Part shown: in pieces, positions 1 through 64,000 of the stretch
How positions within the stretch are numbered: the first letter of the stretch is position 1
Layout of the letters: the number at the start of each line of letters is the position of its first letter
Assembly (NCBI RefSeq): GCF_017743975.1
Contig: NZ_JAGHRC010000002.1
Coordinates: 496,001-560,000 of the forward strand
Origin: Ruegeria sp. R14_0
Lineage (GTDB): Bacteria; Pseudomonadota; Alphaproteobacteria; Rhodobacterales; Rhodobacteraceae
Direction: 5' to 3'
DNA: 64,000 bases
The notes under the pieces: model-generated
The model's input: the letters and a program-made list of their open reading frames with translations, nothing else
The model's database searches: none
What the model was told of the DNA's origin: nothing
Made by a program: the position numbers and the translations under genes

Positions 1-185
1 CCGTCATCGACCGAGGCATAGCTTTCGGCAATGTTCGACCCACCTGCACGCAGGGATTTGACCTCGGACCCTTCCAGCACGATGCCGCACTCGATATCCT
101 CTTCGATCGCATAATCGAAGCGGGCACGCCGATTTTCGGCGATGACTTTGTAATTCGGGTCTGTTTTCTGCTTTTGCTTGGCCAT
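1..185 (-). CDS. smpB: SsrA-binding protein SmpB (5' part, cut by window edge)
   Basis: This encodes the N-terminal 61 residues of SmpB, the tmRNA-binding protein that works with SsrA RNA in trans-translation to rescue stalled ribosomes in the cytoplasm. The visible protein starts [20 protein letters not shown] and continues with [20 protein letters not shown], then [14 protein letters not shown], which are the conserved opening strands of the SmpB barrel. The rest of the gene lies beyond position 1. The start is the ATG at 185. The gene lies 47 nt downstream of idi on the same strand and could be co-transcribed with it. The identity is secure although only about 40% of the protein is present. 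Confidence 0.93.
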
Positions 186-232
186 GACGCGTTGATTTAG
201 GCGGCTTGAGCGCCCCTTGCAAGCCGAAGCCG

Positions 233-775
233 TCAGGACGTGGCCGAGATAATCAGATCGGGGCCGAAAATCGTGTCGGCGTGATTGTGCAGATAGATCT
301 TGAGCCAGGGTGTGAACCGTTCGGGGTAACGCTGCACCTCGGCCAGAAGATCGTGATAGTCGATCCAGCGGATATCCATGACTTCTTCTGGATTAGGCTC
401 GATTTTCAACGGGCCACGGACATGGGCCAGAAAGATATCGACCACCTCGTGTTCGATCATGTTGTTGCCCACATCGGCGTGATATTCCAGCCGGTGGCGG
501 TATTCGGGGTAGAGGCCGGTGATGCCCAGTTCTTCGTGCAGACGACGCACGGCGCACTCCGAGGGTGTTTCCCCCCAGTCGGGATGGGTGCAGCAGGTGT
601 TCGCCCACAGACCGGGGGTATGATATTTGCCCAGGGCCCGACGCTGCAGCAAAATCTCGGTGCCGCGCACAACAAAGACCGACACCGCCTTGTGCCGTAG
701 GCCTTTTTCATGCGCTTCCAGCTTGTCCACGGGGGTCAATTCGCCATCAACCCAGGCCGGGATCATGATTCCCAT
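233..775 (-). CDS. idi: Isopentenyl-diphosphate delta-isomerase, type 1
   Basis: This is a 180-residue type 1 Idi that interconverts isopentenyl and dimethylallyl diphosphate, balancing the two C5 units for quinones, carotenoids and other isoprenoids in the cytosol. The catalytic cysteine region reads ANTCCTHP (residues 58-65) and is followed by a Nudix box, [18 protein letters not shown], at residues 68-85. Longer frames upstream exist, but I chose the ATG at 775 because AGGAG lies 7 nt before it and the resulting length is typical of the family. It sits alone between cycA and smpB with no other isoprenoid gene in the window. Confidence 0.95.
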
Positions 776-927
776 CTGTTGTCTCCTGCTGCCGATCCGT
801 ATGTATGGCCGAAGGTTCAAATCTGGCTGAGGCCGGGTCGGCTTGGCTGTACGAAGCCCAGCATGCAATACAAGCAAAGCGACGCGCCTCCAAGGTGGCG
901 CTGATCCGTTTGGTTATCAATCGCACG

Positions 928-956
928 AAAGGCCGCAGGGGCTGCGGCCTTTTTTT
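928..956 (+). terminator. Intrinsic terminator shape on + strand
   Basis: There is a perfect 8-bp stem (GGCCGCAG/CTGCGGCC) with a 3-nt loop, followed by seven T residues on the + strand. On the - strand the same hairpin is followed by only three T residues, so it would be a weaker terminator for cycA, whose stop codon is 29 nt away. No + strand gene is visible before it. Confidence 0.6.
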
Positions 957-984
957 CCTCAACTCTCAAGCAGTGGTGGCGGTG

Positions 985-1398
985 TTACTCGCCCGACACG
1001 CTTACGATATAGGCATAGACGTCTTCGGCACCCTTCTTCAGCTTGAAGGTCATCTTGGACTTGGCCGAGGTCTCACCCAGATAGTCTTTCAGGAACGCTT
1101 TGGGATCCTGCGCGTAGGACACGAAGGTTTCTTCATCCCAAACCAGACCGTTCTCACCCGCTTCGACGATACTGTCGCCGTATTTGAAGCCTTCGACAGT
1201 GCCCGCGGTGCGGCCGGCGATTCCATACAGGTTCGGGCCGGTCTTGCCACCCTTTACGATCACTTCACCTTCGGGGTCGGCAATCAAGTGGCACGACTTG
1301 CACTTGTTGAAGGTCTTTTTCCCGGCTTCGGCGTCACCTTCGGCATATGCGGGAAGGGCCAGAAGGCCGACGATTGCAGTCGCGAGGATGCGATTCAT
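985..1398 (-). CDS. cycA: Cytochrome c2, periplasmic
   Basis: This is a 137-residue class I cytochrome c that shuttles electrons in the periplasm between the bc1 complex and terminal oxidases (or a photosynthetic reaction centre where one exists). A Sec signal peptide ending near AYA (residues 17-19) is followed by the haem site CKSCH (33-37) and a C-terminal segment SKSKMTF with the probable distal ligand Met116. The frame could start at 1494, but the ATG at 1398 has GGAG 8-9 nt upstream and opens directly with the signal peptide. The c2-type insertions (VIVKGGKTGPNLYG and the LKDYLGETSAKSKM loop) match alphaproteobacterial cytochrome c2. A membrane-attached c-type cytochrome is less likely because the signal appears cleavable. 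Confidence 0.9.
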   Translation of the reverse strand: MNRILATAIVGLLALPAYAEGDAEAGKKTFNKCKSCHLIADPEGEVIVKGGKTGPNLYGIAGRTAGTVEGFKYGDSIVEAGENGLVWDEETFVSYAQDPKAFLKDYLGETSAKSKMTFKLKKGAEDVYAYIVSVSGE

Positions 1399-1461
1399 AG
1401 CTTTGCTCCGATACGAATTGGCTGCACCGAATGGACCGTCGGCGCACAAAAGAGTCAACGC

Positions 1462-1488
1462 GCAGATTGCCGCGCGGTGACAATCTGC
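1462..1488. repeat. Inverted repeat between S58 peptidase gene and cycA
   Basis: GCAGATTG and CAATCTGC form a perfect 8-bp inverted repeat around an 11-nt GC-rich spacer. It lies 22 nt after the stop of the upstream peptidase gene and about 65 nt before the cycA start. It may be a terminator stem, though no T-run follows it directly, or an operator in the cycA promoter region. Confidence 0.4.
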
Positions 1489-1509
1489 CACCAATCTAAA
1501 TCGGCGTCT

Positions 1510-2529
1510 TTATCGAAACTCATGTCCATCGGACCAGCAGGGCAAAAGATCACCCGGCGCAGGTGTGGCCAGGTAGATCGCCCGCGCAATGGCCCGCGCA
1601 AGGCAGACAGAGGCCGCGTGACCCAGCAAGCCCAGATCGGACTCGGCCTCAAGCGCGCGGGTGCCTGCGCTGACACCAAACACAAGATCGCCATCGCCCG
1701 GTGTATGCGCAGGCACGATGGCGCGCGCGATCCCGTCATGGGCCGCTACTGCCAGCCGCTGGCATTGTGGTTTGGACAGCGCTGCATCGGTGGCCACGAT
1801 TGCGATCGTCGTGTTGGCCTTGTCGGGTTGCGCCGGACGCATGGCGCTTGCCTTTCGGCTGACGATGCTGCGCCCGAGGCCTGAACTGGAATCAGGCCCT
1901 AATCCGCCAAACTCACCCTCTATTTCAAAGGGTGCGGCCCAGAAATGCCGGTCGCCGGGGGTGGTGACACTGCCCATCGGGTTGGCAGCGACCAGTGCGC
2001 CGACGGTGATCCCACTGTCCAGCACCAGCGACGCCGATCCCAGCCCGCCCTTGTGCATCGCAGCCAGTGCGCCGGTGCCAGCACCGGCGCTGCCCAGATC
2101 GAACTGGTCTGAGGCGTCGTCGAACGCGCGTCGCCCCAGCACGTGATAGGGGTTTTCGACCCATTCTTTCTTGCCGCCATTGAGCAAGTCAAACAGGATC
2201 GCACCGGGTACAATGGGGACGACGACATTGCCGATCTGAAACCCGCGCCCATCTGCCCGCAAAGCCTCGGACACGCCAGAACAGGCGTCCAGCCCAAAGG
2301 CCGAACCACCAGAAAGCACGATCGCATCAACACGCGACACCGATTTATCGGGGGCCAGCAGGTCCGTTTCGCGCGTCCCGGGCGCGCCGCCCATCACGTG
2401 GACCGAGGCCGTAAACGGATCAGCCGCCGTCAACACCGTGGTGCCGGATTTCAGCGATTCGTCCTGCGCATTCCCTACCAATAGGCCGGGGATATCGGTG
2501 ATCAGATTTCGGGGCCCGGGTGTCATCAT
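1510..2529 (-). CDS. P1 (DmpA/S58) family aminopeptidase
   Basis: This is a 339-residue member of peptidase family S58, the L-aminopeptidase/D-esterase group. These Ntn-type enzymes cleave themselves into two chains to expose a Ser or Thr nucleophile. The conserved opening NLITDIPGLLVGNAQD and the glycine-rich LSGGSAFGLDA stretch (residues 72-82) are visible. NTTIAIVATDAAL (239-251) carries the expected self-processing site. PAHTPGDGDLVFGVSAGT near the C-terminus fits the family. There is no signal peptide, so it is probably cytoplasmic. It stands just upstream of cycA on the same strand, with an inverted repeat between them. The physiological substrate cannot be inferred. Confidence 0.88.
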   Translation of the reverse strand: MMTPGPRNLITDIPGLLVGNAQDESLKSGTTVLTAADPFTASVHVMGGAPGTRETDLLAPDKSVSRVDAIVLSGGSAFGLDACSGVSEALRADGRGFQIGNVVVPIVPGAILFDLLNGGKKEWVENPYHVLGRRAFDDASDQFDLGSAGAGTGALAAMHKGGLGSASLVLDSGITVGALVAANPMGSVTTPGDRHFWAAPFEIEGEFGGLGPDSSSGLGRSIVSRKASAMRPAQPDKANTTIAIVATDAALSKPQCQRLAVAAHDGIARAIVPAHTPGDGDLVFGVSAGTRALEAESDLGLLGHAASVCLARAIARAIYLATPAPGDLLPCWSDGHEFR

Positions 2530-2607
2530 TGCCTTTGAGGTTGGGGCCGGAAAGCGCGCAGGCGCGCTGCCTCCGGCGGGGATATTTTTAGCCAGATGAA
2601 GAGCGGA

Positions 2608-3354
2608 TCAGATGCAGCGGCCACCGTCGACCTCTAACGCAGCGCCGGTGATCATACTGGCCTCGTCCGAGCACAGGAAACAGGCGGCGTTTGCCATATC
2701 CTCGGGGGTTGAGAAACGGCCTAGCGGTATGGTCGAAAGGAACTTGGCCCGAATTTCGGGTGTGTCCTCGCCCATGAAGGATTTGAGCAGCGGCGTTTCG
2801 CCTGCGACCGGACATATGGCATTCACGCGGATGCTGCTTGGGGCAAGCTCAACCGCCATGGTTTTGGTGGCGGTAATCATCCAGCCCTTGGATGCATTAT
2901 ACCAGTTCAGGTTCGGGCGAGGCGACAACCCAGCCGTCGATGCGACGTTCAGGATCGCGCCTGCGCCCCGCGCTTTCATGTGCGGTACAAAAGCGCGCGC
3001 CGTCAGGTAGACCGATTTCATGTTCACGTTGTAGACGCAGTCAAAATCCTCTTCGCTGACATCCTCAAGCGGGGTCGGCAGATGCGTGACGCCTGCGTTG
3101 TTGACCAAGATATCAAGCTGGTCGAAGCGGTCGAATGCGGTATCCGCCATCGCCTGAACAGATGCGCCTTCTGCCACGTCAACCTGATGGGCAAAAGCGT
3201 TGGGGCCCAATTGATTGGCCAGAACCTCGGCCGCGTCCCCGTTGATATCGGCAATCATCACGCGAGCGCCTTCGGACAGGAACTTGCGTGCGATGCCAGC
3301 GCCAAAGCCCGAAGCGCCGCCTGTAACAATTGCGGTTTTTCCCTCTAACCTCAT
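2608..3354 (-). CDS. SDR family oxidoreductase (FabG-like)
   Basis: This is a 248-residue classical short-chain dehydrogenase. It has the nucleotide-binding motif TGGASGFG (11-18), NNAG (85-88), the catalytic Ser139 in NVASTAG and YNASK (Tyr152, Lys156). An acidic residue after strand 2 (ADINGD) suggests a preference for NAD over NADP. The C-terminal GAALEVDGG is typical of FabG and glucose-dehydrogenase-like members. I use the ATG at 3354, preceded by AAAAGGA at suitable distance, rather than the in-frame ATG at 3381. The substrate is unknown. Confidence 0.85.
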   Translation of the reverse strand: MRLEGKTAIVTGGASGFGAGIARKFLSEGARVMIADINGDAAEVLANQLGPNAFAHQVDVAEGASVQAMADTAFDRFDQLDILVNNAGVTHLPTPLEDVSEEDFDCVYNVNMKSVYLTARAFVPHMKARGAGAILNVASTAGLSPRPNLNWYNASKGWMITATKTMAVELAPSSIRVNAICPVAGETPLLKSFMGEDTPEIRAKFLSTIPLGRFSTPEDMANAACFLCSDEASMITGAALEVDGGRCI

Positions 3355-3414
3355 GGCTTTGTCCTTTTGCAGCTGTGCCAAATCAGAGTAGCGAAGCGCC
3401 GTAAAGATGCCAGA

Positions 3415-3834
3415 TCAATCTTCGGACACCTTACCGCGCAGCGCTTTGACATCCGCCCTGGCCTTTTTGGCCGCCAGACGACGCTTGACCGAACCATAGG
3501 TCGGTTTGGTTGCGATACGCCGCTTTGGTTTGACCAGAGCGCGCCCGATCAGCTCGGCCAGACGGTTACGGGCAATATCGCGGTTGCGGGCCTGACTGCG
3601 GGTTTCGTCGCATTGGATGATGATCGCGCCCTCTTTGGTCCAGCGCCGCCCGGCCAACCGCTTCAGGCGCGCTTTGACCGGATCCGGCAAGGACGGAGAG
3701 CGCGCAGCCTCGAACCGCAGCTCGACCGTGGTCGAGACCTTGTTCACGTTCTGCCCGCCGGGTCCGGAAGACCGCACAAAGCTTTCGGTCATTTCCCAGT
3801 CCTGCAGGATAATATCATCGGTGATACGCAACAT
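3415..3834 (-). CDS. arfB: Alternative ribosome-rescue factor ArfB (peptidyl-tRNA hydrolase)
   Basis: This is a 139-residue protein of the YaeJ/ArfB family, which enters stalled ribosomes lacking a stop codon and hydrolyses peptidyl-tRNA. The catalytic GGQ is at residues 26-28 within RSSGPGGQNVNKV. The C-terminus is rich in Lys and Arg (KRRLAAKKARADVKALRGK), as needed to fill the empty mRNA channel. The length and the lack of other release-factor domains separate it from RF1 and RF2. It lies about 2.5 kb (four genes) from smpB, so two ribosome-rescue systems sit in the same neighbourhood. Confidence 0.93.
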   Translation of the reverse strand: MLRITDDIILQDWEMTESFVRSSGPGGQNVNKVSTTVELRFEAARSPSLPDPVKARLKRLAGRRWTKEGAIIIQCDETRSQARNRDIARNRLAELIGRALVKPKRRIATKPTYGSVKRRLAAKKARADVKALRGKVSED

Positions 3835-3860
3835 AACGCGACCTTACAGGCCTGATCCGC

Positions 3861-3892
3861 AAACAAAAAGGGCCGCCCTGGTGGGGCGGCCC
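3861..3892 (-). terminator. Strong intrinsic terminator
   Basis: On the - strand a stem of 8-9 bp (GGGCCGCC with GGCGGCCC) with a 5-7 nt loop is followed by TTTTTGTTTG. It ends transcription coming from the transporter and small-ORF region (3965-4741) before arfB. Confidence 0.85.
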
Positions 3893-4040
3893 TTCGAAAG
3901 TACAGGAGGTTGGGTCGGTTAGATCAATCGACCAGCCGGAGCGACCGCTCCGCCAAGGGCTGCCTTAACAGGCTTTCCCCCCGGTTGTTCCAACACCTCT
4001 CTCCAATCTCTTTCTCGACACTGGATCACCTCCTTTTCTA
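3865..4040 (-). ncRNA. Candidate small transcript: extended SD, mini-ORF, anti-SD, terminator
   Basis: Read on the - strand, AAAGGAGGTGATCCAG (4036 to 4021) is the exact complement of 16 nt of the conserved 16S rRNA 3' end. It is followed by an 18-codon GTG ORF (4021-3965) and a 6-bp hairpin (3952-3937). Next comes an unpaired anti-Shine-Dalgarno ACCTCCT (3910-3904), then the terminator (3892-3861). The anti-SD can pair with AGGAGGT at 4034-4028 over 7 bp or remain free between the two hairpins. The layout recalls alphaproteobacterial small-ORF plus CCUCC-type sRNA units, but I recognise no named family. The boundaries are inferred. Confidence 0.4.
3965..4021 (-). CDS. Putative 18-residue peptide with extended Shine-Dalgarno
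   Basis: This GTG-initiated mini-ORF encodes MSRKRLERGVGTTGGKAC if GTG is read as Met. Its start is 7 nt after AGGAGG, inside a 16-nt perfect complement to the 16S 3' end. Three of its first eight codons are the rare arginine codon AGA, which suggests a leader or regulatory peptide rather than an ordinary protein. It shares frame and stop with the apparent tail of the upstream transporter ORF, so it is only independent if that ORF normally ends earlier. Confidence 0.35.
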   Translation of the reverse strand: MSRKRLERGVGTTGGKAC

Positions 4041-4741
4041 TCTGTTGCGGTTAACTTGGAGCCTGACACAAGATGCGCCATTCTCAAAGCACTTTTTTTC
4101 GCAGGCTGAGCGGTCAACCGCGCAACAATCACCTTGAACGGGATCAGCGCGATCAGGGCCAGCGACAGTTTCACCAACCAATCGGCAAAGGCCAAACTCA
4201 CCCACAGCGGGGCTTCGGGGCCGGACAGCATGAAGGGCACAGGCTCCCACGCCCAGCTGATGGCTGCATCTGCGTCCGCGCCGAAGATTGTGATCGACGC
4301 CGAAAAGGCGATGGTGAAGAACAGCGTGGTGTCCAGGGCCGATCCGACCAGAGTCGAGACCAGCGGCGCGCGCCACCAACGACCGCCGCGCATTGCGTTG
4401 AACACGGTAACGTCGGTCAGCTGCGCAATCAGGAACGCGGTGCCCGAGGCAACAGCAACCCGCAGCGGAACAGCGGCATATGTAAAGCCGTCGCCCTGCA
4501 GCATGATCTGCGTGCCGATGAGTGAACAGATGATACCGGTGATAAATCCGGCGAAAACCACGCGGCGCGCGGCTTCAACGCCGTAGACGCGGTTCATGAT
4601 ATCGGTGACCAGAAAAGCCACGGGGAAGGTAAAGGCACCCCAGGTCAGGAGGCCATCCAGCAACAGAAACTGGACCAGAATGTTTGAGGCCACGACAATG
4701 GCGGCCATGGCAAGGATGCCGGGAAAAAAGCTGCGTTGCAT
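3965..4741 (-). CDS. yhhQ: Queuosine precursor transporter, YhhQ/VUT family (aberrant C-terminal tail)
   Basis: This inner-membrane protein has about six hydrophobic segments and belongs to the YhhQ/QueT family, which imports preQ0/preQ1 for queuosine in tRNA. Typical landmarks are FPVAFLVTDIMNRVYG near residue 40 and SALDTTLFFTIAF in the second half. The ATG at 4741 opens with MQRSFFPGI and gives about 258 residues, against about 220 in the family. The last 40 residues (after LTAQPAKK) are hydrophilic and atypical. A run of seven A residues (4090-4096) lies exactly at this change. One A fewer would give PAKKVL and a stop. Either the stop was lost or there is a one-base error. Confidence 0.82.
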   Translation of the reverse strand: MQRSFFPGILAMAAIVVASNILVQFLLLDGLLTWGAFTFPVAFLVTDIMNRVYGVEAARRVVFAGFITGIICSLIGTQIMLQGDGFTYAAVPLRVAVASGTAFLIAQLTDVTVFNAMRGGRWWRAPLVSTLVGSALDTTLFFTIAFSASITIFGADADAAISWAWEPVPFMLSGPEAPLWVSLAFADWLVKLSLALIALIPFKVIVARLTAQPAKKSALRMAHLVSGSKLTATDRKGGDPVSRKRLERGVGTTGGKAC

Positions 4742-4832
4742 TTTCAGATGCCCGTTTTGACAAGGTAGCGGCGACTTGGCCAAGGGGTCATCCCAAGGCA
4801 AGCCGTGCGTTTAGACGTTTGCCGGGCCCCTG

Positions 4833-5717
4833 TCAATCGGGCAGAAGGTATTCAACCAGCTCGGTCCGCTGAAGTGCCAGAAAGTTGTCATCGGACACCA
4901 TGGTCGCGCGCAATCTGCCCTGATCGTCGCGCCAGACCGACAATCCTTCGAGGTTGTCATGCGCGCCGGTACCCGTCTGGAACAGGATCTCTTCTTCCTG
5001 CGGGGTGTCGCCGCTAATCTGCCACCGCCGCAGGCGCGAACGGAACCCGGTCCAGCCCACATCACGTTCCAGCACGTAGAACCTGCCATCGGGCCCGAAA
5101 TCTGCACCGACCGGCAGAAACTCATCACGTTGTGGCAGGACAAATGGCGTCGTCCATTTCTGCCCATCCCAGCGATAGACGGGGATGTCTCCTTGGGCCG
5201 TGCGGCTCTCCTCGGGCATTGTGTAAAGGCGACCCTGTCGGTCAATCGCAAGAGCCTCGAGCGATCCGTTGGCTTCAAACTCATCAAACGCCTTGGGTCG
5301 CGGCAAAACCTGCGCCTTGGCTCCGGGAGAAGCATAGAACGCGATGCGATGGACGCCCTCGAACGACACGAACAGACCGCCGTCCGGCGCAATGGCGAGC
5401 CCTTCGGAGTCCCCGGTGGGGCCCGACAAGGGTCGACCGGTACTGGACAGCAGAGGCCAGTGCGCCGTGATCTGCGCACCCGAAAGCTGATCCCCGTCAC
5501 GCTGAATCTGTGCAGTGACCACGGTGGCCCGATCGCTTAGGGCGGTGATTTTGCTGCCGCCATCCGAGACATGGATGGCCGAGAGCCCGCCGAACCAATC
5601 GGCCTGATGGCTCCACGTGACGCGCGAAAGATGGGCGGCCGATTTGTGATCGACCGCCCAGACCGCTCCGGCCACCAAAAGGGCGGCGATCAGTTGGATT
5701 GCAGAACTTGTGCGCAT
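4833..5717 (-). CDS. Exported phytase-like esterase domain protein
   Basis: This is a 294-residue protein with an N-terminal signal or anchor (IQLIAALLVAGAVWAV, residues 7-22) and a beta-propeller-like domain of the 'esterase-like activity of phytase' type. Repeated units such as EGLAIAPDGGLFVSFEG, LEALAIDRQGRLYTMPEE and NLEGLSVWRDDQGR mark successive blades with acidic, possibly calcium-binding loops. The protein probably acts in the periplasm. Its start overlaps the end of mepA by 28 nt, so the two are translated from one message. The substrate (phosphoester or other) is not known for this family branch. Confidence 0.8.
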   Translation of the reverse strand: MRTSSAIQLIAALLVAGAVWAVDHKSAAHLSRVTWSHQADWFGGLSAIHVSDGGSKITALSDRATVVTAQIQRDGDQLSGAQITAHWPLLSSTGRPLSGPTGDSEGLAIAPDGGLFVSFEGVHRIAFYASPGAKAQVLPRPKAFDEFEANGSLEALAIDRQGRLYTMPEESRTAQGDIPVYRWDGQKWTTPFVLPQRDEFLPVGADFGPDGRFYVLERDVGWTGFRSRLRRWQISGDTPQEEEILFQTGTGAHDNLEGLSVWRDDQGRLRATMVSDDNFLALQRTELVEYLLPD

Positions 5718-6553
5718 TGCTGAGGAAGGTCGGCCAATCGGTATTCCCGTCGTGGTTTAGGTGCAGGCGCGTTTGGATCGGGTGGGGGCGGGTTGAGAAT
5801 GTTGTTCACCCATTCCTGAGCCTGAGCGCACCCATCCCCCTTTGGCGGAGGATCTTGGTTCACGCACCCTCTGGAGCCCCGCGGACACTTGAGCCGAACG
5901 TGGAAATGATAGTGATGCCCCCACCAGGGCCTGATCTTGCGCAGATAGGCGCGATTGCCTTTTTCGTTCTTGCACATTTCGACCTTGGCACCGGGGAAAA
6001 CGAAAATCCGCGCGACGCGTTTGTCCTTGGCCGCCTGGCGCAGCACCGCGTGGTGTTGTTTGGTCCAGTTCTGGTTGACAAATGCCCCGTTGGACCGACG
6101 CAGCGAAATGGACGAGATATTCTCGCGCGCCTTACGGCTGAGGCGCATGTTGTCACCTGGAAGCATCCAGATATCGATATCCAGCCCCAGCTGGTGCGAA
6201 CGATGGCCCGAGGTCATCGGCCCGCCGCGCGGCTGGCTGATATCCCCGATATAGAGACCATTCCACCCCGGCTGCTTGGCTGCAAACTTGCTGAGGTCCT
6301 GAACATAGTCGATCGCCACCGGGTGCCCCCAGTTGCGGTTTCGGGACAACCGCATCGCCTGCCATGTGGGTCCCGTCTCGGGCAGTTGCACCGACCCGGC
6401 GGCGCATCCGCGCGAATAACTGCCGAAAGCGGCTGGCTTTTGCTGAGAACTCACTTTCTGCGCCCCGAACAATTGCTTGGCAAGCGGTTGCGCCGTTGCG
6501 GTATTGGTCAGGGCTGTCACGGCCAGTATTGCCAAAAAACGTAGTAAAATCAT
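5690..6553 (-). CDS. mepA: Penicillin-insensitive murein DD-endopeptidase MepA
   Basis: This is a 287-residue periplasmic zinc endopeptidase of family M74 that cuts DD-crosslinks in peptidoglycan. A signal peptide (residues 1-21, ending TATAQ) is followed by the metal-binding motif SHQLGLDID (His120, Asp127) and the second histidine cluster HHYHFHVR (213-220), as in E. coli MepA. Paired cysteines in the C-terminal half suggest disulfides. The C-terminus is proline-rich (NPPPPDPNAPAPKP). The start overlaps the upstream transporter by 4 nt and the end overlaps the phytase-like gene by 28 nt, giving a three-gene operon. Confidence 0.93.
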   Translation of the reverse strand: MILLRFLAILAVTALTNTATAQPLAKQLFGAQKVSSQQKPAAFGSYSRGCAAGSVQLPETGPTWQAMRLSRNRNWGHPVAIDYVQDLSKFAAKQPGWNGLYIGDISQPRGGPMTSGHRSHQLGLDIDIWMLPGDNMRLSRKARENISSISLRRSNGAFVNQNWTKQHHAVLRQAAKDKRVARIFVFPGAKVEMCKNEKGNRAYLRKIRPWWGHHYHFHVRLKCPRGSRGCVNQDPPPKGDGCAQAQEWVNNILNPPPPDPNAPAPKPRREYRLADLPQQCAQVLQSN

Positions 6554-7917
6554 CTGCTCTGATCCCCTTCCGGTTTCACCCAGCGCATCAGGATTAGTCC
6601 CAGAATAAACAACAGAACGATGGGTGACACCCCCAGTCTGGCACTGCCGGTTACCGTTGTGGCAATTCCGATCAGCAAAGGGGCCGCAAAAGCGGTGGCG
6701 CGACCTGACAAACCATAAAGGCCAAAGCTTTCAACAGGGGCTTCGGGATCGGTATGACGTACCATCATCGAGCGGCTGGCGGACTGCAAAATACCGCCCA
6801 TCCCGCCGATCAGAACCCCGCAGCCAAAGAACACCAGATCCGGCAGACCGGACCCTTCAGGCAATGAGATTCCAAATATCTGCGTCCGGTCCATCGACAC
6901 AATGGTCGTGCAGACGAAGATCAAAACCCAGATAGCCACCAAAATCACCGGTTTAGGGCCGTATTTCTTGTCCAGCTTGCCGCCAACCCAGGAAAACGCG
7001 GCAGCGGCCAGAACACTGACGATACCAAAGACGCCGATCTTGATCAGGTCCCATTCCAGCACCAGCCGCGCATAAACGCCACCAAAGCTATAAAGCCCGT
7101 TCAGCGCGTCGCGGTAGAACATGGACGACCCAAGATACGTGGCCAGGCTTACCCGGTGGCGCAAGTTCGAGATCGACTTGGCCAGCAAGCTCAGCGCCTC
7201 ACTCAAGCTGCCTTTTTTGTCGGTAGGCGCTTCATCACGAACCCAAAGGAAATAAGGGATCATGAACAGGATGAACCACCCGGCCGTGAACGGCCCCACA
7301 AAGCGCGTACCCTGCTGGGTTGCGGCGTCCAACCCGAACATCGGATCCATCCCGATCAAGGTCTTGCCATTGGCCTGCTCGACAAACAGCGCCAACATGA
7401 TGGCCAGCGAGATCAGACCGCCGAAATACCCGAAGGCAAAACCCGAACCCGAAATCTCACCCACTTCGTTGTCGTCACCCAGATCGGGCAGCTGCGAGTT
7501 GATAAAGATCAGCGCGTATTCGGCCCCGACAAAGCCCAGACCGAAAGCCGACAACATCAGCCACATGTTCGACCCGTCCGGCATCGTGTACCACAAGGCG
7601 GCGGAACCCACGGCGTACATCACCGAAAAGGCAAAAATCCAGGGAATTCGCCGGCCCGAGACATCGGCCATCGCGCCCAGTAACGGCGCTCCAAAGGCGA
7701 TGATCAGCCCGGTAATGGTCAGACAGTTGGCCCAGACGGTTTGTGCGCGCGCGGCGGCGGCCTCGGCATCCAATCCTGTTCCGGAAAAGTACCCGGCAGC
7801 AACCCCGGCAAAATACGGGCCAAACACAAAGGTCACCAGCAATGTGTGATACGGCTGGCTGGCCCAGTCAAAAAACCACCAGCCCCAGATGCGCTTGCGC
7901 TTGGAAATCTCTGCCAT
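6550..7917 (-). CDS. MFS transporter, UMF1/Atg22-like family
   Basis: This is a 455-residue inner-membrane protein with about 12 hydrophobic segments. The opening IWGWWFFDWASQPYHTLLVT is characteristic of the UMF1 family, whose yeast relative Atg22 exports amino acids from the vacuole. AFGAPLLGAMADVSGRR around residues 75-91 matches the loop 2-3 motif of MFS carriers. The ATG at 7917 is preceded by AGGGG at 7 nt. It is the first gene of a 4-nt-overlapping operon with mepA and the phytase-like gene, so export or uptake of wall-derived compounds is conceivable but unproven. Confidence 0.85.
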   Translation of the reverse strand: MAEISKRKRIWGWWFFDWASQPYHTLLVTFVFGPYFAGVAAGYFSGTGLDAEAAAARAQTVWANCLTITGLIIAFGAPLLGAMADVSGRRIPWIFAFSVMYAVGSAALWYTMPDGSNMWLMLSAFGLGFVGAEYALIFINSQLPDLGDDNEVGEISGSGFAFGYFGGLISLAIMLALFVEQANGKTLIGMDPMFGLDAATQQGTRFVGPFTAGWFILFMIPYFLWVRDEAPTDKKGSLSEALSLLAKSISNLRHRVSLATYLGSSMFYRDALNGLYSFGGVYARLVLEWDLIKIGVFGIVSVLAAAAFSWVGGKLDKKYGPKPVILVAIWVLIFVCTTIVSMDRTQIFGISLPEGSGLPDLVFFGCGVLIGGMGGILQSASRSMMVRHTDPEAPVESFGLYGLSGRATAFAAPLLIGIATTVTGSARLGVSPIVLLFILGLILMRWVKPEGDQSR

Positions 7918-8046
7918 GACCGCCCCTGTTTATCGTTGCTTTTATAAGAGTGTTGTTTGCCCCAATTCGCAAGCGTTCTGTTGGAGCGGGCTTGCTCTTT
8001 GCCGCTCAGGCGCTTACGTCTCAGCAAACGTGCAAACGGAGTACCC

Positions 8047-8334
8047 ATGCTGTCGCTGATCCAAATCCTTCTGCTGATCCTGGACATTGTCTGGTTCATC
8101 ATCCTGGCCCATGTGATCATGAGCTGGCTGATCAACTTTCAGGTGCTTAACCTGCATCAACAGCTTGTCGCGCAAATCTGGTATGGGCTGAATCGCTTGT
8201 TAGAGCCTATCTATGGCCCCATCCGCCGTATCCTGCCCAATATGGGCGGGCTTGACCTGACCCCACTGGTGGTGCTGATCGGCGTGTACGCGCTGCGGAT
8301 TATCCTGATCAACAATGTGGGCTATTTCGTCTGA
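8047..8334 (+). CDS. YggT family integral membrane protein
   Basis: This is a 95-residue protein with two YggT hydrophobic helices (LIQILLLILDIVWFIILAHV and LTPLVVLIGVYALRIILI) flanking the conserved amphipathic EPIYGPIRRILPNMGGLDL motif. YggT proteins are small inner-membrane proteins linked in other bacteria to cell shape and osmotic tolerance. I start at the ATG at 8047, preceded by GGAG at 6 nt, instead of the longer frame from 7957, whose N-terminus is basic and not conserved in the family. It is divergent from the MFS operon. Confidence 0.88.
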   Translation: MLSLIQILLLILDIVWFIILAHVIMSWLINFQVLNLHQQLVAQIWYGLNRLLEPIYGPIRRILPNMGGLDLTPLVVLIGVYALRIILINNVGYFV

Positions 8335-8412
8335 GGCCTTGTTCACCGAATCTTAGTATGTGATTGTCCTGTCTTAAGAGCAGATAAACCTTAAAGCAGG
8401 GCCACCCCGCAT

Positions 8413-10452
8413 ATGTTCGACGCCGCACCGATGCTGCGAGATGTCTTTGGATTCGACGACTTCCGCCCCGGGCAGGAAGAGATCGTTGATGCCGTGACAG
8501 CTGGCGAAAACGTGCTGGCGATTATGCCGACGGGCGGCGGCAAATCCCTGTGTTATCAACTGCCTGCCATGATGCGGGACGGCGTGACGGTGGTGATCTC
8601 ACCACTGATTGCCCTGATGCGGGATCAGGTACGCGGCTTGCAGGAAGCCGGGGTGGAGGCGGGCGCGCTCACATCCGGCAACACCCCCGAGGAAACCGAC
8701 GCGGTGTGGGAAGCGCTGGAAGCCGGGCGGCTGAAACTTCTCTACATGGCGCCTGAGCGTCTGGCCGCCGGGTCGGCGCTGGGAATGTTGCGTCGGATCA
8801 ATGTCAGCCTGATCGCTGTTGATGAGGCCCATTGCGTCAGCCAATGGGGCCACGATTTCCGCCCCGACTATTTGCGCATCGGGGAACTGCGCCGCGCGCT
8901 GAACGTGCCCCTGGCCGCTTTCACAGCGACTGCGGATGCCGAAACTCAGGACGAGATTGTCGAGAAGCTGTTCGACGGCACAGCCCCCAACAAGTTCCTG
9001 CGCGGGTTCGATCGGCCCAACATTCACCTGGCCTTTGCAGCCAAGGACGGTCCGCGCAAGCAAATCCTCGACTTCGCCGGGGCGCGTAAAGGTCAATCCG
9101 GCATTGTCTATTGCGGCACGCGCAATAAAACCGAGGTGCTGGCCCAAGCCTTGCGGGCCGAGGGGCACTCGGCCTGTCACTATCACGGCGGGATGGAAGC
9201 CGACGATCGACGCATCGTCGAAACCCGCTTTGCCCGCGAGGACGGCCTGATCGTCGTCGCCACCGTCGCCTTTGGCATGGGGATCGACAAACCCGATATC
9301 CGCTGGGTCGCCCACGCGGACCTGCCCAAGTCGATCGAGGCCTACTATCAGGAAATCGGCCGCGCCGGTCGCGACGGCGGCCCCGCTGAAACGCTGACCC
9401 TGTTCGGCCCCGACGATATCCGCCTGCGCCGCTCGCAAATCGACGAAGGGCTGGCGCCGCCGGAACGGCGCATGGCGGACCATGCCCGCCTGAACGCTCT
9501 GCTCGGGTTGGCCGAGGCGCTGGAATGTCGCCGACAGACCCTTCTTGGGTACTTTGGCGAACAGATCGAACCCTGCGGCAAATGCGATCTGTGCGACACC
9601 CCGCCCGAGGTGTTCGACGGCACCACCCCGGTCCGAATGGCCCTGTCTGCAATCCTGCGGACCGAGGAATGGTTCGGCGCGGGTCATCTGATCGACATCC
9701 TGCTGGGCAACGAGACCGACAAAATCCGCGCGCGGCGTCACGATGAGTTGTCTACCTATGGCATCGGCAAAGACTGGTCGCGGCCACAATGGCAAGCGAT
9801 TTTCCGGCAGATGATGGGCCATGATCTGGTTCGCCCTGACCCCGAACGCCACGGCGCGCTGCAAATGACCGAGGCCGCCAAGCCCATCCTGAAGGGCGAG
9901 GCGCAGATCAACCTGCGCAAGGACACGCTGCGCAAAGCTGGTCGCCGCCCTGCGGTCAAAATGATGGTGTCCGAGGAAGACGCCCCATTGCTGTCTGCGC
10001 TCAAGGCAAAACGACGCGCCCTTGCGGAATCCGCAAGAGTCCCGGCCTATGTCATTTTCCCCGACCGCACGCTGATCGAAATGGCCGAAAAACGCCCCAA
10101 AACGCTGGACGACATGGCCCGCATCGGAGGCGTTGGCGCAAAGAAACTGGAACGCTACGGTAATACTTTCCTGGAAGTCATCGCAGGCGAAGTCGAAACC
10201 GTACACCCCGCCCGCCGAAAGCTGGCGGGTCGGGATCAGGGTGAAATCTACGACCGTTTGCTCGAAGTGCAGTCGCAGCTGTCACGCGGCCCGGACGGGA
10301 TCGACAAGCCGCTGACCTGCTCGGCCTCGCAACTGGCCAAGGTTGCGCAGCTTCGGTCGGACGACCCTCGGTCCATGGAAAACGTGCTGGGTGATCGCCG
10401 TCACGAAAGGTTTGGGGCCGCCTTTCTGGACGTGCTGCGGCAGACGGACTAA
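8413..10452 (+). CDS. recQ: ATP-dependent DNA helicase RecQ
   Basis: This 679-residue superfamily 2 3'-5' DNA helicase serves recombinational repair and fork restart. Walker A is PTGGGKSLCYQLP (from residue 39) and the DEAH box is at 137-140, followed by the RecQ-specific aromatic-rich loop CVSQWGHDFRPDY. Motif VI is QEIGRAGRDG. A zinc module with Cys residues ends in EPCGKCDLC near residue 394. A winged-helix region and a C-terminal HRDC domain (RIGGVGAKKLERYG) complete the usual layout, and no domain is missing. yaaA follows after 33 nt on the same strand. Confidence 0.97.
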   Translation: MFDAAPMLRDVFGFDDFRPGQEEIVDAVTAGENVLAIMPTGGGKSLCYQLPAMMRDGVTVVISPLIALMRDQVRGLQEAGVEAGALTSGNTPEETDAVWEALEAGRLKLLYMAPERLAAGSALGMLRRINVSLIAVDEAHCVSQWGHDFRPDYLRIGELRRALNVPLAAFTATADAETQDEIVEKLFDGTAPNKFLRGFDRPNIHLAFAAKDGPRKQILDFAGARKGQSGIVYCGTRNKTEVLAQALRAEGHSACHYHGGMEADDRRIVETRFAREDGLIVVATVAFGMGIDKPDIRWVAHADLPKSIEAYYQEIGRAGRDGGPAETLTLFGPDDIRLRRSQIDEGLAPPERRMADHARLNALLGLAEALECRRQTLLGYFGEQIEPCGKCDLCDTPPEVFDGTTPVRMALSAILRTEEWFGAGHLIDILLGNETDKIRARRHDELSTYGIGKDWSRPQWQAIFRQMMGHDLVRPDPERHGALQMTEAAKPILKGEAQINLRKDTLRKAGRRPAVKMMVSEEDAPLLSALKAKRRALAESARVPAYVIFPDRTLIEMAEKRPKTLDDMARIGGVGAKKLERYGNTFLEVIAGEVETVHPARRKLAGRDQGEIYDRLLEVQSQLSRGPDGIDKPLTCSASQLAKVAQLRSDDPRSMENVLGDRRHERFGAAFLDVLRQTD

Positions 10453-10485
10453 ATAACCCGGATCAGGCAAGGAACGAGGGCGGAT

Positions 10486-11256
10486 ATGCTGGTAGTGATT
10501 TCCCCGGCCAAACGGCTGGACTGGGCAGAGCGGGATGTTGAGGTGACGCAGCCCGACTTTCAGGACGATGCCATCCGCCTGTCAAAGACCGCCCGCAATC
10601 TGACGCTCGGCGATCTGAAAAAGCTGATGGACCTGAGCGATGATCTGGCGCGTCTGAACCGCGACCGCTATCGCGCCTTCGCGGATACGCCAGAGGGTGA
10701 ATTGACCCGCCCCGCCGCGCTGGCCTTCGCGGGCGACACCTATCAGGGGCTTGAGGCTGCCTCGCTGGACGCCGATGAAATGGCCTGGGCCCAGGATCAC
10801 CTGCGCATTCTGTCGGGTCTTTATGGCGTGCTGCGCCCGTTGGATGCAATTCAGCCCTATCGTCTGGAGATGGGCAGCAAGCTGAAAACCCGTCGCGGAA
10901 AGAACCTCTATGAATACTGGCGAGATCAGCTCAGCAAGGCGCTGAACGTACAGGGGGCCGAGATCGGGTCGGATGTGCTGGTGAACTGCGCCAGTCAGGA
11001 ATATTTCGGTGCTGTTGACCTCAAAGCGTTGAAACTGCGCGTGATCACGCCCGTGTTTATGGAAGACAAAGCCGGTACGCCCAAGATCGTCAGCTTTTTC
11101 GCCAAGAAAGCGCGCGGTGCGATGGCGCGCTACGTCATCCAGCACCGCCTGACCGACCCCAAAGGCCTGTTGGATTTCGACAGTGGTGGCTATGAATACC
11201 GTCCCGATCTTTCAGAGGAAAACAAACCGGTTTTCGTACGCCCCTATCAGGCCTGA
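10486..11256 (+). CDS. yaaA: Peroxide stress protein YaaA
   Basis: This is a 256-residue YaaA/DUF328 protein. In E. coli the family limits intracellular free iron and DNA damage during hydrogen peroxide stress. The family opening MLVVISPAKRLDW is intact, and internal motifs such as YRLEMGSKLKT, LVNCASQEYF and VSFFAKKARG are in order. Coupling to recQ, 33 nt upstream, links it to DNA protection. Its stop codon lies inside the palindrome TCAGGCCTGA, which also holds the stop of the convergent VOC gene. Confidence 0.92.
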   Translation: MLVVISPAKRLDWAERDVEVTQPDFQDDAIRLSKTARNLTLGDLKKLMDLSDDLARLNRDRYRAFADTPEGELTRPAALAFAGDTYQGLEAASLDADEMAWAQDHLRILSGLYGVLRPLDAIQPYRLEMGSKLKTRRGKNLYEYWRDQLSKALNVQGAEIGSDVLVNCASQEYFGAVDLKALKLRVITPVFMEDKAGTPKIVSFFAKKARGAMARYVIQHRLTDPKGLLDFDSGGYEYRPDLSEENKPVFVRPYQA

Positions 11257-11708
11257 TCCAGCATTGATGGGTCGTAGGCGACCAGTTCGACGGTGTTGCC
11301 CTCGGGGTCTTCGGTGAATATTCCCCGCCAACCAATCCAGCCGAAATGCTCGACACGATAGGGTTGGCCCAAGCGATCATACCAGCGCATCACGGCTTCT
11401 TGCTCTTCGAAGGGCAGAGACAAGGCGATGTGATGCAGGGACGATCCGCCGCCTGTAACCGGTCTCTGCGAACCTGTTGGGTGCAGCCCTGGTCGCGGCG
11501 CCGCTGAGTGGTGAAACAGAGCCAGAACTTGAGTGTGGCCACCATAACCCGGTGCGATCTGAAAAAAGGTGATCGCGCTGTTGTGGTCCCCGTTCAGCCG
11601 CTTCAGGCCGATTACGTCTTCGTAGAACACCACCATCGCGCCCATATCGGCGCAACGGATGGCGATCTCACCCAAGGCGCGGGGCTGAAATCCACGATCT
11701 TCGCTCAT
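11247..11708 (-). CDS. VOC (glyoxalase/dioxygenase fold) family protein
   Basis: This is a 153-residue vicinal-oxygen-chelate domain protein. The paired beta-alpha-beta modules show LGEIAIRCADMGAMVVFYED at the start, SSLHHIALSL with a candidate metal-ligand His in the middle and GIFTEDPEGNTVELVAYD at the end, where Glu is a usual metal ligand. Reaction and substrate are unknown: members include glyoxalases, dioxygenases and resistance proteins. The 3' end overlaps yaaA by 10 nt in a convergent arrangement. It follows the histidine kinase gene on the same strand after 9 nt. Confidence 0.8.
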   Translation of the reverse strand: MSEDRGFQPRALGEIAIRCADMGAMVVFYEDVIGLKRLNGDHNSAITFFQIAPGYGGHTQVLALFHHSAAPRPGLHPTGSQRPVTGGGSSLHHIALSLPFEEQEAVMRWYDRLGQPYRVEHFGWIGWRGIFTEDPEGNTVELVAYDPSMLDQA

Positions 11709-11717
11709 GACCTGACC

Positions 11718-13934
11718 CTAGTCGGGCGAAACACCGGGGGCAACAAGCGGCGCGCAATCCTGTGGCTTATGAGACTGAACCATTTGATGAATTTTCTGTT
11801 TCTGCAGCGGTTTGGTCAGATAGTGATCCAGCCCGGCCGACAGGATGCCCTGATCGTCGCCCGCCATCGCATGGGCGGTCAGGGCGACGATGGGAACATG
11901 CCGCCCGGTCTCAATCTCGCGCCGCCGGATTTCCCCAGTGGCCTGTTTCCCATCCATTTGGGGCATCGAAATATCCATGAAGATCAGGTCGGGTTCGAAT
12001 TCGAGATGCGCCTGAACTGCTTCAAGACCGTTTCCTGCAAAGCGCAATTCAATGTTCAGATCCTTGACCATTTTCTTGAGGATCAACTGATTGGTCCGGT
12101 TATCTTCGGCCGCAAGAACCCGCATAACGCGTTGGTCCACGTCGGGTGCAGCGGGATCGGTTTGCTCAGTGGGCGTGGCAGCAGGCAACTGCTTCTCGGT
12201 TGGCCTCGACTGACCCAGTGCCATCAGGCGCGCGTAAAGCTCGGCCCGTGGGATTGGCTTTTGCAGCACCCCGTCGATCAGATCGCGGGCAGGATGCGCA
12301 TGGATGACACCGGGGTTGGCCGACATCACCACGACAGGCAGATCACTCCAGCCCCGTTCCTTTAGGGTGACCGCCAGTTCCAGCCCGTCCATGTCTGGCA
12401 GATCATGATCACACAGCATCAGATCAACACTGTTGTCCAACGCGGCCAAAGCCTCGCCCCCCGACGCGCAAACGGTAACTTGCGACCCCAACCGCCCCAG
12501 TTGTTTGGACAGGATTGCACGATTGGCTGCAAGATCCTCGACGATCATCACGTGGCGCAGGCGACCATCCAGATCCGGCGGCTCGGGCTGGGGACCTTCG
12601 GCCGTGGGCAACGAGATCCTGAACCCGAAACATGACCCCTGCCCCGGTTCGCTGTCGACCCATATGGTCCCGCCCATCAGGGTTATCAGACGCTTGGTGA
12701 TCGCCAACCCCAGGCCTGTCCCTTCAAAAGCGCGGTTTCGTTCGTCTTCGACCTGATTGAATTCGCCAAAAATGTGCCCGATCTTGTCCTTGTCGATGCC
12801 GATGCCCGTGTCTTCGATTGCGACGTGCACATCACAGGATTGCGTATCTGGGTTCGGCACTCCGGTGACCCGGATCAGAACATGGCCTTCGGAGGTGAAC
12901 TTGACCGCGTTACCGACAAGGTTGGTCAGAACCTGCCGCACCCGTCCCGGGTCGCCCACAAACAACGTCGGCAGGAACAGGTCGTAATCCACCAACAACG
13001 TCAGCCCCTTGTCGCGCACACTAGGCTGCAGCAGCATTGCAACTTCGAGGATGCAGCGTTCGAAATCAAACTGTTCGGGATGCAACGTCAGCTTGTCGGC
13101 TTCGATCTTCGAATAATCCAGAACGTCGTTGATGATCACCAGCAGCGCTTCGCCCGAGTTTCGGATGGTGTTGAGATACAAGCGCTGCTCTTCATCCAGA
13201 GGCGTTTCGGACAGCAATTCGGTCATCCCAACGATGCCATTCATAGGCGTTCGGATTTCATGGCTCATGTTCGCCAAAAAGGCGGATTTGGCGCGGTTGG
13301 CGGCCTCGGCCCGTTCGCGGGCGGCATTCAGTTCGGCCTCGTGCCGGACAGAGGCCGTGATGTTCAAAGCCAGGCTGACAACGTCGCCACCGTGCCCGCG
13401 CTGATCGATCAGCTTGATATAGTGTCCATTCCACAGGCGAATAACCTCGGGCTGCGGGTGCGGTATGGCCCAGCGTTGCAACAACCTTTGTCGCCAATCG
13501 CAAGGTGCTTCTGACCCGATATCGACCAGACCTTCGGTGGTCATGATCTCTAGTATCCGCGGATAGGTTACGCCCGGCGCGACCTCTTCCAGCCCTTCAA
13601 ACACGCTCAGATACGCGGCGTTGGCCCCGATAAGGCGGCTGTCTTCATCAAAAAACGCAAACCCGTCCTGAATGGTCTGGATCGAGTGCCACAAACGGCG
13701 CTCGGCCACTTCGATCTTGGCATTGGCGACGGTCAGATCGGATTTGACCTTTTCATTCTCACCGCGAACCGTTTCCACTTCGGCCTGAGTTTCGCCGATG
13801 CGCTTGGTCAGAGCCATCGCATGCAGGCCCAGTTTGCGGTTCGCGGCCGACAGTTCGGCCTGTTTCATTTCCAGCAGACGTTCAGCCGCAAGCCGCGCGC
13901 GCCGTTCCTGTGCCAGTTTTCCTGCAAGACTCAT
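11718..13934 (-). CDS. Hybrid sensor histidine kinase, PAS-HisKA-HATPase-REC-REC
   Basis: This is a 738-residue soluble hybrid kinase without membrane segments. A coiled coil (about residues 5-85) leads to a PAS-like sensor (85-195), then HisKA with phospho-acceptor His225 in NMSHEIRTPMNG. The HATPase domain has FGEFNQVEDE and the GTGLGLAITKRL box. Two receiver domains follow, the first with VMIVEDL and CDHDLPD, the second with VLAAEDN and MDISMPQ. There is no Hpt domain, so a separate phosphotransferase must complete any relay. The input signal is not evident; an internal PAS suggests cytoplasmic redox or ligand sensing. Confidence 0.9.
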   Translation of the reverse strand: MSLAGKLAQERRARLAAERLLEMKQAELSAANRKLGLHAMALTKRIGETQAEVETVRGENEKVKSDLTVANAKIEVAERRLWHSIQTIQDGFAFFDEDSRLIGANAAYLSVFEGLEEVAPGVTYPRILEIMTTEGLVDIGSEAPCDWRQRLLQRWAIPHPQPEVIRLWNGHYIKLIDQRGHGGDVVSLALNITASVRHEAELNAARERAEAANRAKSAFLANMSHEIRTPMNGIVGMTELLSETPLDEEQRLYLNTIRNSGEALLVIINDVLDYSKIEADKLTLHPEQFDFERCILEVAMLLQPSVRDKGLTLLVDYDLFLPTLFVGDPGRVRQVLTNLVGNAVKFTSEGHVLIRVTGVPNPDTQSCDVHVAIEDTGIGIDKDKIGHIFGEFNQVEDERNRAFEGTGLGLAITKRLITLMGGTIWVDSEPGQGSCFGFRISLPTAEGPQPEPPDLDGRLRHVMIVEDLAANRAILSKQLGRLGSQVTVCASGGEALAALDNSVDLMLCDHDLPDMDGLELAVTLKERGWSDLPVVVMSANPGVIHAHPARDLIDGVLQKPIPRAELYARLMALGQSRPTEKQLPAATPTEQTDPAAPDVDQRVMRVLAAEDNRTNQLILKKMVKDLNIELRFAGNGLEAVQAHLEFEPDLIFMDISMPQMDGKQATGEIRRREIETGRHVPIVALTAHAMAGDDQGILSAGLDHYLTKPLQKQKIHQMVQSHKPQDCAPLVAPGVSPD

Positions 13935-14032
13935 CTGTGCTGATCCCGGGATACTTTGCGCACAGCATCCGGGTAGAGCGTGAAGAACTGTTTAAACCCA
14001 TGAATGAAGATCAGAGTAATCGAATTGACCGG

Positions 14033-16075
14033 CTAGCGGCGACCCTCGCGCAGCCACCCGGCCAGAAGGAAGCCACCAGCCAGCAGCAAGACAAGCCAGG
14101 GCGGCAGCAATCCAGCCTGCGTCACGTCACGCGTTTCATAGGCGTCGCGCGGGGTCAGACCGATCCAACCTCGACCGGACGCAGGACGCCCTGCGCGCAC
14201 GTTGCGGATCGAAGGTAATCCATCCTCCAGACGCACAGCACCGCCGCGCAGTTCTGCCATCACCGGATCCAGTATGTCAGACGTCGCAATCGTACGCTCA
14301 AACTCTTTGGGCGCGGCAGGTCCCAGGCCAATAACCGTGGACTGATCCCCTTCTTCAAGGCGGTACAAACCGATTTCAGGCCCGAAATACAACGCTTCAA
14401 ACCGGCCCGGCGAGACCTCTTCCAGAGTAACCTCCTCGGTTTCGCCGTTCGGGCGGGTCACGGTTACGGGCCCAACCTCATCACCCAGCGTCTGCCGGAT
14501 AATACGCATCACCTGACCATTGGCTTCGGCCCACAGGGCCTCTTCTTCAAGCTCGGGCTCTTTCATCATCCAGTGCGCCAGCCTGCGCAGCAGCTCCAAT
14601 TGCGGGCCACCACCTTCAAAGCCACGACTCCAGAGCCAGGCGTGATCCGAGGCCAACAGGGCCACACGGCCTTCGCCCACACGGTTCAGCACCAGCAGCG
14701 GGCGTTCATCGACGCCGGTCATCAACACCTCACCCGTGCGGTGGTTGACGTCGATCTGGCGCAGCCACGCGCCCCAATCCTCAGAGTCGCCCAGATCCGT
14801 CGTAACCGGATGGCGATGCCCCAGATCGGTGACCATCGGTACAAAGCGTTCCTCGATCACGCGCGCGGTGGGTTGGGCAGGCAGGATAGGTGCCAGCGGA
14901 GAGCGGAAGATGCTGTCAGCACTGGCAAAGTCAGGTCCCGCGGCGATCAGAACCGCCCCACCGTCGTTGATGTAATTGGTGACATTGTCCAGATAGATCG
15001 CAGGCAGAATGCCACGACGCTTGTAGCGATCAAAAATGATCAGATCAAAGTCATTGATCTTTTCCAGAAACAGCTCGCGCGTTGGGAAGGCAATCAGCGA
15101 TAGCTCATCCACCGGTACGCCATCCTGTTTCTCGGGGGGGCGCAGAATGGTGAAATGGACCAGATCGACCGAGCTGTCGGATTTCAGAAGGTTCCGCCAT
15201 GTACGACCGCCCGGATGCGGCTCGCCCGAGACCAGTAGCACGCGCAGCCGGTCGCGCACGCCATTCATCTGGATCAACGCGGTGTTGTTGCGGTCGGTCA
15301 ACTCGCCCTCGGCTTGCGGAACCGTGAATTGAAGCACGTTGCGCCCGCCATGGGGCAACGTGACGGGCAGCTCGACATCCACACCGATAGGAATCGTGAA
15401 TTGCTGCGCCTCGCCGCCATCAACCGAAATTTCCAGCGGCGCAGACGTGGCACCGGCAGGGGCGGCACCGCTGTCTTCGACCCGCAGCGTCAGCGTGACG
15501 GGTTCGCCGATAATTGCGAATGCGGGCGCATTGCGGACGATCAAGCGGCGATCCCAGTCGGCTTCACGGCCCGTTTGCAACAGATGCATGGGCGCGGGCA
15601 GGTCCGGTGCCTGATCAGCGTCATGCACGATGCCGTCCGAGACGACCAGAATACCCGCGATACGAGCGCGCGGCTCTTCGGCCAGTGCCTCGTTCAGGGC
15701 CGCCATGACCTGGGTACCTTCATCTCCGTCACCATCGCCGACGCGGATACGACGCAGTTCCGTGTTATCGCGGGATTCTATTTCGACCGCCAGTTCCTCT
15801 GCCGCTTGTGCCGTTTGCTCTGCCCGGTCCGACAGGGTTTGGCTGGCGCTTTCATCCTCGATCATCAGGACGATGTCGGTCAGCGGAGCGCGATCTTCGA
15901 TCTGATAGACAGGACCGGCCAGCGCCGCGATCACGACCAGCGCCGCCAGCGCGCGCAAGGCCCAGCCGGACAACCCCCGCCAGAGCGCCAGAATAACGCC
16001 AGCCACCGCAATCGCAGCAACCACAGCCAGAACGGGCCAGGGGATCAGCGGATCAAAGATGACGGTTCCAGTCAT
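14033..16075 (-). CDS. Membrane protein of MoxR/Bat operon (GATase1-like periplasmic domain)
   Basis: This is a 680-residue protein with two N-terminal hydrophobic segments (residues 13-31 and 37-56), a large middle region and a C-terminal helix (LLPPWLVLLLAGGFLLAGWL). The middle holds a VWA-like stretch (DIVLMIEDESASQTLSDRAE) and a glutamine-amidotransferase-like fold (DLIIFDRYKRRGILPAIYL). Such proteins are constant companions of DUF4159/BatA proteins in alphaproteobacterial MoxR loci. Its start overlaps the upstream gene by 4 nt (ATGA). No enzymatic role is assigned; it likely forms part of an envelope complex with its neighbours. Confidence 0.75.
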   Translation of the reverse strand: MTGTVIFDPLIPWPVLAVVAAIAVAGVILALWRGLSGWALRALAALVVIAALAGPVYQIEDRAPLTDIVLMIEDESASQTLSDRAEQTAQAAEELAVEIESRDNTELRRIRVGDGDGDEGTQVMAALNEALAEEPRARIAGILVVSDGIVHDADQAPDLPAPMHLLQTGREADWDRRLIVRNAPAFAIIGEPVTLTLRVEDSGAAPAGATSAPLEISVDGGEAQQFTIPIGVDVELPVTLPHGGRNVLQFTVPQAEGELTDRNNTALIQMNGVRDRLRVLLVSGEPHPGGRTWRNLLKSDSSVDLVHFTILRPPEKQDGVPVDELSLIAFPTRELFLEKINDFDLIIFDRYKRRGILPAIYLDNVTNYINDGGAVLIAAGPDFASADSIFRSPLAPILPAQPTARVIEERFVPMVTDLGHRHPVTTDLGDSEDWGAWLRQIDVNHRTGEVLMTGVDERPLLVLNRVGEGRVALLASDHAWLWSRGFEGGGPQLELLRRLAHWMMKEPELEEEALWAEANGQVMRIIRQTLGDEVGPVTVTRPNGETEEVTLEEVSPGRFEALYFGPEIGLYRLEEGDQSTVIGLGPAAPKEFERTIATSDILDPVMAELRGGAVRLEDGLPSIRNVRAGRPASGRGWIGLTPRDAYETRDVTQAGLLPPWLVLLLAGGFLLAGWLREGRR

Positions 16076-18834
16076 TGTCCCAACCTGTCCAGCAGCGCAG
16101 GCACGTGCACCTGATCCGATTTATAATTCCCGGTCAGCACGTGCATAACCAGATTGACGCCGAAACGGTTGGCAAGCTCGCGCTGCCGCTCACCGGCATA
16201 TCCACGGCCCACGGGCAAAAGTGCCTGACCGTTGCGATCAACGGCCCAGGCTGCCCCCCAGTCATTGCCGCCGATCACAACCGGCGTCACGTTGTCATTG
16301 AGATTGCGGAACGGCATGCCCTCGATCTGTTCCGCATCCACCGGCGCGGCCTCAACCCAGACCTCGGTACCAGCGTATCGGCCCGGGAAGTCCTGCAGCA
16401 GGTAGAAGGCGCGGGTCAGAACATGGTCACCGGGAATGGGCTCTAACGCGGGAATATTCAGCGGCGCTGCGATCTGTTGCAGCTTGCGCCCATTCGGGCT
16501 GGCCGCCCCGAACCGCGCGACATCAGCATCACGCGTGTCGAACAGGATCATGCCGCCCGAGCGCAGATAGGCGTTGAGCTTGGCATATGCCTCGTCGGAG
16601 GGTTGCGGCTGATTGGGTGAGATCGGCCAGTAGAGCAGAGGAAAGAAGGCAAGCTCATCCCGTTCCAGATCAACGCCGATAGGGTCAGCCGGTTCAACCG
16701 AGGTTCGATAGAACAGCGTCTGCGCCAGCCCGCGCATGCCGGCGGCGGCGACGTCGTCAACTTGTGCGTCACCTGTCAGAACATGGGCCAGAACCAATTC
16801 CTTGGTCGCGTTCAGCGCAAAATCCGTATCCTCAGGTGTCTGCGCCTGCGCCTCAGGGACCAGAAGCATCGCGCCCAAGGCCACCGCGGCAGCCTTGGCC
16901 AACCCAAGCCGTCCGGACAACGCCAGCGAGGCGATCACATCTACCGTCAGCAACAACAAAGCGAGGCTCAGCAGAATGCCCCCGATGGGCGTCTCGGTGC
17001 TGATCTCTTGCCCCTTGATCGGCACGTCCGAGGGCCAGACTGCAGGGGTCAGCACGGCCTCATCACTCAGAACGTTGCGCGCCAGTTTCTGTTTGCCGCT
17101 TTCATACAATCCCGGTCGCAATTCAGGGCCAATGTCACCCGTTACCAGCTCGACCCCATCGACACCCGCCAGGTTGCCCGCGTCGGACAAGGAACCGAAA
17201 CCATCCATGACCTGAATCGGCTCCCAAGTGGTGCCCTGCAGCTGCGATTCCTGCCGGGACTTTGCCGCCGAAGCCACCGCGAGCCGGTCCAGCATTTCGA
17301 CAAACAGGCCGGACAGCGGCAAAGTGGACCATTCAGCATCCGCCGTCACATGGAACAGAACAACCTGCCCCAAACCCAAGGCTTTGCGGGTCACCAATGG
17401 CGTACCGTCCGACAGTGAAGCAATGACCCGTTCCGCCAGATTAGGGTCTGGTTGCGCCATGACTTGTGTTGTGACCGTCACGTCGTTCGGAACCTGCAAG
17501 CCATAAAAGGGCGAGTTCTCGGGGAACGGTGCAAGACCCTTGGCCTCACCCCAACTCATCGCGCCGCCTACCGAACGTCCGCCGCTGCGCAGGCGTACCG
17601 GCAGCAGCGCATCCTCGGCATCACGGCCCAGATCGCTTGCGGCCATGCGCGGACCGGCAAAGCGCAGCAGCAAACCGCCCTGTTCGACCCATTCAACCAC
17701 CGCCGCCTGTTCCGTCGCTGACAGCTTTGCCACATCGGCCAGCACGATCACATCCGGGTTGGCAGGCAGAACCTCGGTCAGCCCACCGTCAACAAAATCC
17801 GCGGTGGGGATCAAAACCTGCGTCAGATAGTGCAGTGGCGACAGCAGCTCGAGACCCTCGCGGTTCAGCGTTCCGGCAATCAGGGCGACCTCGCGTCGCC
17901 GCAGGCTGTCATCGGTCAGCGTCACCGCCCCGGCCGAGCGTTGGCCCTGAATTTCGAACCGGGTGATACGAGCCCGCAGCTCTGACGGCAGGGCCAGTTC
18001 CACCTGTGCCTCGGTCTCGCCACCGGTGAACTCCATATCTACCGATTGCAGGACGCGCATCGCGCCGGCGGGGTCCCGACCTTGGGCCAGAATCGTGATG
18101 CGTTCCGCTGGGCCGGGTTCTGCCCGCTGTGCGGCCAATTGGATCACCCCGTCCTGATAGGTTGCTGGCAGGATTGCAACGGCGGGCGTCGGGGCTTGAT
18201 ACACCGTCACCTCACCGCGCGCGCGCAGATCCGACAGGATCGCATCATGCCCATCGTAGCTGAGGCGATCGCTGAACCAATGGGTATCAAAGCCGCCCTC
18301 GACCTGATCCAGGGCTGCAGTCGTTTGATCTATCTGCGCGCCTGTGGGTTGCCACGGCATCGGAGCAAGACCCGGCAAGCGACCCCGCCATGCCTCAGCC
18401 GCTTGGAACACGGGTGGTTCGGGCTCGGTCAGGCTCAGAATGGCCACCGTGCGGCCCGCACGTCCGGCCTCGGTCAGTTGCGCGTCGATCTGGTCGAGTG
18501 TGGCGGACCAGCGCGTCGCCCCTGCCCAGCTGGCATCCAAAACCAACAGCAAGGGCCCCGATCCGGCTTGGTCGCGTGACGGGTTCAGAACGGGACCCGC
18601 CAGCCCTATGATAATCGCCGCAGCTGCCAGCATCCGCAGCAGCAACAACCACCACGGGGTGCGGTCCGAGACACTCTCATCATCCTTCAGCCCCAGTAGC
18701 AGCGTCACTGCAGGAAAAAGTCGGCGGATTGGCGCAGGCGGCACGGCGCGCAGGATCAACCACAGGATCGGCAGGGTCAGAAGACCCAGCAACACCCATG
18801 GTGCGGTAAAGCCGATACCCGCCAGAACCGTCAT
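16072..18834 (-). CDS. BatA-like/DUF4159 domain membrane protein
   Basis: This is a 920-residue protein with an aerotolerance-regulator (BatA) N-terminal domain. Two hydrophobic helices flank PPAPIRRLFPAVTLLLGLKD, and a VWA-like region follows. Another membrane segment is near residue 645 (GGILLSLALLLLTVDVIASL). The C-terminal third is DUF4159, with DFALNATKELVLAHVLTGD, FPLLYWPISPNQPQPSD and MILFDTRDAD. It sits between the DUF58 gene and the GATase-like gene, each joined by a 4-nt overlap. A role in MoxR-dependent assembly or maintenance of envelope complexes is inferred from context only. Confidence 0.82.
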   Translation of the reverse strand: MTVLAGIGFTAPWVLLGLLTLPILWLILRAVPPAPIRRLFPAVTLLLGLKDDESVSDRTPWWLLLLRMLAAAAIIIGLAGPVLNPSRDQAGSGPLLLVLDASWAGATRWSATLDQIDAQLTEAGRAGRTVAILSLTEPEPPVFQAAEAWRGRLPGLAPMPWQPTGAQIDQTTAALDQVEGGFDTHWFSDRLSYDGHDAILSDLRARGEVTVYQAPTPAVAILPATYQDGVIQLAAQRAEPGPAERITILAQGRDPAGAMRVLQSVDMEFTGGETEAQVELALPSELRARITRFEIQGQRSAGAVTLTDDSLRRREVALIAGTLNREGLELLSPLHYLTQVLIPTADFVDGGLTEVLPANPDVIVLADVAKLSATEQAAVVEWVEQGGLLLRFAGPRMAASDLGRDAEDALLPVRLRSGGRSVGGAMSWGEAKGLAPFPENSPFYGLQVPNDVTVTTQVMAQPDPNLAERVIASLSDGTPLVTRKALGLGQVVLFHVTADAEWSTLPLSGLFVEMLDRLAVASAAKSRQESQLQGTTWEPIQVMDGFGSLSDAGNLAGVDGVELVTGDIGPELRPGLYESGKQKLARNVLSDEAVLTPAVWPSDVPIKGQEISTETPIGGILLSLALLLLTVDVIASLALSGRLGLAKAAAVALGAMLLVPEAQAQTPEDTDFALNATKELVLAHVLTGDAQVDDVAAAGMRGLAQTLFYRTSVEPADPIGVDLERDELAFFPLLYWPISPNQPQPSDEAYAKLNAYLRSGGMILFDTRDADVARFGAASPNGRKLQQIAAPLNIPALEPIPGDHVLTRAFYLLQDFPGRYAGTEVWVEAAPVDAEQIEGMPFRNLNDNVTPVVIGGNDWGAAWAVDRNGQALLPVGRGYAGERQRELANRFGVNLVMHVLTGNYKSDQVHVPALLDRLGQ

Positions 18835-19706
18835 CCCGTTCCCCCGTCAAGCGCCCGATAGAGCCACAACAGAGCCGCTTGCGCGCTCTCGCCGGTATGA
18901 TGAAGCCCCAGCTGCCAGCCCGTTGCACGACACAATTGCGTCAACGCATCCTTTCGTACGGCCAGCCGCTCAAGATAGCGGTCCCGCAGGTCACCGGCTT
19001 TGAGGGTTTCGTGACGGACGGACCCACCGACGCTTTCAAAGATCGTGCGCCCGCGATAGGGAAACGTTTCCTCTCCGGGATCGAGAACCTGCAAAACCAG
19101 CCCCCGCACACCCCGGTCTGCGGCTTTGGTCAGGGCCAGCTCGACCTCGTCCATTGGGCCGAGAAAATCAGAGATGAATACCGCCCGCGCATGTGGAATC
19201 ATGGCGCGATGTTCAGGCGGCGCATAGTCACTCTCGGCGTCCTCTGACCAGGCTTGCGCAAGGCGAACAATCTGTGCGTTGCCACGTCGCGGCGGCAGAG
19301 TTGTGCCGGTCAGGCCCACGCGCTCTCCTCCGCGCACCAGTAGGATCGCTGTTGCGAGCCCCAGCAAACGGGCGCGATCAGCCTTGGTGGGCAGGTTCTT
19401 GTCAGAGGCAAATCGCATCGACGCGCCCTGATCCACCCACAGCATCACTGACTGGGCAATCTGCCATTCGCGTTCGCGGACGAATTGCTGATCGCCCCGC
19501 GCCGAACGGCGGTGGTCGATCATCCTGCGGCTGTCCCCGATCTGCGCGGGACGGTATTGCCAGAAATCATCGCCCAACCCTGCACGACGGCGACCGTGAT
19601 CGCCCAGCAAAACCGTTCCCGCCAAGTGTTCGGCCCGCGCCAAAAGCGGCGGTAGCCGCGACGCCTCGGCTTCGGATCTTTCGCGAAGGGTCAGCGCGGC
19701 ATTCAC
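18831..19706 (-). CDS. DUF58 domain protein
   Basis: This is a 291-residue DUF58 protein. The family signature is GRRRAGLGDDFWQYRPAQIGD followed by IDHRRSARGD, and a von Willebrand factor A-like fold follows with MLWVDQGASMRF. DUF58 proteins are obligate partners of MoxR AAA+ ATPases and may act as adaptors or metal-ion-dependent binding modules. No transmembrane segment is evident. It overlaps moxR upstream and the DUF4159 gene downstream by 4 nt each, so translation is coupled. Confidence 0.88.
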   Translation of the reverse strand: MNAALTLRERSEAEASRLPPLLARAEHLAGTVLLGDHGRRRAGLGDDFWQYRPAQIGDSRRMIDHRRSARGDQQFVREREWQIAQSVMLWVDQGASMRFASDKNLPTKADRARLLGLATAILLVRGGERVGLTGTTLPPRRGNAQIVRLAQAWSEDAESDYAPPEHRAMIPHARAVFISDFLGPMDEVELALTKAADRGVRGLVLQVLDPGEETFPYRGRTIFESVGGSVRHETLKAGDLRDRYLERLAVRKDALTQLCRATGWQLGLHHTGESAQAALLWLYRALDGGTG

Positions 19707-20710
19707 GCCGCAGCCTCGGTGCGGACGAGACCGGCGGCTGTGGATTCGATCAGATCGGCCAAGCTGTCACCCCGCGCGCGCGCCGCGAAGTTCAGCGCCA
19801 TACGGTGGCTGAGAACGGGGCGTGCCATGTCCAGCACATCCTCGGCATTCGGGGCCAGCCGCCCTTGCAGCATGGCCCGCGCGCGCACCGTCATCATCAA
19901 CGCCTGTGCCGCACGGGGGCCGGGGCCCCAGGCCACGGTCTCGGCGACACGCTCGGATACACCGGCTTCTTCGGGGCGGAAGGCGCGGACCAGATCAAGG
20001 ATCAGTTCAACGACTGAGTCGCCAACTGGCATCCGGCGCAGCAACACCTGTGCCGCAAGCAGCTCTTGTTTGGTGAAAATCTCGTGCGCATCGTCTTCCT
20101 CGACGCCGGTTGTGGCCAGAAGGATATCGCGTTCGGTCTGGCGATCCGGGTATTCCACGTCGATCTGGACAAGGAACCGGTCCAATTGCGCTTCGGGCAG
20201 CGGATAGGTGCCTTCCTGCTCGATGGGGTTCTGCGTCGCGAGCACATGGAATGGCTCGCCCAACGAACGGTCCTCACCAGCCACGGTCACCGTGCGTTCC
20301 TGCATCGCCTGCAACAGTGCCGACTGTGTACGCGGGCTGGCGCGGTTGATCTCGTCCGCCATCAGCAGCTGGCAGAAGATCGGGCCGGAAATAAACCGGA
20401 AGTGACGGCTGCCATCTTCGGCCGTGTCCAGAACCTCGGACCCCAGAATGTCAGCGGGCATCAGATCCGGCGTGAATTGAATACGGTTGCCGTGCAGGCC
20501 CATCACCGTCGACAGCGTTTCAACCAATCTGGTCTTGCCCAGACCGGGCAAACCGATCAGCAGGGCGTGCCCACCGCACAGCAGCGCGGTCAGGGTCAGG
20601 TCCACGACCCTTTCCTGTCCGATAAAGCGGCGGGTGATCGAGGCCTTGGCCTCTTGCAGTTTGGCTTCCAGCGCTTCGATCTCGGACACGAGGTCGGCAG
20701 GTTCGGTCAT
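19703..20710 (-). CDS. MoxR family AAA+ ATPase
   Basis: This is a 335-residue MoxR-type AAA+ ATPase, the probable motor of the operon. Walker A is GLPGLGKT (53-60), Walker B is LLMADEINRASPRTQ and sensor 1 lies in HVLATQNPIEQEGTYPLPEA. MoxR proteins act as chaperones that activate or assemble metalloenzymes and membrane complexes together with VWA-domain partners, here encoded by the three genes downstream. It is the first gene of the operon. The divergent DUF1285 gene starts 52 nt away, so the operon promoter must lie in this short gap. Confidence 0.93.
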   Translation of the reverse strand: MTEPADLVSEIEALEAKLQEAKASITRRFIGQERVVDLTLTALLCGGHALLIGLPGLGKTRLVETLSTVMGLHGNRIQFTPDLMPADILGSEVLDTAEDGSRHFRFISGPIFCQLLMADEINRASPRTQSALLQAMQERTVTVAGEDRSLGEPFHVLATQNPIEQEGTYPLPEAQLDRFLVQIDVEYPDRQTERDILLATTGVEEDDAHEIFTKQELLAAQVLLRRMPVGDSVVELILDLVRAFRPEEAGVSERVAETVAWGPGPRAAQALMMTVRARAMLQGRLAPNAEDVLDMARPVLSHRMALNFAARARGDSLADLIESTAAGLVRTEAAA

Positions 20711-20762
20711 GACTTTCCCTTCCGTGGACTATTATGATTGAAGTGTATCGCGCGAAAAGGAA

Positions 20763-21353
20763 ATGGCAAAAGTAATGAGCGGACAAAAACCTGTGACACC
20801 TTCCCCTGATGGCATTGCGGCATCAGTCAAAGCGGCCAAAACACAGGGTTTGCCGCCTGTTCACCTGTGGAATCCTCCGTTTTGCGGCGATCTGGACATT
20901 CGAATAGCAAAAAATGGGTCTTGGTCTTATCTAGGCTCGCCCATCACCAGGTTCGAGCTTGTGAAGCTTTTTTCCTCAATTCTTAAGAAAGAAGGCGAGA
21001 AATACTTTCTCGTGACCCCGGTCGAAAAGGTGGGAATCATTGTCGAGGATGCGCCATTTGTTGCCGTAGATTTTGATGCTGTGGGCGAAGAAGAGGCGCA
21101 AAGCCTGACCTTCACCACCCATGTAGGCGACACCGCAACGGCCGGGCCGGACCATCCAATCCGTATTGTTATTGATTCAACGACAGAAGAACCGTCTCCG
21201 TACGTATTGGTTCGCGCAAACCTTGAGGCACGCATAGATCGCAAAAGCTTCTACCGACTTGTGGACATCGCCACCCACAAAGATGGATGGTTCGGCGTCT
21301 GGTCCGGCGGGCAGTTTTTTCCGCTGATCCGGTCCGAGGATTTGCCGGACTAG
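20763..21353 (+). CDS. DUF1285 family protein
   Basis: This is a 196-residue DUF1285 protein. Family landmarks are PPVHLWNPPFCGDLDIRIAK, ITRFELVKLFSSIL, YFLVTPVEKVGI and the C-terminal SFYRLVDIATHKDGWFGVWS. It has no signal peptide or membrane helix. The function is unknown. The next in-frame ATG, at 20775, is an alternative start. The gene is divergent from moxR, 52 nt away. Its stop TAG lies in a CTAG palindrome that also provides the stop of the convergent transporter gene. Confidence 0.85.
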   Translation: MAKVMSGQKPVTPSPDGIAASVKAAKTQGLPPVHLWNPPFCGDLDIRIAKNGSWSYLGSPITRFELVKLFSSILKKEGEKYFLVTPVEKVGIIVEDAPFVAVDFDAVGEEEAQSLTFTTHVGDTATAGPDHPIRIVIDSTTEEPSPYVLVRANLEARIDRKSFYRLVDIATHKDGWFGVWSGGQFFPLIRSEDLPD

Positions 21354-22291
21354 GCGGCTTTTGGTGACCTGCGCTCTTGCGCCAGTACAACTGCCACGGC
21401 CACGATCCCAGCCCCCAGAGCGCGGGTCCAGTTCCATTCGTCCCCCAACACCAGCATGATCAGCATCACGTAAAAGGGTGCGATGTTGATATGGAAAGAC
21501 GCCAGCGCGACGCCCAGCTTTCCGACGGATGCAATGAAGAACACCTGGCTCAACCCCATCGCGACCAGAGCGTAGATCACGAGCATACCGACCTGTTGCG
21601 CATCAATCGCAGCGGTCGGCATGACGTCCATCCCCATCTGCGCCGCCGCACCGAACAAAATCAGCGCCATCACCAGACCGCCTGCAAAGGTGATCGTGCT
21701 GCGCCCGGTCTGGCTGAGCTCGGGAAAGTCCCGCGCTGTCGCCATGCTGGCCCAGCAGAACAGGCCGGTCGATACAATGGCGCAGACCGCGCCCAGCCCC
21801 AGCTGGGCCGGAGCCACGGCGCTGGTGGCGATCAGGCCGCCAATGATCGACACAAGAACGCCGACGGCAAAGTTCCACCGCAGCCGACGCATCCCGGTGG
21901 CCAGTTCAATAAGAGTGGCAAAAAGTGGCGCGCAAGATGCGATGATGGCCACGGTCACAGGGTCTGTCAGCTTTTGCGCCAGAATAATCAGGAACATCCC
22001 CGACCCAAGAACCCCGCCCACCAGTAAGGCATGCCTCCATCTGGCCCGCAAAACTCTTTGCGGTCCGTCGATCAGAAACCAGATCGGCACCATCACTGCC
22101 ACCGCCAGCGCCAGCCGTGCCACGAACAACGCGACCGGCGGCCAAGTCTGCAGCAGCACCTCGGCCGCCGGAAAACCAGCCGCCCAGGTCAGCATGGAAG
22201 CCACGGCCAAGCCATTGCCCGGCAAAGCAGGGCTCTGCCCTGTGGACACAGAGATAGTGTTCCCGCGCACGGGGTCCGGGCTCATCGCCAT
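21350..22291 (-). CDS. EamA/DMT family transporter
   Basis: This is a protein of about 313 residues with ten hydrophobic segments and two EamA repeats. The first repeat opens with ASMLTWAAGFPAAEVLL. The C-terminal repeat contains MGLSQVFFIASVGKLGVALA and a final helix ALGAGIVAVAVVLAQERR. DMT carriers usually export metabolites or amino acids; the substrate here is unknown. I prefer the ATG at 22291, with GAAGG upstream, over the GTG at 22315. Its 3' end overlaps the DUF1285 gene by 4 nt tail to tail. Confidence 0.85.
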   Translation of the reverse strand: MAMSPDPVRGNTISVSTGQSPALPGNGLAVASMLTWAAGFPAAEVLLQTWPPVALFVARLALAVAVMVPIWFLIDGPQRVLRARWRHALLVGGVLGSGMFLIILAQKLTDPVTVAIIASCAPLFATLIELATGMRRLRWNFAVGVLVSIIGGLIATSAVAPAQLGLGAVCAIVSTGLFCWASMATARDFPELSQTGRSTITFAGGLVMALILFGAAAQMGMDVMPTAAIDAQQVGMLVIYALVAMGLSQVFFIASVGKLGVALASFHINIAPFYVMLIMLVLGDEWNWTRALGAGIVAVAVVLAQERRSPKAA

Positions 22292-22467
22292 CGTGTTCAA
22301 ACCTTCTGTTGGCACGGCGCCTAAGAAATGATTCGCCGCGATATCGGCAACGTCTCTGATTCAACCGATGCGATCTGGTCGAATTTCGACAAACTGTCGT
22401 TTTCAGTCACTTTCCCTGGAATCTTCACGCAGATAAGGTCCACCCGTCAGCTATCCAAAGGCCCCAT

Positions 22468-23217
22468 ATGCCAAAATTCGCAGCGAATGTTTCCCTGCTT
22501 TTCTCAGAGCTTCCGTATCAGGAGCGGTTTCAAGCCGCGGCAGAAGCCGGGTTTCAGGCCGTCGAAATACTGTTCCCATACGATGTGGCAGCCAAGGAAA
22601 CCCGCCGCGCGTTGCTGGCCAACGGGCTCGAGCTGGTTCTGATTAACGCCCCGCCACCCAATTACACCGGCGGCGCGCCCGGCTATGCCGCCGTCCCCGG
22701 TGGCGAGGCCCGGTTTCAGTCCGATATTCGCCGCGTCCTCCGCTATTCCGAAGTGTTGCGCCCGGGTCTGATTCACATCATGTCCGGCTATACCTCAGGC
22801 CAGGATGCGTTTGAAAGCATGGTACAAAACATGCAATGGGCGGCCGATGCCGCGCCGGGGCAGCAGTTCACGATCGAGCCGCTGAACCCTATTTCGCAAC
22901 CTGACTATTTCCTGAACGATTACGATCTGGCCATTCAGGTTCTGGATCACGTGGACCGCCCGAATGTCGGCCTGCAATTCGACAGCTTTCACGCCCATAT
23001 GATCCATGGCGACGCCTTGGCGGTCTGGGAAAAACACCGCTCCAGAGTAGTGCACGCCCAGATCGGGGCCGCCCCCAACCGATCCGAACCCGGCCACGGA
23101 CCAACGGATTTCAAACGGCTTTTCGCAGCGTTTGATGCCTCGGGCTATTCCGGTTGGGTCAGTGCGGAATACACGCCATCCACGCGCAGAACCGAGCATT
23201 CCCTCGGCTGGATGTAG
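22468..23217 (+). CDS. hyi: Hydroxypyruvate isomerase
   Basis: This is a 249-residue TIM-barrel isomerase that interconverts hydroxypyruvate and tartronate semialdehyde in glyoxylate and glycerate metabolism. The N-terminus MPKFAANVSLLFSELPYQER, the loop NAPPPNYTGGAPGYAAVPG and the acidic barrel residues in FTIEPLNP, LQFDSFHAH and VSAEYTP fit the Hyi branch of the xylose isomerase-like family. AAGG precedes the ATG by 7 nt. No glyoxylate carboligase or tartronate semialdehyde reductase gene is adjacent, so the gene stands apart from the classical gcl operon. Confidence 0.9.
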   Translation: MPKFAANVSLLFSELPYQERFQAAAEAGFQAVEILFPYDVAAKETRRALLANGLELVLINAPPPNYTGGAPGYAAVPGGEARFQSDIRRVLRYSEVLRPGLIHIMSGYTSGQDAFESMVQNMQWAADAAPGQQFTIEPLNPISQPDYFLNDYDLAIQVLDHVDRPNVGLQFDSFHAHMIHGDALAVWEKHRSRVVHAQIGAAPNRSEPGHGPTDFKRLFAAFDASGYSGWVSAEYTPSTRRTEHSLGWM

Positions 23218-23296
23218 CACACGCGCGCCTATTCCGTCTGGAAATCGGGAGGAAAATCCCTAAAACCGGGGCATTGCAACCCCAAGGATGCCTGCC

Positions 23297-23527
23297 ATGA
23301 TCCCTGCCCGCTTTGCCAATGCCGTGTTCAGCCTGATCATGTCCGGCCTGATGTCCTGTATCGTGACCGGCATCGCCACAGTCAAAGCGGTGGGGCTTGG
23401 GCCATCCACTTTAGGCGACTGGATGGCGTCCTGGGCCTTTTGCTGGCCCATCGCTTTCGCCGTGATCCTAACTCTGGGCCCAACCGTGAAACGACTGGTC
23501 CAGGGCTGGGTCAGACCGCAGGACTGA
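23297..23527 (+). CDS. DUF2798 small membrane protein
   Basis: This is a 76-residue protein with two hydrophobic helices (ANAVFSLIMSGLMSCIVTGI and WMASWAFCWPIAFAVILTL), the pattern of DUF2798. The function is unknown. The ATG at 23288 lies in the same frame, but AAGG is 9 nt before the ATG at 23297, which I prefer. It follows hyi after 79 nt and is convergent with polA. Confidence 0.75.
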   Translation: MIPARFANAVFSLIMSGLMSCIVTGIATVKAVGLGPSTLGDWMASWAFCWPIAFAVILTLGPTVKRLVQGWVRPQD

Positions 23528-23569
23528 CCCGCTGCGAAGAGGGCCCGCCGGGCCTGATGAGCAGCGCTG

Positions 23570-26368
23570 CTAGTGCGCCTCAGCCCAGTTAGCCCCTTGT
23601 CCGGCATCGACGCTCAGCTTGACGTCCAGTTTAACCGCTGGGTCCGAGGCACCCTCCATGACATCGCGCGCAACATCAATCACCTTGTCCACCGCATCTT
23701 GGGCCACTTCGAACAGCAATTCGTCATGCACCTGCAACAGCATCTTGGCCGGCAATCCGTTGATTGCATCCGGCATCCGCACCATGGCGCGCCGGATCAC
23801 ATCCGCCGCCGTCCCTTGAATCGGCGCGTTGATCGCCGCACGGCGTGAGAAGCCCGCATGCGGCCCCTTGGCATTGATCTCAGGCGTGTGGATTTTGCGC
23901 CCGAATAGGGTTTGCACATAGCCGTGCTCTTTGGCAAAGGCGACCGTGTCGTCCATATAGGCTCTGATACCCGGGAAACGTTCAAAATAGCGGTCGATGA
24001 ATCCCTGCGCCTCGGCCCGCGGGATGCGCAGGTTGCGCGCCAGACCAAAGCCCGAGATGCCATAGATCACACCAAAATTGATCGCCTTGGCCTGACGGCG
24101 AATATCCGGCGTCATCTCGTCCAGCGGCACGTCAAACATCTCGGACGCGGTCATGGCGTGAATGTCCAGCCCATCGGCAAAAGCCTGCTTCAGGGCAGGA
24201 ATATCGGCAATATGGGCCAGAATCCTAAGCTCGATCTGACTGTAGTCGAGGCTGACCATCACGTTCCCTGGCTCGGCGATGAAGGCCTCGCGAATGCGCC
24301 GCCCTTCCTCGGTCCGCACCGGGATGTTCTGCAGGTTTGGATCGGTTGAGGCCAGGCGGCCTGTGTTTGCTCCGGTGATCGAATAGGACGTATGCACCCG
24401 GCCCGTATCGGGGTTGATATGGGTCTGCAGCGCGTCTGTGTAAGTCGATTTCAGCTTGGACAATTGCCGCCAGTCCAGCACGCGGCGGGGCAACTCATGC
24501 TCGGTCGCCAAATCCTCAAGAATGTCAGCCCCGGTCGAATACTTCCCGGTCTTACCTTTCTTGCCGCCCTCAAGGCCCATCTTGTCGAACAGAATCTCGC
24601 CCAACTGCGCAGGCGAGCCGACATTGAAGTTCTCACCCGCCAGTTCGTGAATTTCAGCCTCTAATCCGGCCATTTTCTGGGCAAACGCGTTCGACATGCG
24701 GCTCAGCACATCGCGGTCGACCTTGATGCCGTGCATCTCCATTTCTTTGAGAACCGGCACCAGCGGGCGTTCCAGCGTTTCATAGACCGTGGTCACCTGC
24801 ACCTGATGCAGTTGCGGTTTGAACAGCTTCCAGAGGCGCAGGGTGATATCCGCATCCTCGGCGGCATAGGCTGTGGCCTCGTCAATCGGCACCTTATTAA
24901 AGGTGATCGCCGACTTGCCCGAACCCAGCAGCGGTTTGATCGGGATCGGCGTGTGGCTGAGATAGCGCTCTGACAGCGTATCCATGCCGTGCCCATGTTC
25001 GCCGCCATGCATCGCGTAGGACATCAACATCGTGTCGTCGATCGGTGCCACGTCGACACCATAACGTGCGAAAATCTTGGCATCGTATTTCATGTTCTGC
25101 CCGATCTTGAGGATCGACGGGTCCTCAAACATCGGTTTCAGCAAGGTTAGAGCCTCTTCCACTGGCATCTGCCCCTCGGCTAACGCGTCAGAGCCGAACA
25201 GATCATCCGCAGCCCCATCGCGGTGGGTCAGCGGAATGTAACAGGCCTCTCCAGCCTCCACGCACAGAGAGATCCCGACCAAGTCGGCGATCATTTCGTT
25301 CAGACCGGTGGTTTCCGTATCCACGGCGACCCAGCCGCGCTCATAGGCCTGATCGATCCACTTCTGCAGTGCACCTGCGTCGCGCACGCAGTCGTACTTG
25401 GACGCATCAAAAGGAATGGCCACGGCCTCGGCTTCCTCGACCACCGGAGCAGGCGCGTCGGCGATCACCGGGGCTTCGGCCCCCAGCTTATCCGCGATGC
25501 GCTTGGTCAGGGTGCGGAACTCCATCTCGGCCAAGAATCCCAAAAGGGTTTCGGCATCGGGGTCTTTCACCTCAAGATCATCAAGGCCGAAATCCAGCGG
25601 TGTGTTTTCGTCCAGCTGCACCAGCTTTTTCGACAGCTCGATCTGATCGCGTTTTTCGATCAAGGTCTGACGGCGCTTGGGCTGCTTGATCTCTTCTGCG
25701 CGGTCCAACAGCGTTTCGAGATCACCATATTCGTTGATCAAGAGCGCCGCCGTTTTGACCCCGATGCCCGGAGCGCCCGGCACGTTATCTACCGAATCTC
25801 CGGCCAGCGCTTGCACATCGACGACACGTTCCGGGCCAACGCCAAATTTCTCGACCACGCCATCGCGGTCGATGCGCTTGTTCTTCATCGCATCAAGCAT
25901 TTCAACGCCACCACCGACCAGCTGCATCAGGTCCTTGTCGGAACTCACGATGGTCACACGCCCGCCCGCCTCGCGCGCCTGAACGGCGAGGGTCGCGATG
26001 ATGTCGTCAGCCTCGTAGCCTTCCAGCTCTTTGCAGGCGATGTTGAAGGCTTTTGTCGCCTCACGGGTCAGCGGCATCTGCGGGCGCAAATCCTCGGGCA
26101 TGGCCTCGCGATTGGCTTTGTAGAGGTCATACAGATCATTGCGGAACGTGTGCGAGCCCTTGTCAAAGATCACCGCCACATGGGTCGGCGCATCCGGGCC
26201 TGCGTTTCCCTCGACATATTTCTGCAGCATGTTGCAGAAGCCTGAAACGGCCCCGATCGGCAACCCGTCCGATTTCCGCGTTAGCGGTGGCAGTGCGTGG
26301 TAAGCGCGAAAAATAAAGGCCGATCCGTCGATCAGATGCAGGTGACATCCTTTTCCGAAATTGCTCAT
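23570..26368 (-). CDS. polA: DNA polymerase I
   Basis: This is a 932-residue three-domain Pol I. The N-terminal 5'-nuclease opens with LHLIDGSAFIFRAYHALPP and has the helical GDSVDNVPGAPGIGVKTA site (190-207). The 3'-5' exonuclease is intact, with Asp350 and Glu352 in AVDTETTGL and GQNMKYDAKIF, so proofreading is expected. The polymerase domain has DYSQIELRILAH (motif A), RRQAKAINFGVIYG (motif B) and QVHDELLF (motif C). It removes RNA primers and fills repair gaps. GGGAG precedes the ATG at 26368. It is adjacent to no other replication gene. Confidence 0.98.
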   Translation of the reverse strand: MSNFGKGCHLHLIDGSAFIFRAYHALPPLTRKSDGLPIGAVSGFCNMLQKYVEGNAGPDAPTHVAVIFDKGSHTFRNDLYDLYKANREAMPEDLRPQMPLTREATKAFNIACKELEGYEADDIIATLAVQAREAGGRVTIVSSDKDLMQLVGGGVEMLDAMKNKRIDRDGVVEKFGVGPERVVDVQALAGDSVDNVPGAPGIGVKTAALLINEYGDLETLLDRAEEIKQPKRRQTLIEKRDQIELSKKLVQLDENTPLDFGLDDLEVKDPDAETLLGFLAEMEFRTLTKRIADKLGAEAPVIADAPAPVVEEAEAVAIPFDASKYDCVRDAGALQKWIDQAYERGWVAVDTETTGLNEMIADLVGISLCVEAGEACYIPLTHRDGAADDLFGSDALAEGQMPVEEALTLLKPMFEDPSILKIGQNMKYDAKIFARYGVDVAPIDDTMLMSYAMHGGEHGHGMDTLSERYLSHTPIPIKPLLGSGKSAITFNKVPIDEATAYAAEDADITLRLWKLFKPQLHQVQVTTVYETLERPLVPVLKEMEMHGIKVDRDVLSRMSNAFAQKMAGLEAEIHELAGENFNVGSPAQLGEILFDKMGLEGGKKGKTGKYSTGADILEDLATEHELPRRVLDWRQLSKLKSTYTDALQTHINPDTGRVHTSYSITGANTGRLASTDPNLQNIPVRTEEGRRIREAFIAEPGNVMVSLDYSQIELRILAHIADIPALKQAFADGLDIHAMTASEMFDVPLDEMTPDIRRQAKAINFGVIYGISGFGLARNLRIPRAEAQGFIDRYFERFPGIRAYMDDTVAFAKEHGYVQTLFGRKIHTPEINAKGPHAGFSRRAAINAPIQGTAADVIRRAMVRMPDAINGLPAKMLLQVHDELLFEVAQDAVDKVIDVARDVMEGASDPAVKLDVKLSVDAGQGANWAEAH

Positions 26369-26438
26369 GCGCGCTCTCCCTGTCGGTCAGGAATGGTTCT
26401 GCCACAGGGCCGCGCGGGTGGCCAGTCAAGAACGTGCC

Positions 26439-26909
26439 TTAGCCGCCAAACAGCCCCGAGAAGAAATCCGAGAAACTGTTCAGCAATGCCATGATAACCA
26501 ACACTCCAAGGAACGCGAAAAAGGCGAAAGCAAAGAACTGGAACAGGATTGCCCCGGTTCCGATGACCATCCCGGCGATTGCCGGGCGCCGCTTTTCGTG
26601 TCGCAGCAGGCCGATAACCGAAACAACAATTGCCAGCCCGCCCAGCATGGCAACGCCGATCCGAAGGAAATCATCCAGATCACGCGCGCGTGCCACTGGC
26701 TCGGGTTGCTCGAGGCCTGCCGCGGCCCGAAGGGTGGATTTGCCGATCTCGGCGGCCAATTCACCCAGGGACACTCCGGCGGATTGCTGTGGCGCGAACG
26801 GCCCCGCCCAGAAAACAAAAAGAGCCGCAAAAAGGGATAGCGCGGCAACGCAAAACCCAATCCAGCCGAAGATCGGGTTGCCCGAGTCCTGAACGGTCGC
26901 GTCTGTCAT
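26439..26909 (-). CDS. Small multispan membrane protein, unknown function
   Basis: I do not recognise a family. The 156-residue product has an N-terminal helix (IFGWIGFCVAALSLFAALFV), a central polar segment with SLGELAAEIGKSTL, then three closely packed hydrophobic stretches: VAMLGGLAIVVSVIGLL, AIAGMVIGTGAILFQF, and AFAFFAFLGVLVIMALL. The C-terminus is short (FFSGLFGG). I start at the ATG at 26909, preceded by AGGTG at 7-8 nt; the frame could begin at the GTG at 26918. It lies upstream of polA on the same strand, 70 nt away. Confidence 0.7.
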   Translation of the reverse strand: MTDATVQDSGNPIFGWIGFCVAALSLFAALFVFWAGPFAPQQSAGVSLGELAAEIGKSTLRAAAGLEQPEPVARARDLDDFLRIGVAMLGGLAIVVSVIGLLRHEKRRPAIAGMVIGTGAILFQFFAFAFFAFLGVLVIMALLNSFSDFFSGLFGG

Positions 26910-26991
26910 CACACTCACCTACGATGGTTGTGCTGAAAATCTTCGACGGAAATCACGGCGAGAATTTGGCGAAACGCGAGTTTAAGGGCAA

Positions 26992-27168
26992 TCAGCCCTG
27001 TTCTGTGCCTTTCAGAACATATTTGCAGTCGCAATAAGGGCACTCGACCCAGCCGGTATCTTCGGGAATGCACAACCAGACACGCGGGTGGCCCAATGCA
27101 CCTTCGCCGCCGTCACAGGCGACGCGGGTGGTCTCGACGATCTTGGTTTCGGGCGCTTCGATTGTCAC
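26992..27168 (-). CDS. zf-CHCC zinc-finger protein (NDUFS6-like)
   Basis: This is a small protein with a CHCC zinc-finger: Cys in VACDGG, His in LGHPRVWL and the pair in ECPYCDCKY. Alphaproteobacterial proteins of this type resemble the mitochondrial complex I subunit NDUFS6 and may join respiratory complex I. The longer frame starts at 27207, but a GTG at 27168 is preceded by GAAGGA at 9-10 nt and starts at the conserved TIEAPET, giving 58 residues. That start also leaves about 54 nt for promoters before the divergent ABC gene. Confidence 0.75.
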
Positions 27169-27222
27169 GGCTGGCGATCCTTCACTGGTTGTCGGCCTCG
27201 CGGGCATGCATTAGGTGCGTTT

Positions 27223-28248
27223 ATGAGCGATGAGCAAACCGGGGGCAAGGGTCTCATGACCGATGCGGCAATCAGGATCAGTGGACTGCGCAAAACCTAT
27301 CGGGGCGGCAAAGGCCAGCCCGAGAAACAGGCGCTGAAGGGCATCGACCTGACCATTCCACGCGGGTCGGTGTTTGGCTTGCTGGGGCCAAACGGCGCCG
27401 GAAAATCGACACTGATCAACATCCTTGCCGGCCTGGTGGTGAAATCGGCGGGGTCCGTGACGATCTGGGGATTCGATCAGGATCGCAACCCGCGCCAGTC
27501 CCGGGCGGCAATTGGCGTCATGCCGCAAGAACTGAACCTGGATCCTTTCTTCACGCCCCGCGGCGCGCTCGAGGTTCAGGCCGGGTTGTACGGAGTGCCC
27601 AAGGCCGAGCGGCGCAGCGACGAGATCCTCGAACTGGTCGGCCTCAGCGACAAGGCCGAAGCCTATGCCCGCACGTTGTCCGGCGGGATGCGACGGCGGC
27701 TGTTGCTGGCCAAAGCGCTGGTGCATCATCCCAAAATCCTGGTGTTGGACGAACCCACCGCAGGCGTGGATATCGAATTGCGGCAGATGTTGTGGACCAA
27801 CGTGCGCAAGCTGAACGAACAGGGCATGACCATCATCCTGACCACCCACTACCTGGAAGAAGCGCAGGAGATGTGTGATGAAATCGCCATCATCAACCAC
27901 GGGGAAAAGATCGCGCAGGACAGTACGGCCAACCTGCTCAGCCGCATGGACAGTCGCACTATGGTGATCGTACCTGATGGCCCTGTTGTTGATCTGCCCG
28001 CGTCAGACGGCGTCGACGCCGCTTTGCGTGATGATGGGAACCTGGTTCTGCAATACCGCAGTGCCCAGACCAGCGCCGAACAAGTGCTGGAATCCGTTCG
28101 CACTGCAAATATCCGCATCCGGGATGTCCGCACCGAAGAGGCTGATCTGGAGGATGTGTTTCTTGCTCTGACATCCGGCCGCGCGGACGATGTCCCGCCC
28201 GGCGATCAGGACCAACCGCACCGTGGGATGCATCGGGTCAAGCTTTAG
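27223..28248 (+). CDS. ABC transporter ATP-binding protein (ABC-2 / YadG-like)
   Basis: This is an ATPase subunit of about 341 residues for an ABC-2 type exporter. It has Walker A GPNGAGKST, the signature LSGGMRRRLLLAKAL, Walker B ILVLDEPTAGVD and the H-loop TTHYLEE. A C-terminal extension of about 100 residues follows the ATPase core. The start could be 27223 (AGGTG upstream) or the in-frame ATG at 27256 (AAGGG upstream). No permease gene is adjacent: the next gene is convergent DUF1203, with overlapping stop codons (TTAG). Its membrane partner must be encoded elsewhere. Confidence 0.88.
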   Translation: MSDEQTGGKGLMTDAAIRISGLRKTYRGGKGQPEKQALKGIDLTIPRGSVFGLLGPNGAGKSTLINILAGLVVKSAGSVTIWGFDQDRNPRQSRAAIGVMPQELNLDPFFTPRGALEVQAGLYGVPKAERRSDEILELVGLSDKAEAYARTLSGGMRRRLLLAKALVHHPKILVLDEPTAGVDIELRQMLWTNVRKLNEQGMTIILTTHYLEEAQEMCDEIAIINHGEKIAQDSTANLLSRMDSRTMVIVPDGPVVDLPASDGVDAALRDDGNLVLQYRSAQTSAEQVLESVRTANIRIRDVRTEEADLEDVFLALTSGRADDVPPGDQDQPHRGMHRVKL

Positions 28249-28709
28249 GCCCGGTCGACCCGCGCCTGATAGCAATTGTTCCGCGCGGACCGGACGTGGA
28301 TATAGGCCACATCCAGGCGGGCAAATATGTCTTCGATCCTCGCACTTATCTGATCCGTGGGCGTGATCGACCCGGTTCCATAGACGATCCGGTCATCCTC
28401 TCCATACCCCTTGATCAGGTAGTCGGGTGAAGAGGTTAAAATCTCGGGCATCCCATCTCCGCTATGCCGATTACAGGGGGCCGCACACAGAAAGATCGGG
28501 CCGGTTTCGGCGTAGGGATGTGGCTCTAAAAAAGGTCTATGGGCCAATATCAGCATCTCTTCGCCTTCGGGAATGTTTTGCAGACAATGGCGGCAAGGGT
28601 TGCCGGTGCCGGTCGAAACAGACCGTTCTGGTACAGCGCCGTAGGCATCCGGCCCGCCTGCCTGAAGGGCGCGCACGTCGTCAGTTGGTAATGCGGTGAT
28701 CTTGAACAT
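28245..28709 (-). CDS. DUF1203 family protein
   Basis: This is a 154-residue DUF1203 protein with the conserved NPCRHCLQNIPEGEEMLILAH cysteine-containing N-terminal region, LCAAPCNRHSG, and the C-terminal LDVAYIHVRSARNNCYQARV. The family function is unknown; the cysteines suggest metal binding or redox chemistry. The frame extends to 29036, but AAAGGAG lies 7 nt before the ATG at 28709, which opens with the expected MFKITALP. The rest of the frame would overlap dnaE2. The stop overlaps the ABC gene's stop tail to tail. Confidence 0.85.
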   Translation of the reverse strand: MFKITALPTDDVRALQAGGPDAYGAVPERSVSTGTGNPCRHCLQNIPEGEEMLILAHRPFLEPHPYAETGPIFLCAAPCNRHSGDGMPEILTSSPDYLIKGYGEDDRIVYGTGSITPTDQISARIEDIFARLDVAYIHVRSARNNCYQARVDRA

Positions 28710-28787
28710 CTCGGGTCTCCTTTTTCGCGACCTTGCCCAGCGCTGCAAACTCAATCGACCCGTTTCCTGCGCAAAGGACTCGAAAAA

Positions 28788-28802
28788 GAACAAAACGTGA
28801 AT
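28788..28802. promoter_or_regulatory. LexA (SOS) box upstream of dnaE2
   Basis: GAAC-N7-GAAT matches seven of the eight fixed bases of the alphaproteobacterial LexA site GAAC-N7-GAAC. It ends 16 nt before the dnaE2 start codon, where binding would block transcription. A perfect copy precedes imuB. Confidence 0.65.
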
Positions 28803-28818
28803 ATAATATGGAATCGCC

Positions 28819-31737
28819 ATGTATGCCGAACTGTCGATCACGTCGAACTTCACCTTCCTCACCGGGGCCTCGCACCCCGAGGAGTATATGGAGCGTGCCG
28901 TGACCCTCGGCCTGCCCGCCATCGCGATTGCCGATGACAACTCGGTTGCCGGGATCGTCCGCGCCCATACCCAAGGGCGCGAGATCGCCCGCAAGGTGCG
29001 CGAACGGCTCGAGTGGGAGGGGCAGAACACCTCCATCGGCCCGCCCTGCCCCGACCATATCCCGAAACCGCCGTCCTATCCTGTCCACGCAGTGCCCCGC
29101 CTGATCCCGGCCGCGCGGCTGATCTTTACCGACGCGCCCACCGTCACCGCCCTGCCGCTGAACCGGCAGGGCTGGGGCAACCTGTGCCGCATCCTGTCCG
29201 CGGGTCGCCTGCGTGCCGAAAAAGGCGATTGCATCCTGCACCTGTCCGACCTGTTTGAGTTCTCCGACGGCCTCCACCTGCTGCTCTGGCCACAAGCGGA
29301 TCGGTCCCAGGGCGGCGCGGGCGCGTGGCGGACACAGGCGCAACAGATGACGCGCCGCTTTGCCGGGCGGATGCATCTGTTGATGCATCCCCGCTATGAC
29401 GGTGCTGATAACGCGTATTTCTCTTTGTTAGAGATTGAATCAAAACAGCTCGGCCTCCCCACCCTCGCCAGCGCCACGCCACTGATGCATCACGGGGCCC
29501 GTCGCAAACTGGCTGATGTGGTGACCGCCATTCGCCTGCGGCGCAAGGTCGACGATCTGGGCCGCGACGCGTTGACGAATGGAGAACAGCGCCTGCGGTC
29601 CGAAGCCGAGATGCTGCGTATCTTCAAAGGGCGCGAGGGCGCTGTTGCCCGCGCCCATGCGCTCAGCGAAGAACTCACCTTTTCACTCGACGAGCTGCGC
29701 TATGAATATCCCAGCGAAGGCAGCGAGCAGGAAACCCCGACCCAACGCCTGCACAGACTGGCGCATGAAGGGCTGAAATGGCGTTACCCCGCAGGCGCAT
29801 CGGAAAAGGCCAAGAAGATGCTGGACCACGAGCTCACCCTGATCGGCAAGCTCAAATACGAGCCCTATTTCCTGACGGTCCGCGACATCGTCAAATTCGC
29901 CCGATCGCGCGATATCCTGTGTCAGGGACGCGGGTCAGCGGCGAATTCAGTCGTCTGTTTCTGCCTCGGCATCACCGAGGTCAGCCCCGAACTGGGCACA
30001 ATGGTCTTCGAACGTTTCGTCTCGGAAGCCCGCGATGAGCCGCCCGATATCGACGTGGATTTCGAACACGAACGCCGCGAAGAGGTGATACAGCACATCT
30101 ACGACCGCTATGGCCGCGAACGTGCGGGCCTCTGCGCCACGGTCGTGCACTATCGCGGCAAGCGCGCCATCCGCGAGGTCGGGCGCGCGATGGGGCTGAC
30201 CGAAGATACGATCTCGGCGCTCTCATCACAGCTTTGGGGTTTCTTCTCGACCGTCGGGCTCGAGGCGCACCGGATGCGCGAGATTGGCCTCGACCCCGAG
30301 GATCGCCGCCTGAAACAGACTCTGTCATTGGTGTATGAGATCGACGGCTTCCCCCGCCACCTCTCACAGCATGTGGGCGGTTTCATCATCACGGAGGGGC
30401 GTTTGGACGAACTTGTCCCCATTGAAAACGCCACGATGGAGGATCGCACGGTCATCTGCTGGGACAAGGACGACATCGACAGTTTGGGCATTCTCAAGGT
30501 CGATGTGCTCAGCCTCGGCATGCTCACCTGCATCCGCAAGGCGTTCGACCTGATCAGCCAGCACCACCAGACCGGCTATACGCTCGCCACCCTGCCGCCC
30601 GAAGATCCCAAAGTATACGACATGCTGTGCAAAGCGGACTCGGTCGGCGTGTTTCAGGTGGAGTCACGTGCACAGATGAACTTTTTGCCCCGGATGCGGC
30701 CGCGCAATTTCTACGATCTGGTGATCGAGGTCGCCATCATCCGCCCCGGTCCCATTCAGGGCGACATGGTCCACCCCTATATCCGCCGCCGAAATGGTGA
30801 GGAAGAGGTCAGCTTCCCCTCGGACGAGTTGGGTGAGGTGCTGGGCAAAACGCTGGGCGTACCACTGTTTCAGGAACAGGCGATGCAGATCGCCATTGTC
30901 GGCGCGGGGTTTACTCCGGAACAGGCGGACCGGCTGCGGCGGTCTCTGGCGACGTTCAAGAAGCATGGGTCCGTCAGCGAATTCCGCGCCCTGTTCCTGC
31001 GCGGTATGAAACGCAACGGCTATGATGACGATTTTGCCGAGCGCTGCTTTTCGCAGATCGAAGGGTTCGGATCCTATGGCTTCCCCGAAAGCCACGCGGC
31101 CAGCTTTGCGCTGCTGGTCTATGCCTCAGCCTGGATCAAATGCCATCACCCCGGCATTTTCGCCTGCGCGCTGCTGAATTCACAGCCGATGGGGTTCTAC
31201 GCGCCGGCCCAGATCGTGCGCGATGCGCGCGAACACGGGGTACAGGTGCGCCCGGTCTGCATCAATGCCAGCTTCTGGGACAATGTGATGGAACCCGACG
31301 GCCATGGCGGGCTGGCCTTGCGGCTGGGTTTTCGCCAGATCAAAGGCCTCAGCGAGGAAGACGCCAGCTGGCTCACCGCCGCGCGCGGCAACGGTTACCA
31401 TCAGGTCGATGACGTCTGGCGCCGTGCGGGCCTTGGCCCTTCGGTGATCGAACGACTGGCCGAGGCCGATGCCTTCGCCGCCTGCGATCTGACCCGGCGC
31501 GAGGCGTTATGGCAGGCCAAGGCGATTGCCACCGCAAAACCTCTGCCGCTGTTCTCGCAGGATCTGGAGGGTGAGGCGCTGGACGAGCCCGAAGCATACC
31601 TGCCGCAGATGACATTGGGCGAGCAGGTGGTCGAGGATTACGTTGCCACCCGCCTCAGCCTGCGGGCGCATCCCGTGGCCCTACTGCGGCATATCCTGAC
31701 ACCAGACCCGCGCGACAAAACCACGCCTGTTGCCTGA
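28819..31737 (+). CDS. dnaE2: Error-prone DNA polymerase DnaE2 (C-terminally short)
   Basis: This is a 972-residue C-family polymerase used for SOS mutagenesis and lesion bypass with ImuA and ImuB. The PHP domain opens MYAELSITSNFTFLTGASHP, typical of DnaE2. Palm-domain acids appear in PPDIDVDFEHE (410, 412, 414), and CQGRGSAANSVVCFCLG and FGSYGFPESHAASFALLVY follow. The protein ends just after LSLRAHPVALLRHIL, where other DnaE2 proteins continue for about 100 residues through an OB-fold domain. The downstream DNA shows no trace of that domain before the next gene at 31786. A LexA-type box lies directly upstream. Confidence 0.93.
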   Translation: MYAELSITSNFTFLTGASHPEEYMERAVTLGLPAIAIADDNSVAGIVRAHTQGREIARKVRERLEWEGQNTSIGPPCPDHIPKPPSYPVHAVPRLIPAARLIFTDAPTVTALPLNRQGWGNLCRILSAGRLRAEKGDCILHLSDLFEFSDGLHLLLWPQADRSQGGAGAWRTQAQQMTRRFAGRMHLLMHPRYDGADNAYFSLLEIESKQLGLPTLASATPLMHHGARRKLADVVTAIRLRRKVDDLGRDALTNGEQRLRSEAEMLRIFKGREGAVARAHALSEELTFSLDELRYEYPSEGSEQETPTQRLHRLAHEGLKWRYPAGASEKAKKMLDHELTLIGKLKYEPYFLTVRDIVKFARSRDILCQGRGSAANSVVCFCLGITEVSPELGTMVFERFVSEARDEPPDIDVDFEHERREEVIQHIYDRYGRERAGLCATVVHYRGKRAIREVGRAMGLTEDTISALSSQLWGFFSTVGLEAHRMREIGLDPEDRRLKQTLSLVYEIDGFPRHLSQHVGGFIITEGRLDELVPIENATMEDRTVICWDKDDIDSLGILKVDVLSLGMLTCIRKAFDLISQHHQTGYTLATLPPEDPKVYDMLCKADSVGVFQVESRAQMNFLPRMRPRNFYDLVIEVAIIRPGPIQGDMVHPYIRRRNGEEEVSFPSDELGEVLGKTLGVPLFQEQAMQIAIVGAGFTPEQADRLRRSLATFKKHGSVSEFRALFLRGMKRNGYDDDFAERCFSQIEGFGSYGFPESHAASFALLVYASAWIKCHHPGIFACALLNSQPMGFYAPAQIVRDAREHGVQVRPVCINASFWDNVMEPDGHGGLALRLGFRQIKGLSEEDASWLTAARGNGYHQVDDVWRRAGLGPSVIERLAEADAFAACDLTRREALWQAKAIATAKPLPLFSQDLEGEALDEPEAYLPQMTLGEQVVEDYVATRLSLRAHPVALLRHILTPDPRDKTTPVA

Positions 31738-31785
31738 CGCCTGAACCGGTTATCCGCCCTGTACAGAGTCGAAATCGGACCCAAA

Positions 31786-32199
31786 ATGACCAGACCCATA
31801 TTGCCGCCGCGCTTTCCTGCAACGCCCGATCAGATCAACGCGCAGGTCCGCGCCTTTTATGCCCGCGTGCGCGAGGACGCAGTGCTGGGTCCTGTGTTCA
31901 ACAAACACGTCACCGACTGGCCCGCGCATGAGGACAAGATCGCCGCCTTCTGGCGCAATGCGATCCTGTATGAGCGCAGCTATGACGGCAATCCACAGCG
32001 GACCCATATCGAACGGCCGGACATACAGCCCGAGATGTTCGCCCATTGGCTGGATCTGTTCGAAGAGGTCGCGGCTCTAACGCTGCCCCCGGACACCGCC
32101 ACCCCATGGGTCGCTCTGGCACGGCGCATTGGCGTCGGAATGAAAGCCGGAGTGCAATCGGCGCGCCAACCCAAGGATGCACCCCCGATCCTGCGATGA
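31786..32199 (+). CDS. Group III truncated haemoglobin
   Basis: This is a 137-residue group III (TrHbP) globin. Aromatic B-helix residues FY (24-25), DAVLGPVFNKHV, the E-helix tryptophan in KIAAFWRNAIL and the candidate proximal haem ligand His87 in MFAHWLDLF match the family. Such globins bind oxygen, NO or sulfide and are linked to microaerobic or nitrosative stress. It follows dnaE2 after 48 nt on the same strand and may be read from the same transcript. The glutathione-dependent formaldehyde/GSNO dehydrogenase 1.2 kb downstream could be functionally related. Confidence 0.88.
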   Translation: MTRPILPPRFPATPDQINAQVRAFYARVREDAVLGPVFNKHVTDWPAHEDKIAAFWRNAILYERSYDGNPQRTHIERPDIQPEMFAHWLDLFEEVAALTLPPDTATPWVALARRIGVGMKAGVQSARQPKDAPPILR

Positions 32200-32245
32200 T
32201 CACCGATCATAGCGGCCTTGCAATGTTAGCGGTAAATTAGGGGCT

Positions 32246-32350
32246 ATGCGCGCCGCCAAAATGGGTTTACTCAAGGGCAAGCCAGCCGCAGCAGTCGCAC
32301 TGCGATGGCACGTCACAACACCGAGACATCACCCGAGGCCGCACCGATGA
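32246..32350 (+). CDS. Possible 34-residue leader peptide before DMT gene
   Basis: An ATG ORF ends in TGA that overlaps the downstream transporter start (ATGA). The product ends with WHVTTPRHHPRPHR and uses the rare arginine codons CGA, AGA and AGG. AGGGG lies only 2 nt before the ATG, so initiation would be weak. It may be a translational coupling leader or chance. Confidence 0.2.
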   Translation: MRAAKMGLLKGKPAAAVALRWHVTTPRHHPRPHR

Positions 32351-33306
32351 GCACTCAGAACTCCACCCTTCGGGGACTTGGCTATGCATTTGTGGGCTTT
32401 GCCGTCTTTGCCAGCCATGACGCATTGATCAAAGCGTTGGGTGCCACCTATTCGGTGATGCAGATCATCTTTTTCGCCACGCTGTTTTCCTTTGTGCCGA
32501 TGGCGGTGTCCATGCTGGCCGATCGAACGCCCAGCAATTTCCGCCCCCATCATCCTTGGCTGGTAATGCTACGTTCGGCCCTTGTGGTGACGGCCATGTC
32601 CTGTGCGTTCTACGCCTTTTCGGTCCTGCCCCTGGCCGAGGTCTATTCGCTGCTGTTCTCGTTCCCGCTGATCGTGACCGTCCTGTCGATCCCGATTTTG
32701 GGCGAGGTCGTCCGCGCCCAGCGTTGGGCCGCGGTGGGTGTTGGGTTAATCGGCGTCCTGATCGTTCTGCGCCCCGGCGCGACCGAGATCACGCTGGGCC
32801 ATCTGGCCGCACTGACGGCTGCGTTCTGCAGCGCCTTCGGATCGGTTCTGGTGCGCAAGATCGGGAATGAGGAACGGTCCGCCGTCCTGATCCTCTATCC
32901 CATGCTTCTGGCCATCGTCGTCATGAGCGCAGCACAACCCGCCGTGTATCAGGCCCCGTCCCTGCTGCATTTGGCGATGATGGCGCTGGTCGGTCTGTTT
33001 TCCGTGATCGCGCAGCACCTGATCATTCTGGCCTATCGCGCTGCGCCTGCCGGAGTTGTTGCCCCCAGCCAGTACAGTCAGATCATCTGGGCCACGATCT
33101 TTGGCATGGTCTTCTTTGGCGAGCGCCCGGACATCTGGGTCGCGGTGGGTGCCAGTATCATCATCGCGTCCGGCGTGTTCGTCGTCTGGCGGGAAAGCCG
33201 GACAGATGTTTCGTCGAATAAACCGGTTCTCAAAGTGCGGTCTCCGCGCGCAGACACGGGTGCTTCGGCAAGACCGACCCGCAACAGTGATACAGACAAA
33301 GAATAA
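32347..33306 (+). CDS. EamA/DMT family transporter
   Basis: This is a protein of about 319 residues with ten predicted membrane segments in two EamA repeats (LGYAFVGFAVFASHDALIKA at the start; HLIILAYRAAPAGVVAPSQY in the second half). The hydrophilic C-terminal tail is rich in Ser, Arg and Thr. The frame begins at 32305, but GAGG precedes the ATG at 32347, which opens with MSTQNSTLRGLGY. It is the second DMT carrier in the window, and the substrate is unknown. Confidence 0.86.
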   Translation: MSTQNSTLRGLGYAFVGFAVFASHDALIKALGATYSVMQIIFFATLFSFVPMAVSMLADRTPSNFRPHHPWLVMLRSALVVTAMSCAFYAFSVLPLAEVYSLLFSFPLIVTVLSIPILGEVVRAQRWAAVGVGLIGVLIVLRPGATEITLGHLAALTAAFCSAFGSVLVRKIGNEERSAVLILYPMLLAIVVMSAAQPAVYQAPSLLHLAMMALVGLFSVIAQHLIILAYRAAPAGVVAPSQYSQIIWATIFGMVFFGERPDIWVAVGASIIIASGVFVVWRESRTDVSSNKPVLKVRSPRADTGASARPTRNSDTDKE

Positions 33307-33308
33307 CA

Positions 33309-33326
33309 GCGCGCTCGAAAGCGCGC
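33309..33326 (+). terminator. Hairpin after DMT gene
   Basis: GCGCGCT and AGCGCGC form a perfect 7-bp stem closed by a CGAA loop, beginning 2 nt after the stop codon. No long T-run follows, so termination strength is uncertain. Confidence 0.5.
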
Positions 33327-33363
33327 CGCTCAATCTGTTTGCTCCGATGTAGAGCCTGTTTGG

Positions 33364-34476
<1,113 letters not shown>

Positions 34477-34606
34477 GGTCGTTGTCTCCCTGTCTTCTTT
34501 GTTCCGACCCTGCGTCAATTACAGAGCGTTTTCAACTGCGCTTTGGTGACAGGTTGGCTAATTATTTGATATTGCAGTAACGACACTGTCAGAAGGAGAA
34601 ACGCCA

Positions 34607-34894
34607 ATGTTCCGATTTATTCCCGCTCTGGTCCTGCTGGCAGCCTGCGCCGAGACAACTGCGCCGGTCGAGACTCTGGCATCGACGGACGCCGCCCCGG
34701 TTGATCTGGCATTTTGTCAGGGCGAAGCCTTTGCCGATTCAATTGGCCAACCGGTGTCGACCATCCAGGCTCAACTGCCGGAACGGTCGCGCGTGCTGGG
34801 CCCCGATGACATCGCCACGCAGGATTATCGCATCGACCGGCTGAACGTTTATGTGACCGGTTCGGGGATCATTCAGCGCCTGACCTGCGGGTAA
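34607..34894 (+). CDS. Peptidase inhibitor I78 family lipoprotein
   Basis: This is a 95-residue lipoprotein. The signal MFRFIPALVLLAAC has a lipobox ending at Cys14. The mature part matches the I78 inhibitor family: FCQGEAFADSIGQPVSTI, then LPERSRVLGPDDIATQDYR and the ending RLNVYVTGSGIIQRLTCG with a paired Cys. Members inhibit subtilisin-like serine proteases or stabilise envelope proteins. A good Shine-Dalgarno (AGAAGGAGA) precedes the ATG. It lies before imuB but is separated from it by that gene's LexA box. Confidence 0.85.
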   Translation: MFRFIPALVLLAACAETTAPVETLASTDAAPVDLAFCQGEAFADSIGQPVSTIQAQLPERSRVLGPDDIATQDYRIDRLNVYVTGSGIIQRLTCG

Positions 34895-34924
34895 GCGTGG
34901 ACTCGGGCGCTGATTCTCGGATAA

Positions 34925-34939
34925 GAACAAAATAGGAAC
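34925..34939. promoter_or_regulatory. Perfect LexA (SOS) box upstream of imuB
   Basis: GAAC-AAAATAG-GAAC is an exact match to the alphaproteobacterial SOS operator GAAC-N7-GAAC. It ends 16 nt before the imuB start codon, the same distance as the box before dnaE2. Confidence 0.8.
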
Positions 34940-34955
34940 ATTTTGATGTCTGCCG

Positions 34956-36608
34956 ATGCCAAAACGCCGAATACTCTCGCTATGGTTCCCCCGTCTGGGG
35001 GCTGAACGGCTGATCCGCGCTGCGCGGGGGCTGCACAGTGGTCCTTTGGCCGTGGTTGCCGAACAGTCGAACATGCAAGTGATCACTTCGCTGAATGTGG
35101 ACGCGCAGACCGCCGGGCTGCGTGTGGGTCAGCCTGTGCGCGATGCCCATGCCATGTGCGCGTCCCTGATTACCCGCCACCGCAACGCCCCGGCCGAGGC
35201 GGCGTTCCTGACCGCGCTGCGTCGCTGGGCGGGCAAGTTCAGCCCCTGGGTCGCCGAAGAGGCCCCGGATGGGCTGGTCGTCGACCTGTCGGGCTGCGCC
35301 CATCTGTTCGGTGGGGAAGAACCGCTGCTGAGCGTGATCGAAACCGATTGCGCTGATATGGGTCTCAGCGTGCAGATGGGCATTGCCGACACGTTGGGGG
35401 CCGCCTGGGCATTGGCCCGCTATGCGGGGCAAGAGGCCACGTCCGACCGCAACGGCGACGCCATCAGTCAGGAGGCCCGCGCCACCCGCGCCCGGGCCTC
35501 TAAACGGCGGCATTGGACCAAGGGCGGGGCCGCGCCACAAGTGATGGCCCTAGGCGGTGGTGCGCGCATTGCTGCGCCGGGGCAGTCTTATGGCGCGCTC
35601 AGCCCCCTGCCCATCGCGGCGCTGCGGCTTGAGGATCAGGTCGTCGCGCAACTGAACCGTCTGGGCCTGCGCCGGATCGGCGATCTTCTGGGCCAGCCGC
35701 GTGCCTCTCTGGCGCGGCGGTTTGGGCGCGGGCTGGTGCTGCGACTGGATCAGGCCATGGGTAGCGCACCTGAACCGGTTTCCCCTGCCCGTCCCCCGCA
35801 TCACTTTGCAGTGCGCATGACCCTGCCCAATCCGATCGGTTTGATCGAAGACGTGATGGCCGCTGTTGATCGCGTGCTACCAACGCTTTGTGCGAAGCTG
35901 GAAGAGAAGGCGCGCGGCGTCCGCACTCTGCGGCTCGAGGCGCATCGCGCCGATCAGGCTGCCGAGGTCATCGAGGTCGGCCTGGCTCGTCCAACCTATG
36001 ACAAACACCGCATTCGGCCTTTATTAGAGATGAAAATTGACAAGATCGATGCGGGCTATGGCATCGATATGCTGCGACTTGAGGCGGTACAAACCGAACC
36101 CATCCACGCCCGCACCGTAGCCGGTCATGCCGAGGCACGCCGCGTGGCCCGCGAGCGGCTGGAGGGCAATACCGCCGTCGAAGACCTGATCGGCAAGCTG
36201 GGCGCGCGGGTTGGACTGGATGCGATCACGCGGCGTCATCCAGCGGCCTCACACATCCCCGAGAAAACGGCGCAGACGCTGGCAGCAGCTTGGTCGGAAC
36301 CGGCGCGCGACTGGCCCGCTCCGCCGCGCCCGCGCCCTTTGCAGATGTGGCAACCCGAACCTGTGATGGCCCCTGAAACCCCCGATGTACCCGCCGCCTT
36401 TCGCTGGCGCGGGCGCGACTGGCAGTTGGCGCAGGCCACCGGCCCGGAACGCATCGCCCCGGAATGGTGGCTGGACGACCCCAACTGGCGCAGCGGCGTA
36501 CGCGATTACTGGGTGGTGGTGACGGAACAGGGAGAGCGGCTATGGCTGTTCTACGGCCACGGCGGCACCATGTCGGCTGGTTGGTTCTGTCAGGGGCAGT
36601 TTGGTTAA
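34956..36608 (+). CDS. imuB: ImuB, inactive Y-family polymerase-like SOS mutagenesis protein
   Basis: This is a 550-residue Y-family homologue that recruits DnaE2 to the beta clamp in damage-induced mutagenesis. Where active Y polymerases carry catalytic acids, this protein has ILSLWFPRLGAERL near the N-terminus and VVDLSGCAHLFGG, the degenerate pattern of ImuB. The C-terminal RDYWVVVTEQGERLWLFYG is also typical. The ATG at 34956 has only a weak ribosome site; the LexA box ends 16 nt upstream. No imuA is found before it. dnaE2 lies 3.2 kb upstream on the same strand instead of directly downstream. Confidence 0.92.
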   Translation: MPKRRILSLWFPRLGAERLIRAARGLHSGPLAVVAEQSNMQVITSLNVDAQTAGLRVGQPVRDAHAMCASLITRHRNAPAEAAFLTALRRWAGKFSPWVAEEAPDGLVVDLSGCAHLFGGEEPLLSVIETDCADMGLSVQMGIADTLGAAWALARYAGQEATSDRNGDAISQEARATRARASKRRHWTKGGAAPQVMALGGGARIAAPGQSYGALSPLPIAALRLEDQVVAQLNRLGLRRIGDLLGQPRASLARRFGRGLVLRLDQAMGSAPEPVSPARPPHHFAVRMTLPNPIGLIEDVMAAVDRVLPTLCAKLEEKARGVRTLRLEAHRADQAAEVIEVGLARPTYDKHRIRPLLEMKIDKIDAGYGIDMLRLEAVQTEPIHARTVAGHAEARRVARERLEGNTAVEDLIGKLGARVGLDAITRRHPAASHIPEKTAQTLAAAWSEPARDWPAPPRPRPLQMWQPEPVMAPETPDVPAAFRWRGRDWQLAQATGPERIAPEWWLDDPNWRSGVRDYWVVVTEQGERLWLFYGHGGTMSAGWFCQGQFG

Positions 36609-36625
36609 AATCGCCTAAGTAGAGA

Positions 36626-37351
36626 CTATTTTCCGCGATACACCAACCAATCCGGCAGGTAATCGAGTAATCGGACCACCCAGGAAAACGGGGCCGGGAA
36701 ATCGGTACGGAACCGACGGCGCGACATCGCCTTGAGCACCCGATCCGCCGCATCTTCGGGCGTCATCAGCATGGGCATCTTGAAGTTGTTTTTCTCGGTC
36801 AGCCGGGTCTTGATGAAGCCGGGATTGACGATCCGAACGGTCACGCCGGTACCGGCCAGATCAAACCGCATCGTCTCGGCTAGCGACACCAGCGCCGCCT
36901 TGCTGGCCGCATAGCCAACAGCCGCGGGTAAACCACGATAGCCGGACAGTGACCCGATCAGCGTAATGTCCCCCCGACCCGCGCGCACGAGCCCGGGCAC
37001 CGTTTCGCCCAAGACACGCAGCGCACCAAGATAGTTCACGTCGGTCATGGACAGCACGGCATCGGTATCCCAGTCAGCCGATTTCATCGGCTCATAAGCA
37101 CCAGCGTTATAAACCAGCCCGTCCACCGCTCCGACCTCTGCCACCGCACTACGCACAGCATCCAGATCGGTAACGTCAAAGGGGACAGCACGCGTATTCG
37201 GCAATGCTTCGCAGATCTCGGCCAACCGCGCCGCATTGCGCGCCGACAGAATAAGACTGGCCCCCTGACGGCTGAGCGCTTCGGCCAGACACCGGCCCAG
37301 CCCTTCGCTGGCACCGATGATCCAATAGGTTTTTCCGTCAAAACTGCTCAT
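36626..37351 (-). CDS. SDR family oxidoreductase, sigma-E locus
   Basis: This is a 241-residue short-chain dehydrogenase with GASEGLG as nucleotide-binding motif, YNAG, catalytic Ser in LIGSLSGYRG and YAASK. The sequence stays closest to the SDR found beside COG2907 oxidases in Rhodobacteraceae. The open frame reaches 37453, but the promoter -10 at 37423-37428 lies inside that extension, so the ATG at 37351 (MSSFDGKTYWIIGASEG) is the likely start. It is divergent from the oxidase operon and shares its type of promoter, which suggests a joint role in lipid modification under singlet oxygen stress. Confidence 0.85.
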   Translation of the reverse strand: MSSFDGKTYWIIGASEGLGRCLAEALSRQGASLILSARNAARLAEICEALPNTRAVPFDVTDLDAVRSAVAEVGAVDGLVYNAGAYEPMKSADWDTDAVLSMTDVNYLGALRVLGETVPGLVRAGRGDITLIGSLSGYRGLPAAVGYAASKAALVSLAETMRFDLAGTGVTVRIVNPGFIKTRLTEKNNFKMPMLMTPEDAADRVLKAMSRRRFRTDFPAPFSWVVRLLDYLPDWLVYRGK

Positions 37352-37422
37352 GCGTGGGGTATCCGGGACGCCGGGTATAGCAAGCCCGGTTTTGGTTTCG
37401 TTTTCCTTAATAGGTTCTGGAG

Positions 37423-37452
37423 GTTTTACGAACCGGATACGCAGCTGGATCA
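37423..37452 (-). promoter_or_regulatory. ECF sigma-E (RpoE/ChrR-type) promoter for SDR gene
   Basis: On the - strand TGATCC (37452-37447), an 18-nt spacer and TAAAAC (37428-37423) match the Rhodobacter RpoE consensus of TGATCC with a TA-rich -10 element. The -10 lies about 70 nt before the SDR start at 37351. Confidence 0.7.
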
Positions 37453-37522
37453 CGTCAGCGCAACATTTAACTCAGGTTAATCTAAACCAGCTAGGGCAAT
37501 GAAAAAAATAATCAAACGTGAT

Positions 37523-37552
37523 TGATCCGCAGTCGGCGTTGCTGCGTAATCC
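37523..37552 (+). promoter_or_regulatory. ECF sigma-E (RpoE/ChrR-type) promoter for amine oxidase operon
   Basis: TGATCC (37523-37528), an 18-nt spacer and TAATCC (37547-37552) form a second copy of the same promoter type, facing the other way. It lies 28 nt before the oxidase start at 37581. The identical spacing in both copies argues against chance. Confidence 0.75.
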
Positions 37553-37580
37553 TTTTAAAATGTCGCACTAAGAGGATCAC

Positions 37581-38912
37581 ATGTTCGACGAACCGCGGGG
37601 CGTACGCAAGAAAATCGCAATTGTAGGTGCAGGCATTTCAGGTCTATCCGCAGCTTACTACCTATCAGAAAACAACGATGTAACAGTCTATGAGGCCGAA
37701 CCTCGGCTTGGGGGACACGCCCGGACGGTGATGGCGGGCAAGAATGGCGATCAACCGGTCGATACCGGGTTTATCGTGTTTAACTATTCAACCTATCCCC
37801 ACCTGACCAAGCTTTTCGACGAACTGAACGTCCCCGTCATTAAAAGCGAAATGAGCTTTGGTGCCACGATCGATGACGGTCGTCTTGAATATGGCCTGAA
37901 CAATCTGCGCACCCTGACAGCGCAAAAGCGTAACCTGATGCGTCCGGCCTATTACAAGATGATTTCGGACATCCTGCGCTTTGGCAAAGAGGCCCCGCAA
38001 GCCGCCAAGGACGACGAAACCACAATCGGTGAGCTGATTGATCAGCTGCGATTGGGCCATTGGTTCCGCCACAACTATCTGATGCCGATGTGCGGCGCGA
38101 TCTGGTCCACGCCGGTGGAATTCATCGACCGTTTCCCGGCCCGCTCGCTGGTGCAGTTCTTCCAGAACCACGCCTTGCTGGCCGGAGATCGGTCAAAGCA
38201 ACATCAATGGTGGACAGTCAAAGGCGGCAGCATCGAATATGTCCGCCGGATCGAGGCGGCATTGCGCGCCCGTGGGTGTGAAATCCGCGTGGCCTCTCCG
38301 GTACAGCACATTCACCGGGACAGTCTGGGCGTCACTGTCCACAGCGAGGGTCAGGCGGATCTTTATGACGAGATCATTCTGGCCACCCATTCAGACCAGG
38401 CACTGGCCATTCTGGGCGACAGCGCCACGGACGAGGAAAAAGCCGCCCTTGGCGCGATCAAGTATCAACCCAACAAAGCCGTATTGCATTGCGATCCGGG
38501 TCAGATGCCGAAACGGCGGGCCTGCTGGTCCAGCTGGACCTATCGCTCGCAGGCCGGAAACGTTGGTGTGACCTATTGGATGAACCGCCTGCAGAACATT
38601 CCGGACAGCGATCCGATGTTTGTGACGCTGAACACTCAGGCGCAGATTCCCGAAGACAAAATCTATGACGAGGTCGAATTCGCGCATCCGGTATTCGATC
38701 ACGCGGCCCTGAAAGCACAGGGACAAATCCGCGGGATGCAGGGACAGAACAACACCTGGTTTGCTGGTGCATACAACCGGCATGGTTTTCACGAAGACGG
38801 GATTGCCAGCGCGATGCATGTTGTCGAGCGGTTGAAGGGCACCCCGCAAACGATCGGAGCTGACAATGGCAATCTTGCAAAAGACCCGGCCATCCCTGTC
38901 CCGGCCGAGTAA
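37581..38912 (+). CDS. FAD-dependent amine oxidase-type desaturase (COG2907)
   Basis: This is a 443-residue flavoprotein. The FAD-binding motif VGAGISGLSAAYYL starts at residue 15 with the acidic Glu of YEAEPRLGGHA following. WFAGAYNRHGFHEDGIASA near the C-terminus is the second FAD contact. COG2907 proteins lie next to cyclopropane-type fatty acid methyltransferases in many genomes. In Rhodobacter a homologue in the RpoE regulon is linked to furan fatty acid synthesis. AGAGGA precedes the ATG. It heads an overlapping five-gene operon behind the sigma-E promoter. The assignment to fatty-acid desaturation is by homology and context. Confidence 0.85.
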   Translation: MFDEPRGVRKKIAIVGAGISGLSAAYYLSENNDVTVYEAEPRLGGHARTVMAGKNGDQPVDTGFIVFNYSTYPHLTKLFDELNVPVIKSEMSFGATIDDGRLEYGLNNLRTLTAQKRNLMRPAYYKMISDILRFGKEAPQAAKDDETTIGELIDQLRLGHWFRHNYLMPMCGAIWSTPVEFIDRFPARSLVQFFQNHALLAGDRSKQHQWWTVKGGSIEYVRRIEAALRARGCEIRVASPVQHIHRDSLGVTVHSEGQADLYDEIILATHSDQALAILGDSATDEEKAALGAIKYQPNKAVLHCDPGQMPKRRACWSSWTYRSQAGNVGVTYWMNRLQNIPDSDPMFVTLNTQAQIPEDKIYDEVEFAHPVFDHAALKAQGQIRGMQGQNNTWFAGAYNRHGFHEDGIASAMHVVERLKGTPQTIGADNGNLAKDPAIPVPAE

Positions 38913-39411
38913 TTCCCTGTGGAGCGCAGCGGTGTTGACAGTGATGCTGCTGGCCCCCGGAGGCCTGGCTGCATCCACGGTGGCGACCCAACTGCCGAAC
39001 GCCGAACTGCGCGGAACCGCGACGTTCCGCTATCTTGGCCTGCCAATCTATGATGCCAAGCTGTACACACCCGGCGGTGCGCCATTCAGCTGGAGCGAAG
39101 ACTTTGGCCTGCAGCTGACCTACAGGCGCAACATCAAACAGAAAGCGCTGGTTGAATCGACGCTGGATGAGATGACGCGACAGGGCAACAGCGGAATGAC
39201 GCAGGCCCAGTTAGAGTCATGTTTTCAAACTGTCGGCAAAGGCGACAGCTATCTGGCGGTGTCTGAGGGGCCGAACAAGGTTGGTTTCTGGCGCAATGGG
39301 CGAAAGACCTGCACCTTGTCGAGTCCCGGCGTAAAAAAGACGTTCATGTCGATCTTTCTTGGCGACAACACACGGTCGGCCAGCTTTACCCGGCAGTTGA
39401 AGGGCCAGTGA
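38866..39411 (+). CDS. Exported chalcone isomerase-like (CHI-like) protein
   Basis: This is a 181-residue protein with a hydrophobic signal (LWSAAVLTVMLLAPGGLAAS, residues 18-37). Its CHI-like domain has LRGTATFRYLGLPIYDAKLY, LTYRRNIKQKALVESTLDEM and the C-terminal MSIFLGDNT. Bacterial CHI-like proteins may bind fatty acids, and this one is a fixed companion of COG2907 oxidases. Its start overlaps the oxidase gene by 47 nt, an unusually long overlap, and its end overlaps the transporter gene by 4 nt. It is probably periplasmic. Confidence 0.82.
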   Translation: MAILQKTRPSLSRPSNSLWSAAVLTVMLLAPGGLAASTVATQLPNAELRGTATFRYLGLPIYDAKLYTPGGAPFSWSEDFGLQLTYRRNIKQKALVESTLDEMTRQGNSGMTQAQLESCFQTVGKGDSYLAVSEGPNKVGFWRNGRKTCTLSSPGVKKTFMSIFLGDNTRSASFTRQLKGQ

Positions 39412-40634
39412 TGCTGTATCCCAGGGTCAGCCTTTATGCGCTGATGCTCGCTGCGGCGGGTATTCCTCTGTATATCCACCTGCCGCGTTTTGCAGCGGTC
39501 AACCTAGGGATCAGCCTTGGGGTGATCGGCACCGTGTTGTTGGTGATCCGGCTGGTGGACCTGGTGCAAGACCCGTTGATTGGTTGGGCGATAGACCGCT
39601 GGCCGGCTGGCCAGTTGCTGTTCGCCGCGCTTGCTGCGCTGGGTCTTGCGGTGGGCTTTCCGCTGCTCTTTGCCTTGCCCGAAGGTGCAAGCGTAACCTC
39701 GCTGATCCTGATCCTGATCCTGCTGTTCTCTGCCTACAGTCTTGGGACCATCCTGCTATACGGCCGCAGTGCCACGCTGGCCAAAAAGGCTGACGCCAAA
39801 GAGCTGATGACACTGGCGGCGTTCCGAGAAGGCGGCCAGTTGGCGGGCGTTGTCATTGCCGCCAGCGCCCCGGCATTGTTCGTGGCCTTGGGGGCGGGTG
39901 CACAAGGATATCCCGCATTCGGGCTGTTCCTGGGCGTTCTGTCCGTCGTGACCATTGCGCTGACCTTTCCAATGTGGCGGCGCACGCCGATCACCGGTGA
40001 CGGTTTGTCCTTTGCCGGGTTAGGGCAAGCCGGGGCGCTGCGCCTGCTGGCTCTGGCGTTGGTGAACAGCCTTCCGGTGGCCATCACCTCGACCCTGTTT
40101 CTGTTCTTTGTCGAAGACCGGCTGCAATTGCCCGGCAAAGCTGGCCCGTTGCTGATCCTGTTCTTCCTGAGTGCAGGGGCCAGCGTGCCGCTCTGGGCGC
40201 GCCTCAGTAATCGAATTGGCCCGAAACAGACTCTGATTATCGCTATGCCCTTGTCGATCGCCAGCTTCATCGGGGCCGCACTGTTGCCCGCGGGCGAGCT
40301 GTTGGGCTTTGCCCTGATCTGCCTCGCCTCGGGCGCGGCCTTGGGGGCCGACATGGTGGTCCTGCCCGCCATGTTCTCGGTCGTTTTGACCCGTGCCGGC
40401 CTGAACGCATCGGCCGCATTTGGGTTTTGGTCTTTTGCCGGCAAGCTGGGCCTTGCGCTCGCTGCCTTTTTCACTCTGCCCCTGCTGGAACGCAGCGGGT
40501 TTACGCCCGGACAGACAAACTCTGCACAAGCCCTGGATACACTCAACCTGGCCTATGCGGTGCTGCCCTGCATCCTGAAACTCGGCGCGTTCGGCATGGT
40601 CCTGACGCTGCCCACGGAGGTCTCAGCCAAATGA
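39408..40634 (+). CDS. MFS transporter, GPH (sugar:cation symporter-like) family
   Basis: This is a 408-residue protein with about 12 membrane helices. The opening YALMLAAAGIPLYIHLPRFA, the loop VDLVQDPLIGWAIDRW and the central RLLALALVNSLPVAITSTLF match GPH-type carriers. In Rhodobacter a member of this family has the same position in the RpoE-dependent operon. Despite the family name a sugar substrate is not implied; lipid precursors are possible. It overlaps both neighbours by 4 nt. Confidence 0.82.
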   Translation: MMLYPRVSLYALMLAAAGIPLYIHLPRFAAVNLGISLGVIGTVLLVIRLVDLVQDPLIGWAIDRWPAGQLLFAALAALGLAVGFPLLFALPEGASVTSLILILILLFSAYSLGTILLYGRSATLAKKADAKELMTLAAFREGGQLAGVVIAASAPALFVALGAGAQGYPAFGLFLGVLSVVTIALTFPMWRRTPITGDGLSFAGLGQAGALRLLALALVNSLPVAITSTLFLFFVEDRLQLPGKAGPLLILFFLSAGASVPLWARLSNRIGPKQTLIIAMPLSIASFIGAALLPAGELLGFALICLASGAALGADMVVLPAMFSVVLTRAGLNASAAFGFWSFAGKLGLALAAFFTLPLLERSGFTPGQTNSAQALDTLNLAYAVLPCILKLGAFGMVLTLPTEVSAK

Positions 40635-41248
40635 AAACGCTTGTTGTAATACTGCTCGCCACCCTTGCCGTGTTTGTGGCCAAGAACCGGTTTCTGAGCT
40701 TTCGCTCGCAATCGCCGTCCGATTACACCGGCACCGGGCCCACATTTAAGATGAAAGAGGCCTTGAACGGAGAGATCCTGTCCGAAGGGCTGATCTATGG
40801 GCCCAACGGAAAGATGTCGAACAGCTTTGTCGCCCGTATGGTGGGCGAATGGGACGGCAACACCGGCACGCTGGCCGAGTACTTCACCTATTCCAACGGC
40901 AAACAGATGACCCGCAAATGGTACCTGACACTGGGCTCCGGCAATACCTTCACCGCAACGGCGGATGACATTGTCGGCGAAGGTAAAGGCACAATATCGG
41001 GATCGACCGTCAAGCTGACCTATCGGATCATCCTGCCCGAAGACGCTGGTGGCCATACCTTGGACGTCACGGACTGGATGTACCTCACCGAAAACGGCGT
41101 GATCATGAACAGGTCCGAAATGCGCAAATTCGGCATCAAAGTCGCGGAACTGATCGCCACGATGCGCCCCGCGCCCGAAGTACAGTCCGCCCATGTCAGT
41201 GGTGCGAATGGGTACGATGCGGATGCCGAGCAAAGGCCGATACAATGA
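40631..41248 (+). CDS. DUF3833 family protein, membrane-anchored
   Basis: This is a 205-residue DUF3833 protein with an uncleaved N-terminal helix (MKTLVVILLATLAVFVAKNR). The beta-rich domain has SEGLIYGPNGKMSNSFVARM, WDGNTGTLAEYFTYSNG and DWMYLTENGVIMNRSEMRKF. The function is unknown. The ATG overlaps the transporter stop in ATGA; a longer in-frame start lies inside the transporter gene and is unlikely. A second DUF3833 gene follows with another ATGA overlap, so this is a tandem pair of related proteins. Confidence 0.85.
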   Translation: MKTLVVILLATLAVFVAKNRFLSFRSQSPSDYTGTGPTFKMKEALNGEILSEGLIYGPNGKMSNSFVARMVGEWDGNTGTLAEYFTYSNGKQMTRKWYLTLGSGNTFTATADDIVGEGKGTISGSTVKLTYRIILPEDAGGHTLDVTDWMYLTENGVIMNRSEMRKFGIKVAELIATMRPAPEVQSAHVSGANGYDADAEQRPIQ

Positions 41249-41787
41249 TGCGGCGTCGGTTTCTTATCGCGGGGCTTGGGATCGCTGGCCTTGCTGTTCT
41301 GACCGCCTGCTCGGCTAAGCCGCGTGTTCCAAAGACGTTCCTGTCAGATCGGCAGTTGAACCTGGAAGAGTTCTTCGAGGGCAAAACAGTTGCCTATGGC
41401 CAGTTCCAGGACGTGCTGGGTAATGTTCCGCGCCGCTTCACGGTGGATATCGACGGCACATGGGATGGTGAAACGCTGACCCTGGTCGAAGATTTTGTCT
41501 ATGATGACGGCGCTACGGAACAGCGAATCTGGACCCTGACCAAAACTGGCGAGGATACCTGGACCGGTACCGCCCCCGGCGTTCTGGGCACGGCCAGCGG
41601 CGTCGAACGCGGCGATACGTTCAACTGGAAGTACAAAATTGACCTGCCTGTGAAAGAAGGCACCATGCGGGTCAACTTTGACGACTGGATGTGGCTGCTA
41701 GAGGATGACCGCTTGCTGAACCGGGCCTATGTCTCGCGCTTTGGCGTCCGGCTGGGTGAGGTCATTTTGTTCTTCGAAAAGAAGTAA
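41245..41787 (+). CDS. DUF3833 family lipoprotein
   Basis: This is a 180-residue DUF3833 protein with a lipoprotein signal (MMRRRFLIAGLGIAGLAVLT then Ala-Cys, lipid Cys22). The domain shows RFTVDIDGTWDGETLTLVED, then FDDWMWLLEDDRLLNRAYVSRFG, closely parallel to the preceding gene. It is the last gene of the sigma-E operon and is followed after 1 nt by a terminator hairpin. The tandem arrangement of one helix-anchored and one lipid-anchored copy suggests division between inner and outer membrane faces. Confidence 0.86.
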   Translation: MMRRRFLIAGLGIAGLAVLTACSAKPRVPKTFLSDRQLNLEEFFEGKTVAYGQFQDVLGNVPRRFTVDIDGTWDGETLTLVEDFVYDDGATEQRIWTLTKTGEDTWTGTAPGVLGTASGVERGDTFNWKYKIDLPVKEGTMRVNFDDWMWLLEDDRLLNRAYVSRFGVRLGEVILFFEKK

Positions 41788-41788
41788 C

Positions 41789-41819
41789 AAAAAAGGGCGG
41801 ACCTTGTGGCCCGCCCTTT
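41789..41819. terminator. Bidirectional intrinsic terminator
   Basis: AGGGCGG and CCGCCCT pair around a 10-nt loop. Six T residues follow on the - strand (porin side) and three on the + strand. It serves the convergent DUF3833 operon and porin gene. Confidence 0.8.
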
Positions 41820-41841
41820 GAAAACTCAGGTCCCGATCAAC

Positions 41842-42855
41842 TTAGAAGTTGAACTGCGCACCAAAGTCAGCGCGGATGCGGCCGTCGGCATCACCCGTTT
41901 TGATTTCGCCGACACCACCGCGCAGCGATGCACCGCCGCCCAGATCGTAGATAACGCCGACACCGATGTTGCGCTCGTCTTCGTCAGCCGAACCGTCACC
42001 GTAAGCAAACTGCAGGGTGGTCGCAGCGCCAAGGTTATAGGCCAGCGACAGACCGTATGCAGTGCCGTTCTCGGCGTCGTTCACAACGTCATCGTCTGCG
42101 ACGAACAAAGTACCCGAGAAGTCACCGAATTCCGCACCCAGGGTCAGAACGGTCAGCGACTGTTTTTCGCTGGCGCTGTTCACAGATGCTTTGGTTTCAC
42201 CATAGGCCAGAGCAGCGGTGATGTTGTTGAAGGTGTAGGTTGCGCTAACGTCCCAACGGTCGCCATCCTGCGGAACACCGTCGACTGCGAAAGTCGCTTG
42301 GTCATACGACGCGCCAAAGGCGAAGTCGCCGACTGCGTACTGGAAGAACACAGCGTTGGCACCCGAACCGGTCGAGGTGTACTCGAGGAACTCGTAGTTC
42401 ACGCCCGAATACTGACCCAGGAACTCTTCCAGACCGGGCTCATTACCGAAGTAGTTTGCCAGGTTGTCGAAGGAACCAGCAACGTTGCCCGCGTCAACAC
42501 GCAGACCACCGTAGATGACCGAGAAACGCGCGCCGTTCAGACCGGCGCGTTCCTGCTCACCATTGCCAGAGTTGTCGTCAGCCTGCAGACGAACGCGGGC
42601 CTGAAACTCAACGCCGCCATCGGTTTCGGCGGTGCCATCGATGTTCAGGCGGAAACGCGAGACCAGGATGGTGTTGTCGGTGTCAACGGTCGCGGTACCA
42701 GTTGTACCGGTAGCGGTGTCGATGTTCGTTACGGTTCCGGTGCGGTCTTCTTCGTAACCGATACCAAAACGACCGTAGCCGCTGAAGCGGACGTCAGCTG
42801 CAGCAACGCTTGCAGTTGCGACCAGAGCCGTCGATGCAATGAGAAGTTTTTTCAT
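41842..42855 (-). CDS. Rhodobacter-type outer membrane porin
   Basis: This is a 337-residue beta-barrel porin. A signal peptide (MKKLLIASTALVATASVAAA) is followed by the opening DVRFSGYGRFGIGY. Alternating strands rich in Gly, Asp and aromatic residues follow, and the protein ends FGAQFNF with a terminal Phe required by the BAM machinery. It resembles the porins of Rhodobacter capsulatus and allows passive diffusion of small solutes across the outer membrane. It is transcribed alone from the region 42856-43000 and ends at a strong terminator. Codon use is highly biased, as expected for an abundant protein. Confidence 0.92.
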   Translation of the reverse strand: MKKLLIASTALVATASVAAADVRFSGYGRFGIGYEEDRTGTVTNIDTATGTTGTATVDTDNTILVSRFRLNIDGTAETDGGVEFQARVRLQADDNSGNGEQERAGLNGARFSVIYGGLRVDAGNVAGSFDNLANYFGNEPGLEEFLGQYSGVNYEFLEYTSTGSGANAVFFQYAVGDFAFGASYDQATFAVDGVPQDGDRWDVSATYTFNNITAALAYGETKASVNSASEKQSLTVLTLGAEFGDFSGTLFVADDDVVNDAENGTAYGLSLAYNLGAATTLQFAYGDGSADEDERNIGVGVIYDLGGGASLRGGVGEIKTGDADGRIRADFGAQFNF

Positions 42856-43234
42856 GGTAAACCCATAAGTTTTGAGAGGAGTGCAGCCGCCAAGGCGACT
42901 GCGGGCCTATTCGGACAATTTCCGAGCGTTTGCAATTGTTTCGCCGGATTTCAATTGGATCAAACTGATACTTGTGGCATCTTTGCAAATGCAGAAAAAC
43001 AGCAGGTATCCAAATTCTTAAGTAATTACGTGTATTTCGTAGTCAGCTGTGTTTCGTTACAAAGATTTGATCACAGAAATGCGACGACACCCCTTTAAAT
43101 GCCAAATTTTTTACATGTCGGCAAATCCAGCAAAACGGTGGCTCACGGTACGATCGATTTTGCCCGGTGATTCAGGCGAAATTCCGCTCAAAGGCCTTAT
43201 TTTTAAGCACGAATTGGCGTATGCAACCCGCTGG
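42856..43234. other. 379-nt gap: porin leader and end of TonB operon
   Basis: This AT-richer stretch carries the porin promoter and leader on the - strand and the downstream end of the TonB operon. TTTGATCC occurs near 42957, but no TA-rich -10 follows at 18 nt. I see no credible gene, tRNA or strong terminator here. Confidence 0.5.
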
Positions 43235-44377
43235 TCAGTTGCTGGTATAGAAGAAGGACAGCTTGCGACTGACACCCCCTGGCGGCAGCGGAAATGGCGA
43301 GGCCGCCTGCACCTGCGCACGGGCAGCGCGGTCAACTTCGGCCGATCCAGAGCTGTCCACGATATCAACCCAGGCCAAGGTGCCATCCGGGTTGATCTCA
43401 AAAAACACCTTTGCGAACCCGCGAGCCGACACAAAGACCACCGGAGCCCGGTTCAGATGGACCAGAACCTCACCGGCATAGTTGGTCGTGTCCGAGTTTC
43501 CGGGTCCGCGCCCGCCCGAACGGCTGCCGCTGTTGCCCGTTGAAAACGCATCCAGACCTTCACGTCTGTAAGCATAGAGGGGCGACTCGACCTCTTCGGA
43601 TGGGAATTGCAATGCGCTGAAATCCCGCGCGCCGCCCTGCACGCCTCTGCGTTCAGGCACCGGTTGGCGTTCTGGACGTTGGGGTCGGATCGAGGACGTT
43701 ACCGCCAGTTCGGTCCCATCTGTCGCGGCGTCGGGCGCGGGTTCTGTCGAAGCTTCGGGGCTCTCCGGATCAATCGCCTCAGTTTCCAGCGGAACGACCG
43801 GAATCGCGGTTTCGGGTGCGGGTGCAACCGGCAGTGCCGCCAGCTCCTGCGGCTCGGGGGTTACCGGTTGGACCTCGGTTGCGACCTCGGGTTGGGTAAC
43901 ATCTGCTTCAGGGTTGCCTTCGGGCAACTCCGTCACAGTTTCCGGTTCCACCTCGGGGGTTTCTTCGGCCTCATCACTGGCGACGGCCGCGCCCTCGGAG
44001 GTATTTTCGGTCTCTAACACGTCCGGTTCGACCGGTTCGGTGACCACCGGATCGACGATTTCCGCCTCACCAAGATCGGGCGCAGACACCTGCTCGGGGT
44101 TATCCGAGGCCACGAGCGCCTCGCTAACCGGGATCTCGGGCTCTTCGGGTGGCGTTTCCAGCGGCGGTTCCGGTTCTTCGGCCGGCTCAGGCTCAACCGG
44201 ATCGGCGATAACCTCGGCCAGGTCTTCGAACGTCGTGCTCAGCTCGACGGACTCAGTCCCCGTGGGGCCGGACAGATCGCTGGCAGGGCGCGGAGCGGTA
44301 AAGCTTAACCCCATAAGGTGCAGGATCAACGACACCAGAATGGCGACCGCTGCAATAAAGGCCGACCGCCGGATCAT
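43235..44377 (-). CDS. TonB family energy transducer
   Basis: This is a 380-residue TonB-like protein. An N-terminal membrane anchor (AFIAAVAILVSLILHLMGL) leads to a long Pro/Glu-rich periplasmic spacer (EPEPAEEPEPPLETPPEEPE and similar). The C-terminal TonB domain has VFFEINPDGTLAWVDIVDSS and AASPFPLPPGG, and ends LSFFYTSN. It transmits the proton motive force to outer-membrane receptors. It overlaps the upstream exbD gene by 4 nt and is the last gene of a five-gene operon. No TonB-dependent receptor lies in the window. Confidence 0.85.
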   Translation of the reverse strand: MIRRSAFIAAVAILVSLILHLMGLSFTAPRPASDLSGPTGTESVELSTTFEDLAEVIADPVEPEPAEEPEPPLETPPEEPEIPVSEALVASDNPEQVSAPDLGEAEIVDPVVTEPVEPDVLETENTSEGAAVASDEAEETPEVEPETVTELPEGNPEADVTQPEVATEVQPVTPEPQELAALPVAPAPETAIPVVPLETEAIDPESPEASTEPAPDAATDGTELAVTSSIRPQRPERQPVPERRGVQGGARDFSALQFPSEEVESPLYAYRREGLDAFSTGNSGSRSGGRGPGNSDTTNYAGEVLVHLNRAPVVFVSARGFAKVFFEINPDGTLAWVDIVDSSGSAEVDRAARAQVQAASPFPLPPGGVSRKLSFFYTSN

Positions 44378-44751
44378 TCCAGGGCCTTCTCGGTCACGAC
44401 CAAGACCGATGTGGCGCCCAGACGGCGCAACGCCCCAGTCACCTCAATCAGCCGAGGTCCGGGGGCGTTCCGGTCGGGGACAATCCGTACGGCCTCTGAG
44501 CCGCGTCCCTGCATATGGGTTTCGGGGTCGGTTGGTGTGCCGCGAAAACTCAGCGTGCCATCCGCATGCAGGATCAGGGCGTCCGGCGGTTCGCGGCCTT
44601 CAAGCTCGGCCGTGTTCACCAGTTCAAGGTCAGGATCCAGCGGCGGTGCCAGCGTGCCGGTCAGCAGGAAAAAAATAAGCATCAGGAACACGACATTGAT
44701 CAGCGCAATCGTCGAGTCGCGTTTGCGTTTGGGCCGCCTGTACCTGATCAT
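44374..44751 (-). CDS. ExbD/TolR family protein (second copy)
   Basis: This is a 125-residue ExbD-like protein. A single N-terminal helix (TIALINVVFLMLIFFLLTGTL) is preceded by a basic cytoplasmic end. The usual conserved Asp of the helix is replaced by Asn (ALINVVF instead of the LIDVIF form), which may affect proton transfer. The periplasmic domain has LILHADGTLSFRG and ATSVLVVTEKALE. It follows a more typical ExbD with a 4-nt overlap, so the complex may be a heteromer of two ExbD types. Confidence 0.8.
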   Translation of the reverse strand: MIRYRRPKRKRDSTIALINVVFLMLIFFLLTGTLAPPLDPDLELVNTAELEGREPPDALILHADGTLSFRGTPTDPETHMQGRGSEAVRIVPDRNAPGPRLIEVTGALRRLGATSVLVVTEKALE

Positions 44752-45113
44752 TCCAGCACCAGAACGCTAAGCCCTTCGCGTCCGCGCAGACGGACCAGCA
44801 CATCGATAACACGCTGAGCGGTCGTGTCCGGGTCGAGACTGACCAAAACCTGACCTGTTTCCAACTGCGTCTCAAGATCGCTCAGGGACACGGGTTGCCC
44901 GTTCAGCACCAGCCGCTCGGTGCCCAGCTGCAAAAACAACCGCTCGGCCGGCGTGTCCGAGCTGGCACTGCCGCCAACCGCATTGCTCAGCTCGATCTCA
45001 CCGTATTTCGAAAACGTCGAGGACAGCATGAAGAACAGCAACAGCAGAAAGATCACGTCGATGAGCGGCGTCATCGACATCGGACGTCTGACAAAGGGTG
45101 CCGCGTTACGCAT
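44748..45113 (-). CDS. exbD: ExbD/TolR family protein (first copy)
   Basis: This is a 122-residue ExbD protein with the canonical transmembrane Asp in MTPLIDVIFLLLLFFML, the proton-conducting residue of ExbB-ExbD motors, and a periplasmic domain ending in LSVLVLE. The frame extends to 45203, but the ATG at 45113 opens with MRNAAPFVRRPMSM and gives a family-like length. It overlaps the exbB gene by 8 nt and the second exbD by 4 nt. Confidence 0.87.
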   Translation of the reverse strand: MRNAAPFVRRPMSMTPLIDVIFLLLLFFMLSSTFSKYGEIELSNAVGGSASSDTPAERLFLQLGTERLVLNGQPVSLSDLETQLETGQVLVSLDPDTTAQRVIDVLVRLRGREGLSVLVLE

Positions 45114-45771
45114 GTCCAGGCGCGGCCGCCATGGCCCGGCCATCATCCGCCTGCGGAACGGCCTGACCCGGCACCAAAATGGTCCGCAGCGCCTTGTCCG
45201 CAAAAACCCGTTCGCGCGCGGTGCGGCTCTCGAACCATGACAAGACCATCGAGGTCGGCATTGCCACGGCCAGCCCCACGGCGGTCGTCAAAAGCGCCAC
45301 CCAGATCCCACCCGCCAGCAGCGACGGATCAACAGACGAGCCTGCCGATTGCAGGCTCTGAAATGCCTCGATCATCCCCAGAACAGTTCCGAACAACCCA
45401 AGCAACGGCGCAAGCTGGGCCACGGTATCCAACAGGCGGAACCCGCGTTCCAGACCGGCCAGCGCCAGACCGGCCTCGGCATCCAGCCGTTGATCCAAAC
45501 CAGGTGTATCAGGTGCCTCCATCGCGACCTGAACCAGCGGGGCCAAGTAGCTGCGGCTTTGGGCCAGGCGCGCACGAGCGGTCTGAGCGTCACCTGCATC
45601 CCAGGCGGCCAGCGCTTCGGACAGGACCCGGTGCCGCCCGACGCCAGACGCCGCAAACTGCCAGAACTTATAAAGCGTGACCGACAGGGTCACCACCGAC
45701 ATTGCGATCAGGATGGCAACGACCGGCCCGCCCAGATCCAGGATTTCGCGCAAGGCGTCAAAGGGGCTCAT
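45106..45771 (-). CDS. exbB: ExbB/MotA/TolQ proton channel protein
   Basis: This is a 221-residue ExbB-type protein with three membrane segments. VVAILIAMSVVTLSVTLYKF is the first; the second and third lie in LLDTVAQLAPLLGLFGTVLGM and ALLTTAVGLAVAMPTSMVLSW, the conserved GLFGTVLGM and TTAVGLAVA channel motifs. It forms the proton-driven motor with the two ExbD proteins and drives the TonB protein. It starts with a 4-nt overlap after a secreted protein gene. Confidence 0.9.
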   Translation of the reverse strand: MSPFDALREILDLGGPVVAILIAMSVVTLSVTLYKFWQFAASGVGRHRVLSEALAAWDAGDAQTARARLAQSRSYLAPLVQVAMEAPDTPGLDQRLDAEAGLALAGLERGFRLLDTVAQLAPLLGLFGTVLGMIEAFQSLQSAGSSVDPSLLAGGIWVALLTTAVGLAVAMPTSMVLSWFESRTARERVFADKALRTILVPGQAVPQADDGRAMAAAPGHA

Positions 45772-46196
45772 CCGATCAACTCCACATCTGTACGACTTTG
45801 CAGTTTCAACCCGTCCTCACATATCGAACTGTCCTCACCGGCCACGGTGCAGGTGTTGGTGCCATTAATCAGCGCGCGACCGACCGAGCTGCAGGCCATG
45901 CCCGGCAAATCGAATTGGCGCACCCGAAGGCGATCAGCAGGAAGATCACGGAAATTGAAAAGCGAGAAGCTCACCACACTGCCGGAGGCATCAAAAATCA
46001 CTGTTTCAAAACTGGCTTCGTCGATGGCCGTTCCGGTTTGGTTGTCGACCACAAAGGTCAGGCGACAAGACGAGCCCACATCCTGAGCGGTATTCAACTC
46101 GACCTGAAGGCCACCCACAGCCTCGGATTGCGCCACGGCCACGACGGGCAGAGCACAAAGTGACAGAACAGCAAAAACTGGGCGGAGAAACAACAT
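45768..46196 (-). CDS. Secreted protein of TonB operon, unknown family
   Basis: I do not recognise a named family. The 142-residue product has a signal peptide (PVFAVLSLCALPVVAVAQS) and a mature beta-rich part of about 120 residues. Four mature cysteines (SSCRL, MACSS, NTCTV, SICED) could form two disulfides. GGGAG precedes the ATG by 6 nt. It is the first gene of the operon with ExbB, two ExbD proteins and TonB, and overlaps exbB by 4 nt, so a periplasmic role connected to TonB-driven transport is likely. Confidence 0.75.
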   Translation of the reverse strand: MLFLRPVFAVLSLCALPVVAVAQSEAVGGLQVELNTAQDVGSSCRLTFVVDNQTGTAIDEASFETVIFDASGSVVSFSLFNFRDLPADRLRVRQFDLPGMACSSVGRALINGTNTCTVAGEDSSICEDGLKLQSRTDVELIG

Positions 46197-46323
46197 TGGC
46201 GCGCTCCCGTTTGTTCAACGCGGACATCAAGGCCGGCGAAGCTCCGCTGGCGTTCCGTTAGACATAATCGCTGCGGGGGACAGGCGAAAGGGGGGGCGAC
46301 ACCTTTGTGAAAACAGGCCGAAT

Positions 46324-48804
46324 TCAGCCCGACGTGGTCACAGCGCAGGCAATCAGCCATTCCATGGCGTTGGACTTCATTCCATGCTCGGCCGATATCG
46401 CAATGCTGCGGCTTTCAAACACTTGGGTGTATATGGGCCAGTCATCCTGGCTGAACGGATAAAATGCGCCTGCGGTTTTGCGTTTTTCCCAACCATGCAT
46501 CTTGCCACCGGCCACACCAAAGCTGATTTGCCCGGGAATTGGCCCTGTGCCCATCGGGTCCGTCAACAATGGGTCGGCGAAGGTACGGTGACCAAGCCCC
46601 TGAACAAAGCTGACATTGGCCGGGTTACAGCCCAGACCAAACCACATGCCTTCGACGGCGGCGTCCAGCATCTGCTGTGGCATCTTTCGGTTGGCGGCAT
46701 AGTACAGTGCAAAATGGTTGGCCCGCCAATTCGAGCCTGGACCAAAGCGCAACCACCCCCGGCCCCAAGGGTAAGTATCAGTGTTGTGGAGGCCGAAATC
46801 GCGCCCCATGCGCTTGTCGTTCAGGGCGCGGGTCTTGATCCAGCCTTTGATCGTTTCGGAAATCGCCTGCTGGGTTGGGCGCCCCTCGCGGCCCGCCTGG
46901 ACATAGTCGAGACCGGCATTGGCCAGCACGTCTTTCTTGATCCCAGGAATCGGCTTGTCCGACTGCGGATCAAATGGGTTGTGATCCTCGAACACCTTGC
47001 CTGCACTGGCATCGGCACTGGCCCTGTAAACGGGGGCGGCGGCGGCAACCCGAGCGCGTGAGACAACCTCGTGCGGCTCATCAGACGCCTGGCTTTCTGC
47101 CCAGCGCCACGCTTGCAAAGCTTCGTCAATCAGGGCCTCACCCAGCACGCTGTCGCCGCAGGTTGCCTTGACCACGTGCCCCAACTTGGCGGCCCCATAA
47201 GCGAACTTGTAGGCGGCCCAAGGTTCGGGACCATAGGCATAGGTGGTCTGGGCCGGATTCCAGGAAACAGACCCTAATATGCCACTTGCCGAGTATTCTA
47301 CGCCTCCGATAATCGCGCCGTCGGCACCTTGGGTTCTGCGCCAAAGCGAGATACCCCAAAGCGCCTCATGGATAAGGTCGGGCAGAACAGTGTTGCCATC
47401 CCCCTGATCCTGATCACCTTTTGTGGCGCGAACGTCCGGGTGCGCGAAAGGCTTTCCGCTTTCCGGAATGTTCAGGTTCAAGGCACGAATATGTTCGAAG
47501 CTCTCGACAAGATCGGCCATGTGATAGACCGCATCCATATGCTGAATACGCCGGTCCCAGTCACCGGCGTCATGCCAGCCACCCCAGGCGCCGGGATTTT
47601 CCGCCGCCCCGCCTGAATGTTTCATCAGCTCTTTTCCGGCATGAGCCTTGCCAAAGCCCTCGCCGGTATCGCCCAGCTTCACATCCGTCTGCCACACAGT
47701 CAGCCCGTCCTGCGGGTGACCATTGCGCGGGCGCGTTCGGCCCTCACCAAACGGTTCGGTGATGGCGCACCCGGAACGCTGATGGTAGTACCAACGTGCC
47801 GCCAGTCTTAGCGCTTCGTCATATGGGGTTGCTGAAACTTCGAAAGGGAAAGACACGCCCATCCCGTCGACCTGCAGGCGGTACTCTCCCGCATGATCCA
47901 GGCCCGTAAAGTCGGCCTCATAGATGTCGCAACCGTTGAAATTCTGGTCCTTGCGGTGAGGCTCTGCCGCTGGTTTCGCAATTGTTAAGTGACCAGACAG
48001 CACTTCGGCCCCGTCGGTCACCGACAGCACACGCCAGCTGGTGTTTTCCGACAAAAGGGCATCGGTATTGCCGGGGCTGCCATTCGCATCATGACCCCAC
48101 CAGCCGCCGACATATCCCTTTTTAGAGCCTGATATTGGATAACCCAACTGACAAACATGCAAGGCTTCGCTGAACGTATCCTGCGTTTTGTTGTGTTCGA
48201 TGGCATTTATTGACGGGCCCTCAATACGCACCGCCGAGCCCATTGGGATCGCGCGATCCAGCTCGAAGGTCAGCATATGCCGTTTGGTACTGTCCCATTC
48301 CCGTACGCCCACCGACCGGGTGCGGATCGGCGCCGTCTTACGATAAAGCGACACGATCCCTGCAGGTGCACCGTCGACAGTGATCTGCCAGTTCCTGGCA
48401 TGGTCGGCCTGAGCTAGTTTGGGTTGGTCCTCATGCCCTTGCCGAAATCCGTTCAATTGGCTGGATTTGACGACCGCAGGCCATGCGGTGAAGACCTGTG
48501 GTTCAGTCACATTCAGGTCACCCGAGAAATTGCCTGCTGATCTGTTCAATTTACCGGACGACCCAAATGGATCTGACGGATCCAGCCGCCATCTGACCCG
48601 ATCCTCCGGCGAAACAGGAACGGATGCCGATTCATCAAAAACAGTGTCTATTAAAGTGACTTGAAGCGTGTTGTCCCCGATGAATCCCACTGCGGCTTCG
48701 GGCACCTCTTGCGCCGCAGCAACCGAGACCAGCGCTTGCGCAAACGGAGCCGTTGCCGCCACAGCGGTTCCCTGCAACAACAGCACGCGTCGCGATAGCT
48801 TCAT
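46324..48804 (-). CDS. Tat-exported glycoside hydrolase family 9 protein
   Basis: This is an 826-residue GH9 (endoglucanase-like) enzyme. The twin-arginine signal SRRVLLLQGTAVAATAPFAQ (4-23) points to Tat export. An Ig-like cellulase N-terminal domain (about 210-325, beginning HVCQLGYPISGSKKGYV) precedes the (alpha/alpha)6 barrel. The catalytic base lies in GGWHDAGDWDRR (Asp412 and Asp415). The acid is probably Glu806, placed five residues before NA as in other GH9 enzymes. It sits at the end of the sulfotransferase and glycosyltransferase operon, so it may trim the secreted polysaccharide rather than digest plant cellulose. Confidence 0.88.
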   Translation of the reverse strand: MKLSRRVLLLQGTAVAATAPFAQALVSVAAAQEVPEAAVGFIGDNTLQVTLIDTVFDESASVPVSPEDRVRWRLDPSDPFGSSGKLNRSAGNFSGDLNVTEPQVFTAWPAVVKSSQLNGFRQGHEDQPKLAQADHARNWQITVDGAPAGIVSLYRKTAPIRTRSVGVREWDSTKRHMLTFELDRAIPMGSAVRIEGPSINAIEHNKTQDTFSEALHVCQLGYPISGSKKGYVGGWWGHDANGSPGNTDALLSENTSWRVLSVTDGAEVLSGHLTIAKPAAEPHRKDQNFNGCDIYEADFTGLDHAGEYRLQVDGMGVSFPFEVSATPYDEALRLAARWYYHQRSGCAITEPFGEGRTRPRNGHPQDGLTVWQTDVKLGDTGEGFGKAHAGKELMKHSGGAAENPGAWGGWHDAGDWDRRIQHMDAVYHMADLVESFEHIRALNLNIPESGKPFAHPDVRATKGDQDQGDGNTVLPDLIHEALWGISLWRRTQGADGAIIGGVEYSASGILGSVSWNPAQTTYAYGPEPWAAYKFAYGAAKLGHVVKATCGDSVLGEALIDEALQAWRWAESQASDEPHEVVSRARVAAAAPVYRASADASAGKVFEDHNPFDPQSDKPIPGIKKDVLANAGLDYVQAGREGRPTQQAISETIKGWIKTRALNDKRMGRDFGLHNTDTYPWGRGWLRFGPGSNWRANHFALYYAANRKMPQQMLDAAVEGMWFGLGCNPANVSFVQGLGHRTFADPLLTDPMGTGPIPGQISFGVAGGKMHGWEKRKTAGAFYPFSQDDWPIYTQVFESRSIAISAEHGMKSNAMEWLIACAVTTSG

Positions 48805-48827
48805 TGCCTACCCTCTTGTCGCACGAC

Positions 48828-49760
48828 TCAGGCCCTCCGGTCCAAACTGCGCATAAAGCGCCATATCAGCTTGGGTCTGAGAACGCTGTCAGGATACATA
48901 AACATCCCGCAGACACCTTCAAACAGAGCACGCGGTTTGCGCCCGTATTGATACTGATTGCGGACACCGGACCAAAAGACGTCGATCTGCCGTGCGCGCA
49001 GCAGGCGGCGCAGTTTGGGGCCGAACCTTTGCTGCATCGCAGGGTTGGCCGCCACCTTTTCGATACTGGCCACACGGCGGGCGAACGCCGGGGCGCGGGT
49101 TTTGAAATTCGCGCCGCTGGCAACCTGTCGGTAATACAGCAAAGCCGGCCCTTCCATCACGTGGAACGGGCCGATCAAAGCTGCGCGGCACCAGAACTCC
49201 CAATCCTCACCATTGGTCAGGCTGGTGTCATATCCGCCGACCTGCCGCGCAACATCCGTGCGCAACGCCAAAGCGCCCCCGTTGACCACAAAGTTCTTTC
49301 GCAAAAGCGCGGCCAACTGGTCCTGTTCAGGAACCAGCAGACGATTGTCAGTTCCACGCATCTCGTCGCCCTGAATGCTGATCCTTTGAACCCCACTCAA
49401 CGCCGCGACCGCACCCGAAGACGACAAGGCCTGCGAGTAGAGGCGCAACGCGTCAGGGTGCAAAAGGTCGTCGGCGTCCAAAAACAAGACCAGCGGTGCC
49501 TGGGCCAGAGACAGCCCCAGATTTCGCGCCGCGCTGACACCCTTTGCAGGGCCCGACCGCACCGAAAACCGTGCATCACGCCGAACAAACCCCTCGATAA
49601 TCTCGCGGGTGCTGTCAGTCGAACCGTCGTCGAGGCAGATCACTTCAAAGCTGGGGGCGGACTGGCGGCACACGCTGTCCAACGTCTCAGCGATGAAACG
49701 CTCCATGTTGCGAGCGGGGATGATGATCGAAAAATCGGGATATGGATCGGGCTGATCCAT
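48828..49760 (-). CDS. GT2 family glycosyltransferase
   Basis: This is a protein of about 310 residues with a GT-A fold. The opening FSIIIPARNMERFIAETLDS, the nucleotide-binding LDDGSTDSTREI (Asp44-Asp45), and the metal-binding DAD in VLFLDADDLLHPDAL are the family motifs. It probably adds a sugar to a lipid-linked repeat unit at the cytoplasmic face. The frame extends to 49904, but the ATG at 49760 follows the stop of the upstream glycosyltransferase after 1 nt. Confidence 0.88.
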   Translation of the reverse strand: MDQPDPYPDFSIIIPARNMERFIAETLDSVCRQSAPSFEVICLDDGSTDSTREIIEGFVRRDARFSVRSGPAKGVSAARNLGLSLAQAPLVLFLDADDLLHPDALRLYSQALSSSGAVAALSGVQRISIQGDEMRGTDNRLLVPEQDQLAALLRKNFVVNGGALALRTDVARQVGGYDTSLTNGEDWEFWCRAALIGPFHVMEGPALLYYRQVASGANFKTRAPAFARRVASIEKVAANPAMQQRFGPKLRRLLRARQIDVFWSGVRNQYQYGRKPRALFEGVCGMFMYPDSVLRPKLIWRFMRSLDRRA

Positions 49761-49761
49761 G

Positions 49762-50727
49762 TCAGTGCCCCCCGGGCCGATCAGCCGCAACGGCGGACGA
49801 GCTGTATTCGGCAAATTCAACATGTGCCAAAGCCGCCAGCATCCCTGCGCCGCGGTACACCTCAAGCACACCGCGATACCACCTGGAGCGAGAGCCAAAC
49901 CCAAGGCACAGACAGGTCAAACACCCCCAACCAATCGCGCCAACTCCTTTGACAACGCGCATGGCTACGCCCTGGCGGCGGATCAATGCGATGCGGCCCA
50001 GCGTGTTGCCCTTGCGAAACCAGCGGCGTCCGATCCAACGCAGCGTTGTGCGGCTTTCGGGAACGTCATCCCAAACCAGCGCTTGAGCGGCAGCTCGGAT
50101 CGTGCCGCCGGACTCACGCAACCGGGTATAGAACTCTTCGTCTTCGCCACCTGTGATGTTGAAGCGCGGATCAAACCGCAGGCCGAGCTTGCGCACAACG
50201 TCCGCATCCACCATCGAGTTATTGGTTGCCGCCGAATTGATCCGCGCCCCTTGGTTATAGGGACCCATGCGAAACAGGCTCAGCGCCTCGACCCAGCCGG
50301 GTGGTGGCTGCCTGAATTTGGGCTCGACGGGTCCCTGAACAGCCACGGTATCGGGCAAAGCAATTGTGCCCAGCATCTCTTCTAGCCAGGTTTCCGAGAC
50401 GGATTCATCATCATCCAGAAACGCGATATAGTCAGCGTCAGCAGGCACCTTGGCCAAACAGCGATTGCGCGCAGCCACAATGCCACGCGTGGGTTCAACG
50501 GCATAGATCACCGGCCAGTGCGTCAGGTCCTGGATATCCCCCAACGTCTGTTCAGCCAGCGCGTCGGGCGCGTTGTCGACAATCACCAGCGTGACCCATG
50601 CCAGCCGGTCCCGGATGACCTGCGCATTCAGCGATTGGATCAGAGCCTTCAAACCCTGCGGGCGCATGAAGGTCGCAATGCAAATCGCAACATGAGGCTG
50701 GGTGTATTTGCGAAGATCAGCGCTCAT
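49762..50727 (-). CDS. GT2 family glycosyltransferase
   Basis: This is a protein of about 321 residues of the GT2 family. HVAICIATFMRPQGLKALIQ opens the fold, VIVDNAPDALAEQT replaces the usual DDGS loop, and the DXD is in YIAFLDDDESVSETW. ITGGEDEEFYTRLRESGG is a typical acceptor-side motif. The C-terminus has a hydrophobic segment (VGAIGWGCLTCLCLGFG) that could anchor it to the membrane. I start at the ATG at 50727, which overlaps the upstream sulfotransferase by 11 nt; the long frame to 50979 lies inside that gene. Confidence 0.86.
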   Translation of the reverse strand: MSADLRKYTQPHVAICIATFMRPQGLKALIQSLNAQVIRDRLAWVTLVIVDNAPDALAEQTLGDIQDLTHWPVIYAVEPTRGIVAARNRCLAKVPADADYIAFLDDDESVSETWLEEMLGTIALPDTVAVQGPVEPKFRQPPPGWVEALSLFRMGPYNQGARINSAATNNSMVDADVVRKLGLRFDPRFNITGGEDEEFYTRLRESGGTIRAAAQALVWDDVPESRTTLRWIGRRWFRKGNTLGRIALIRRQGVAMRVVKGVGAIGWGCLTCLCLGFGSRSRWYRGVLEVYRGAGMLAALAHVEFAEYSSSAVAADRPGGH

Positions 50728-51688
50728 AACCGGCCAGCTCCAATGCAGATCCGGCAAGCTTGTCGAACTGCGCCTTTTTGGCGTCGGGCCATGCAGCCCA
50801 ACGCTTGACGGGGTTGAAATCGGCGGATTTTTCTTCGGGCTGCCAGCGTTCGGCGTTTGTCGCCTTGGACCGCGACGAGCCGCGGACGGGCATCTGGTCG
50901 ATCTCGTCCCATGGAAACTGGTCCGCAGCCAGCCCGGCATGATCCAGCATCTTTCTGGCATGCCCATGGGTATCGGCAATGATGTCTTCGTAGCGGACGA
51001 TCATCGTATCGTCATTTGCGTTCGGACCGCCCTGATCAAAGGTCATGATCGCCTCGGTTCCCAGCCGCCATTCATCCGCCAACTGTCTGAAATTCTTGGA
51101 CGAGACAGAGAAACGCGAAAACGTCTTGAGCGACGAGTCGACCACATCCCGGCCATCGCGCAGGCACAGAATGATCTTTGCGTCCGGAAAGATGTGCCGG
51201 GCCAGCGACAAGTCCTGCACATGCGGACACTTCAGCAGAATACGTTTGTCACCTGCCTGCGCCTGCAGCTCGCGAAACCATGCGCCCGCCAGCATCGCCA
51301 GCACATCATACTTGCCCAGCACCTCGCGGTTTTTGGGAAAGTAGCGGATAAAATCACGTGTGAACGCTGCCGAGTCCCCGGCCGCGTGCAACAAGGGAAA
51401 CTCGTACAGGCGGCCCGGATCTGCGGCCACATCGGGGTGCATCGATACCAGATCCCGGACAAAATTCGTACCCGACCGGGGCATGACCCCCAGCACGAGG
51501 ATAGGCGGGTTGATGTCCCCCCGCGCACGACGCGCCAACGAAGCCAGGTGCTGGCCCTGTTCAGGCGAAACCGCAGGCAGGAAATCCTCTTGGTTCAGAA
51601 AGCGCGCGCCAAGAACACGCTTGGCCATGCGTGCGACCTGATTGATGCGCAAATCTCCGGCCATCTGGACAGTTTTTGACAGAGCCAT
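50717..51688 (-). CDS. Sulfotransferase family protein
   Basis: This is a protein of about 323 residues with a PAPS-dependent sulfotransferase fold. The 5'-phosphosulfate loop is MPRSGTNFVRDLV and the 3'-phosphate site is in IILCLRDGRDVVDSSLKTFS. MIVRYEDIIAD is a second conserved motif. It transfers sulfate to a hydroxyl, here probably of the exopolysaccharide or its precursor. The ATG at 51688 follows the stop of a second sulfotransferase after 1 nt, and the frame overlaps the next glycosyltransferase by 11 nt. Confidence 0.85.
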   Translation of the reverse strand: MALSKTVQMAGDLRINQVARMAKRVLGARFLNQEDFLPAVSPEQGQHLASLARRARGDINPPILVLGVMPRSGTNFVRDLVSMHPDVAADPGRLYEFPLLHAAGDSAAFTRDFIRYFPKNREVLGKYDVLAMLAGAWFRELQAQAGDKRILLKCPHVQDLSLARHIFPDAKIILCLRDGRDVVDSSLKTFSRFSVSSKNFRQLADEWRLGTEAIMTFDQGGPNANDDTMIVRYEDIIADTHGHARKMLDHAGLAADQFPWDEIDQMPVRGSSRSKATNAERWQPEEKSADFNPVKRWAAWPDAKKAQFDKLAGSALELAGYER

Positions 51689-51689
51689 G

Positions 51690-52571
51690 TCACCCAACCT
51701 TCTTCGTGCTGCCCGTGCACATATCGCGCCACGTGGCCCAGGGCAGGCTGTCACGCCCGGTCAGTTCTGCGACATATTCCATATCCGGCAGAAACAGGTC
51801 GGCCAGCATCTCGCGGGTTTCGTGTGTCGGAGGCGCGATCGTTGTCTTCAGGTGCTGCTTGTTCATGGACAGAGCCTGTTTCACGCCCGGCACTTCTTTG
51901 AGGTTCTTGACCAGACCCTTCATTCCCAGCGACCGCATCGCATCACCGCCATAGCGCAACGTTCGCTGAACCGTCGGATTCTTGTAGGTAATGTTCTCGT
52001 GGTGACGTTCCGAGATCGCACCCGGCTCGACCTCGCGCGGGATGTTCAGATGCGCGCAGATCCCGTCATAGGTCCCAAGCGGATCGGCTGCGACCTCTTC
52101 GGAAAACAAAAGCAGCAAGGCGTCGCGGTCAAAGAAATCCAGCCACGCTTCTATGTTCGCCTTGTAGCTGCTTTGTTGGCAATAGGCCGGGTTGTGCGGC
52201 AGCGCGGATTCAAAGGTGGTGCCGGGGGCGATGTGACCCTTTCGGATCTCGTGCATATGGTTCGAAAAGGCGCGGTCAATCGGATCCCTCAGAATACAGA
52301 TCAGCCTGAGGTCAGGGTTGTATTCCCATGCCCGCTGCGCTGCATCGCGGCTAAAGAAATACGTCGGAGAACACTCGCCCTTGATGCAGTCATCGGGCAC
52401 ATCCTTAAAACAGCTTTCGTACCAAATATATCCGCGATCAAAATTCGCCGTAAAAAAATTCAGCTCTTTCGTCTCGCTCGTCACCACCGACGGATGTTCC
52501 GAGAGAACATGATGCAGCCAGGTCGTCGCCGCCTTTTGTGCACCAATTCCAATAAAATCGACCTTAGTCAC
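51690..52571 (-). CDS. Sulfotransferase domain protein
   Basis: This is a protein of about 293 residues with the heparan-sulfate-type sulfotransferase signature. VDFIGIGAQKAATTWLHHVL is the PAPS 5' loop, ETKELNFF is the substrate-side motif, and LICILRDPIDRAFSNHMHEI binds the 3' phosphate. Two starts are possible: the GTG at 52592, or the GTG at 52571 with AAAAGG upstream. The latter opens with TKVDFIGIG as is usual. It forms a pair with the next gene, and both lie in the polysaccharide operon. Confidence 0.85.
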   Translation of the reverse strand: MTKVDFIGIGAQKAATTWLHHVLSEHPSVVTSETKELNFFTANFDRGYIWYESCFKDVPDDCIKGECSPTYFFSRDAAQRAWEYNPDLRLICILRDPIDRAFSNHMHEIRKGHIAPGTTFESALPHNPAYCQQSSYKANIEAWLDFFDRDALLLLFSEEVAADPLGTYDGICAHLNIPREVEPGAISERHHENITYKNPTVQRTLRYGGDAMRSLGMKGLVKNLKEVPGVKQALSMNKQHLKTTIAPPTHETREMLADLFLPDMEYVAELTGRDSLPWATWRDMCTGSTKKVG

Positions 52572-52650
52572 CAGATAAAACCTTTTAAACACATCACCCT
52601 ACGGCGACCGCAGGGTCAAATCGTACAACTCAACAGGCCCTAAAACGGGC

Positions 52651-53451
52651 CTATTTGCGTCCAAACCGTTTGGACACGTCTTTCCTCAGCACAAGGCTGA
52701 GCGCATGCGGCACCGTCTTTGCATACCGCTTCAACAGGTACGTCGGGCCTGTCGACACACGGTGCACCCATTCCAACCCCAATTTCTGCATCCACATGGG
52801 CGCCCGGGCATAATCACCGACAATATAATGATAACAGCCACCGCAGGTCACGACCCATGCGCAGTGTTTCAGCTTTGGGGCAATCCGCGCAGCAAAAAAC
52901 TGCTCTTTCGGCTTGCCCAGCCCAACCCACAGAATGTCAGCCCCACTCGCGTTGATGTCAGCGACAACTTCATCCTCTTCGGACGGATCAAAATAGCCGT
53001 TGCGCCGACCCGCGATTTTCAGGCCCGGATACATCTCGGTCATGCGTTCGGCGCAGTCGCGGTTGATCTCTTCGGTACTGCCCAGCAAATAAAAGCTCAG
53101 CCCGTTGTCGACGGCGACCTTTGCGGCAGAGTGGATGAAATCCGTCGTCGCAGTCCGTTCCGGGATACCCGAGTCGCCGTAAGACATGCGTGATGCCCAG
53201 ACGATGATCTGACCGTCTGCGTGGATGATATCAGCCGAGTTGATGACTTTGGCGTAGCTCTCGTCGCTGGCATAGGCGGAAATCGCGTGCGCATTGGAAC
53301 TGAACACAGTCACCGCGCGATGCAGGCTTCCGGCACGACGCCGCTGAACGTCTTCCAGCATTGCCGATGTCAGCTCTTTATCGCTGGCGACCGCGACCGG
53401 CATACCCCCTACAAGTACGTGCGGTAATCGCATCTCGATCGACTTGTTCAT
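52651..53451 (-). CDS. WecG/TagA/CpsF family glycosyltransferase (GT26)
   Basis: This is a 266-residue GT26 enzyme. TVFSSNAHAISAYASDES and INSADIIHADGQIIVWASRM hold the conserved Thr/Asn and Asp of the family. FYLLGSTEEINRDCAERM, LWVGLGKPKEQFFAARI and the C-terminal GLEWVHRVSTGPTYLLKRYA complete it. GT26 enzymes transfer a second sugar such as ManNAc or glucuronate onto an undecaprenyl-linked primer, which fits the ExoY-type priming enzyme at 57343-58047. It is the first gene of the - strand operon. Confidence 0.9.
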   Translation of the reverse strand: MNKSIEMRLPHVLVGGMPVAVASDKELTSAMLEDVQRRRAGSLHRAVTVFSSNAHAISAYASDESYAKVINSADIIHADGQIIVWASRMSYGDSGIPERTATTDFIHSAAKVAVDNGLSFYLLGSTEEINRDCAERMTEMYPGLKIAGRRNGYFDPSEEDEVVADINASGADILWVGLGKPKEQFFAARIAPKLKHCAWVVTCGGCYHYIVGDYARAPMWMQKLGLEWVHRVSTGPTYLLKRYAKTVPHALSLVLRKDVSKRFGRK

Positions 53452-53612
53452 CGTTACTCATCCTAAAACTACACAACAATCACTCGGCACGGAAATCAGG
53501 TTATCAAGCCCAGCGATTCTTACTAATAAATAAGTCTGAACTGCCCGGATTGTTGGCAAATTCAGCCCTGAAATGACTTCGTTTACGTCAGTCGACCCAT
53601 ATTTGACATCAA

Positions 53613-53627
53613 TTAATGGTATCTTAG
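53613..53627. promoter_or_regulatory. CtrA-like half-perfect box
   Basis: TTAA-N7-TTAG matches seven of eight fixed bases of the CtrA site TTAA-N7-TTAA. It lies 55 nt before the Wzc-like gene, in the 230-nt divergent region that must also hold the promoter of the WecG-led operon. Confidence 0.35.
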
Positions 53628-53681
53628 CACATTGTTGCCGTTGAGTGCAGATTTCTCTGTTGAACAGGCCTGTCTGGGCTT

Positions 53682-55943
53682 ATGTTTCAATATATCCATG
53701 TTTCAAATTGTTTATTAGTGATGACTGATCAGTACCGAAGAGGATTGGATGTCGAGCTTTCCGGAGTAGGTCTTGCCTCGGCAGGCGATCCCGAGCTCAG
53801 AGTTTTGTCGAATATCGCGTGGGCCATCCGGCGATCCATATTGTGGATCCTTGGAATTGCCTTTGCGGGGGGCGTTTTTGCCTATCTTCTGACCTATGCA
53901 TCCGACACCAAATATACATCCAGCGCGAAGGTCATGATCGAAACCCGCGTTCAGACCGAAACGCAGTTTACGCCACAAGTATCGGGATTGCCGCTGTCGC
54001 TGACCTCATTGGAAAGTGAGCTGCAGCTGCTGCGTTCGACCGATCTGATCGAAAGCGTCGTTGACCGCCTAGACCTGCAATCCGACCCCGAGTTTTCGGG
54101 CGACAGCTCTGGGTTTTCCCTGTCTCCCATTGCCATGGCGCGCGGACTGAAGAATGCAATCGTGGGCGCATTCAGCAGCTCAGACGACGCCGCGGACGGA
54201 TCCGACGGTCAGACCGCAGAAGAACGCCAGCGCGAAGCAACCATCGAGAAACTGCTGACCTCGCGCCAAATCGAACAGGTGGGCGACACCTCGGCCGTGT
54301 ATCAGATCCGGGTCACCTCGGAATCCCCACGCAAGGCGGCGAACATCGCCAATGGGCTGGCACGGGAATACCTGTCGGTTCTGACCCGGATGAAACGGGA
54401 CGATCTGGAACAGTCGCAGCAATGGCTGGCGACCCGCATCGGTCAGATCCGCGAGGATCTGAATGTGCTCAGCTCGAACCTCGAAGCCCATTCAATCGAA
54501 ACACCCTATACGCCGGATGAATACGCGACCATCAAAGCCCAGCGGATCAAGGCAGAGAAACGGTCTCAACTGGCCAGCGACGCTCTTTACGCGTTGCAGG
54601 AGCAAACAAACACGATCAACCTGCTGCGCGACAGCGGCAAAACGCAGGAAGCCTTCGATTTCGCCCTGTCCGCCGGACTGTTGCAAAGCGCAGGCGGCAC
54701 GGCGGAAGAAAACACCGCTGCATTGGATGCCATCATCAAGGCATCTGAACAACAGATGGATCGGCTGAACACGCAACTGGCGTCCCTGAACCTCAGCATC
54801 AACACGTTCAAGGAACAACAGGTGCGGCAGGTTCAGCACGACTCGATCACCAAGCGCATCGAAAACGAAATCCTGGTCGCAGAGGCGATTTATCGGGACT
54901 TTGTGTCCCAGCTGGGCCGTCGCGCGGAACAGGGCGACTATCTGGATGCGGGCGCGCATATTATCGAAGCGGCACGGGTCTCGGTGGATCCATCCGAACC
55001 CAGACGCTCGCAAACCGCATTGGGTGTGATGGTCGCCATTGTCTTTGGCGGTATCGTCTGGACCGTCATGCACGAGCTGTTCCAGAAGCGCCTCAGAACC
55101 ACGTATGAGCTGGAGAGCACAACCGGGATCAAATTGACGGCGATCATCCCCGAGGTCAAAAACGAACCGCCTTTCGAGACGTTCTTTACCAATAGCGGTC
55201 GGTTGGACCCCGAGTTGCTGCACTATGGGCGACGACTACTGGCCAGCAGCGATATCGGACTGCGCACCTTGCGCCACGATGGCGAGCCGCCTGTTGCGCA
55301 GACCAATGATTTGTTCTCGAAGAACTTCGATGCTGGCTCTGGACAACGTACACCTAGTGGCAATTGCATGATCTTCTCTGGCGCGTCGGCCGTTCCTGAC
55401 GAAGGCAAGACCTCGACCCTGCTGTTGATTGGCACGGTCTGTGCGCAGGCTGGGTTTCGCACGCTGATCATTGATTGCGACACCGTGACCTCGACCTATC
55501 GCGACCTGTCGCAACTGACCGTGGACGCGTTGAAAAAGGCTTCAGCGCGACCAATGGTTCTGATGGACAACATTGTAGGGACACCGCAGGAAGGGCTGGA
55601 TATCCTGCCCCTGGTCGGGGCACAGGACAATGAAACGCAATCCCGGTTGGCCGAGGACTTTCTGTGCTCACCGGCCTTTCTGAACCTTCTGCGTGAGCTG
55701 TCGGACTCGTACGAAGTGATCCTGCTGGACACACCGCCTTTGTTGCAATCAGTCGAGTCTGCCTATTTCTCGCAACTGTCGCAGCGCGTCATTCTGCTGA
55801 CCCGGTGGAACAGCACGAACAAAAACGAAGTGCTGCAAGCCATGCGCGAGCTTGAGAACGCGGGCGTCCGGCCTTCGGCTCTTGTGGCCACGCGTGTCGA
55901 TATGAAGAGTGTCCGCCAATACGGCGACCCCATTCTGGGCTGA
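53682..55943 (+). CDS. Wzc-like polysaccharide co-polymerase / BY-kinase
   Basis: This is a 753-residue PCP-2a protein. Membrane segments at about 53-72 and 447-465 enclose a coiled-coil periplasmic domain, and a cytoplasmic BY-kinase domain follows. Walker A is SAVPDEGKTSTLLL (near 570), Walker A' is TLIIDCDTVTS and Walker B is ILLDTPPLL. It sets chain length and couples polymerase to export. The C-terminus lacks the tyrosine cluster used for autophosphorylation: only one Tyr (RQYGDPILG) remains. The ATG at 53721 (MTDQYRRG) is an alternative start; neither has a clear Shine-Dalgarno. No phosphatase gene is nearby. Confidence 0.87.
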   Translation: MFQYIHVSNCLLVMTDQYRRGLDVELSGVGLASAGDPELRVLSNIAWAIRRSILWILGIAFAGGVFAYLLTYASDTKYTSSAKVMIETRVQTETQFTPQVSGLPLSLTSLESELQLLRSTDLIESVVDRLDLQSDPEFSGDSSGFSLSPIAMARGLKNAIVGAFSSSDDAADGSDGQTAEERQREATIEKLLTSRQIEQVGDTSAVYQIRVTSESPRKAANIANGLAREYLSVLTRMKRDDLEQSQQWLATRIGQIREDLNVLSSNLEAHSIETPYTPDEYATIKAQRIKAEKRSQLASDALYALQEQTNTINLLRDSGKTQEAFDFALSAGLLQSAGGTAEENTAALDAIIKASEQQMDRLNTQLASLNLSINTFKEQQVRQVQHDSITKRIENEILVAEAIYRDFVSQLGRRAEQGDYLDAGAHIIEAARVSVDPSEPRRSQTALGVMVAIVFGGIVWTVMHELFQKRLRTTYELESTTGIKLTAIIPEVKNEPPFETFFTNSGRLDPELLHYGRRLLASSDIGLRTLRHDGEPPVAQTNDLFSKNFDAGSGQRTPSGNCMIFSGASAVPDEGKTSTLLLIGTVCAQAGFRTLIIDCDTVTSTYRDLSQLTVDALKKASARPMVLMDNIVGTPQEGLDILPLVGAQDNETQSRLAEDFLCSPAFLNLLRELSDSYEVILLDTPPLLQSVESAYFSQLSQRVILLTRWNSTNKNEVLQAMRELENAGVRPSALVATRVDMKSVRQYGDPILG

Positions 55944-55970
55944 CGATTTCAGAAGATCTCGAAGCAATTG

Positions 55971-55996
55971 ACGCCCGGCCAGACCTGACCGGGCGT
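55971..55996. terminator. Hairpin terminator between convergent wzc-like and OPX genes
   Basis: ACGCCCGG and CCGGGCGT pair as an 8-bp perfect stem with a 10-nt loop. It is followed by TCGTTTATT on the + strand, serving mainly the Wzc-like gene. It ends 4 nt before the stop of the OPX gene on the other strand. Confidence 0.65.
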
Positions 55997-56000
55997 TCGT

Positions 56001-57329
56001 TTATTCAGTCAGCGGAACATCTCCGGCGACTTCCTGTACTGCGATATCAAGGCTGTCGCCGGGCAGCAGCCGGGTCAATTTTTCCGCAGGCAAAGCCTGC
56101 AACTGGCCATCAACCACACGGTAGATCGTGACCTCGTAGTCGATGTCGGTGATCAGGTCCTCGGTGCCGATCTCGCTGGACGCACCGGCCAGGTACTTTG
56201 AGATCGTGTCCATTTGAACACTTGCATCACGAACCTCAAGACCCGCTGCACGGCGTTCCTGCAACAGCCGCAGGGTCCGTTCCTGTTCGTATTGCTCACG
56301 ATCCCGCTTGAGCCGGGTCAGAACCAGACCTGTCGCTGCCAAATCCTCTTCGACCTCCAGCAATCGGGTCGCAGACAGAACCGTGGTTCGGCGCGTATCA
56401 GCCAGTCGTGAACCCGCTGTCAGTCCCCGTTCCGTCAGGCTAATGACCCGGGCTTCTTCCTCTTCGTCCGCGGCAAGCGCCTTGCCCAGTTCGAATTTCT
56501 GTTCTTCCAGAATGGACTCGCGTTCGGTCGCCTGCTCTGCGGCATCTTCAAAAAAAGCACGCTCTCCAGCTTCGTTTTCCTGATTGATCTTGCGAATCTT
56601 GATCTGTTCTTCGATCAACTCGGTCAAAACCTTAGCGGAAACCTTCACCTGATGCGGAGCCGGCGGCGGAAGGTCCTCGTCCTGCAGGATTTCGGTGCTG
56701 GCCCGCCAGATCTGCGCCAGCCCGTGCGCATGCTGCAGGGCGGCCTGACCGTAGGCAGTTTGCCACCGCAGCAGCTGGATCGGATCAATCGTGACATCAT
56801 CGGCCAGCAATCTGCTGCGCACACCGCCCGCAAGAGCCACAGCTTCGCGGGCCGTTATCGTCGGACGAAAGTCGATCTGACCGGTGCGCGCCACATCTCC
56901 TCCGATGATGATCGGGCGGTAACCGTTGCGCGTGATCTCGATCTCATCCCCGTCAAGTTGGATGATGTAGATCTCGCCATTGGTGTCGTATTGTTTGACG
57001 ATTTTGCCCGCAGCTTCCTGGCGAACCATTTGCTCAAGCCGGTCCAGCGACTGGCCCTGCGCGGGAAACTCGCCCAACCACTGAAGGTTGACGTTACCGT
57101 GGGCATCAATGGTTGCGTCAATGGACAGATCGGCCAGGCCGGTCAGGGACACCGTGACCTGATCGCCGGGCTCAAGATCAAAATCTGCACGCGCAGGCCC
57201 CGCGGAAAACGCCAGAAGCGCGGCACAGGCACAGGCCCCAAGAAGACCAGAAGGATGGCCGAACCATCCCGAGAAACCACGAAATTCAGTTTTGCTTCTG
57301 TTTGTCATGTCGAAACACCATACCGCCAT
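56001..57329 (-). CDS. Polysaccharide export (OPX, ExoF-like) periplasmic protein
   Basis: This is a protein of about 442 residues with a signal segment (GLLGACACAALLAFSAGPARA) and the polysaccharide export domain starting DFDLEPGDQVTVSLTGLADL. A SLBB-like stretch (IIIGGDVARTGQIDFRPTIT) and a long charged coiled coil (about 240-380) follow. It resembles ExoF of rhizobia and the Wza family but is not an obvious lipoprotein. It works with the Wzc-like protein to export the polymer. The ATG at 57308 (MTNRSKTEF) is an alternative start. The priming transferase gene lies 13 nt upstream. Confidence 0.84.
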   Translation of the reverse strand: MAVWCFDMTNRSKTEFRGFSGWFGHPSGLLGACACAALLAFSAGPARADFDLEPGDQVTVSLTGLADLSIDATIDAHGNVNLQWLGEFPAQGQSLDRLEQMVRQEAAGKIVKQYDTNGEIYIIQLDGDEIEITRNGYRPIIIGGDVARTGQIDFRPTITAREAVALAGGVRSRLLADDVTIDPIQLLRWQTAYGQAALQHAHGLAQIWRASTEILQDEDLPPPAPHQVKVSAKVLTELIEEQIKIRKINQENEAGERAFFEDAAEQATERESILEEQKFELGKALAADEEEEARVISLTERGLTAGSRLADTRRTTVLSATRLLEVEEDLAATGLVLTRLKRDREQYEQERTLRLLQERRAAGLEVRDASVQMDTISKYLAGASSEIGTEDLITDIDYEVTIYRVVDGQLQALPAEKLTRLLPGDSLDIAVQEVAGDVPLTE

Positions 57330-57342
57330 TGGCTGCCTGCAA

Positions 57343-58047
57343 TCAGCGTCCTGTTCCGTTGCAGACCGCTCCGATGGTTCGGAAAAGAATTTTCAGATCG
57401 ACCCAAAACCCGATGTTGCGGGCATACTCGCTGTCAAAAATAGCGCGATGGGAAAACTCGACCTGATTGCGTTTGGAGACCTGCCAAAGCCCGGTAATAC
57501 CCGGACGCATCAGGTTGTAATCCAGCCCCGGATAAAGTGGCTGTTGCTCGGGCATCATGGGGCGCGGACCAACCAGGCTCATGTCTCCGGTCAGTACATT
57601 CCAAAGCTGCGGCAGTTCATCCAATGAGGTCGCGCGGATAATCCGACCAAATCTGGTGACGCGAGGATCGTTTTCCAACTTCTGCTTTGTTTCCCATTCC
57701 GCTGCAGCGGCCGGGTTTTCTTCTAAATGTTTCTTGAGGAGGCGATCCGCATTCGGAACCATTGAGCGGAACTTGAGGAACCCAAATTCTTGCCCCCCAA
57801 GGCCGACGCGCTTTTGCCGATAGATCGCGGGACCACCATCAAGCTTGATCACCAAAGCAATCAACAGCATCAGCGGCAACACGAATGGTGCCCCGATCAA
57901 TACCAACACGATGTCCATCAGACGCTTGCCTTTGACGGCGTAAAAACTGCTTAGACTGAAAAACTCGTCTGAATTCTGCGTAGAGCTTTGACTTGATTGG
58001 TAAAGATTGGTGTCTTCTATTTCAAAAGAACCTCGTATTTGGTTCAT
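57343..58047 (-). CDS. Undecaprenyl-phosphate sugar phosphotransferase (ExoY/WcaJ-type)
   Basis: This is a protein of about 234 residues that starts repeat-unit synthesis by transferring a sugar-1-phosphate to undecaprenyl phosphate. After a hydrophilic N-terminus one helix (MDIVLVLIGAPFVLPLMLLI) precedes the catalytic core: YRQKRVGLGGQEFGFLKFRS, TSLDELPQLWNVLTGDMSLV, GPRPMMPEQ and PGITGLWQVSKRN. Short ExoY-like enzymes lack the extra four helices of WbaP. I prefer the ATG at 58047 to the GTG at 58059. It is followed by the OPX gene. Confidence 0.9.
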   Translation of the reverse strand: MNQIRGSFEIEDTNLYQSSQSSTQNSDEFFSLSSFYAVKGKRLMDIVLVLIGAPFVLPLMLLIALVIKLDGGPAIYRQKRVGLGGQEFGFLKFRSMVPNADRLLKKHLEENPAAAAEWETKQKLENDPRVTRFGRIIRATSLDELPQLWNVLTGDMSLVGPRPMMPEQQPLYPGLDYNLMRPGITGLWQVSKRNQVEFSHRAIFDSEYARNIGFWVDLKILFRTIGAVCNGTGR

Positions 58048-58059
58048 TGTAACCCCCAC

Positions 58060-58415
58060 AAACTAACACTCGGACAAAAATCACACGAACATAATCAATA
58101 ACGTCGCGCGATATGCCCGTTAACAATGCGACCCAAAACAACGGGTCACACCTGGTAACGCACACCTCACTTTCCGCTCAATAGATCGGGGGCTCGACAC
58201 CGAATAATTGCGACGGCCCGCCAACTGCTCCCCGACTCAACTTACACGAAGGACGGGGTTAATAATGTGAAGATGATCGCACTTCTGGCACAGGGTGACA
58301 ACTTGTTTGTTAACAAATAGCGATAACAGCCAAGGCCTCGCCTAATTTTTGACAGGTTGGGTTTCCGATCCGAAACCCGTGCGGCAGCTTAGGAAAAACC
58401 CGCCAAATCGGCCAA
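58060..58415. other. 356-nt AT-rich gap with palindrome TTTGTTAACAAA
   Basis: This region holds the leader of the priming transferase and the downstream end of the small membrane protein gene. It contains a perfect 12-bp palindrome at 58306-58317 and another GTTAAC at 58119-58124. I see no other gene in it. Confidence 0.5.
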
Positions 58416-58628
58416 TCAGTTTTCGGTTTTCATGGGAAGTTTGCTGATGATTTTCAGCCGGAGTTTGCTGCTGAACACCACGTGAAGGGCCGCGATCAGA
58501 ACAGGTGCGCAGCATCCGATCAGAAGCGCGCCGACCACTGCCATGCCAGTACTTGTCCCGGACATGAGAAGCGCGGCAAAGCATATTGCGGCGATCAGCG
58601 GACCCGACAGTAAATAGACTACGACCAT
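58416..58628 (-). CDS. Small two-helix membrane protein, unknown
   Basis: I do not recognise a family. The 70-residue product consists mainly of two hydrophobic segments: VVYLLSGPLIAAICFAALL and MAVVGALLIGCCAPVLIAAL. They are followed by a basic tail (SSKLRLKIISKLPMKTEN). The layout is common among small proteins in polysaccharide clusters, and an alternative reading frame over the same DNA is less convincing. It stands alone, flanked by AT-rich gaps, with a CtrA-like box about 260 nt upstream. Confidence 0.5.
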   Translation of the reverse strand: MVVVYLLSGPLIAAICFAALLMSGTSTGMAVVGALLIGCCAPVLIAALHVVFSSKLRLKIISKLPMKTEN

Positions 58629-58928
58629 TTCGTACTACAGCTCTTGCTCACGGTTTTTCGTAACGTTCCTGCGTCTGCCTACTATGCGTGTCAATTGTGC
58701 GCTTTTTTGGGCGGTTATCCCGGGGACTTTAAGGACCCAAACCCGTCCGCAAGCACATCAATTTTTTCGCATATTACCATAACACCAAATATGTCAGACA
58801 CCGACATAACTGTGGTGCAAAGTCTAAAATTGCAACTTACCTCGGCAAAATAACGCCACCAATTCGATGCGACGTTACGACAAAATCGTTAACTGTTTGT
58901 TAATTATAAATTAGTTGCCAATCACAAC
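58629..58928. other. 300-nt AT-rich gap between flippase and small membrane protein genes
   Basis: No gene is visible. The stretch contains the CtrA-like box and several short poly-T runs. It separates the end of the flippase gene from the start of the 70-residue protein and probably carries that gene's promoter. Confidence 0.5.
58889..58903. promoter_or_regulatory. Perfect CtrA-type box TTAA-N7-TTAA
   Basis: TTAA-CTGTTTG-TTAA matches the full CtrA consensus of alphaproteobacteria. It lies in the 300-nt intergenic gap between the flippase gene and the small membrane protein gene, inside the polysaccharide cluster. Confidence 0.5.
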
Positions 58929-60389
58929 TCAGTTTAAGGCCAGCAACCTCTTGCCTTTTTGCCACACTACAACCGCTGCGATTTGGCGAAGACCCACCAG
59001 CGTCACAAACATCGCCCCTCCGCCCAGCGCCAGCAGGCTGAACTGAGCAGGCAAACCCAAAGCTGAATTTGCCCAAATGCCAAAGGGTGCAAAGGCCAGA
59101 AATCCGGCTACAGCCTTGGGAATCTCGCCCGACGGAATGCTGACCGGGTCCACTTTGCGGCCGATCAGATAAAACGCCCCAAAGCTAAAGATCGCGCTGA
59201 TCAGGAAAGCCACAGAAGCCCCTGACGCGCCGAACAGGTAGATGATACCGAAAGACAAGATGACATGCACGACCAACGAGCAGAACGTGATGCCCAATTG
59301 CAAAGCCGTCTTCTTAGAACGGGAAAACGAAAAGCTGAAATAGGCGCCCTGCAGCCCCAAAGTAAACGAGGCCAGCGCCATGACACGCAGGTATCCTGCG
59401 GTCTGATCCGCAAAGGCAGGATCGAACAGCAGGTTGGAAAACACGCCCGCAGAACAGATGAGTGCCGCAACGATCGGCAATGAGATCAACATCAGGAAGG
59501 AGAAGTACCGGTTCAGCACGGCGTTCGACGACTGCGTTCCCTCTTCTTCCTGCGCCTGAAAAACCGACGGACCAACCACACGCGACAGGGTCGACATCGG
59601 CAGTCTGAGCGTGCGGGTCGCCAGTGACTGTGCAGCGGCAAAGTACCCCGCGAACTCCATCCCGGCCAGCAATGCCAGCAGCGATTGAGTCGACATTGCA
59701 AAGAAGGTTGATCCGGACGAAACAACGGCCAGCGGAAAGCCGAACCATAGGTATGTTTTCAAAGCCGTAAGGTCGGGCAACCCGATGCCGGACCGCCGCA
59801 GGGCGACCATCAGGGCGTATGCGCCGGGCAGAGCGGCACCCAGCGACATCCCGATCAGGGCGCTTTTGTAACCACCACCGTTTAAGACGAGCACAACTGC
59901 CAGCGCGACACCCAGTATATGCCGCAATAGCGTGACGGCGGCGTATTTTGGTCCTTCGTGATACTGGCGCAGGCAAGCTGTGCCCAGTTCGTGCATTGCA
60001 TGACTGATGCAATAAATGGCGGCATAGAAGAACCCATCGACCCATGATCCCGGCAGCAACAGGGTCAGAAGGCTGGCCAGAACGAACAGCGCTACGGCCA
60101 GAATGGCACCCGCCCCCAATGTCGAGGCGATCGTCCTGCCCTGAAACTCTTTGGCGTGATGAAACCGACCAACGGCAATGGCGAGCCAGTGGAAGGTGAA
60201 CGAGAACAGCAAATTGCCCAGCAATAGGGTCAGATTGTACCGCCCGAAATCCGCCGGACCCAAAACACGCGTCAGAACGATCAGGATCAAAACAGCAATA
60301 ACTGCCGACAGCATTCTGGGCGCGAAATACCAGGTCATCGAAAACCGTTTGTCGTCATCAACTGCCGCAAGCTCATCCCTTGGACCCAA
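58929..60389 (-). CDS. Wzx-type polysaccharide flippase
   Basis: This is a protein of about 486 residues of the MOP/polysaccharide transporter superfamily with about 12-14 hydrophobic helices. LTRVLGPADFGRYNLTLLLG near the N-terminus is the family signature, and FGFPLAVVSSGSTFFAMSTQ and FLISAIFSFGAFYLIGRK lie further on. It flips the lipid-linked repeat unit across the inner membrane for the polymerase. A TTG at 60389 opens the frame; the ATG at 60338 (MTWYFAPRM) is also possible. It is divergent from the polymerase gene. Confidence 0.88.
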   Translation of the reverse strand: MGPRDELAAVDDDKRFSMTWYFAPRMLSAVIAVLILIVLTRVLGPADFGRYNLTLLLGNLLFSFTFHWLAIAVGRFHHAKEFQGRTIASTLGAGAILAVALFVLASLLTLLLPGSWVDGFFYAAIYCISHAMHELGTACLRQYHEGPKYAAVTLLRHILGVALAVVLVLNGGGYKSALIGMSLGAALPGAYALMVALRRSGIGLPDLTALKTYLWFGFPLAVVSSGSTFFAMSTQSLLALLAGMEFAGYFAAAQSLATRTLRLPMSTLSRVVGPSVFQAQEEEGTQSSNAVLNRYFSFLMLISLPIVAALICSAGVFSNLLFDPAFADQTAGYLRVMALASFTLGLQGAYFSFSFSRSKKTALQLGITFCSLVVHVILSFGIIYLFGASGASVAFLISAIFSFGAFYLIGRKVDPVSIPSGEIPKAVAGFLAFAPFGIWANSALGLPAQFSLLALGGGAMFVTLVGLRQIAAVVVWQKGKRLLALN

Positions 60390-60622
60390 TCACTTTTTAC
60401 CAAACCGAAACCGTATATCTGTCTGTTAAGGCACAGCGGGAATGCGTTGTCCAATCTTGAGAGCCGTTATGTGCAGATGCAGCGCGCTTTGGGAAATCGG
60501 TCCAAAGATAGACAAGCGTCGTTCAGCTTTGTACGCTTTGCAGACCTGTCCGCGTGTTTCTGGATCGGGTGTGTTTTTGATTTTGTGCGGGGAATTGGTC
60601 CCATGATTTTTCTGATATAGCG

Positions 60623-61936
60623 ATGACATCCGCTGACCGCAGCATACCCTATCGGCAGGGGTCAGGTGCCTCGTTCCATCATGTTGTATTGGCGGCTTGT
60701 CTTTGTTTTCTACTGCTTGTCGGCACGGACAGTGTGTCCATTGTGTTCTGGCAAATGGGATTGGCCAAAAAGATCGAAATCTTTGTCATGGTCCCCATTC
60801 TGGCGACCACGGTGCTGTATTACCGCCACCTGGTGCGCGGTGCCTTTGCCTCACCCGAACTCTCGTTGCTTGTCATTCTGGCATTCTTTTCAATCGCATG
60901 GAGCGACTATCCCATTTGGACATTCGAGCGTGCATTGCCGATGATCGTCACCACGGCCCTCGCCTTGTCGTTGGGTAGCATGATGTCGTTGCGGGGGCTT
61001 TTGCTTTTCATCGCTACGTTTTTTGCATTGGCCATGGTCTTGTCGATGGCGGCCATCATCGCATTTCCGCAGGCGCGCGGGATTCCACCTTGGGGTGACA
61101 CCTGGAACGGGATTTACGTGCACAAGAACGGGCTTGGCCTGGCGTCAATGTGGGCCTTGCTGACCTGTTACTATGCTTCGCATCAATTCAGAGGAAAGCT
61201 AAAAACCGTCTTCATTTTCGCAACAATACTGGCGCTCTTCCTTTTGATCGCCTCAGAATCGCGAACGGCGCAGATTATCGCCCTGGTGTCGATGGCGGCC
61301 CTGATCACAAGTCAGCTTTTGCCGCGGCTCGAGACGATTTGGACGATAGGGTACATCCTGTTCGCAATCTTCATCATCGGTTTCGCGGCGTTCTTATTGG
61401 CGTCTACGATCGCCGAGCCGCTTTTTGCCCTGATCGGGCGCAAGCCCACCTTGTCCGAGCGCATACCGATCTGGGAATTGGTCTGGCCCAACATCATGGA
61501 GCGATTCTGGTTGGGCTATGGCTATGCCGCCCATTGGTTCGAAAGCGCACCGCATCTGAGCGTTTATTCCAGCCGGGCCAATCTGGGGTTTTTGCCCCAC
61601 TATTCGCATAACGGTCTGCTGGAAACCTTCCTCAACACAGGTTTTATCGGGGTTTTCCTGCTGGCCTGCGTCTTTGCGCGGTTCTTTTTTTCGGTCTTCT
61701 ACGGGCTGCGTTACATCCAACAGCGCGACGCGATTGTATTCACCTTCCTTCTTGGGATGACGTTCTTTTTCATCAACATCACCGAAAGCTCGATCCTGGA
61801 CCGAATGAATGCCAGCTGGATCTTTTTCGTGGCGTTCACCACCAAAATGAATCTGGTCGCTAAAGCCCTGCAAGACAGCGCCAAAGCGGACTATGCCGCC
61901 AGACACCCTCGAGTTTCCAATATCGCCGCAAATTGA
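60623..61936 (+). CDS. O-antigen ligase/polymerase-like (Wzy/ExoQ) membrane protein
   Basis: This is a 437-residue protein with about 10-12 membrane helices. The Wzy_C-type region in the middle contains HKNGLGLASMWALLTCYYAS with a conserved His, the loop LSERIPIWELVWPNIMERFW, and HYSHNGLLETFLNTGFIGV. ExoQ-like polymerases join repeat units on the periplasmic side. Context with Wzx, OPX and Wzc-like proteins supports polymerase over lipopolysaccharide ligase. It is 150 nt upstream of rfbF on the same strand. Confidence 0.86.
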   Translation: MTSADRSIPYRQGSGASFHHVVLAACLCFLLLVGTDSVSIVFWQMGLAKKIEIFVMVPILATTVLYYRHLVRGAFASPELSLLVILAFFSIAWSDYPIWTFERALPMIVTTALALSLGSMMSLRGLLLFIATFFALAMVLSMAAIIAFPQARGIPPWGDTWNGIYVHKNGLGLASMWALLTCYYASHQFRGKLKTVFIFATILALFLLIASESRTAQIIALVSMAALITSQLLPRLETIWTIGYILFAIFIIGFAAFLLASTIAEPLFALIGRKPTLSERIPIWELVWPNIMERFWLGYGYAAHWFESAPHLSVYSSRANLGFLPHYSHNGLLETFLNTGFIGVFLLACVFARFFFSVFYGLRYIQQRDAIVFTFLLGMTFFFINITESSILDRMNASWIFFVAFTTKMNLVAKALQDSAKADYAARHPRVSNIAAN

Positions 61937-62087
61937 TGCCAGAGGGCAAACTGTTTCCGAATGGAAACAAAAATCCCCTCATGTTTCGCACCTGCGCTGA
62001 TTGACTCAAACCGCCACGGTAGTGTGCACTTTGAGCGTTCATAGTTTGAGTCTTTTTCTAATCGTCCAATCCTTTGGGGAGGCACCA

Positions 62088-63002
62088 TTGAAGACAGCAA
62101 TATTCGCAGGCGGCAAGGGCTCACGCCTGATCGAGGAAACCCGTGTACGCCCCAAACCCTTGGTCGAAATCGCCAACCGCCCGATCCTGTGGCACATCAT
62201 GCAGCACTATTCGACCTATGGTCATCACGAGTTCGTTCTGGCGCTGGGGTACATGGGCGATCTGATCAAGCGCTACATTTCCGACCTGTGCCAGTACGAT
62301 GGCAACCTGCGCATCGACTTTGCCAAGCGCGAGTTGTTTGGCGAGCCGGACTATTCCAATGGCGTGAACGATGTCGATACGCCGCCCTGGACCGTTGATC
62401 TGATCGACACCGGAATGGACACCATGACCGGGGGGCGCCTGGCTCGGCTCGAGCCCTATCTGGGTGGCGAGACATTCATGCTGACCTACGGCGACGGGGT
62501 GTCGAATGTCGATCTGGACGCGCTTCTGGCCTTTCACCGGTCACATGGAAAACTGGCGACCATCACCATGGTCCGGCCTCTGACCACCTTCGGGCATCTA
62601 CAGGTGCGCGAGGATGGTCTGGTTGAAGGGTTCATGGAAAAGCCGGAAACCGCGGCTGACTGGATCAATGGCGGCTTCTTCGTGCTGGAGCCCGAGGTTT
62701 TCGACGCCGTCGCCAGCGTCAATGGCGACGAGATCATGTGGGAAGAAGGCCCCCTACCCAAACTGATGGAGCTGGGCCAACTGATGGCATACCGCCATCC
62801 CGGTTTCTGGTATTGTATGGATCACCTGGCGGACAAACGCCGGCTTGAGGAGATGTGGAAAAATGGCAACCGTCCGTGGGCATCATGGGAACATTCAGAA
62901 CGTCCTGTTAACGGGTCATCTCGGCTACGTGGGGACGGTCACCGCCCCGGTCTTGGCCGAGGCGGGAATCCAGGTGACTGGGTGCGATATAAATCTCTTT
63001 GA
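62088..63002 (+). CDS. rfbF: Glucose-1-phosphate cytidylyltransferase (extended C-terminus)
   Basis: This enzyme makes CDP-glucose, the precursor of CDP-linked deoxy or branched sugars. The TTG at 62088 has GGGGAGG 5 nt before it and starts KTAIFAGGKGSRL. KPLVEIANRPILWHIM, LTYGDGVSNVDLDALL and GFWYCMDHLADKRRLEEMWK are typical. Relatives end soon after PWxxWE (about residue 268 here); this frame runs to 304, with an Arg/Gly-rich tail that overprints the start of the next gene for 140 nt. The tail may be a real overlap or a frameshift. Confidence 0.88.
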   Translation: MKTAIFAGGKGSRLIEETRVRPKPLVEIANRPILWHIMQHYSTYGHHEFVLALGYMGDLIKRYISDLCQYDGNLRIDFAKRELFGEPDYSNGVNDVDTPPWTVDLIDTGMDTMTGGRLARLEPYLGGETFMLTYGDGVSNVDLDALLAFHRSHGKLATITMVRPLTTFGHLQVREDGLVEGFMEKPETAADWINGGFFVLEPEVFDAVASVNGDEIMWEEGPLPKLMELGQLMAYRHPGFWYCMDHLADKRRLEEMWKNGNRPWASWEHSERPVNGSSRLRGDGHRPGLGRGGNPGDWVRYKSL

Positions 63003-63939
63003 CCGGGCAGATTTCGCACCGGGCGGCGACATTCCCGACATTCCGAACATCGGCAAAGACATCCGCGATCTGACGGTCGAGGACCTGAAAGGGTTCGATG
63101 CCGTCGTTCATCTGGCGGCGCTGTCAAACGACCCGCTGGGCCAACTGCGTCCGGGTCTGACACAGCAGATCAACCACGAAGGCACGATCCATGTGGCCAA
63201 ACAGGCCAAGGCGGCGGGCGTGTCCCGTTTCGTGTTCGCCTCGTCCTGCTCCAACTACGGCCGGGCGGGCGAAGATTTCGTGGACGAGAACGGAAAGCTC
63301 AATCCTCAGACCGACTATGGTGTGTCCAAGGTGCTGGCCGAACGCGATCTGAAACCGTTGGCGGATGAAACGTTCACGCCGACCTTCCTGCGCTTTGCCA
63401 CGGCCTATGGCGCAAGCCCGCGGATGCGGTTCGACATCGTGCTGAACAATCTGATCGCGCATGCCTACACGTCAGGCCGAATTCTGATGATGTCGGACGG
63501 GACCCCTTGGCGGCCGATCATCCATGTCGAGGATATGGCCCGGGCCTTCCTTGCGACTTTGGAAGCCGACCCAAAAGTGATCTCGGGCGAGGCCTTCAAC
63601 GTATGCCGTACCGAGAACAACTATCAGATCCGCGATCTGGCCGAGATCGTGGCCGATACCGTTCCCGGTGCGAAAATCGACTACGCCGCCGATGCCGGGC
63701 CAGACAATCGGTCCTACCGTGTCAGCTCTGCCAAGATCGAAAAGTGCATTCCCGGGTTCGAACCGAAATGGGACGCCGCCCGCGGTGCGCAGCAACTGTA
63801 CGAAGCGGCCAAAGCCTGCGACCTGAAGGTCGAAGATTTCGAGGGCCGCAAATACAAGCGTCTGGCCCAGTTGGAAGCCCTGTTGCAGGAAGACCAACTG
63901 GATCAGGATTTTCGCAGAACCGTGCCGGCCGCATCGTGA
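62863..63939 (+). CDS. NAD-dependent epimerase/dehydratase
   Basis: This is a 358-residue extended SDR. NVLLTGHLGYVGTVTAPVLA contains the GxxGxxG motif (18-24). VVHLAALSNDP, FASSCSNYG and YGVSK provide the substrate and catalytic residues (Ser, Tyr, Lys). RVSSAKIEKCIPGFEPKWD near the C-terminus is typical of nucleotide-sugar enzymes. It lies after rfbF, so it probably acts on a CDP-sugar; further enzymes likely follow beyond position 64000. The start at 62863 is the best ATG but has only a distant GAGGAG. Confidence 0.85.
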   Translation: MATVRGHHGNIQNVLLTGHLGYVGTVTAPVLAEAGIQVTGCDINLFDRADFAPGGDIPDIPNIGKDIRDLTVEDLKGFDAVVHLAALSNDPLGQLRPGLTQQINHEGTIHVAKQAKAAGVSRFVFASSCSNYGRAGEDFVDENGKLNPQTDYGVSKVLAERDLKPLADETFTPTFLRFATAYGASPRMRFDIVLNNLIAHAYTSGRILMMSDGTPWRPIIHVEDMARAFLATLEADPKVISGEAFNVCRTENNYQIRDLAEIVADTVPGAKIDYAADAGPDNRSYRVSSAKIEKCIPGFEPKWDAARGAQQLYEAAKACDLKVEDFEGRKYKRLAQLEALLQEDQLDQDFRRTVPAAS

Positions 63940-63947
63940 CCGGCACG
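63921..63947. repeat. Inverted repeat over the epimerase stop codon
   Basis: CGTGCCGG and CCGGCACG pair perfectly (8 bp) around an 11-nt loop that contains the TGA stop of the epimerase gene. No T-run follows. It may slow transcription or be incidental. Confidence 0.35.
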
Positions 63948-64000
63948 TCCTGAGTTAAACAGCCTGGAGCGTTTCCGTAACGGTCCGGGCACCCCGTTCG

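Follow-up and report, generated by a model that had tools for sequence, protein, structure and literature searches.

On the minus strand of the window (the whole 64,000-nucleotide stretch of DNA that was analysed), between a VUT-family transporter gene and an RF-1-domain gene, there is a conserved RNA gene that is probably stand-alone. Comparison of related sequences gives good support to this predicted gene, to a selected ORF within it and to its helices. The element is most likely a small mRNA or a dual-function sRNA whose initiation region would have two alternative pairing partners, itself and the 30S tail. For the more specific reading, a stand-alone small RNA gene of about 190 nt that serves as both a tiny mRNA and a structured RNA and that closes on itself in competition with capturing the 30S subunit, we put the chances at about even.

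Anatomy of the element and its conservation in Ruegeria

Read along the minus strand, the VUT-family transporter is followed by the element and then by the RF-1-domain gene, which we take to be ArfB-like. The element itself consists of a leader, the 16-nt box AAAGGAGGTGATCCAG, a GTG-initiated micro-ORF of 18 codons (VSRKRLERGVGTTGGKAC; 3 of the 18 codons are AGA), a structured stretch, the motif ACCTCCT and an intrinsic terminator with a stem of 12 pairs (Table 1). Over 16 nt without a break the box complements the 16S rRNA tail, for which the reference end (...GGCTGGATCACCTCCTTTCT) was taken from another Ruegeria genome (locus L041) and not from the window genome's own 16S. The first-pass annotation had noted that 16 nt complementary to the 3' end of 16S rRNA stand immediately ahead of an AGA-rich GTG mini-ORF, with ACCTCCT and a terminator behind it, and had called a chance match of that length very unlikely; all of these parts were located, about 3e-5 exact 16-nt matches are expected in 64 kb on both strands (2 x 64000/4^16; 0.56 with 3 mismatches allowed), and the element proved to be more than that annotation had made of it. 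The 12-mer AAGGAGGTGATC occurred a single time in the genome sequence searched, in the element (the rRNA copies must be missing from that sequence). A remnant of 16S antisense sequence was considered and rejected, as the match extends over only 16 nt while true rRNA AAGGAGGTGATCCA matches continue with GCCGCAGG (L031, L033, L034, L041). The fold predicted for the 180 nt from 3861 to 4040 has an energy of -84.9 kcal/mol and a z of -4.5.

Table 1. Features of the element and its neighbours (window coordinates).
Feature	Position	Strand	Basis
Predicted small RNA, ~190 nt	3861..4053	-	Conservation block in 50 Ruegeria genomes; 3' end at terminator; 5' end (4053) placed from promoter-like spacing alone
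-35-like TTGAGA	4082..4087	-	Sequence; site not listed by consensus promoter scan
Possible -10 CAGGCT	4060-4065	-	2 of 6 consensus letters only
5' box AAAGGAGGTGATCCAG; complement of the 16S rRNA tail over 16 nt	4021..4036	-	
18-codon micro-ORF and its stop, VSRKRLERGVGTTGGKAC	3965..4021	-	
ACCTCCT, replicates the 16S anti-SD; partner of AGGAGGT 4034-4028 (helix A)	3904..3910	-	Fold, RNAalifold, arm comparison
Start hairpin F (4025-4017 with 4010-4002), contains the start codon	4002..4025	-	Fold, RNAalifold, covariation
Helix B	5' arm 3990..3997 (within ORF); 3' arm 3918-3912	-	RNAalifold, covariation
Helix D	5' arm 3979..3984 (codons 13-15); 3' arm 3941-3936	-	Hand-drawn with Ruegeria fold; covariation
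Hairpin C (3933-3930 with 3925-3922)	3922..3933	-	Hand-drawn with Ruegeria fold; covariation
Intrinsic terminator stem; tail to ~3861	3867..3895	-	Terminator search, alignment
VUT-family transporter ORF, continuing into the micro-ORF	3965..4801	-	Pfam PF02592, E 2.5e-29
RF-1-domain gene, presumably ArfB-like	3415..3834	-	Pfam PF00472, E 1.1e-20

Across 50 Ruegeria genomes (the window's own row included), mean identity to the window was 0.94 over the element (3861-4040), 0.83 over the transporter and 0.81 over the RF-1 gene, and it dropped to 0.55 just past the terminator (3835-3860). A DNA search gave matches in 54 of 54 genus genomes and covered the whole element in 51; the genus alignment holds 53 of the 54 (G003 is not included). 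In G026, G029 and G037 (L072, L071 and L070) partial matches cover 52-82 nt, vut and arfB are present with the element absent between them, and no convincing copy was found elsewhere in these genomes with the Rfam CC2171 model or with our covariance model R1 (described below).

In the window genome, the transporter frame runs in frame into the micro-ORF, so that the stretch could be read as no separate unit, only the 3' end of the transporter gene together with its terminator. We find this hardly credible, because a transporter stop codon stands 64-66 nt ahead of AGGAGG in 41 of the 43 Ruegeria loci (out of 50) in which it could be read, because the element is better conserved than the transporter, and because relatives in other orders are found without a transporter. 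The two exceptions are the window and L026: codon 4099-4097 (minus strand), the transporter stop in most Ruegeria, is absent in the window genome, and L026 is likewise fused.

Spread across Alphaproteobacteria and gene context

The pattern AAGGAGGTGATCCADTGTC, which fixes NTG-TC by design, was found in 41 of 387 class genomes (0 for the reversed-pattern control) and in 33 of 299 phylum genomes, all 33 of them in the same class, with 0 of 186 outside the class. A scan of named records returned at least 118 stretches, 80 of which are listed as loci, mostly alphaproteobacterial by title; among the matches listed are Ruegeria (R. lacuscaerulensis L119, R. denitrificans L134 and R. arenilitoris L159), Roseobacter, Bosea, Methylobacterium, Bradyrhizobium, Rhizobium, Brevundimonas, Roseococcus and Azospirillum. 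An exact box was also seen in L111, L135, L151, L164 and L177, in records named Gemmatimonadetes/Gemmatimonadaceae, Prochlorococcus, SAR92 and Nitrospinota; since the leader before the box is unlike the family's, chance or misbinning is possible, and these loci, named outside Alphaproteobacteria, were left out (105 loci remaining). Nine of the 105 were skipped (3 with ORFs of 56-59 codons; 6 with ORFs of 24-32 codons for which no terminator was found), which left 96. In L078, L079 and L157 (Azospirillum), the same 5' box stands before 56-59-codon ORFs with a hydrophobic stretch (MSHGASPVVAALFGLAALL...).

The same 5' box, together with a micro-ORF and a terminator, recurs in several alphaproteobacterial orders, and the window has every part by which we propose to define the superfamily: box GAAAGGAGGUGAUCCA (or near), NUG start, micro-ORF and intrinsic terminator. 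We conclude that these loci form one superfamily with at least four peptide types, namely VSR..LERGVGT, VSHCH..TW.LAS (the CC2171 branch), MSSE..EQP and VS..KRCHLAGIAR (Bradyrhizobium). The window element is the Rhodobacteraceae variant, and CC2171 (Rfam RF01867) is the one named branch found. In the Bradyrhizobium-type loci (L136, L142, L147, L148, L162, L173 and L175), a 14-codon ORF ends in KRCHLAGIAR in 7 of 7, and G065, from another family, has two different copies (L242, MSHCHALN..., and L259, MSHGSAKG...).

Two covariance models were used to search genomes. R1, built from alignment A2 (28 Rhodobacteraceae-type sequences), matched 185 of 199 family genomes at E<=1e-3, with the best match below 1e-20 in 160; its E-values are rough, noise reaching down to ~1e-5 in genomes without the element. 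In other families it matched the known locus in 6 of 6 genomes (G139, G057, G065, G147, G071 and G162) at E 2e-7 to 0.03, within or near that noise. The CC2171 model, a less biased route than the NTG-TC pattern, found matches at E<=0.01 in 36 of 144 class genomes, with the cut-off passed in 4, and in 2 of 14 controls (1 over the cut-off; 6 of 14 at E<=1), Deinobacterium chartae being an unlikely control to be matched. In 20 regions matched by this model, box and ORF were found in 17, with NUG-UCN in 15 of the 17, and were absent in L256, L257 and L258.

Among the matches listed, 25 named loci are of the VSR type (L124 included), with vut upstream in 23 and arfB downstream in 21; the same-strand arfB lies within ~320 nt of the box in 17 of the 21. 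ArfB rescues ribosomes, and a cis-acting attenuator or leader that controls the downstream ArfB-like rescue factor would suit this same-strand arrangement, with its terminator between element and gene. We regard such a leader as improbable, since the loci outside the Rhodobacteraceae type are without arfB linkage: the other 55 named loci listed have one arfB, on the opposite strand, and none was found near the 30 shorter loci from the class pattern search. Even in the VSR branch arfB stands 0.7-1.1 kb away in 4 of the 21, and a rough ORF caller put the closest ORF downstream on the element's own strand in 24 of 66 non-VSR loci (one of them, L124, is VSR-like), so that a regulated gene conserved downstream was not found for the superfamily. 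A tmRNA gene lies ~1.2 kb from the element in L087 (2723-3019).

In 102 aligned loci, information peaks at -52 to -49 from AAGG (TTG, -35-like, up to 0.47 bit) and also rises in an AACAA leader with GA ahead of the box; the profile has no clear -10 peak. A promoter of the element's own is therefore probable.

Coding signs, helices and predicted self-pairing of the 5' region

In 49 of the 50 Ruegeria loci the start and stop codons could be read: the micro-ORF begins with GTG or ATG and ends with TAA, TAG or TGA, and TCG/TCA, GTT/GTC and TGT/TGC swap within it. The stops of 44 distinct Rhodobacteraceae-type ORFs were TAG in 23, TAA in 11, TGA in 10 and TGG in 0, where ~5 TGG would be expected if stop positions 2 and 3 varied independently (10 x 23/44; relatedness ignored). 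Differences between close ORF pairs were synonymous in 201 cases and nonsynonymous in 175, a site-corrected ratio of 0.32 (the pairs are not independent). Read in frame, the ORF is 18 codons long in every one of the 24 VSR loci, and all 96 loci, whatever their type, fall within 14-35 codons; 33 of the 96 do so when read in the +1 frame, 31 in the +2 frame and 31 after shuffling. These comparisons support a micro-ORF under selection and, with the block of conservation in Ruegeria, bear out the discrete RNA unit with a micro-ORF that the first-pass annotation had suggested. Variable columns in the 44 distinct ORFs fall on codon positions 1, 2 and 3 in 14, 11 and 14 cases, with the third position not favoured, so that the constraint on the RNA is strong and may explain part of the conservation of the peptide.

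The same signs would fit a plain small-protein gene, one that exists for its peptide, with the strong SD and the folds doing no more than adjusting how much of it is made, as would the SR..LERGVGT that VSR peptides have in common. Such a gene seems rather unlikely to us, because the peptides behind the same 5' box differ entirely from lineage to lineage, because the C-terminal codons lie in helix D and covary at the amino acids' expense, and because conservation in Ruegeria is high at the level of the RNA.

Covariation was tested on A2. The named structure has 13 pairs changed on both sides (shuffled mean 7.4) and 49 double-change cells (21.2 when shuffled), and 0 of 500 shuffles reached the observed value on any of five measures, a result to be read in the light that related sequences can beat shuffles without structure and that the structure was partly derived from the same sequences. 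Sliding the structure by one column lowered the paired cells from 87.6% to 49-60%. Double changes were found in 6 of 6 pairs of helix D, 3 of 4 pairs of hairpin C and 3 pairs of helix B. Start hairpin F had 97.8% of cells paired and 1 pair with a double change, and helix A had 0 double-change pairs and 78.6% of cells paired, where the register of A2 is in part off. Taken by themselves, helices D and C gave 45 double-change cells (20.5 when shuffled), with 24 of 500 shuffles reaching their number of double-change pairs. These two were drawn from the Ruegeria fold and by eye; RNAalifold with 30 Rhodobacteraceae-type sequences recovered helix A (in part), F, B and the terminator, and not D and C. 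In the Ruegeria alignment alone, 1 of 62 pairs had a double change.

The first-pass annotation had also proposed that the anti-SD-like arm might pair with the SD, and the SD box is indeed where the 3' region finds its longest pairing in 22 out of the 23 distinct loci of Rhodobacteraceae type. ACCTCCT is almost invariant within Ruegeria, and the SD-pairing arms differ in sequence among Rhodobacteraceae-type loci (CACCTCCT, CATCTCCT, CGCCTCCT and CATTTCC). In the VSH (CC2171-like) branch, the 3' arm is GACAATGG or a variant of it and pairs with TCATTGTC right behind the start codon, at the same offset in 24 of 35 loci; for the VSH arm GACAAUGG, L106 and L145 show the double change UCAUUGCC/GGCAAUGG. 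The VSR and VSH branches therefore have in common a pairing with the RNA's own 5' region. When this clamp was tested locus by locus (96 loci minus duplicates), it was not stronger than with shuffled arms (mean z -0.87 for VSR and -0.68 for VSH). The MSS and 'other' groups gave no sign of a clamp (mean z -0.22 and +0.09), foreign 3' arms pairing as well as their own, and the claim is therefore limited to the two branches.

The arms bear equally on a trans-acting sRNA of the Rhodobacter CCUCC-motif kind, in which ACCUCCU would bind the SDs of other mRNAs, as it was once proposed that the anti-SD might be released to do. Its near-invariance in Ruegeria, directly ahead of the terminator, would suit such a role. 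We dropped this reading as quite improbable, as the arm differs from one lineage to another and keeps to the box of its own RNA: elsewhere it becomes CATCTCC, CGCCTCC or CATTTCC and still pairs with that box, the VSH branch has another arm, and in the fold the arm is paired and does not lie in a hairpin loop.

Proposed mechanism and comparison with known RNAs

In the reading that we prefer, the small RNA that closes on itself or captures the 30S subunit, the 5' box would pair with the 16S rRNA tail over 16 bp and drive translation of the 18-codon ORF, while the 3' end, made last, would pair through its copy of the 16S tail (ACCUCCU) with AGGAGGU of the box, and a hairpin with UCCAGUGUC inside would hold the start codon. 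At first the RNA would be open and take up a 30S subunit while still being transcribed, and later it would close on itself, the winning state being set by the supply of free 30S subunits. As the box and ORF emerge first and the competing arm follows ~110 nt later, early capture and later closure would follow from the anatomy. The predicted gene, its selected ORF, its helices and their lineage spread are supported by comparison, and 30S binding by the box is predicted; we infer that there is a promoter, that the RNA switches between open and closed, that it senses how many 30S subunits are available, and that its output is the peptide, the capture of ribosomes or the two together. A wider version, which we advance only tentatively, is that the RNA gene may be as old as Alphaproteobacteria, that its 16S-tail complement captures 30S subunits and so reports or buffers the free pool with the micro-ORF as read-out, and that the Rhodobacteraceae have added a copy of the rRNA tail as competitor, CC2171 being one branch.

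The analysis groups scattered loci, the unexplained Rfam sRNA among them, as a single alphaproteobacterial RNA family. The family is widespread in Rhodobacteraceae, and this branch carries a micro-ORF under selection behind 16 nt that are complementary to the rRNA tail. Initiation is slowed when SD pairing is over-long, and the element offers a way to ask why cells keep an SD far longer than good translation should need, and also whether an RNA can sense the pool of free 30S subunits.

In an Rfam scan of the window every family stayed below its cut-off. RF01867 (CC2171) gave 31.3 bits (E 3.8e-5) against a curated cut-off of 75, so that the earlier statement that no named family is recognisable stands as far as membership goes and needs amending in that the element is a sub-threshold relative. 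Further weak Rfam matches, with E from 0.038 to 4.1 (mir-9242, suhB, RNAI and others), fall on the terminator or on other GC-rich stretches and were set aside. CC2171 and the window share the box AAGGAGGUGAUCCAGUGUC (in the model alignment), a closing helix of long range that joins the region following the start codon to a place shortly ahead of the terminator, and a length of ~160-190 nt. They differ in the closing helix itself, which is CAUUGUC/GACAAUG in CC2171, whereas the window has GUGUCGAGAAAG and ACCUCCU...CUUUCG, its closing arm ACCUCCU lying on the SD itself, and in the peptide (VSR..LERGVGT in the window, VSHCH..TW in the CC2171 branch). CC2171 members over the cut-off have a 21-25-codon micro-ORF behind the box (L087, L095, L101, L155 and L156); 4 of 20 loci pass the RF01867 gathering threshold, and in a set of 10 loci the CC2171 model hit the element every time (E 1e-17 to 0.02), once above the cut-off. 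Rfam types RF01867 as Gene; sRNA, and no mention of an ORF was found.

In the literature, the CC2171 relative MH_s33 of Mesorhizobium huakuii is tabulated with a 215-nt sequenced product (PMC5596092). Passages from sRNA studies of R. pomeroyi (PMC4809877) and P. denitrificans (PMC5107571) gave nothing that could be matched to the element, and CC2171, MSSE and MSNE are absent from the text of a paper on the small proteome of S. meliloti (PMC10117765). A literature search with the box in RNA letters matched only in rRNA processing, and longer box-plus-start strings were unmatched; expression data for the Ruegeria element, or a publication giving the CC2171/element family a function, were likewise not found there.

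The CCUCC-motif ('cuckoo', CcsR) sRNAs of Rhodobacter have the DUF1127 protein CcaF1 as companion, and their CCUCC motif is unpaired, in a hairpin loop. They resemble the element in having a small ORF near an anti-SD-like CCUCC motif in the same bacterial family. They differ from it in that the window has one ACCUCCU, predicted to be paired with the SD (minimum-energy fold; RNAalifold, n=30) and not in a loop, in that the 18-codon ORF is too short for a DUF1127 domain, and in that the neighbours of the element belong to the VUT and RF-1 families, with no companion DUF1127 gene.

By description, not by sequence, the element can also be likened to two small RNAs that encode a peptide as well: Pos19 of Rhodobacter sphaeroides, which is 219 nt long and RpoE-dependent (PMC5036791), and rnTrpL/peTrpL of Sinorhizobium meliloti, an attenuator RNA (PMC10117765). 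The latter is leaderless, whereas the element is without a general regulated downstream gene and has an extreme SD.
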